Positions 1 through 21,492 of a stretch of 21,492 nt of DNA are shown in pieces. The position numbers and the translations under genes are program-made. The stretch lies in the IMG/VR virus record IMGVR_UViG_3300014827_000021, positions 2,377 through 23,868 of that record; one strand, 5' to 3'. The DNA is from a virus. Every line of letters begins with the position of its first letter. Positions within the stretch are counted from its first letter, which is position 1. The notes beneath the pieces were generated by a model that ran no database searches, was not told the origin of the DNA, and saw only the letters and a list, made by a program, of their open reading frames with translations.

Positions 1-974
1 AATTCCAAGCCAGCGTAGGTGCTGAAATAGCAATAACAAAATTCCAGCGCAGGCTCGCGCAGAATTACTTTATGACCGCAGACATGGTGCTAAAGAAAGC
101 AGAGCTAGGACGACTTAAGAAATCAGCTAAATACCAAGATAAAGTCCCGGTCACTTGGGCCAACATCGACATGGAGATGATGGCACAGAGTGTCGTATCA
201 GCAGCTAGGATCGGCTTAGACCCTATGCAACCAAACCACGTCAACCTTATCCCTTACAAAGTTAACGCAACGCAGAAGTATAATATGACCTTCATGTCTG
301 GGTACCGAGGAATCCAATTGAAGGCGATAAAATACGGATTGGACGTCCCGGATTATGTCATAGTCGAACTGGTTTATTCAACAGACATATTCAAGTCGCT
401 CAAACGTAGCTTAAAAAACCCTGTTGAATCCTTCGAATTTGAAATTATAAACGACTTCGACCGCGGCGAGATCATCGGAGGATTTTATTATCATGGATTC
501 ACCGCAACACCGGAGAAAAACAAACTGGTAGTGATGCCAATGAAGGACATAATGCGCCGGAAGCCGGAATATGCGGCCGCTGAATTTTGGGGCGGAGAGA
601 AAGACAAATGGGAGAACGGGGTCAAAGTTGGCAAGGAAACGATCGACGGATGGTTTGACAAAATGTGTCTAAAGACCATTCACCGCGCTGCATACAATGA
701 CATCACCATCGACTCGCAGAAGATTGACGACGATTATATGAAACTTAAGCAAATAGAATCAGCCTTCGACGCGACGGACCCAGAGCAGGAGGCCCGAGAG
801 AACGCCAACATAAGCGTAGTCGACATAACTCCAACGGAACTCCCAGCAGGACAGGAACCGGAAAAGGATTATGGCAAGGTAGGACCCATAGAGGGGCAAC
901 CGACCCAAGAATCAAAGCCAGCTCAGCAGAAGGGAACCTCGCAAGCCTCAGTAGACGAGGACCCAGGATTCTAG
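1..974 (+). CDS. recT: RecT-family single-strand annealing protein (5' partial)
   Basis: RecT proteins bind single-stranded DNA and anneal complementary strands during phage recombination. The reading frame is open from base 3, upstream of the first ATG at 72, so the true start lies before the window; about 323 residues are visible. The stretch GYRGIQLKAIKYG matches the conserved RecT core (GY.GL..LA...G), and ALKTIHRA-like sequence (CLKTIHRAAYNDIT) and the acidic, Pro/Gln-rich tail ending DEDPGF are also typical. Length is close to the usual 270-330 residues, so little is missing. The stop is TAG at 972-974. It is followed by the MBL-fold hydrolase gene (with a homing-type gene in between) and further down by ssb, the usual recombination set in Gram-positive phages. 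An exonuclease partner, if present, would be upstream of the window. Confidence 0.93.
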   Translation, partial: FQASVGAEIAITKFQRRLAQNYFMTADMVLKKAELGRLKKSAKYQDKVPVTWANIDMEMMAQSVVSAARIGLDPMQPNHVNLIPYKVNATQKYNMTFMSGYRGIQLKAIKYGLDVPDYVIVELVYSTDIFKSLKRSLKNPVESFEFEIINDFDRGEIIGGFYYHGFTATPEKNKLVVMPMKDIMRRKPEYAAAEFWGGEKDKWENGVKVGKETIDGWFDKMCLKTIHRAAYNDITIDSQKIDDDYMKLKQIESAFDATDPEQEARENANISVVDITPTELPAGQEPEKDYGKVGPIEGQPTQESKPAQQKGTSQASVDEDPGF

Positions 975-977
975 GCC

Positions 978-1652
978 ATGGGGAAGAGATTAAATATCAA
1001 CCCAGGAGACCGATTTGGAATGTTTACAATTATCTCCGAAGTTGATAAAAGAAACGATAAAAGATATTTCCTCTGCAAATGTGATTGTGGAAACACGAGA
1101 ACAGAGAGATTAGTTGCTTTGAGAGCTGGGGAAATAAAGAGTTGTGGTTGCCTAAAATGTGAAACTGATAGGAAAAACATCAGAAAATGCAATAGTGAAC
1201 ACCCAAATTATTCAGTGCATAATTCCTACTACAAAAAAATGTATGGCAATTGGCACGATATGAAGCAGAGATGCCAAAATCCCAACTCGGCAGCCTTTAA
1301 TTGGTACGGAGAAAGAGGAATAAGCGTTTGTGACGAGTGGAATAAGTTTAAACCATTTATGGATTGGGCATTACGAAGTGGCTGGGAAGAGGGACTAACG
1401 ATTGAGCGAAACGATGTGAATGGTAATTATGATCCATCGAATTGCACATGGATACCGAAGAACGAGCAGAGCAATAACACAAGAAGGAGCAGGGTCCTAA
1501 CGTTTAGAGGAAAGTCTCAAAATATAACTCAGTGGAGTAAGGATTTAGGGTTTGGGAGAGGGGTTATTAGAAAAAGATTAATAAACGGTTGGAACGTAGA
1601 AAAAGCATTAACTACACCATCTGGAGAGGGGAGGAAGTGCTGTGTATCTTAA
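978..1652 (+). CDS. HNH/NUMOD-like homing-type endonuclease protein
   Basis: This 224-residue protein has the three-part layout of a widespread phage family often labelled HNH or AP2 domain. Residues 1-70 start with GDRFGMFTIISEV and a cysteine cluster (CKCDCG ... SCGCLKCE). Residues 85-165 hold the signature Y..W..M..RCQNP...YGERGI.VC..W, then LTIERNDVNGNYDPSNCTW. Residues 170-215 look like a NUMOD-type helix-turn-helix (LTFRGKSQNITQWSKDLGF) ending in GWNVEKAL. Family knowledge: such genes are mobile, free-standing inserts. It starts 4 bases after recT and its 3' end overlaps the start of the MBL gene by 11 bases, so it may have been inserted between two functionally linked genes. Nuclease activity is inferred, not shown. 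It is in the same frame as recT, separated only by TAG-GCC. Confidence 0.75.
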   Translation: MGKRLNINPGDRFGMFTIISEVDKRNDKRYFLCKCDCGNTRTERLVALRAGEIKSCGCLKCETDRKNIRKCNSEHPNYSVHNSYYKKMYGNWHDMKQRCQNPNSAAFNWYGERGISVCDEWNKFKPFMDWALRSGWEEGLTIERNDVNGNYDPSNCTWIPKNEQSNNTRRSRVLTFRGKSQNITQWSKDLGFGRGVIRKRLINGWNVEKALTTPSGEGRKCCVS

Positions 1653-2383
1653 GGTTATAGGTTCATCTTCTCGCGGAAATGGTTATGTATTAGAAAGCAA
1701 TACTGGTTCCTTGATGATTGAGTGTGGGATTCAGTTCAAGCAAACTCAGAAAGCTTTAGAATTCGATCTTTCAGACATTAAGGGATGCTTAATAAGCCAC
1801 GAACATCTTTGACCACTGTAAATCATATAGGGACGTTATGAAGGCAGGAATTGACGTTTACATGACACAAGAAACTGCTATAGCAATCAATGCTGAAGGA
1901 CACAGATTAAACATTATCACTGCTGGTACCCAATTCAATGTGGGGGACTTCATCGTCCTCCCATTCCCCACGGAGCATGATTGCGCGGGTGCGGTCGGAT
2001 ACCTCATTCAGTACAAACCCACAGGTGAAAAGCTGTTATTCGCCACAGACACGTTTTTCATTAGGCACAGGTTCAGTGGGCTAAATTATGTCGTCATTGA
2101 GTGTAATTACTGCTTAGACATACTGAAAGCCAACGTTGAAGCTGGGCGGATTCCCGAGAGTCTGAAGAATCGTATTTTAGAAAGCCATTTCAGCTTAGAC
2201 AACCTCAAAATATTTTTTAAGGCTAATGATCTTAAGGACGTAAGGCAAATAGTTCTGATTCATTTGTCTGATGGGAATTCTAATGCAACTCGGATGGTCA
2301 GTGAGATTAAGGAGTTAACGAAGAAGGACACCGTGATCGCGGAGCCTGGGAAGGTAATTGAATTAGTTCTGTGTCCATTCTGA
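1642..2383 (+). pseudogene. MBL-fold metallo-hydrolase, one-base frameshift in active-site motif
   Basis: Members of this fold hydrolyse phosphodiesters using one or two metal ions; in phages a gene of this type commonly sits next to recT. Translation begins at GTG 1642 behind a good site (GAGG at 1631-1634) and reads VYLKVIGSSSRGNGYVLES, the usual start, down to LISHEHL and a TGA at 1810-1812. Removing one base near 1806-1810 restores SHEHLDHCKSYRDVMKAG, which joins the second frame running to 2383. The rest keeps the expected ligands: HDCAG (about 1977), ATDTFF, ESHFS and IHLSDGNSNA. The interruption lies inside HxHxDH, so neither fragment alone could be catalytic. Whether this is decay or a sequence error cannot be told here. 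Combined length about 246 residues, normal for the family. Confidence 0.85.
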
Positions 2384-2568
2384 ATCAGGCAAGGGCGAGC
2401 TAAATGTAGTCAAGAAAAGCAGGACAGCCAAAGACGTTCTGCGAGATGTTGAACTATTAACCATGACTAAATCTCCTTTACATTAAATATTAAATTTAGT
2501 TTCTGCAAAAGGCGGAATTCTAAAACGTTAATTTATTCCATTTTGAATGAATGGGGAAAGGGACTTTT

Positions 2569-3612
2569 ATGGAACCATATGAATTTATGCAGAGGCAATC
2601 CCTCCCATACGAGGCAAAGATCATCCATGCCGAACGAATAGCCCATGAGTTTGAAGACTGGGCCATCCAACATGATAAAAACATATGCGTCAGTGTTGGA
2701 GGTCTGGACAGCATCACTCTCTACTATTTTCTCAAGTCGTTGGGAATTGACGCAACACCTGTTTCAGTGTCGATCATTGAGGATAAGAGCAATCAGGAGA
2801 TCCATAAGCAGATTCCCGGCATGGTTTTTCTGAAGCCATATAAGTCAAAGGTTCAAGTTATGCGTGAGTACGGCTTCCCGGTTATTAGCAAGGAAAAGGC
2901 CGCTAAAATTGAAAAACTGCAAATAGTTAATAACCCAAAACAAACCCTAATTCATGCGCTTATGACTGGCGATATGGGCGCACAAGGCAAGTTCCAGCAC
3001 AGTGAAAAACTAAAGCTTCAAGACAAGTGGTTAAGGCTTTTCGGTGGAAATTACGCCGAACACAGACAAGACATTGATTGGTCAGCGCAAATATCAGGCG
3101 GAATCGCACCTTTTAAAGTATCTGCTGAGTGCTGCAAATGGATGAAAGAGAAACCAGCGCAGGATTGGCAAAAAGTGAATAACATGATCCCTTATCTAGG
3201 ACTTATGGCATCTGAGGGAGGACAACGGGAAATGGGATTAACTAAAAATGGTTGTAACTACTTTGGTAAAACAACCATAAGAAGTTGCCCCTTCGCGATA
3301 TTCAGCCGTCAAGATCTACTTCAGTTAGCCATTGATCTGAACGTCCCAGTCCCCAGGATCTATGGCGAGATAGTCAGAGACGCTAATGGCCAGCTTAGGA
3401 CAACTAGAGCGCAAAGGACCGGATGCAGTATGTGCGGGTTCGGTATTCACATTGAGAAGCGTCCGCACAGATTCGATCGACTTCGAGAGGATAATCTCAA
3501 AGAGTGGCATTTCTGGATGTACACGATGGGATGGGGAAAGGTCCTGGACTATATTGGTGTTGGTTGGGAAGACATGGTTGTGGAGTATACGCAAACTGAA
3601 ATGTTTGCATGA
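2569..3612 (+). CDS. PP-loop ATPase, PAPS-reductase-like phage protein
   Basis: This protein (347 residues from ATG 2569) belongs to the PP-loop adenine nucleotide alpha-hydrolase superfamily that includes PAPS/APS reductase (CysH) and DndC. The PP-loop reads VSVGGLDSITLYYFL at residues 41-55, against canonical SGGxDS. A CC pair at residues 188-189 and CSMC at 286-289 resemble the cysteines that hold the 4Fe-4S cluster in APS reductases; C229 and C240 are additional. A start at 2551 is possible, but GGGAAAGGGA at 2554-2563 is well placed for ATG 2569. Its stop overlaps the methyltransferase start (ATGA), so the two are translationally linked. Such genes are frequent in phages, beside DNA modification genes, with unproven substrate. 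A role in sulfur or nucleotide chemistry on DNA is speculation. Confidence 0.85.
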   Translation: MEPYEFMQRQSLPYEAKIIHAERIAHEFEDWAIQHDKNICVSVGGLDSITLYYFLKSLGIDATPVSVSIIEDKSNQEIHKQIPGMVFLKPYKSKVQVMREYGFPVISKEKAAKIEKLQIVNNPKQTLIHALMTGDMGAQGKFQHSEKLKLQDKWLRLFGGNYAEHRQDIDWSAQISGGIAPFKVSAECCKWMKEKPAQDWQKVNNMIPYLGLMASEGGQREMGLTKNGCNYFGKTTIRSCPFAIFSRQDLLQLAIDLNVPVPRIYGEIVRDANGQLRTTRAQRTGCSMCGFGIHIEKRPHRFDRLREDNLKEWHFWMYTMGWGKVLDYIGVGWEDMVVEYTQTEMFA

Positions 3613-5072
3613 AGGGTCAAATATTGCATCTGACTAGAGAAATAATAGTTGATTCCTTCGCAGGAGGTGGAGGAGCAAGCACAGGTATCTCCCTTGCAAT
3701 CGGTCGCTCCGTAGATATCGCTATCAATCATGATCCCGAAGCAATAGCAATGCATATGGCAAACCATCCAGACACCGTCCATTATTGTGAATCTGTTTGG
3801 GAAGTTGATCCGAGAAAGGCCACAAAAGGCCAGCCAGTAGCGCTCTTTTGGTTAAGTCCAGATTGCAAACACTTCAGCAAGGCTAAGGGCGGTAAGCCAG
3901 TAGAAAAAGGAATCAGAGGTCTAGCGTGGATAGCTGTTCGATGGGCGGCTACCGTAAAACCTCGAGTGATTATGCTTGAAAACGTTGAAGAGTTTAAGAC
4001 CTGGTGGCCATTACTGAAAGATGGTATGCCGGATCCAGATAAGAAGGGACGTACTTTCAAGGCATTCATTCATGCACTCGAGAGACAAGGATATCAGGTT
4101 GAACATAAAGAGCTCCGGGCTTGCGATTATGGGGCTCCAACGATACGGAAAAGATTCTTCCTAGTTGCTCGGTGCGATGACCAACCAATAACATGGCCAA
4201 AACCTACTCATGGGGATCCCAAAAGCCCAGAAGTTAAGGCCGGAATATTAAAACCATGGCGAACAGCTGCAGAGATCATCGATTGGTCGTTACCTTGCCC
4301 ATCAATCTTCGAGAGAAAAAGGCCCTTGGTAGAGAACACTATGAAACGGATTGCCCGGGGAATTCAGAAGTTTGTCATGGAGAACCCAGATCCATTCATT
4401 ATTAAGGTGAATCATCATGGAGATCAGTTCAGGGGTCAATCGACAAGCGATCCACTTCAAACTATTACTACTAAAAACGGCTGGGGAATAGTGGCACCAA
4501 CACTGATCCAGTATCACTCAGAAACCGCGAACCACGAAGCAAGAGGACAGTGCTTAGATAAGCCGATCATGACGCTTGACACATCTCCTAGATACGGCCT
4601 GGTAACGAGCTTCCTCACTAAGTTTTACGGCACCAATACTGGTCAATCACTCAATAAGCCCCTTCAAACAGTAACGGCCGGCGGGAATCACTTTGGAGAA
4701 GTCAGAGCCTTCTTAATGCAATACTATGGCTCAAGCATTGGTCAAGAGGTTACGAATCCACTGTTCACAGTCACAACAAAGGATCGATTTGGATTAGTAA
4801 CCGTCCATGGCCAAGATTACCAGATTGTTGATATCGGTATGAGGATGTTAGAACCAAGAGAATTATTCAATGCCCAGGGCTTTCCTCTTAGCTACATTAT
4901 CGATCATGACGTGAATGGTAAGGTACTTTCTAAGTCCACGCAGGTTGCGAGATGTGGAAACGCGGTTCCTCCTCCATTCGCTGAGCATCTGGTTAGAGCA
5001 AATTTACCTGAGCTATGCAATGGAAAGGGAACTGGCAAAGCAATGGATCTGAGGCAATTAGCTATCTTCTAA
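3609..5072 (+). CDS. DNA (cytosine-5-)-methyltransferase
   Basis: This 487-residue enzyme would transfer a methyl group from S-adenosylmethionine to cytosine C5 in phage DNA. Motif I is DSFAGGGGASTG (residues 15-27). Motif IV is SPDCKHFS with the catalytic C86; the usual PPCQ is PDCK here. Motif VI is ENV (124-126), motif VIII TIRKRFFLVAR (from 178), and motif X GNAVPPP (450-456), in the normal order. Between motifs VIII and X is a target-recognition region of about 265 residues, which holds four imperfect repeats of about 35 residues (roughly 263-400; F-L-x-K/Q-Y ... GQS ... PLQTVT ... G-L-V). It overlaps the PP-loop gene by ATGA and is followed 37 bases later by a Vsr-like nuclease. The target sequence cannot be read from the protein. 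Likely role: protection from host restriction. Confidence 0.93.
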   Translation: MKGQILHLTREIIVDSFAGGGGASTGISLAIGRSVDIAINHDPEAIAMHMANHPDTVHYCESVWEVDPRKATKGQPVALFWLSPDCKHFSKAKGGKPVEKGIRGLAWIAVRWAATVKPRVIMLENVEEFKTWWPLLKDGMPDPDKKGRTFKAFIHALERQGYQVEHKELRACDYGAPTIRKRFFLVARCDDQPITWPKPTHGDPKSPEVKAGILKPWRTAAEIIDWSLPCPSIFERKRPLVENTMKRIARGIQKFVMENPDPFIIKVNHHGDQFRGQSTSDPLQTITTKNGWGIVAPTLIQYHSETANHEARGQCLDKPIMTLDTSPRYGLVTSFLTKFYGTNTGQSLNKPLQTVTAGGNHFGEVRAFLMQYYGSSIGQEVTNPLFTVTTKDRFGLVTVHGQDYQIVDIGMRMLEPRELFNAQGFPLSYIIDHDVNGKVLSKSTQVARCGNAVPPPFAEHLVRANLPELCNGKGTGKAMDLRQLAIF

Positions 5073-5109
5073 AAGCGAAATTCAGAAATTGGTGGAAGGA
5101 GTGAACAAA

Positions 5110-5508
5110 ATGAATGAGATTGAAAGACAGTTTATTGAAACATTCGATAACCTCAATGAATTGGGAGTGATTGAAACGTGTTTCAGCCTAGAATCTCAAA
5201 AGTCTATTGGAATTTATAAAGTTGATTTTTTGTATGGAACTTGTGTTATCGAAATAGATGGCCATGAGTACCACAAGACAAAAGAGCAACGCGAACACGA
5301 TTATAAGAGAGAACGGTATTTGATGAAAAAGGGGTATAACGTAATACGGTTCATGGGTACAGAGATTTTTTTAGATCCCATAAAATGTGTTACTGAAGCC
5401 ATTGAATTCGGGGAAGAAGTAACTGAAAGAGACAGGGCCTTCAACTATATTTGCAAGAAAAAAAATATCGAAACCATATGGGGAATACCATTGCTGATTG
5501 AAAATTAG
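5110..5508 (+). CDS. DUF559 / Vsr-like PD-(D/E)XK endonuclease
   Basis: I start this at ATG 5110, eight bases after GGAAGGAG, rather than at the TTG at 5089, giving 132 residues. The centre, KVDFLYGTCVIEIDGHEYH, carries the D...ExD pattern of the DUF559 branch of the Vsr-like restriction-endonuclease fold, followed by the family signature KEQREHDYKRERYLMKKGY and NVIRFMGTEIFLDP. The C-terminal part (ERDRAFNYICKKKN) is unfamiliar. The gene lies directly after a cytosine-5 methyltransferase. In E. coli, Vsr nicks T:G mismatches arising from deaminated 5-methylcytosine and is encoded beside dcm, so a similar pairing is an attractive but untested reading. Other options are a restriction partner or a simple nicking nuclease. 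Stop is TAG at 5506-5508. Confidence 0.8.
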   Translation: MNEIERQFIETFDNLNELGVIETCFSLESQKSIGIYKVDFLYGTCVIEIDGHEYHKTKEQREHDYKRERYLMKKGYNVIRFMGTEIFLDPIKCVTEAIEFGEEVTERDRAFNYICKKKNIETIWGIPLLIEN

Positions 5509-5520
5509 GGGGCGGTCATT

Positions 5521-6318
5521 ATGGCAAGCCCACAGCGCGAAAATGGTTATACCGGAATTGCAAATGAGATACTTGAGAATCTTAGCACAATCTCTCTAAA
5601 TGGTACCCAGTTCAGAATCATCATGGTTGTATTTCGCTTCACTTATGGATTCCAAAGGAAGGAACATGAACTATCAGAATCCTTCCTAGCTAATGCGACA
5701 GGGATACATAAGCAGCAGATCAAAAGGGAGCTTAAAACCTTGCTAGATAAAAACATTCTACTAACGGTTAGGAAAGCTACTTTTGATAAACCAAGAATTA
5801 TCTCTTTCAATAAGGACTATGACAATTGGGCTAATAAGCTAATTAGATCAGAGGTAACTAATAAGATACCAGGTAGCGAAAACGATACGCCTACAGGTAG
5901 CGGATTAGATACCACCCCAGGTAGCGAATTAGATACCCAAGAAAGAAAGGTTCTTAAAGATAACTCTAAAGAAAATATATATATAGTCTTTCATCATTGG
6001 AATTTAAAAAAGATCATCACGCATAAGACCCTAACGGATAAGATCAGTGGCAACATAAACGCAAGGTTTGAGGAAAACTACACGGTCAACGAAATCATTG
6101 AGGCGATTGATAATTACGTCATTATCCTTAATGACAATGAGAAATACTTTTGGAGCTACAAATGGGGCCTGAGTGATTTCCTTATCCGAGGGTTGGATAA
6201 GTTCAAAACTGAGAGCGATCCATTTAGTAACTATGCTAACAAATCAAAACCATCCAAAGGACCAACAACCAACCCAAGTAAAAAAGATTCAAAAAGATTC
6301 GATGGTTTCTATTTATGA
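5521..6318 (+). CDS. Phage replication initiator (replication protein O type)
   Basis: This 265-residue protein looks like the phage replication-O family. Residues 1-95 form the winged-helix DNA-binding domain: [20 protein letters not shown], then [38 protein letters not shown]. The linker (residues 111-139) is built from repeats GS-x-x-DT because the DNA underneath consists of iterons. The C-terminal half ([19 protein letters not shown] ... [18 protein letters not shown]) is the domain that in relatives contacts the replicative helicase or loader. No phage helicase or loader gene follows, so the host enzyme is probably recruited. The gene begins 12 bases after the DUF559 stop behind GGGGGCGG, and ends at TGA just before the AGGAGGT site of ssb. 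Confidence 0.87.
5851..5937 (+). repeat. Iteron array inside the initiator gene
   Basis: Three copies of a 20-bp repeat, consensus CAGGTAGCGAATTAGATACC, start at 5870, 5894 and 5918, exactly 24 bases apart. The first of these is diverged in its right half (AAACGATACG). A fourth, weaker copy (about 16 of 20 matches) is at 5851-5870. The 24-base period is a multiple of three, so the reading frame stays open. Iterons inside the initiator gene are how lambda O marks its origin. Confidence 0.8.
5851..6020. other. Probable phage replication origin (iterons plus AT-rich segment)
   Basis: The iterons are followed directly by an A/T-rich stretch (about 5938-6020) that includes AAAATATATATATAG at 5972-5986 and AATTTAAAAAAG at about 6000. 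Initiator-binding repeats next to an easily melted region, all within the initiator gene, is the lambdoid origin layout. Origin function is inferred from that arrangement. Confidence 0.65.
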
Positions 6319-6331
6319 GGAGGTAATAAAA

Positions 6332-6727
6332 TTGTTAAATCGAGTAATTTTGATCGGCCGGTTAACGAAAGATCCTGAACTTCGATACACACCAAATGGT
6401 GTTGCCGTAACAAACTTCACACTGGCAGTGGATCGCAACTTCAAAAACGCTCAAGGCGAAAAGGAAACAGACTTCTTTTCATGTTCAGTGTTCAAGCAAC
6501 TTGCCGAACTATGCGCCAACTATCTGGCCAAAGGGAAAATGGCCTCCATCGATGGACGGATACAGATCAGGACGTACAACGATAAGGATGGCCAAAAGCA
6601 TTGGGTTACGGAAATCATTGGTGAGAGTGTTCAGTTTCTAAGTCCAAAAGGCAATGATTCCACTGCAGCCGGCGGTGATCATCCGCTAGGTCATGAAGTT
6701 AATTTATCGGACGACATCCCATTTTGA
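6332..6727 (+). CDS. ssb: Single-stranded DNA-binding protein
   Basis: SSB coats single-stranded DNA during replication and recombination and recruits partner proteins. Translation most likely starts at TTG 6332, seven bases after the strong site AGGAGGT (6318-6324), giving 131 residues beginning [19 protein letters not shown]. The OB-fold signature continues with [30 protein letters not shown] and [16 protein letters not shown]. The acidic tail ends LSDDIPF, the conserved SSB tip that docks partner proteins. Longer readings upstream of 6332 would overlap the initiator gene by over 100 bases and are not needed. It belongs with recT and the initiator. Confidence 0.96.
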
Positions 6728-6745
6728 TTTATGGAGGGACAAGCC

Positions 6746-6943
6746 GTGTATAGCAAAACAGGCACAACCCTATCCAGACCTCCATATTCCGGCCTAACCC
6801 CAATCCAAGCAGACCAAGCAAAATCATTCTTGAGCTCCATTCTGTTAGCCGCTAACATGGCTGAGATATCGGGGGTACGAATGGATATGACCAAGTGGAT
6901 TCAGGCGTACAGAGGGCACGTAGGGAGGGTTAACCATGTTTAA
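6746..6943 (+). CDS. Small phage protein, LTPxQA family (paralogue of 7280 gene)
   Basis: I take GTG 6746 as the start because GGAGGG at 6733-6738 sits seven bases upstream; the ATG at 6731 has no site. The 65-residue product has no recognised function. Its centre, LTPIQADQAKSFLSSILLAA and then SGVRMDMTKWIQAYRGH, lines up without gaps with the protein encoded at 7280-7552 (LTPSQAVEMKRFLIALTEGA ... AGVKPDIHAAMRSWGN), so the two are probably duplicates. Helical with no cysteines. It overlaps the next gene by 8 bases. Confidence 0.7.
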   Translation: MYSKTGTTLSRPPYSGLTPIQADQAKSFLSSILLAANMAEISGVRMDMTKWIQAYRGHVGRVNHV

Positions 6944-7265
6944 ACTCTATTATTTTCATGGAGCGGATGACGAAAGTGGGGTATTCGTTGGAGCTAAATC
7001 ATGGCGAGCTGCGAGAAATTCGGTAATTAATCATGAATGCTTTGATGGATGCATGTTTACCGAAATTAGAGGAAATTTATGCAAAGAAAACGGAAAAGTA
7101 GTGCATACCGAAAAGAGCGGAGAGCACGAAGCTCATGAAATTCTAGCCACTGGTTATACAGTTTTTTGGTGGAGTGGTGATTGCAATAAGTGTGGAGAAT
7201 GGCACGAAAGATTAAGCCCGGTGAATGGAGAGTTAATTTGCGGGCAATGTGAAGACATTGAGTAG
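6936..7265 (+). CDS. Hypothetical protein with C-terminal zinc ribbon
   Basis: A 109-residue protein starting at ATG 6936 with GGGAGGG seven bases upstream. The N-terminal half is unfamiliar (FKLYYFHGADDESGVFVGAKSWRAARN). The C-terminal half has CNKCGEWHERL followed by ICGQC, a two-CxxC zinc ribbon at about residues 85-106. Function unknown. Stop is TAG, and the stop's G begins the G-run of the next gene's ribosome binding site. Confidence 0.75.
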   Translation: MFKLYYFHGADDESGVFVGAKSWRAARNSVINHECFDGCMFTEIRGNLCKENGKVVHTEKSGEHEAHEILATGYTVFWWSGDCNKCGEWHERLSPVNGELICGQCEDIE

Positions 7266-7279
7266 GGGGGGCAAACCCC

Positions 7280-7552
7280 ATGTTAGCTAAAACAGCCCGA
7301 CAATACATCGAACCGCAAACAAATTATCACGACGTCCTAACGCCATCCCAAGCGGTAGAAATGAAACGATTTCTAATTGCGCTAACCGAAGGCGCTAAAT
7401 TGTGTAACCAAGCTGGGGTAAAACCAGATATACACGCTGCTATGCGGAGTTGGGGAAATGTCCCATTGACCGCAGGGGAAAAGGCCATCACGGACGGATT
7501 CAGGGTAAGGGAGAAGAAAGCCGAGATACAAAGAGGGAATGAACTATTATGA
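7280..7552 (+). CDS. Small phage protein, LTPxQA family
   Basis: A 90-residue protein that I do not recognise by function. Residues 21-60 (LTPSQAVEMKRFL ... QAGVKPDIHAAMRSWGN) match the gene at 6746-6943, suggesting a local duplication with one gene in between. The C-terminal 30 residues are charged. The initiation region is odd: a seven-G run (7265-7271), CAAA, then CCCC immediately before the ATG, so the ribosome binding site can pair with the C-run. The same layout precedes the gene at 10953. Its stop overlaps the next start (ATGA, 7549). Confidence 0.7.
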   Translation: MLAKTARQYIEPQTNYHDVLTPSQAVEMKRFLIALTEGAKLCNQAGVKPDIHAAMRSWGNVPLTAGEKAITDGFRVREKKAEIQRGNELL

Positions 7553-7722
7553 AAATCAACAGTAGGTTCACACGCAACGGTAACGCCACATCAATGATCG
7601 TATGTACCAAGGAAACTGAAAACAATGAAATGAGCGAGCTAAAGAAAGCAATGCATTGTAGGCGCTGGGAGATCTGTAAGAAGTGTGACGACCATGAGGC
7701 TTGTAAAAGTAAGAAAGGGTGA
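7549..7722 (+). CDS. 57-residue cysteine-rich protein
   Basis: A short reading frame from ATG 7549 (overlapping the previous TGA) to TGA at 7720-7722. The product begins MKINSRFTRNGNATSMIVCT and its second half has CRRWEICKKCDDHEAC, four cysteines in a compact zinc-knuckle-like spacing (C-x6-C-x2-C-x5-C). No function is recognised. Support comes from overlap-coupling on the 5' side, dense packing and a clear cysteine pattern. Confidence 0.6.
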   Translation: MKINSRFTRNGNATSMIVCTKETENNEMSELKKAMHCRRWEICKKCDDHEACKSKKG

Positions 7723-7727
7723 GAGAA

Positions 7728-8084
7728 ATGAATAAGACTGAATTTACAGAAGGACCATGGGAAGTTGAATGCGATGAGGAATATGGCAATCACACAATAA
7801 GAATGGGAACGGCTATAGAGGATAGGGGAAGTTTTGAACCACAGCATGTAGTTGAATATGAACATGGGTGTTGGTTTGATAAGGACAGTGAGGAAGATTG
7901 TCCAGCTAACAAACAAGCTAGAGAAGCAGAGGCAAACGCTAATCTGATGGCCGCAAGTCCTGATATGTATAAAGCACTGAGCGAGATTTTAACACGAATA
8001 GCGAATGTGCCTTTAGATAAAAATGTTCTTACGATTATAACTCTATGCGAACGAGCCATAGTTAAGGCAGGGGGGATTGAGTAG
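7728..8084 (+). CDS. Phage hypothetical protein (GPWEV ... NANLMAASPDMYKAL family)
   Basis: From ATG 7728 (site AAAGGGTGAG at 7714-7723) this encodes 118 residues. It has the two hallmarks of a common phage and metagenome family: an N-terminal TEGPWEV and, in the centre, EANANLMAASPDMYKALSEIL. The middle contains HVVEYEHGCWFDKDSEEDC, an acidic stretch. The family has no established function. A GTG at 7719 is in frame but overlaps the preceding stop and is less likely. Stop is TAG, immediately upstream of the YopX-like gene. Confidence 0.8.
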   Translation: MNKTEFTEGPWEVECDEEYGNHTIRMGTAIEDRGSFEPQHVVEYEHGCWFDKDSEEDCPANKQAREAEANANLMAASPDMYKALSEILTRIANVPLDKNVLTIITLCERAIVKAGGIE

Positions 8085-8085
8085 A

Positions 8086-8481
8086 ATGAGTAGAGATATT
8101 AAATTCCGCGGTAAAAGGATTAATGACAATGAGTGGACATATGGTGGGCTAGTCATTGAATCAAACGGAACGGCATGGATAAGTAAGCACTTCCACAAAG
8201 GAGAATGGGAGCAAGTTGAACTTGCGACGGTGGGGCAATCTACTGGATTAGTGGAGGATTCGGTAGAGGGTTGCGCGGAAGCTAAAACTATATATGAGGA
8301 CGACATTGTCCTTATTGTAGACGTTGGCGAACAAGGAACGTCGAGAGTGACATTTGAAGATGGAAGATGGTCAGTTGATTACTGGGGAGAAAAAACGGAA
8401 TTGTCCTATTTCGTGGAAGAGGCTAGAGTTTTCATAATTGGAAACGTCCACGAAAATCCAGAGCTCTTGGAGTCCGAATGA
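8086..8481 (+). CDS. YopX-family protein
   Basis: The start IKFRGKRINDNEWTYGGLV, the middle VGQSTGLVEDS with KTIYEDDIVLI, and the end VFIIGNVHENPELLE are the standard YopX landmarks; 131 residues is the normal size. YopX proteins are widespread in phages of Gram-positive bacteria, fold as beta-barrels, and have no agreed function. I prefer ATG 8086 over TTG 8077; the G-run at 8070-8075 serves as binding site. The last codons overlap the VRR-NUC start (ATG 8478). Confidence 0.9.
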   Translation: MSRDIKFRGKRINDNEWTYGGLVIESNGTAWISKHFHKGEWEQVELATVGQSTGLVEDSVEGCAEAKTIYEDDIVLIVDVGEQGTSRVTFEDGRWSVDYWGEKTELSYFVEEARVFIIGNVHENPELLESE

Positions 8482-8840
8482 ATCATAACGAAAGCGACGA
8501 GTAGCAAGCCCTATTCCAGTGGTCGAAACTATCTCAATCCAAATACCCCGAACTTTCCCTACTTCATGCAATTCCAAACGGAGGAAAGCGGAATATCAGG
8601 GAAGCGTCACGATTGAAGAAAGAAGGAGCAAAGGCAGGGGTTAGCGATATATTCCTGCCAGTTGCTAGCCAAGGATTCCACGGCTTATATATCGAGCTTA
8701 AAGTAAAGGGCGGGAAGTTATCAGAGAACCAGAAATGGTGGATAACAAAAACAATCGAGCAGGGGTATCTATCAGTTGTTTGTTACGGATGGGTTGAGGC
8801 TAAGGAAGTTATCGAGGGGTATTTGGAGGGAACTCAATAA
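8478..8840 (+). pseudogene. VRR-NUC nuclease gene interrupted by in-frame TAG at codon 9
   Basis: VRR-NUC proteins are PD-(D/E)XK nucleases, in phages often a small resolvase or replication-associated enzyme. From ATG 8478, overlapping the YopX stop, the frame reads MNHNESDE, TAG at 8502-8504, then QALFQWSKLSQSKYPELSLL and HAIPNGGKRN. This is the conserved N-terminus of the family, continuing into EGAKAGVSDIFLPVAS (catalytic D), GLYIELKV (ExK), LSENQKWW and GYLSVVCYGW. With the TAG read as an amino acid the product is 120 residues, the usual size. A restart at TTG 8613 has no binding site and would drop the conserved AIPNGG motif. Its end overlaps the next gene (TAATG). Either nonfunctional or dependent on amber readthrough. 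Confidence 0.8.
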
Positions 8841-9040
8841 TGGCATGTGGGGCTATAGTTGGAGAATGCCTTATCTGCGATGATTGGATCTATGAAGATG
8901 AATGGGAATTCACTGGAAATATAATGCACCACGATTCATGTAAGGTGACTGATTTAGTTGCAAAGTTTGCCAAGTTTTCACTTGAAGAACAAAAGCGTGT
9001 AGTTGAATATGCCGGGTTGGGAAAAGGAAAGGTAGTGTGA
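8840..9040 (+). CDS. Small zinc-finger-like protein
   Basis: A 66-residue product starting at ATG 8840, coupled to the VRR-NUC stop. Residues 9-34 carry ECLICDDWIYEDEWEFTGN followed by HHDSC, giving a C-x2-C ... H-H-x2-C pattern that could bind zinc. The C-terminal half (LVAKFAKFSLEEQKRVVEYA) is helical. I do not recognise a function. Confidence 0.65.
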   Translation: MACGAIVGECLICDDWIYEDEWEFTGNIMHHDSCKVTDLVAKFAKFSLEEQKRVVEYAGLGKGKVV

Positions 9041-9043
9041 TTT

Positions 9044-9148
9044 GTGAATTTGTCCTGCAAAGATTGCTCCTTTAGGTTTAGTGATCGAGAGTTGTTACCT
9101 TGCACTGGGTGCGCGAATAAGAAGGGGAGGGCAAAAGAATGTTTTTAG
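9044..9148 (+). CDS. 34-residue two-CxxC microprotein
   Basis: From GTG 9044 the frame encodes MNLSCKDCSFRF, SDRELLPCTGCANKK and a short tail, ending at TAG 9146-9148. The CKDC ... CTGC pattern is what a minimal zinc ribbon looks like. A moderate binding site (AAAGG, about 9029-9033) lies upstream, and the end overlaps the next start by 10 bases. It fills an otherwise empty gap, but it is very short. Confidence 0.45.
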   Translation: MNLSCKDCSFRFSDRELLPCTGCANKKGRAKECF

Positions 9149-9378
9149 ACCTAGCAAGCACAATAGCAGGCGGTGTCCTAGTCTTAGTCGGCGAAGGAGT
9201 TTTACTTGTGGTAGTCATGGTTTGGGCATTGATGGACACAGGAAAGAAGACTGATGAGCAAGGGGCAACAAGCGAACATATAGCTGAATGGTGCCAATTA
9301 GACTTTAACGAGTTATGCGCTAAAGATTGCAAGGGGCGCAACATATGCAAGATTAGTAAAGTCGACGTGCGTATATGA
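9139..9378 (+). CDS. Small single-pass membrane protein with cysteine-rich tail
   Basis: A 79-residue protein beginning at ATG 9139, with GGGGAGGG about eight bases upstream. Residues 8-32 (TIAGGVLVLVGEGVLLVVVM) are a clear membrane helix. The remaining 45 residues are soluble and contain four cysteines (EWCQLDFNELCAKDCKGRNIC). Topology and role are unknown. Its stop overlaps the start of the 30-residue zinc-ribbon gene (ATGA). Confidence 0.7.
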   Translation: MFLDLASTIAGGVLVLVGEGVLLVVVMVWALMDTGKKTDEQGATSEHIAEWCQLDFNELCAKDCKGRNICKISKVDVRI

Positions 9379-9467
9379 CGATTGAATGCCCTGATTGTGG
9401 TAACAAGCTGATACATCAGGGCGGCTGCGTTATCTGTGTGTCTTGTGGTTGGAGTCCTTGCAAGTAA
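9375..9467 (+). CDS. 30-residue stand-alone zinc ribbon
   Basis: The frame from ATG 9375 (overlapping the preceding TGA) to TAA 9465-9467 encodes MTIECPDCGNKLIHQGGCVI followed by CVSCGWSPCK. The pattern CPDCG ... GGC-x2-C-x2-CGWSPC is almost the same as the zinc-binding tail at the C-terminus of B12-dependent (class II) ribonucleotide reductases and of other nucleic acid enzymes. Here it stands alone as a complete gene. It is translationally coupled and followed by a gene with its own AGGGGAGGG site. Function unknown; protein or nucleic acid binding is the natural guess. Confidence 0.7.
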   Translation: MTIECPDCGNKLIHQGGCVICVSCGWSPCK

Positions 9468-9485
9468 GAGGGGAGGGTTTAGAAA

Positions 9486-9653
9486 ATGGATAATATAGAA
9501 TTAGTTATCATTAGCTCAGTTCTTACGACATTAACAACACTAATTATTATCTCTACATGCAAATGGTATATGCATGAAATATCATCAATGGTTACTAGAA
9601 AAAATATGAGGAATCCTAATCATTACGAGATTAGACCGAGGAAGAAGATATGA
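9486..9653 (+). CDS. 55-residue membrane protein
   Basis: From ATG 9486, behind GAGGGGAGGG (9468-9477), this encodes a short acidic N-terminus, one membrane helix (LVIISSVLTTLTTLIIISTC, residues 6-25) and a basic tail (TRKNMRNPNHYEIRPRKKI). Nothing suggests holin activity beyond size, and holins are expected further downstream. Its TGA overlaps the next ATG at 9650. Confidence 0.6.
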   Translation: MDNIELVIISSVLTTLTTLIIISTCKWYMHEISSMVTRKNMRNPNHYEIRPRKKI

Positions 9654-10057
9654 AGCTACCAGAAGATAGGATTTGCCCGAACGGCTGGGAATCATGCGGC
9701 GAGTGCAAATACGAGAACTCATGCAGACCTAATCATTACCACTTTGAAACATACACTGAGTTTGTTATCAAGGCGGCTGAGATAGCAGAGGCAAGTGTTA
9801 ATGCTGAGGTGAAGGCAGCAATCAGAGAGACTTGGGGACAGAAGTTTGATCGGATGACTGAGGATGAGAGATGGGCAGACTATCGCAAGTATCACGTTAC
9901 GGACTTGACGTATAAAGAACCTATTACGTGCATGGGTGGACCGATACAACATGGGGGAGGTAGCAGTAATAACGTGAAGAAGGAGAATAAGGGAACGCAA
10001 CCAACAATATATAAATGGGGAGTATTCAAACAGTTAAGCGTAACACAGTTGACATAA
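9650..10057 (+). CDS. Hypothetical protein with N-terminal cysteine cluster
   Basis: A 135-residue protein of unknown role. Residues 9-26 are CPNGWESCGECKYENSC, four cysteines in a compact motif seen at the start of several unnamed phage proteins. The middle (FVIKAAEIAEASVNAEVKAA, then RETWGQKFDRMTEDER) is helical. The C-terminal 30 residues are Gly/Ser/Asn-rich and poorly structured. The last bases overlap the -35 element of the promoter at 10049. Start ATG 9650 is coupled to the preceding gene. Confidence 0.65.
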   Translation: MKLPEDRICPNGWESCGECKYENSCRPNHYHFETYTEFVIKAAEIAEASVNAEVKAAIRETWGQKFDRMTEDERWADYRKYHVTDLTYKEPITCMGGPIQHGGGSSNNVKKENKGTQPTIYKWGVFKQLSVTQLT

Positions 10058-10078
10058 ATTGACAAGGTAGTGTACAAT
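10049..10078 (+). promoter_or_regulatory. Consensus-like sigma-70/sigma-A promoter
   Basis: TTGACA at 10049-10054 and TACAAT at 10073-10078 are separated by 18 bases, one of the best vegetative promoter matches in the window. Transcription would start near 10085. Downstream lie a short leader, an intrinsic terminator, and then the accessory, packaging and head genes, so this may be the late or middle promoter. A second TTGACA at 10059-10064 is too close to the -10 (8 bases) to be used. Confidence 0.65.
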
Positions 10079-10112
10079 GGACGTAGGGTTGTGCCCTGGA
10101 TGAAATTACTAA

Positions 10113-10142
10113 CTAAGACGTTCCGGAAGGAGCGTCTTTTCT
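10113..10142 (+). terminator. Intrinsic terminator/attenuator in the leader
   Basis: AAGACGTTCC and GGAGCGTCTT (10115-10124 and 10129-10138) pair in a 10-bp stem with one G-U, loop GGAA, followed by TTTTCTT. It is about 30 bases from the predicted transcription start plus a small GGG-TTGTG-CCC hairpin (10086-10096), so a transcript of about 55 nt is expected unless termination is overridden. Confidence 0.65.
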
Positions 10143-10204
10143 TATGCCTAATGCAGGAATATCCTTCCTTTTGTCGAAGAAATTAGGCAAGAGGGAGGTG
10201 TAAT

Positions 10205-10435
10205 ATGAGAATAGATGGTAATCATAAATGTAATAGCCGTTTCGATGATTGCGACAATGAATATGAGTGGATGGCACTAATACCCCAAAGGATGGACTCA
10301 CCAGTTTATGAAGTAGAGGAACTCAATAAGCCTATCGGAAAAATTATTGAAACCACAGATGAACAATATGTTATTAGGATTAAATGCCCAAAATGTTTCC
10401 AAGATAACATCATCAAATATCAGAGGACTAAGTAG
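10205..10435 (+). CDS. Hypothetical protein with CxxC motifs
   Basis: A 76-residue protein with an excellent site (GAGGGAGGTG, 10191-10200) before ATG 10205. It begins MRIDGNHKCNSRFDDC and near its end has IKCPKCFQDNIIKY, which resembles half of a zinc ribbon. No family recognised. It is the first gene after the promoter/terminator leader and is followed by a second terminator-like hairpin. Stop is TAG. Confidence 0.7.
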   Translation: MRIDGNHKCNSRFDDCDNEYEWMALIPQRMDSPVYEVEELNKPIGKIIETTDEQYVIRIKCPKCFQDNIIKYQRTK

Positions 10436-10452
10436 TTAGAGCAAGGATACGC

Positions 10453-10480
10453 AAGAGTCCGATTAGTGGGCTCTTTTCTT
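10453..10480 (+). terminator. Second intrinsic terminator-like hairpin
   Basis: AAGAGTCC (10453-10460) pairs with GGGCTCTT (10468-10475) with one G-U, loop GATTAGT, followed by TTCTT. Like the hairpin at 10113, it is followed by CTTTTCTTATG, and it separates the genes at 10205 and 10510. Confidence 0.6.
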
Positions 10481-10509
10481 ATGTCCAAATATAGGTGGAG
10501 GTGCAAGCC

Positions 10510-10731
10510 ATGATTACGGCGCATAATCGCGGACATTTAATCAAGTACGTCAATGGGGCGTGGGTGTATGCAGATACGGAAACATCAATTGATATAGATA
10601 GGTCATGTACTAGGTGCGGAAGAGCAGCGACCATAGAGGGATATGATGCTTGCTTAGGACATATTCAAGGAGCCACAAGTGCGTGTTGCGGTCACGGAAA
10701 AGAAGACGGCTATGTAGTTATGGGAGAGTGA
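10510..10731 (+). CDS. Phage zinc-ribbon protein (GYDACLGHIxGxxSACCGHG family)
   Basis: From ATG 10510, with AGGTGGAGGTG upstream (10491-10503), this gives 73 residues. The second half, CTRCGRAATIEGYDACLGHI then SACCGHGKEDGYVVM, is the diagnostic sequence of a common small phage family: RPCxxCG, GYDACLG, ACCGHG. The cysteines and histidine suggest zinc binding. Function is not established. A GTG at 10495 is in frame but lies within the binding site. Confidence 0.82.
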   Translation: MITAHNRGHLIKYVNGAWVYADTETSIDIDRSCTRCGRAATIEGYDACLGHIQGATSACCGHGKEDGYVVMGE

Positions 10732-10736
10732 TTGTC

Positions 10737-10940
10737 GTGGAAGATCCTAAGTGCTGGCGCTATGATGCCAAAGATAAATCCTCAAAGGACAAACCTGATT
10801 GTAGCAAATGTAATAATCATGGATGGACGAAGTGCAAGGATGAGGAGCTGCTGATGAACAGGATCAACGAGACGGAGAACCTAATGAGACATGATGGTTA
10901 TAGGCGCGGGAGTGGCGGAATCAGGCAGATAAGACGGTGA
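10737..10940 (+). CDS. Small cysteine-containing protein
   Basis: Starting at GTG 10737, eight bases after GGGAGAG, this encodes 67 residues: VEDPKCWRYDAKDKSSKDK then PDCSKCNNHGWTKCKDEELL, a four-cysteine motif, and an arginine-rich tail (YRRGSGGIRQIRR). A longer reading from 10650 would overlap the preceding well-supported gene by 80 bases, so I reject it. No function recognised. Confidence 0.6.
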   Translation: MEDPKCWRYDAKDKSSKDKPDCSKCNNHGWTKCKDEELLMNRINETENLMRHDGYRRGSGGIRQIRR

Positions 10941-10952
10941 GGGGGCAAACCC

Positions 10953-11156
10953 ATGAAGATAGCGTGCTGGGAGTGTATAGAATGCGGTAGGTACATCGCA
11001 GAGGGAGCAGAACTAAAGGACGGTACACGTTGCCGGTGTGGTGGAATGCTTGAGCCAAGAGCGTTGAAGGATGTCGCCGATACCGCAAATGGTAAGCGTA
11101 ACAGCAATAGGCAATTCGTTGCAGGAGTTGAGATCATGGGCATTCAAACCCTTTAA
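10953..11156 (+). CDS. Small zinc-ribbon protein
   Basis: A 67-residue product. Residues 5-32 (CWECIECGRYIAEGAEL then TRCRCGG) make a classic two-pair zinc ribbon. The start at ATG 10953 follows GGGGGCAAACCC, where the G-run that should bind the ribosome can pair with the C-run, as at 7265-7279. The last 80 bases overlap the next reading frame, so one of the two ends is uncertain. Confidence 0.65.
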   Translation: MKIACWECIECGRYIAEGAELKDGTRCRCGGMLEPRALKDVADTANGKRNSNRQFVAGVEIMGIQTL

Positions 11157-11256
11157 GAGAATGGCTAACGTCATTGGTGAGTTTGCATTGGATGAACGCA
11201 TACCTGAGTCCATTAGGATGGACTACATGAACAGGATCATATCAAGTAGAATGTGA
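11089..11256 (+). CDS. Hypothetical 55-61 residue protein
   Basis: The frame from ATG 11089 (or ATG 11071) to TGA 11254-11256 encodes SLQELRSWAFKPFKRMANVI then GEFALDERIPESIRMDYMNR, a helical, amphipathic sequence that looks like real protein. It overlaps the preceding gene by about 70 bases and has a weak binding site, so the start is uncertain and may lie further downstream. Its stop overlaps the GTG of the metallopeptidase. Function not recognised. Confidence 0.5.
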   Translation: MVSVTAIGNSLQELRSWAFKPFKRMANVIGEFALDERIPESIRMDYMNRIISSRM

Positions 11257-11933
11257 AGGGAGATCTGAGCAAGCAATTAATGGATGTAAGAAGAATTTGT
11301 AATAAATGTGTGATAGGGTGTGGAGATTCATGCGCAGCCCTTGAGGAACTTTTAAAGATATATAGAGATCTGAGAATAGAAGAAAAAACAGTCATAATAA
11401 AAGACCTCAGAAAAGAGTTAAGCCTGGTCGACTATGAAGTGGCAGACGATCTGAGAGTGCTTGCTGAAAAGATAATATTAGCCATGCCAGAGCTGGGCAT
11501 CATTAGGGAATTCGATGCTAAGATCGGATATGTCAGAAGCTACGAAGTGAAAAAGGACAAAGGCAAAGAGGTTAATGCAGATTGCAGGAAGATAAACGGG
11601 ACATATACCGCTTATCTTCCCTTCGATTTTGTTATTACTTTTTACGAGAATAACATTTATCACATGAGTGAGAACCAAAAGAAGATCCTTATGCTTCATG
11701 AGTTGAGACACATTGGTATCGGTGAAAGAGGGTTCAGAATTGAAAACCATGATGTAGAAGATTTCAGGGACATCTTAGACAGATTCGGCATAACATGGGG
11801 CGGATTTGATCAAGAGGTACCCGATATCTTAGCAATTGAAGTAGGTGGTGAGGGTGCCAGACAAAAGGACGCAAAAGGGCACAAATTGGAGACCAAGCGC
11901 AAAGCAGGTAGCAATGGCACAACTCCTTCTTAA
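11253..11933 (+). CDS. Putative phage metallopeptidase
   Basis: The 226-residue reading from GTG 11253 contains HELRH at residues 149-153 (zincin-type HExxH) and, 13 residues later, H166-D in RIENHDVEDFRDILDRFG, the arrangement of the putative phage metallopeptidase family (PF18894, from memory). MSENQKKILMLHELRHI and ITW near the end also fit. Residues 10-30 hold four cysteines (RICNKCVIGCGDSCAALEEL), an N-terminal extension that I do not recognise. ATG 11280 is an alternative start. The C-terminal 30 residues overlap the next gene's N-terminus. Substrate unknown; in related phages the gene sits just ahead of the packaging genes, as here. Confidence 0.78.
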   Translation: MKGDLSKQLMDVRRICNKCVIGCGDSCAALEELLKIYRDLRIEEKTVIIKDLRKELSLVDYEVADDLRVLAEKIILAMPELGIIREFDAKIGYVRSYEVKKDKGKEVNADCRKINGTYTAYLPFDFVITFYENNIYHMSENQKKILMLHELRHIGIGERGFRIENHDVEDFRDILDRFGITWGGFDQEVPDILAIEVGGEGARQKDAKGHKLETKRKAGSNGTTPS

Positions 11934-12180
11934 TCCAGAGGATAGGCGTACCAAAACCGATAAGATGAAAGAGGTTGGTGTGCCCCAAAGAACTTTCTAT
12001 AAGTGGATGAAGGACAAACGATTCATTAATTATATTAATTCACAGATCACCCAATATACTGACGGAGAATTATCCGAGGTGTGGAAGGCTTTGATTAACC
12101 AATGTAAGCGTGGAAACATTCAGGCAATGAAACTATTCTTCGAGATGAAAGAGCTACACCCTAGCACAAAGGCATGGTGA
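11845..12180 (+). CDS. phBC6A51-type helix-turn-helix protein (possible terminase small subunit)
   Basis: From GTG 11845 or 11851 this encodes about 110 residues. The core AQLLLNPEDRRTKTDKMKEV then GVPQRTFYKWMKDKRF is a helix-turn-helix as in the phBC6A51 family, whose members sit just before terminase genes and are often called small terminase or late regulator. The C-terminal helix (WKALINQCKRGNIQAMKLFF) is typical. The N-terminal 25 residues overlap the metallopeptidase gene by about 90 bases; ATG 11914 would remove the overlap but shorten the domain. A second small-terminase candidate lies at 13001. Confidence 0.75.
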   Translation: MVRVPDKRTQKGTNWRPSAKQVAMAQLLLNPEDRRTKTDKMKEVGVPQRTFYKWMKDKRFINYINSQITQYTDGELSEVWKALINQCKRGNIQAMKLFFEMKELHPSTKAW

Positions 12181-12184
12181 TAAC

Positions 12185-12871
12185 GTGGCCAAGTATGCAA
12201 TTCTTCAGTCCTTCTATGCAAGTGATCCATGGATTAATTTCAGGTTGGGACTAATCGCTGAACGTGGTCCTAACTGTCAAGTGTGTGGTAGAAGGATAGC
12301 AAAGGCAATAGAGATCATTGGACATCACAAGATAGAGTTAACGCCTGAGAACGTACATGATGTATTGATATCCCTGAACCCTAGCAATGTTGACCTAGTG
12401 TGCTTTGATTGCCATCACAAAGAGCATAAGAGATTCGGGTACCAATCATTAGGCAGGAACGTCTACATCGTGTATGGCCCACCAATGGCAGGACAGAAGG
12501 AGTTCATGCAGGGGCGCGTGTGTCGTGGAGATATAGTCGTAGACATGGACAGGTTGTACCATGCAGTATCGATGTTACCTGACTATGATAAGCCTGATAA
12601 TTTACTGGGCAATGTCTTAGGTTTACATAGTCTACTGATTGATAACATCAAGACAAGGTATGGCAAGTGGCACAATGCCTGGGTAGTTGGTGGGTATGCT
12701 GACAAGTACAAGAGAGAGAAGATGGCGAGTGACCTAGGCGCTGAGCTGATCTTCCTTGATGTCAGTAAGGACGAGTGTCTAAGAAGGTTAGACATGGATG
12801 AGGACAGGAAGTACAGGAAGGATGAGTGGCGTGGATACATTGAGAAGTGGTTCAACGGATACATGGAGTAG
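12185..12871 (+). CDS. HNH endonuclease fused to P-loop (AAA/kinase-like) domain
   Basis: Residues 31-81 form an HNH nuclease: CQVC (31-34), GHHKI (46-50), NPSNVDLVCFDCHHKEH. Residues 93-228 form a P-loop nucleoside-kinase-like domain (VYIVYGPPMAG, IVVDMDRLYHA, DNIKTRYGKWHNAWVVGGYA, ELIFLDVSKDECLRRL, DEWRGYIEKWF). This fusion recurs beside the terminase genes of cos-type phages, where HNH proteins assist packaging. The Walker A is degenerate: GPPMAGQKE has Q104 where the conserved lysine of GPPxSGKST is expected, so ATP binding is doubtful. GTG 12185 has only a weak binding site (GGTGA). Stop is TAG. Confidence 0.88.
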   Translation: MAKYAILQSFYASDPWINFRLGLIAERGPNCQVCGRRIAKAIEIIGHHKIELTPENVHDVLISLNPSNVDLVCFDCHHKEHKRFGYQSLGRNVYIVYGPPMAGQKEFMQGRVCRGDIVVDMDRLYHAVSMLPDYDKPDNLLGNVLGLHSLLIDNIKTRYGKWHNAWVVGGYADKYKREKMASDLGAELIFLDVSKDECLRRLDMDEDRKYRKDEWRGYIEKWFNGYME

Positions 12872-13000
12872 GATCCGGTTCATTTCTACCTGGGTACCCC
12901 CCGCCTAATGATGATTGTACGGGAAATTTACTAACCAATGGATAAAGGCATCTCTCTTATACACCGAGAATTTTGAAAATCCCGGGAGGTATTCAGTTTC
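12872..13000 (+). other. Gene-free gap between HNH and small terminase genes; candidate cos region
   Basis: No reading frame with a start and binding site is visible. The segment holds a GC-rich block, CCTGGGTACCCCCCGCC (12888-12904, containing the palindrome GGGTACCC), in otherwise A/T-rich DNA, and ends with GGGAGG before the next gene. Cohesive-end sites of HNH-encoding phages lie in this position, so cos is possible; this is positional inference. Confidence 0.35.
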
Positions 13001-13345
13001 ATGTCAAAAATAAGCGAGTACCAAAAAGAATTGGCAAAGTTGACCGAGATTTTCGCGGAAGTCGAACCATCTCGCGCTAAGTTAGTCGAGGGCCTGATCC
13101 AGGACGCGGCCTTTCTAAAAGCTGAAAACTTCATCCTCAAACAACAGATTGCAGAGACCGGCATGGTCAAGATCCACCCTCAACATCCGGACATTCAGAA
13201 GCCAATATTAACAGCAGCGCAGTACCTGAAGAACATAAATAGCTATGCCGTGGTCATCAAAACGCTTAACGGTGTCCTAATGAAAAACACAGTTGAGGGC
13301 GATGATGAGTTTGACGAGTTTGTGCGGGAGGCGAAAGATAAATAA
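13001..13345 (+). CDS. terS: Terminase small subunit, P27-like
   Basis: A 114-residue protein that would recognise phage DNA and stimulate TerL. The N-terminal half is helical (KELAKLTEIFAEVEPSRAKL). The diagnostic part is MVKIHPQHPDIQKPILTAAQ then YLKNINSYAVVIKTLNGVLM, resembling the region of P27-type small terminases in which a short Pro-rich stretch precedes helices. The tail is acidic. Start ATG 13001 follows GGGAGG with 11-base spacing. It lies after the HNH gene and two small genes ahead of TerL. I am confident of the packaging context, less of the exact family. Confidence 0.65.
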   Translation: MSKISEYQKELAKLTEIFAEVEPSRAKLVEGLIQDAAFLKAENFILKQQIAETGMVKIHPQHPDIQKPILTAAQYLKNINSYAVVIKTLNGVLMKNTVEGDDEFDEFVREAKDK

Positions 13346-13632
13346 TGTGGGATTTACTTAACAAACCAGGTAGATTTAGTATATCAAGACAACTGATGCG
13401 CGAAGAACAAAAGGAAAATATCTTAAAGGTATTTTCAAACATGGTTGTAGTTAGGGCAGAATATATGTTTGTGCGTGATGAGATCGAATATGAAGCGATG
13501 TCTCCTTTATTCAGAACGGTGAAATCAGGAGAAATTCTACCCACGTATAAGATCATTGTCAATGAAATACACGATGGAGACGGTGAGATTATTGATATAA
13601 TAATCGAGGCAAAAGAGATAAAGGGTAGTTAA
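13345..13632 (+). CDS. Hypothetical protein in the terminase cluster
   Basis: A 95-residue protein whose ATG overlaps the previous stop (TAATG), indicating translational coupling. Sequence such as MWDLLNKPGRFSISRQLMRE and AEYMFVRDEIEYEAMSPLF, with IVNEIHDGDGEIIDIIIEAK at the end, suggests a mixed alpha/beta protein. I do not recognise a family; its position between small and large terminase suggests a packaging accessory role. Confidence 0.7.
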   Translation: MWDLLNKPGRFSISRQLMREEQKENILKVFSNMVVVRAEYMFVRDEIEYEAMSPLFRTVKSGEILPTYKIIVNEIHDGDGEIIDIIIEAKEIKGS

Positions 13633-13665
13633 TACCTAATCTTGGCAATGAAAGGAAGATGTAAA

Positions 13666-13950
13666 ATGTTAATTCAAAGATTAAGGTGTTTTAATTGTTT
13701 TCACGAGTTTGAAACGTCAGGACCGGACGTAGAGTGTGGTATCTGTGGCAGTTCGGCCACTATAATTAGCCAAAGAGAAGAATTAGAAGTTAATAGCGAA
13801 CCGCCCATTATGGCATTGGTAGATGAAACAAAGCAGACTCAAGAACAAAGCACGAACACATCAGGAGTGGAAAGTCAGGGCGCATCGCCTGACGCTGTCA
13901 ACGAGCAAAGCGTGAATATTTCAGGAGCCGAAAACCAAAACAAGGAATGA
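13666..13950 (+). CDS. Zinc-ribbon protein with repetitive Ser/Gln/Asn tail
   Basis: I start at ATG 13666, seven bases after AAAGGAAGA; upstream in-frame TTG 13642 and ATG 13648 lack a site. The 94-residue product has a zinc ribbon at residues 8-26 (CFNCFHEFETSGPDVECGIC) and then a low-complexity acidic tail with a 12-residue repeat: EQSTNTSGVESQ and EQSVNISGAENQ. The tail is probably disordered. It ends 9 bases before the large terminase gene. Function unknown. Confidence 0.7.
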   Translation: MLIQRLRCFNCFHEFETSGPDVECGICGSSATIISQREELEVNSEPPIMALVDETKQTQEQSTNTSGVESQGASPDAVNEQSVNISGAENQNKE

Positions 13951-13959
13951 TGATTTTAG

Positions 13960-15675
13960 ATGCTTACGGAGAACAAGGCTGAGCATTCCTACCTTCTCGA
14001 ATACTACAACAAAATAAAATCTGGCGAGATCATCGCAGGGCAGGAACTTATTCTTCAGCTAGAAAACCTAGTCGAAGACATGAGCAATCCTGCCTATATT
14101 TATGACACAAAAGACGCTGAATTCCGGATAAAGTTTATTGAGCGATTTTGCAAGCACACTAAGTCACCATTCTATGGAAAATCATTTGAGCTTGAGCTAT
14201 GGGAGAAGACTTTCATCGAGGCCTTCTATTCCTTCAAGTGGAGCGACGCTGGGTACCTTGAATACTACGAAGAGGATCCGTCAACACACGGCTTAAGAAG
14301 ATTCAAGAAGGCAATACTGTTGATCACACGGAAAAACGGCAAGAGCACAGTTTGCGCAGCTCTAACCCTAACCGAGTTGATGTGCGGAACCGGCGGGAAT
14401 GACATTGTATGCTCATCGAATGATGATGCCCAGGCCTCTATCATCTTTGAAGAAGTAAATTCCATGCGCGAGCAATTCGACCCAACAGACAAGCGCACGC
14501 ACAAGAACCTAAAAGGGATATTCAACCTAAAGAACAAGAGTAAGGTTTTCAAGATATCAGACAGGACCCGCAATAAAGAAGGACGTAATATTGACGGAGC
14601 AGTCCTGGACGAATCCAACGAAATGAAAACTAACGTGATTGCAAAGTCCATCGAGCAATCGCAATCAACTAAGGATGAGCCATGGTTCATCAATATTACG
14701 ACTGAGGGATTTGTTAACGACGGGTACCTGGACAGCGAATTAAAGTACGCTCGCCAAGTCTTGAACAAAGAGATTGAAGATGCTACCCTGTTAGTTTGGC
14801 TTTATACTCAGGACAACGAAAATGAAATCTGGCAGGACAATACAAGTTGGAGTAAATCAAATCCGAGCTTGGGAACGATTAAGAAAAAGAAGTACATCAA
14901 GGATCAGATTCGAAAGGCACAGCACGATAAAGCCGAGCGGATTTTTATGTTGGCCAAAGACTTTAACATAAAATCCAATAACGCTGCCGCCTGGCTGATG
15001 GCTGAAGACATAAATAGCGAAGAAACATTTAACATTGAAGAGTTTAGGAACTGCTTTGCGATCGGAGCTACTGACCTTTCTAAAACCGGGGAGCTTGCAA
15101 GCGCTAGAATCCTACTGATGAAGCCAGGGAGCGATAAGAAATACTTTTATCAGAAATATTTCATACCAGAATCTAAACTCGAAGACCTTTCGAGCGATGA
15201 CCTAGCAAAGTTCAAGGAATGGATAGGTCAAGAACATATTATTCTTTCACCCGGAAATGAAAATGACTTTCGCCTCGTTACAGCCTGGTACGTAAGATTA
15301 TATAAGGACTATGGAATTAGAGTATTCATCACCGGCTATGACAAATGGTCTGCCGTTTATTGGTCTAAGGAAATGGAGGAGTATGGATTCGATTGTAAGC
15401 GAGTGGCACAGGAATTTGGAAGCATGTCAGAGCCGATGAAACTTGTAGAAAAAGATCTTCGCAGTGGCCTCATAAACTACGGGTGTAACCCCATTGACAA
15501 GTGGTGCCTTGAAAACACATCGATGGCCATAAACAATAAACTTGAGATAATGCCCACTAAGATCCAGGGTAAGGAAGATAAGAAGATTGACGGAGCAGCG
15601 ACGATGATAATCGCGTATAGGATTTACATTGACAACAGAACAGAGTTTCTAGAACTTGTAAAGAGGACTACGTGA
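13960..15675 (+). CDS. terL: Terminase large subunit
   Basis: TerL is the ATP-driven motor and nuclease that packages DNA into the prohead. The 571-residue length is typical of the Terminase_1/HK97-type family. The ATPase has Walker A ITRKNGKST (122-130), the usual R-K-N-G-K-S form, a C-motif region, and Walker B AVLDE (D217-E218). The RNase-H-like nuclease supplies three acidic residues: D372 (GATDLSKTG), D461 (TGYDKW) and D544 (KIDGAA). All elements are present and in order, so the enzyme should be active. ATG 13960 has a modest, distant site (AAGGA, 13941-13945). The next gene overlaps or follows at once, and portal lies one gene downstream. Confidence 0.96.
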   Translation: MLTENKAEHSYLLEYYNKIKSGEIIAGQELILQLENLVEDMSNPAYIYDTKDAEFRIKFIERFCKHTKSPFYGKSFELELWEKTFIEAFYSFKWSDAGYLEYYEEDPSTHGLRRFKKAILLITRKNGKSTVCAALTLTELMCGTGGNDIVCSSNDDAQASIIFEEVNSMREQFDPTDKRTHKNLKGIFNLKNKSKVFKISDRTRNKEGRNIDGAVLDESNEMKTNVIAKSIEQSQSTKDEPWFINITTEGFVNDGYLDSELKYARQVLNKEIEDATLLVWLYTQDNENEIWQDNTSWSKSNPSLGTIKKKKYIKDQIRKAQHDKAERIFMLAKDFNIKSNNAAAWLMAEDINSEETFNIEEFRNCFAIGATDLSKTGELASARILLMKPGSDKKYFYQKYFIPESKLEDLSSDDLAKFKEWIGQEHIILSPGNENDFRLVTAWYVRLYKDYGIRVFITGYDKWSAVYWSKEMEEYGFDCKRVAQEFGSMSEPMKLVEKDLRSGLINYGCNPIDKWCLENTSMAINNKLEIMPTKIQGKEDKKIDGAATMIIAYRIYIDNRTEFLELVKRTT

Positions 15676-15701
15676 TTATTGAAAATAAAGGAGGTGATGC
15701 C

Positions 15702-15875
15702 TTGAAGCGATTAACTAAATACATTGATGATCTACTGTTTGTATTGGGAGTAGTCTTCCTGGCTCTCGGTGGGTTTTTGGTTTACGTTCCAGTTGGATTC
15801 TTCATCTTAGGTGTATGCTGCATGGCATATGCCTTTATTTATGCTAAATCGGCAGTGAGACGAGGTGGTGGATAA
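15702..15875 (+). CDS. Small two-helix membrane protein between terL and portal
   Basis: The binding site AAAGGAGGTGA (15687-15697) is near-perfect and points to TTG 15702, giving 57 residues rather than a longer version from 15672. Two hydrophobic segments (LLFVLGVVFLALGGFLVYV and GFFILGVCCMAYAFIYA) suggest a membrane hairpin; the ends are basic. Small membrane proteins are seen at this position between terL and portal in many phages of Gram-positives; role unknown. It overlaps portal by TAATG. Confidence 0.75.
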   Translation: MKRLTKYIDDLLFVLGVVFLALGGFLVYVPVGFFILGVCCMAYAFIYAKSAVRRGGG

Positions 15876-17146
15876 TGCTCATTCAGAGCCTATTTAATAA
15901 TAACGTTAAATCAAGCAGTATGCAGACGGCGAAGTTTCTCGACGGCTATGCTCCAATCTTCACTCAGTTTGGTCGCAGTATTTACGCTTCAGATGTCGTC
16001 CAAATGTGCATTGACTGTATAGCGACTGAGTGTAGTAAGCTGACACCTCATCATGTCGTAGTTGATGACAATGGATTACCTATGCCACTGAAAGGCGATA
16101 ATTTCAACCGACTGTTTAAGTTTTCACCGAATGGTCTAATGTCGACCAGAGACTTCTTAGAGCGAGTAATTTGGTTACTTTACTTAAATTATAACGCGTT
16201 TATTTATCCAGTTTATAAACTAGTCGCAGACACAAAAGGAGGTACGAGTAGGCAATACACCGCATTCTACCCATTGAACCCAATACAGGTGGAATTCTTG
16301 CAAGACGAGTCAGATACAATGTTTATTCGTTTCTATTTTTTCAACGGAAATAATTATACATTGCCCTATGCAGATATAATCCATTTGCGTAAAAAATACA
16401 GCATTAATGACGTTATGGGCGGGGGCATAAGCGGTCGTCCAGATAATGCGGCACTCTTGAATGTGCTCAGCACCAACGACGTTGTACTCCAAGGTATTGG
16501 TAAAGCGATTAAGACTACCCTTGGGGTGCGTGGTATTCTAAAAATCAATACTATGCTTGATGATGACAAGAAGAAGGCAGAGCGGGCAAGATTTGAGCAG
16601 GCCATTGAAGAGGGAACGACCGGGATTTTACCCATCGACATGAAAGGTGAATACATTCCGTTAACTATTGATCCCAAACTTATTGATTCAACGACTATGG
16701 AGTTTCTGGAAAATAAAGTGCTTCGCTGGTTCGGAGTATCGCTCCCAATCCTGAATGGAGAATACACCGATGAACAATACCAGGCTTTTTACAACAAGAC
16801 AATTGAGCCTATTTCCATTGGTATGGGACAGGCTTTTTCTAGCACGATATTTTCACAACGCGAACAGGATATTGGGCATGAGATTAAGTTTTATCAGCAG
16901 AATCTTGAACTCATGGATACTAAAAATAAGATGGCCTTTGTTACGGCGCTTGGAGATAGGGGTATCTTAACTGACAATCAAATTTTGGCATTGTTCGGCA
17001 TGGCACCGTTTGATGGTGGAAACGTAAGGCATGTGAGTCTGAACTATATCAATGCATCCCTTGCTGACCAATATCAGTTGTCCAAAGCTGGCATAGGCAA
17101 GGACCCTGGAACAAACGTAAATGGAACGGGAGGAATAAATAAATGA
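15875..17146 (+). CDS. HK97-type portal protein
   Basis: The portal ring forms the DNA entry vertex of the head and the attachment site for terminase and tail. The 423 residues match the Phage_portal family length. Landmarks: DVVQMCIDCIATECSKLTPH near the start, LYLNYNAFIYPV, FYPLNPIQVE, YADIIHLRKKYSINDVMGGG, NEVLRWFGVSLPILNGEY-like sequence (KVLRWFGVSLPILNGEYTDE), TIEPISIGMGQAFSS, and GILTDNQILALFGMAPFDGG. The order TerL-portal-protease-capsid is standard for HK97-type heads. It starts with TAATG coupling and ends with ATGA overlapping the protease start. No sign of disruption. Confidence 0.95.
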   Translation: MLIQSLFNNNVKSSSMQTAKFLDGYAPIFTQFGRSIYASDVVQMCIDCIATECSKLTPHHVVVDDNGLPMPLKGDNFNRLFKFSPNGLMSTRDFLERVIWLLYLNYNAFIYPVYKLVADTKGGTSRQYTAFYPLNPIQVEFLQDESDTMFIRFYFFNGNNYTLPYADIIHLRKKYSINDVMGGGISGRPDNAALLNVLSTNDVVLQGIGKAIKTTLGVRGILKINTMLDDDKKKAERARFEQAIEEGTTGILPIDMKGEYIPLTIDPKLIDSTTMEFLENKVLRWFGVSLPILNGEYTDEQYQAFYNKTIEPISIGMGQAFSSTIFSQREQDIGHEIKFYQQNLELMDTKNKMAFVTALGDRGILTDNQILALFGMAPFDGGNVRHVSLNYINASLADQYQLSKAGIGKDPGTNVNGTGGINK

Positions 17147-17818
17147 GTAAGAAAAATAAGCTTCCCACTAAAGGAATAGGTGAGAAAGGCGTTTGCGATG
17201 CCTGACCTTCAAGCTAGTGAAGAAGGGAATGTTATACAAGGACACGCTGCCGTATTTGGGCAAACAACCAATATGTAGGGATGCTGGAATGAGACTATAG
17301 CACGAGGGGCTTTGGATAAAACAGATTTTACCGATGTGCTTTTCAGTATTAATCACGACCTATCAGAAATACCGCTTGCTAGAAGCAGAAACAATAATGC
17401 AAACTCAACGTTACAGCTTCAAGTTGATGATCAAGGACTTAATACTAGGGCGGTTCTTGACATTGAGAGTAATGGTGATGCTAAGGCGTTATATGGATCT
17501 GTAAAACGTGGCGATATGAACGGAATGTCTTTTATTTTCTCCGTTCGTGACGATGAATGGACAGGTCTAGACACAGACATGCCATCTCGTACTATCACTG
17601 ATATTGCAAAGGTCTTTGAAGTATCTGCCGTATCGTTCCCGGCTTATGCCGGAACTGATATATCTGCTCGTGACGCATCGGCACTGGAGAGCGCCGTAAA
17701 GGTATTGGAGAATGCCCGCGCCAAAGAACTGGATAGTTCAAGCGAACAGCGAAACCAAGAATTATCCCGAGAGTTAGAACTCTCCAAACTAAAGAACCAA
17801 AATAAGATGAAGGGCTAA
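17143..17818 (+). pseudogene. HK97 prohead protease, interrupted by frameshift and in-frame TAG
   Basis: Prohead protease (S78 family) cleaves the capsid delta domain during maturation. Translation should start at ATG 17143 (ATGA overlap with portal, site GGGAGG) and gives MSKKNKLPTKGIGEK, then runs off frame to TGA at 17203-17205. The following frame, joined near 17185-17190, reads AFAMPDLQASEEGNVIQGHA, AVFGQTTNM, then TAG (17276-17278), GCWNETIARGAL, DVLFSINHDLSEIPLAR and GDMNGMSFIFSVRDDEW. The His of NHD and Ser of MSF match the family's catalytic pair. A GTG at 17180 is a possible start for the second frame but would not solve the TAG. Intact product about 224 residues. As read, the gene could not make a full protease. 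Confidence 0.82.
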
Positions 17819-17829
17819 GGTGAATTTAC

Positions 17830-19146
17830 ATGAAAGATAAACTATTAAAATTATTGGCTGCAAAAGAGGCACGAAAAGTTGAGTTGAATACAAGAAGTAA
17901 TGCCTCGACTGATTTAGTAGAGGTTCGGTCCATTGGTCAAGAAATTGACGCTATCAATATTGAAATCGCTGAATTCCGCAGTATGATTGCGGGCATTCCA
18001 GATGAAACACCGCCTGCGGTACCGGGAGTAACGGCAACAGTACCTATCCCCGAACAGAGACAAGTAGCTATCCCACAAGGACAACTTAATGTGCTCGGTA
18101 CCTATGGAGTTGCGGCTGTCCCTGGACCAGTTGCGAGATCCGAAGAGAGAAGCCTTGATGATATCATCAAGTTACCCAAAGAAGAAATGCGCGGTGAGTT
18201 ATTCGGAATGGCTGAATACCGTTCGGGATATCTAAAGTCTTTACAAGGCAAACAACTCACAGAAGTTGAGCAGCGGGCCATTACTACAGCAGCGGGGAGT
18301 GGTGGAGCGGCTGTTCCGACTACGACCTATGACATGATCATCAAGAAACTTCAGCAGGTAAGTGTTTTGTTCCCATTGATCTCAGTAACCTATATCCCAG
18401 GGAACGTTACACTCCCAGTCGCCAATGCTAAAACTGCGGCCTTATGGTCCGACGAAGTGTTTGAGTCTAATGGATCTACCGGAGACGATACTGTCGCAGG
18501 TGTAAGCCTATCTGGCTTTACCCTCGCAAAATATGCGAAAGTTTCCGCGGCCGCAATGGCCATGACTATTTCAGCCTTCGAGACATATCTTGTTGGACAA
18601 ATCAGTGATCAACTTGCTATCGCGATTGAAAATGCTATTTTGAATGGACTAGGACCAACACCCGGGGGAGCACTCAAGCCTCAACCTACAGGCATTATGC
18701 TTGGAGTTACCTGGGGTGTTGACAACTCTGTGACTTGGCCCTTGGCTGATCCACTTGGATATGATGACTTAGTCGATGCCCGAGCCCTGCTCAAAACACC
18801 ATATCGCCCTTTTGCAAAATGGGTCATGAACAGCAATATGGAAGCTGCGTTATTTAAAGTTAAGGATCTGCAAGGACGACCAATATTCACGCAGTCTCCC
18901 CAAAATGGATTTGAGCCTCGCATCTTGAACCATCCATATATTGTGGACGACTATATGCCTGATAATACCGTTATGTTCGCAGCCCTCAACTATTACTACA
19001 TGAATTTCTCGTAGAATCCTGTAATTGAGGCATCCAAAGAGGCTGGCTTCACTTCGGCCTCTACCATATTCAGAGGAATCCTGATTGCTGATGGTAAACC
19101 AGCGCTTTCAGAGACCTTCGTTAAGCTCACAAAAGCTTTAGTGTAA
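17830..19146 (+). CDS. HK97-fold major capsid protein, with in-frame TAG at codon 395
   Basis: This would form the icosahedral shell. The N-terminus (residues 1-55, KLLKLLAAKEARKVELNTRS) is the coiled-coil delta/scaffold domain, then a Pro/Val-rich linker and the HK97 fold (RAITTAAGSGGAAVPTTTYD, YIPGNVTLPVANAKTAALW, AIENAILNGLGPTPGG, KWVMNSNMEAALFKVKD, ALNYYYMNFS). The frame meets TAG at 19012-19014 and then continues in perfect register for 43 codons (NPVIEASKEAGFTSASTIFR, then GILIADGKPALSETFVKLTK) to TAA at 19144-19146. That segment is the typical C-terminal strand of this family, so the 394-residue product is truncated. Site AAGGTGA precedes ATG 17830. Confidence 0.92.
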
Positions 19147-19162
19147 TAGTTATCAGGATTAA

Positions 19163-19197
19163 AGAGATAAGGCGTCGTCAGTCGACGCCTTATCTCT
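19163..19197. other. Perfect 15-bp stem-loop after the capsid gene
   Basis: AGAGATAAGGCGTCG (19163-19177) and its exact complement (19183-19197) flank the loop TCAGT. No T-tract follows on either strand (GAAAAAGG on +), so it is a poor terminator; an RNA-stability or processing hairpin between the abundant capsid mRNA and the connector genes is more likely. Confidence 0.75.
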
Positions 19198-19217
19198 GAA
19201 AAAGGAAGCTGGTAGAA

Positions 19218-19484
19218 GTGACTGATTTAGAGCTTTTGAATGAATGCAAAAAAGGTCTAGGTATTCCGAGCGTGAGTATGGGATTTGACGGAGTATTGAC
19301 GCAAAAATTGCTGGCAGTGAAATCATTTATGAAACGGGCCGGAGCATCTGACGCAATAATGGCAGACGACCTAGCCGTTGGGGTAATTGTCATGGGTGTT
19401 ACCGATCTGTGGAGCGTAGGAGGCGGAGAAATTAAGTTTTCATCCGCCTTTATTACTTTGCTTAGCCAGCTTGCGATGGGTTAG
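19218..19484 (+). CDS. Head-tail connector (HK97 gp6-like)
   Basis: GTG 19218 with AAAGGAAG (19201-19208) gives 88 residues. The start LELLNECKKGLGI, FDGVLTQKLLAVKSFMKRAG, VGVIVMGVTDLWSVGGGEIK and FSSAFITLLSQLA match the gp6-like connector family, which forms a ring below the portal (also described as DNA packaging protein). Correct position directly after the capsid. Stop is TAG. Confidence 0.85.
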   Translation: MTDLELLNECKKGLGIPSVSMGFDGVLTQKLLAVKSFMKRAGASDAIMADDLAVGVIVMGVTDLWSVGGGEIKFSSAFITLLSQLAMG

Positions 19485-19507
19485 ACAAACATTAATGGGG
19501 TGACGTG

Positions 19508-19852
19508 TTGCTGAAATTCGGTGTTCTTTCTACCCTGATTCGTATCAAAAAGAAAACCGTCGCAATAAATGATAACGCAATCGAAATTGAAGCGTGGGAA
19601 GATGTCATTGACGAAGACATCTCATGCGAATGGAAGAACAAAACGGGCAGGGACAAAGCTTATTTCTTAGCAAACAAAGTTGATGTGCTAGACCCCGCAA
19701 GTTTGAAGCTGTGGCATATCCCTGGCGTGGATACAACTTGCAAGGTTATCAGACTAGAGGACAATGCCGAGTTTAAAATTTACGGAGTCGATGATGTAGA
19801 AGAAAGACATCAGCAAATGGTGATCGAAGTTATGCGCTATTTAGAGGGGTAG
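19508..19852 (+). CDS. Head-tail joining/head closure protein
   Basis: Start is TTG 19508 or GTG 19505; GGGGTGA (19497-19503) fits TTG better but neither is ideal. The 114-residue beta-rich product (IKKKTVAINDNAIEIEAWED, KAYFLANKVDVLDPASLKLW and DAEFKIYGVDDVEERHQQ-like sequence) resembles the SPP1 gp16/head closure family that seals the connector after packaging. Its place between gp6-like and gp10-like genes agrees. Confidence 0.75.
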   Translation: MLKFGVLSTLIRIKKKTVAINDNAIEIEAWEDVIDEDISCEWKNKTGRDKAYFLANKVDVLDPASLKLWHIPGVDTTCKVIRLEDNAEFKIYGVDDVEERHQQMVIEVMRYLEG

Positions 19853-19860
19853 GTGTCACA

Positions 19861-20256
19861 ATGTCCAACGGCTCAGAGCTAACCCTTAGCGGGGTAGATG
19901 ATCTTATCGCCATGTTGAATGCAATGAACGCCAACACGAATAAGCTCGTCAATGCTGCACTAAAAGCGGCTGCAGTTCCTGTACTCGAAGATGCTAAAGC
20001 AACCTCGGCCTTTGCTGACCGATCCGGGAAACTAAGGAGAATGCTGTCAACGAGCGGAGTTAGAACAAAAGATGGCGTGAAGTATATTCTTATTGGTGTT
20101 GATAAGGGCGACATTAGCGAGATTTTCTATGCTAAATTCATTGAGTTTGGAACTTCCCGTATGTCCGCCAAGCCTTTTCTTGATCCAGCTTATCAGAATA
20201 ATAAATATACAGTGTTGAGGATCCTAAAAGAGAAGCTAAAGGAGGGGCTAAGATGA
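19861..20256 (+). CDS. HK97 gp10-like tail completion/joining protein
   Basis: A 131-residue protein with a good site (AGGTG) before ATG 19861. The family signature is AALKAAAVPVLEDAKATSAF, the basic segment RSGKLRRMLSTSGV, and YAKFIEFGTSRMSAKPFLDP near the C-terminus, which is diagnostic of HK97 gp10. It links tail to head. Its stop overlaps the next gene (ATGA). Confidence 0.92.
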   Translation: MSNGSELTLSGVDDLIAMLNAMNANTNKLVNAALKAAAVPVLEDAKATSAFADRSGKLRRMLSTSGVRTKDGVKYILIGVDKGDISEIFYAKFIEFGTSRMSAKPFLDPAYQNNKYTVLRILKEKLKEGLR

Positions 20257-20579
20257 TCAACCAACTAATCAAAAATACATTAGCCCCTCTAGGAATTCCA
20301 GTGACCAATCTAAAATACTCTGGCTCGGCAACGACCTATATCACCTTTTTCTCCTACAACGAGCACGGTGAAGAGTGGGCAGAGGACAAAGAAATTGCAA
20401 CAGGATTTTATATACAAGTTGATGTGTGGTCGAAAGGTGATTGCACAGACATCGCCGCCCAGGCTAAAACGCTTCTCGAAAATGCAGGATTTCGGAGGAC
20501 CTACGCTACGGAAATGTACGAGAACGACACGCTAACATTTCACAAAGTCTTAAAGGTAACTTATGTTGTAAATACTTAA
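20253..20579 (+). CDS. Tail terminator/minor capsid-tail completion protein (gp11/DUF3168-like)
   Basis: A 108-residue protein beginning at ATG 20253 behind AAAGGAGGGG. The N-terminal helix (LIKNTLAPLGIPVTNLKYSG), the strand pattern TTYITFFSYN, and VDVWSKGDCTDIAAQAKTLL followed by LTFHKVLKVTYV match the fold that caps the tail tube in siphophages. Position between gp10-like and major tail genes supports it. Confidence 0.8.
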   Translation: MINQLIKNTLAPLGIPVTNLKYSGSATTYITFFSYNEHGEEWAEDKEIATGFYIQVDVWSKGDCTDIAAQAKTLLENAGFRRTYATEMYENDTLTFHKVLKVTYVVNT

Positions 20580-20609
20580 GGCGGATTAACCTAAAAGGGG
20601 GAAACAACG

Positions 20610-21185
20610 ATGGCATTAACAGGAGTAAAAAAACTATACTGGGCCAAAAACCTAACTGACTTACCAGAAGGAGCAACATTTGAGACACCCGTTTACCTTC
20701 CAGGAGTCAAGGAAATTGATTATGACCCGAAATATAACACAGATAAGCTATATGCCGAAGATCAATTGTGGAGCCAAGCAACCACATTTTCCGAGGCAAC
20801 CGTCAAGATTATAGCGGCAGACTTAACTAGTGCATTGCAGGCTGAAATACTTGGCGCAAACCTAGCGACAGAAGGCGGCGTATATTCCACTATTCAAGAC
20901 ATCGCACCATTTGGGGCACTACTTTATAAGGCACCAAAGGACAACGGAGCGGTTAGGTACGGCGTATTATTTAATGGAAAATTCACGCCACCAAAGGAAA
21001 CTATGAAAACCAAAGAAGATAAAACGACCTTTCAAGCACCGGAAATAGACGGATTATTCCAAGCATTGAAGGCAAATGGCATGACAGAATATCATGTTGA
21101 CTCTGACGATACGGATTGCCCAGTTGACATTGACACTACTTGGTTCACGGCGGTTGTAATTCCTACGAAAAAGGTTGGAGTATAA
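20610..21185 (+). CDS. Major tail protein, phi13 family
   Basis: This protein (191 residues) polymerises into the tail tube. MALTGVKKLYWAKNLTD, the YLPGVKEIDYDPKYNTDKLY segment with AEDQLW, and YKAPKDNGAVRYGVLFNGKF with GLFQALKANG are all typical of phi13-type tail tube proteins in Gram-positive phages. It starts at ATG 20610 (site AAAGGGGG) and is followed by a terminator-like hairpin and then the tail assembly gene. Confidence 0.92.
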   Translation: MALTGVKKLYWAKNLTDLPEGATFETPVYLPGVKEIDYDPKYNTDKLYAEDQLWSQATTFSEATVKIIAADLTSALQAEILGANLATEGGVYSTIQDIAPFGALLYKAPKDNGAVRYGVLFNGKFTPPKETMKTKEDKTTFQAPEIDGLFQALKANGMTEYHVDSDDTDCPVDIDTTWFTAVVIPTKKVGV

Positions 21186-21213
21186 GGGCGGTCAATCCGT
21201 CCTTTCCCTTTTT
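21184..21213 (+). terminator. Weak intrinsic terminator after the major tail gene
   Basis: AAGGGCGG (21184-21191) pairs with CCGTCCTT (21197-21204), one G-U, loop TCAAT, followed by TCCCTTTTT. It overlaps the TAA of the tail gene. A partial terminator here would lower expression of downstream tail genes relative to the abundant tube protein. Confidence 0.55.
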
Positions 21214-21240
21214 AAAATCGAATAATTAGGAGGACTTATT

Positions 21241-21492
21241 ATGAAAATCATCCTTAAAATATATACCGGAGAAATTGTTGACGGCAAAGAAGTAACCAAA
21301 GAAAAGACATACATTTCCCCCCCAGCTAGAGGACGGATGGTCAGAAGAGCTATTGAGATCACTGAGGAAGTAGGCTTTGCCAATCTTAAAACGGCAGACC
21401 TAGACATTCTTGTCGATTATGCCGTTAAGCTATTCAATAACCAATTCACTATCGACGAATTCTATGATGGAATTGACGCAGAGCAGTTACTG
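21241..21492 (+). CDS. Tail assembly chaperone-like protein (3' partial)
   Basis: Starts at ATG 21241 with AGGAGGA ten bases upstream and is open to the end of the window (84 codons). KIILKIYTGEIVDGKEVTKE, then RGRMVRRAIEITEEV and LVDYAVKLFNNQFTIDEFYD match the gpG-like tail assembly chaperones that follow the major tail gene in siphophages. In many relatives a programmed frameshift fuses this protein to a second frame; the slippery site, if any, would be beyond the window. Confidence 0.82.
   Translation, partial: MKIILKIYTGEIVDGKEVTKEKTYISPPARGRMVRRAIEITEEVGFANLKTADLDILVDYAVKLFNNQFTIDEFYDGIDAEQLL

Follow-up and report, generated by a model that had tools for sequence, protein, structure and literature searches.

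RESULTS

The initiator gene and its surroundings

The window, meaning the whole 21,492-nucleotide stretch analysed here, covers positions 2,377 to 23,868 of IMG/VR record IMGVR_UViG_3300014827_000021, a 23,868-base genome fragment from a phage whose host is probably a Clostridia-type bacterium. The locus comprises a lambda O type replication initiator gene, the iterons and A/T-rich segment that lie within it and the gene that follows:

5521..6318, + strand: replication initiator gene, lambda O type, 265 amino acids (PF04492, TIGR01610, PHROG "replication initiation O-like", AlphaFold2 model)
5853..5870, + strand: iteron 1, GGTAACTAATAAGATACC; out of frame relative to the other three, 14/18 dyad symmetric
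5872..5889, + strand: iteron 2, GGTAGCGAAAACGATACG; 10/18 dyad matches
5896..5913, + strand: iteron 3, GGTAGCGGATTAGATACC; 12/18 dyad matches
5920..5937, + strand: iteron 4, GGTAGCGAATTAGATACC; 14/18 dyad matches
5938..6020, + strand: A/T-rich segment, putative DNA unwinding element, with AAAGAAA motifs and ATATATATAG (A/T content, AAAGAAA enrichment, synonymous conservation)
6332..6727, + strand: single-strand DNA-binding protein (SSB) gene, TTG start (PF00436, E 2e-36); next downstream, in the position of lambda's P

The initiator, hereafter O, matches PF04492 over residues 6–103 (E 1.3e-20; 74 bits, cut-off 28.7), TIGR01610 (53.9 bits, cut-off 45.5) and several PHROGs of the "replication initiation O-like" kind. 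In an AlphaFold2 model that is usable for two domains only (mean pLDDT 64, domains mostly 70–85), an N-terminal winged helix (residues 12–96) is followed by a linker predicted to be disordered (residues 109–147, pLDDT <50) and a helical C-terminal domain (residues 147–239). The disordered stretch is encoded by positions 5845–5961, and the repeats fall inside it.

Searches with the C-domain returned weak PHROG matches, no Pfam family (the sole match, to Phg_2220_C, was below threshold and came from one relative; E 0.018) and no tblastn match among 50,697 phage records, and PDB sequence searches with O or its C-domain gave no significant match. The C-terminal DnaB_2 domain (PF07261) of TP901-1 type Rep proteins had no match in O or elsewhere in the contig, in a search that detected the TP901-1 control. 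A weak fold match to Bacillus subtilis DnaD (E 4.8e-3) derives from the low-confidence model and is a lead only. The tail of O (6292–6318) resembles those of the O proteins of three related loci (L003, L004 and L007), a group for which no loader or helicase of its own was found and whose tail is K-[YFR]-[YFDE]-[DEKN]-x-FYL-like; it is possible that this shared tail is a docking peptide for a host protein. L002 and L016, the latter with a DnaC-like loader, have O proteins with different tails.

Upstream of O, two ORFs in different frames (1642–1812 and 1838–2383) form a possible MBL-fold (YycJ-like) gene, which several related phages have ahead of O; the division into two ORFs may reflect a frameshift, an assembly error or a split gene. 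The interval from 2551 to 5508 encodes a PAPS-reductase-like protein, a cytosine-C5 DNA methyltransferase and a DUF559-type protein; annotated Bacillus-type relatives show no such insertion at the corresponding place. Rfam gave no match in the window.

The repeat is a DNA feature

The first-pass annotation, which was made from the sequence alone, had described three 20-bp repeats at exact 24-bp steps, a weaker fourth copy and an eight-residue protein repeat. The three repeats start at 5869, 5893 and 5917, with AGGTAGCG cores at 5871, 5895 and 5919, and do encode such a repeat (GSENDTPT / GSGLDTTP / GSELDTQE). The fourth copy is also present (AGGTAACTAATAAGATACC at 5852), but it is not weaker in symmetry, as it ties with the last copy as the most symmetric (14/18). 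Left unstated was that this copy, the first of the four, lies 19 bp upstream of copy 2 and is out of frame. Because 19 bp is not a whole number of codons, copy 1 is translated in a different frame (VTNKIP); what it shares with the other copies is DNA sequence and not protein sequence. The natural repeat unit is an 18-bp hyphenated palindrome of the GGTAGCG..TTAGATACC type, present in four copies at steps of 19, 24 and 24 bp.

The 19-24-24 arrangement scores 89 at 5852, compared with a whole-window mean of 28.6 (sd 5.1) and a best minus-strand score of 65. It ranks top of the 2197 spacing combinations tested within the gene, and its score is reached in 0/5000 protein-preserving codon shuffles. 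The out-of-frame iteron 1 matches iterons 2–4 at 43/54 positions (null mean 27.3; 0/5000 codon shuffles), and the window has no further copy of the motif GGTANCNAAWWNGATACC when up to two mismatches are allowed (0.12 expected by chance). Because copy 1 is out of frame and none of the 5000 shuffles equals the observed match, the iteron repeat is a DNA feature, more than a protein repeat alone.

The A/T-rich segment shows synonymous conservation

The roughly 80 bp of A/T-rich DNA that had been noted after the repeats corresponds to 5940–6019; no other 80-mer of the window has as high an A/T content (77.5%). In a set of 29 loci, lambda among them, the 60-bp stretch that follows the final iteron is purine-biased, A/T-richer than both the gene and its codon shuffles, and enriched over those shuffles in AAAGAAA. 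Among the six closest genes, identical residues are encoded by identical codons at a frequency of 0.88–0.91 in the A/T-rich segment, 0.77 in the iterons, and 0.51 and 0.53 in the two O domains, and the gene's best 14-residue window for codon identity falls in the A/T-rich segment. Judged by codon identity, the synonymous sites of this segment are under DNA-level constraint. GC skew, which had been suggested as a check, is positive throughout the window with no sign change at 5853–6020; it is uninformative here because the window is a fragment and probably has nearly all its genes on one strand.

Related O genes keep the spacing and change the letters

Related loci were drawn from IMG/VR, Desulfosporosinus genomes and phage records. 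An automated scan found significant iteron arrays in about 30 O genes, and for most of these 0/300 codon shuffles reach the observed value. The core spacing is mostly 19-24-24 or 19-23-24, with 27-19-23-24 also seen, and in most loci the iterons are dyad-symmetric 18-mers. Their letters are quite different from those of the window; L005, for example, has 19-24-24 spacing with letters different again. We defined the 19-24-24 family once the first relatives had been viewed; the lambda annotation and the loci found afterwards are independent of that choice and fit it. Iterons in the linker at conserved spacing, with some of the steps out of frame, in so many relatives support the proposal that a lambda-type origin lies within the O gene. 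The first-pass annotation had also named a finding that would count against it, namely relatives with a repetitive linker but no conserved DNA repeats; the opposite was found, though the letters differ. In the literature that we covered, from which the review of Weigel and Seitz (2006) was absent, we found no description of conserved 19-24-24 spacing outside enterobacterial phages.

The automated scan found no arrays in short-linker O genes of helicase type (L008, L010–L012, L035, L045, L047 and L050–L052), which lie adjacent to a DnaB helicase gene, so not every member of this O family has its origin here. Three loci (L017, L018 and L019) have GGTAGCG-type iterons like those of the window, yet their C-domains look unrelated to its C-domain; by sequence comparison, this suggests exchange of the C-domain behind a conserved block of N-domain and origin.

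Iterons covary with the DNA-reading parts of O

Among 27 distinct O domains, iteron half-site distance correlates with N-domain distance (r 0.54) in a Mantel-type test that removes shared ancestry only partly. With the rest of the N-domain controlled, covariation peaks at residues 25–34, 64–74 (the recognition helix) and 79–95 (the wing), with its minimum in the core helix (35–49). The best segment is reached in 0/2000 permutations, and the same holds for the pre-specified residues 62–71.

Examples of the pairings are as follows. RGQ[IV]DREL pairs with half-site GTCCTC, KSQ (in O proteins of the KSQ[IV]DREL type) with GTACTC, HKQQ with GGTAGC or GGTATC (the latter listed for the window and L019), RRQVQ or KRQVQ with GGTGTC, xRxIKKEL with GGGGAA, and TVGRVI with GGGGAC. 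The sites of the window fit the recognition-helix type common to L019, L017 and L018.

Partner genes differ among relatives

As the first-pass annotation had claimed, no lambda P adjoins O: a profile search of the contig that detected the lambda control gave no PF06992 match. Neither a DnaC/IstB-type loader nor a DnaB-type helicase had a match in the 23.9-kb contig, a genome fragment, and the 40-kb (L003) and 82-kb (L004) relatives likewise gave no match to P, a DnaC-type loader, a DnaB helicase or the DnaB_2/DnaD domain. Elsewhere this origin plan occurs together with a DnaC-like loader adjoining O (L016), long primase-helicase-like proteins (L019 and L030) or DnaB helicases.

The idea that iterons occur only where a helicase gene is absent was ruled out, since a DnaB helicase and 19-24-24 iterons occur together in L036, L041, L043 and L048. 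By contrast, in loci with similar N-domains and a short linker, the helicase is present and iterons are absent.

DISCUSSION

Our computational analyses lead us to conclude that this Gram-positive-type phage very probably has a lambda-type origin at 5853–6020 to which its own O protein binds. The segment would serve as the theta-replication origin, with O dimers using their N-terminal winged helix to bind the four 18-bp palindromic iterons and contacting DNA with the recognition helix (about residues 64–74) and the wing (about residues 79–95). The bound iterons would be packed into an O-some, and stress from the array would open the adjoining A/T-rich segment. The C-domain, carried on a flexible linker that is encoded by the iteron DNA itself, would then bring the host replicative helicase machinery, and the phage SSB from the next gene would coat the opened strand.

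Could the sites have another function? Palindromic 18-mers are the usual kind of site for dimeric winged-helix regulators and the fold search returns MarR-type regulators, as might be expected if the sites form an autoregulatory operator for O or are bound by another phage regulator. However, the four sites lie inside coding sequence, the promoter scan found a signal near the gene and sites that is no better than chance, the A/T-rich flank is conserved with its synonymous sites frozen, and the proven lambda origin has the same plan (PMC7466680); we consider an operator very unlikely. Slightly less likely still is that the repeats are a feature of the protein only, a flexible GSxxDTxP linker that grew by slippage and whose DNA similarity is a by-product. 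Although copies 2–4 are in frame, with 24 bp equal to 8 codons, and in-frame 24-bp steps also occur in several relatives, copy 1 resembles the others in DNA while its protein differs (VTNKIP versus GSELDT), and the 19- and 23-bp steps of the Desulfosporosinus relatives shift copies between frames. Moreover, protein constraint does not demand palindromic repeats, and protein-preserving shuffles never reach the DNA similarity.

The least probable of these alternatives is that the array is a decaying remnant and that replication now starts elsewhere. In its favour, the window leaves the far end of a fragmentary genome out of view, and iteron 2 has one off-consensus end (GATACG). Against decay, all four copies are kept, they match a recognition-helix type shared with three other loci, and synonymous constraint is strong downstream of the iterons.

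If 5853–6020 is such an origin, how is helicase delivered? Because P, a DnaC-type loader and DnaB were found neither in the contig nor in the relatives noted above, we infer that helicase recruitment must use the C-terminal domain of O together with host factors. One tentative suggestion, which we think somewhat more likely to be wrong than right, is that O proteins in this clade bring in the helicase machinery of the host directly, with no P, DnaC-type loader or phage helicase, through the Pfam-less C-domain and its shared FYL-like tail. If so, the lambda-type origin would be a fixed 19-24-24 platform for different helicase-delivery modules: none, DnaC-like, DnaB or primase-helicase. A stand-alone initiator paired with SSB would not be new as such, as this layout is known in P335 phages.

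Our findings carry the origin type known from textbook accounts of lambda over to phages of Clostridia relatives. Three points go beyond the first-pass annotation: the geometry stays fixed as the letters change, the iterons covary with the DNA-reading surface, and the helicase-delivery partner is exchangeable. A conserved spacing plan, combined with changing iteron letters and partner genes, points to O-some geometry as the constrained feature. In addition, the 27 distinct O domains, each paired with its own iterons, provide a testable recognition table for an initiator for which PDB searches returned no solved structure.

One of the closest known systems is lambda itself, whose inverted-repeat iterons bind O dimers and drive opening of the adjoining A/T-rich region (PMC5043065, PMC7466680). 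Like the candidate origin described here, ori-lambda (NC_001416, 39034–39118) lies in the linker-coding part of an O-type gene and has four 18-bp hyphenated palindromes, followed on the distal side by an A/T-rich, purine-biased flank with AAAGAAA. The spacing of lambda's annotated iterons, which our scan recovers, is 20-24-23 rather than 19-24-24, and both total 67 bp. The iteron letters differ (ATCCCTCAAAACGAGGGA in lambda, GGTAGCGAATTAGATACC in the window), no sequence kinship is seen between the two C-domains, and the helicase loader P adjoins O in lambda whereas SSB occupies that place in the window. The lambda/P22-like E. coli phage N7 and Hafnia phage Pocitis76 also have O-gene iterons, but the first gap is 20 rather than 19 (20-24-24), the iterons are TGTCTCNAAGTTAGAGAC, and a gene for a primosomal or ATP-binding protein follows. 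The same scan gave 21-21-21 for phi80 and 22-22-22 for Gifsy-2 and no array in PAJU2 or TP901-1 rep.

Outside the enterobacterial phages, Caldibacillus phage CBP1 (MF595878) resembles the window in having 19-24-24(-24) O-gene iterons, SSB two genes downstream of O and a 37-kb genome that gave no match to P, a DnaC-type loader or DnaB; it differs in its iteron letters (GTAAGCAAAAATGCTGAC), one extra copy and its C-domain. Desulfosporosinus prophages (NZ_NADJ01000038, NZ_JAMHFY010000001) and IMG/VR relatives encode O proteins that are 53–60% identical to that of the window and have the same C-domain, with a nearly identical A/T-rich segment and five or more iterons. Their iterons are instead GGGGAAC/GGGGACT..CCCC (GGGGAACAATCATTCCCC or GGGGACTAAAAAGTCCCC), and the spacing is 27-19-23-24, in which the steps of 19 and 23 are out of frame.

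A direct-repeat origin inside the initiator gene is also found in rep of the P335 phages TP901-1 and Tuc2009 and in SPP1 gene 38 with oriL (PMC8965321, PMC6316719), and P335 lactococcal phages can have an initiator that stands alone, in many cases accompanied by SSB (PMC8965321, which cites Weigel and Seitz 2006). TP901-1 Rep differs in having no sequence similarity to O of the window, a DnaB_2/DnaD domain and no lambda-type four-iteron spacing in the scan. By every feature that could be tested but one, the origin described here would work like the lambda-type O-gene origins and groups with them; the exception, a neighbouring P gene, is a mark of the O–P module and not of the origin.
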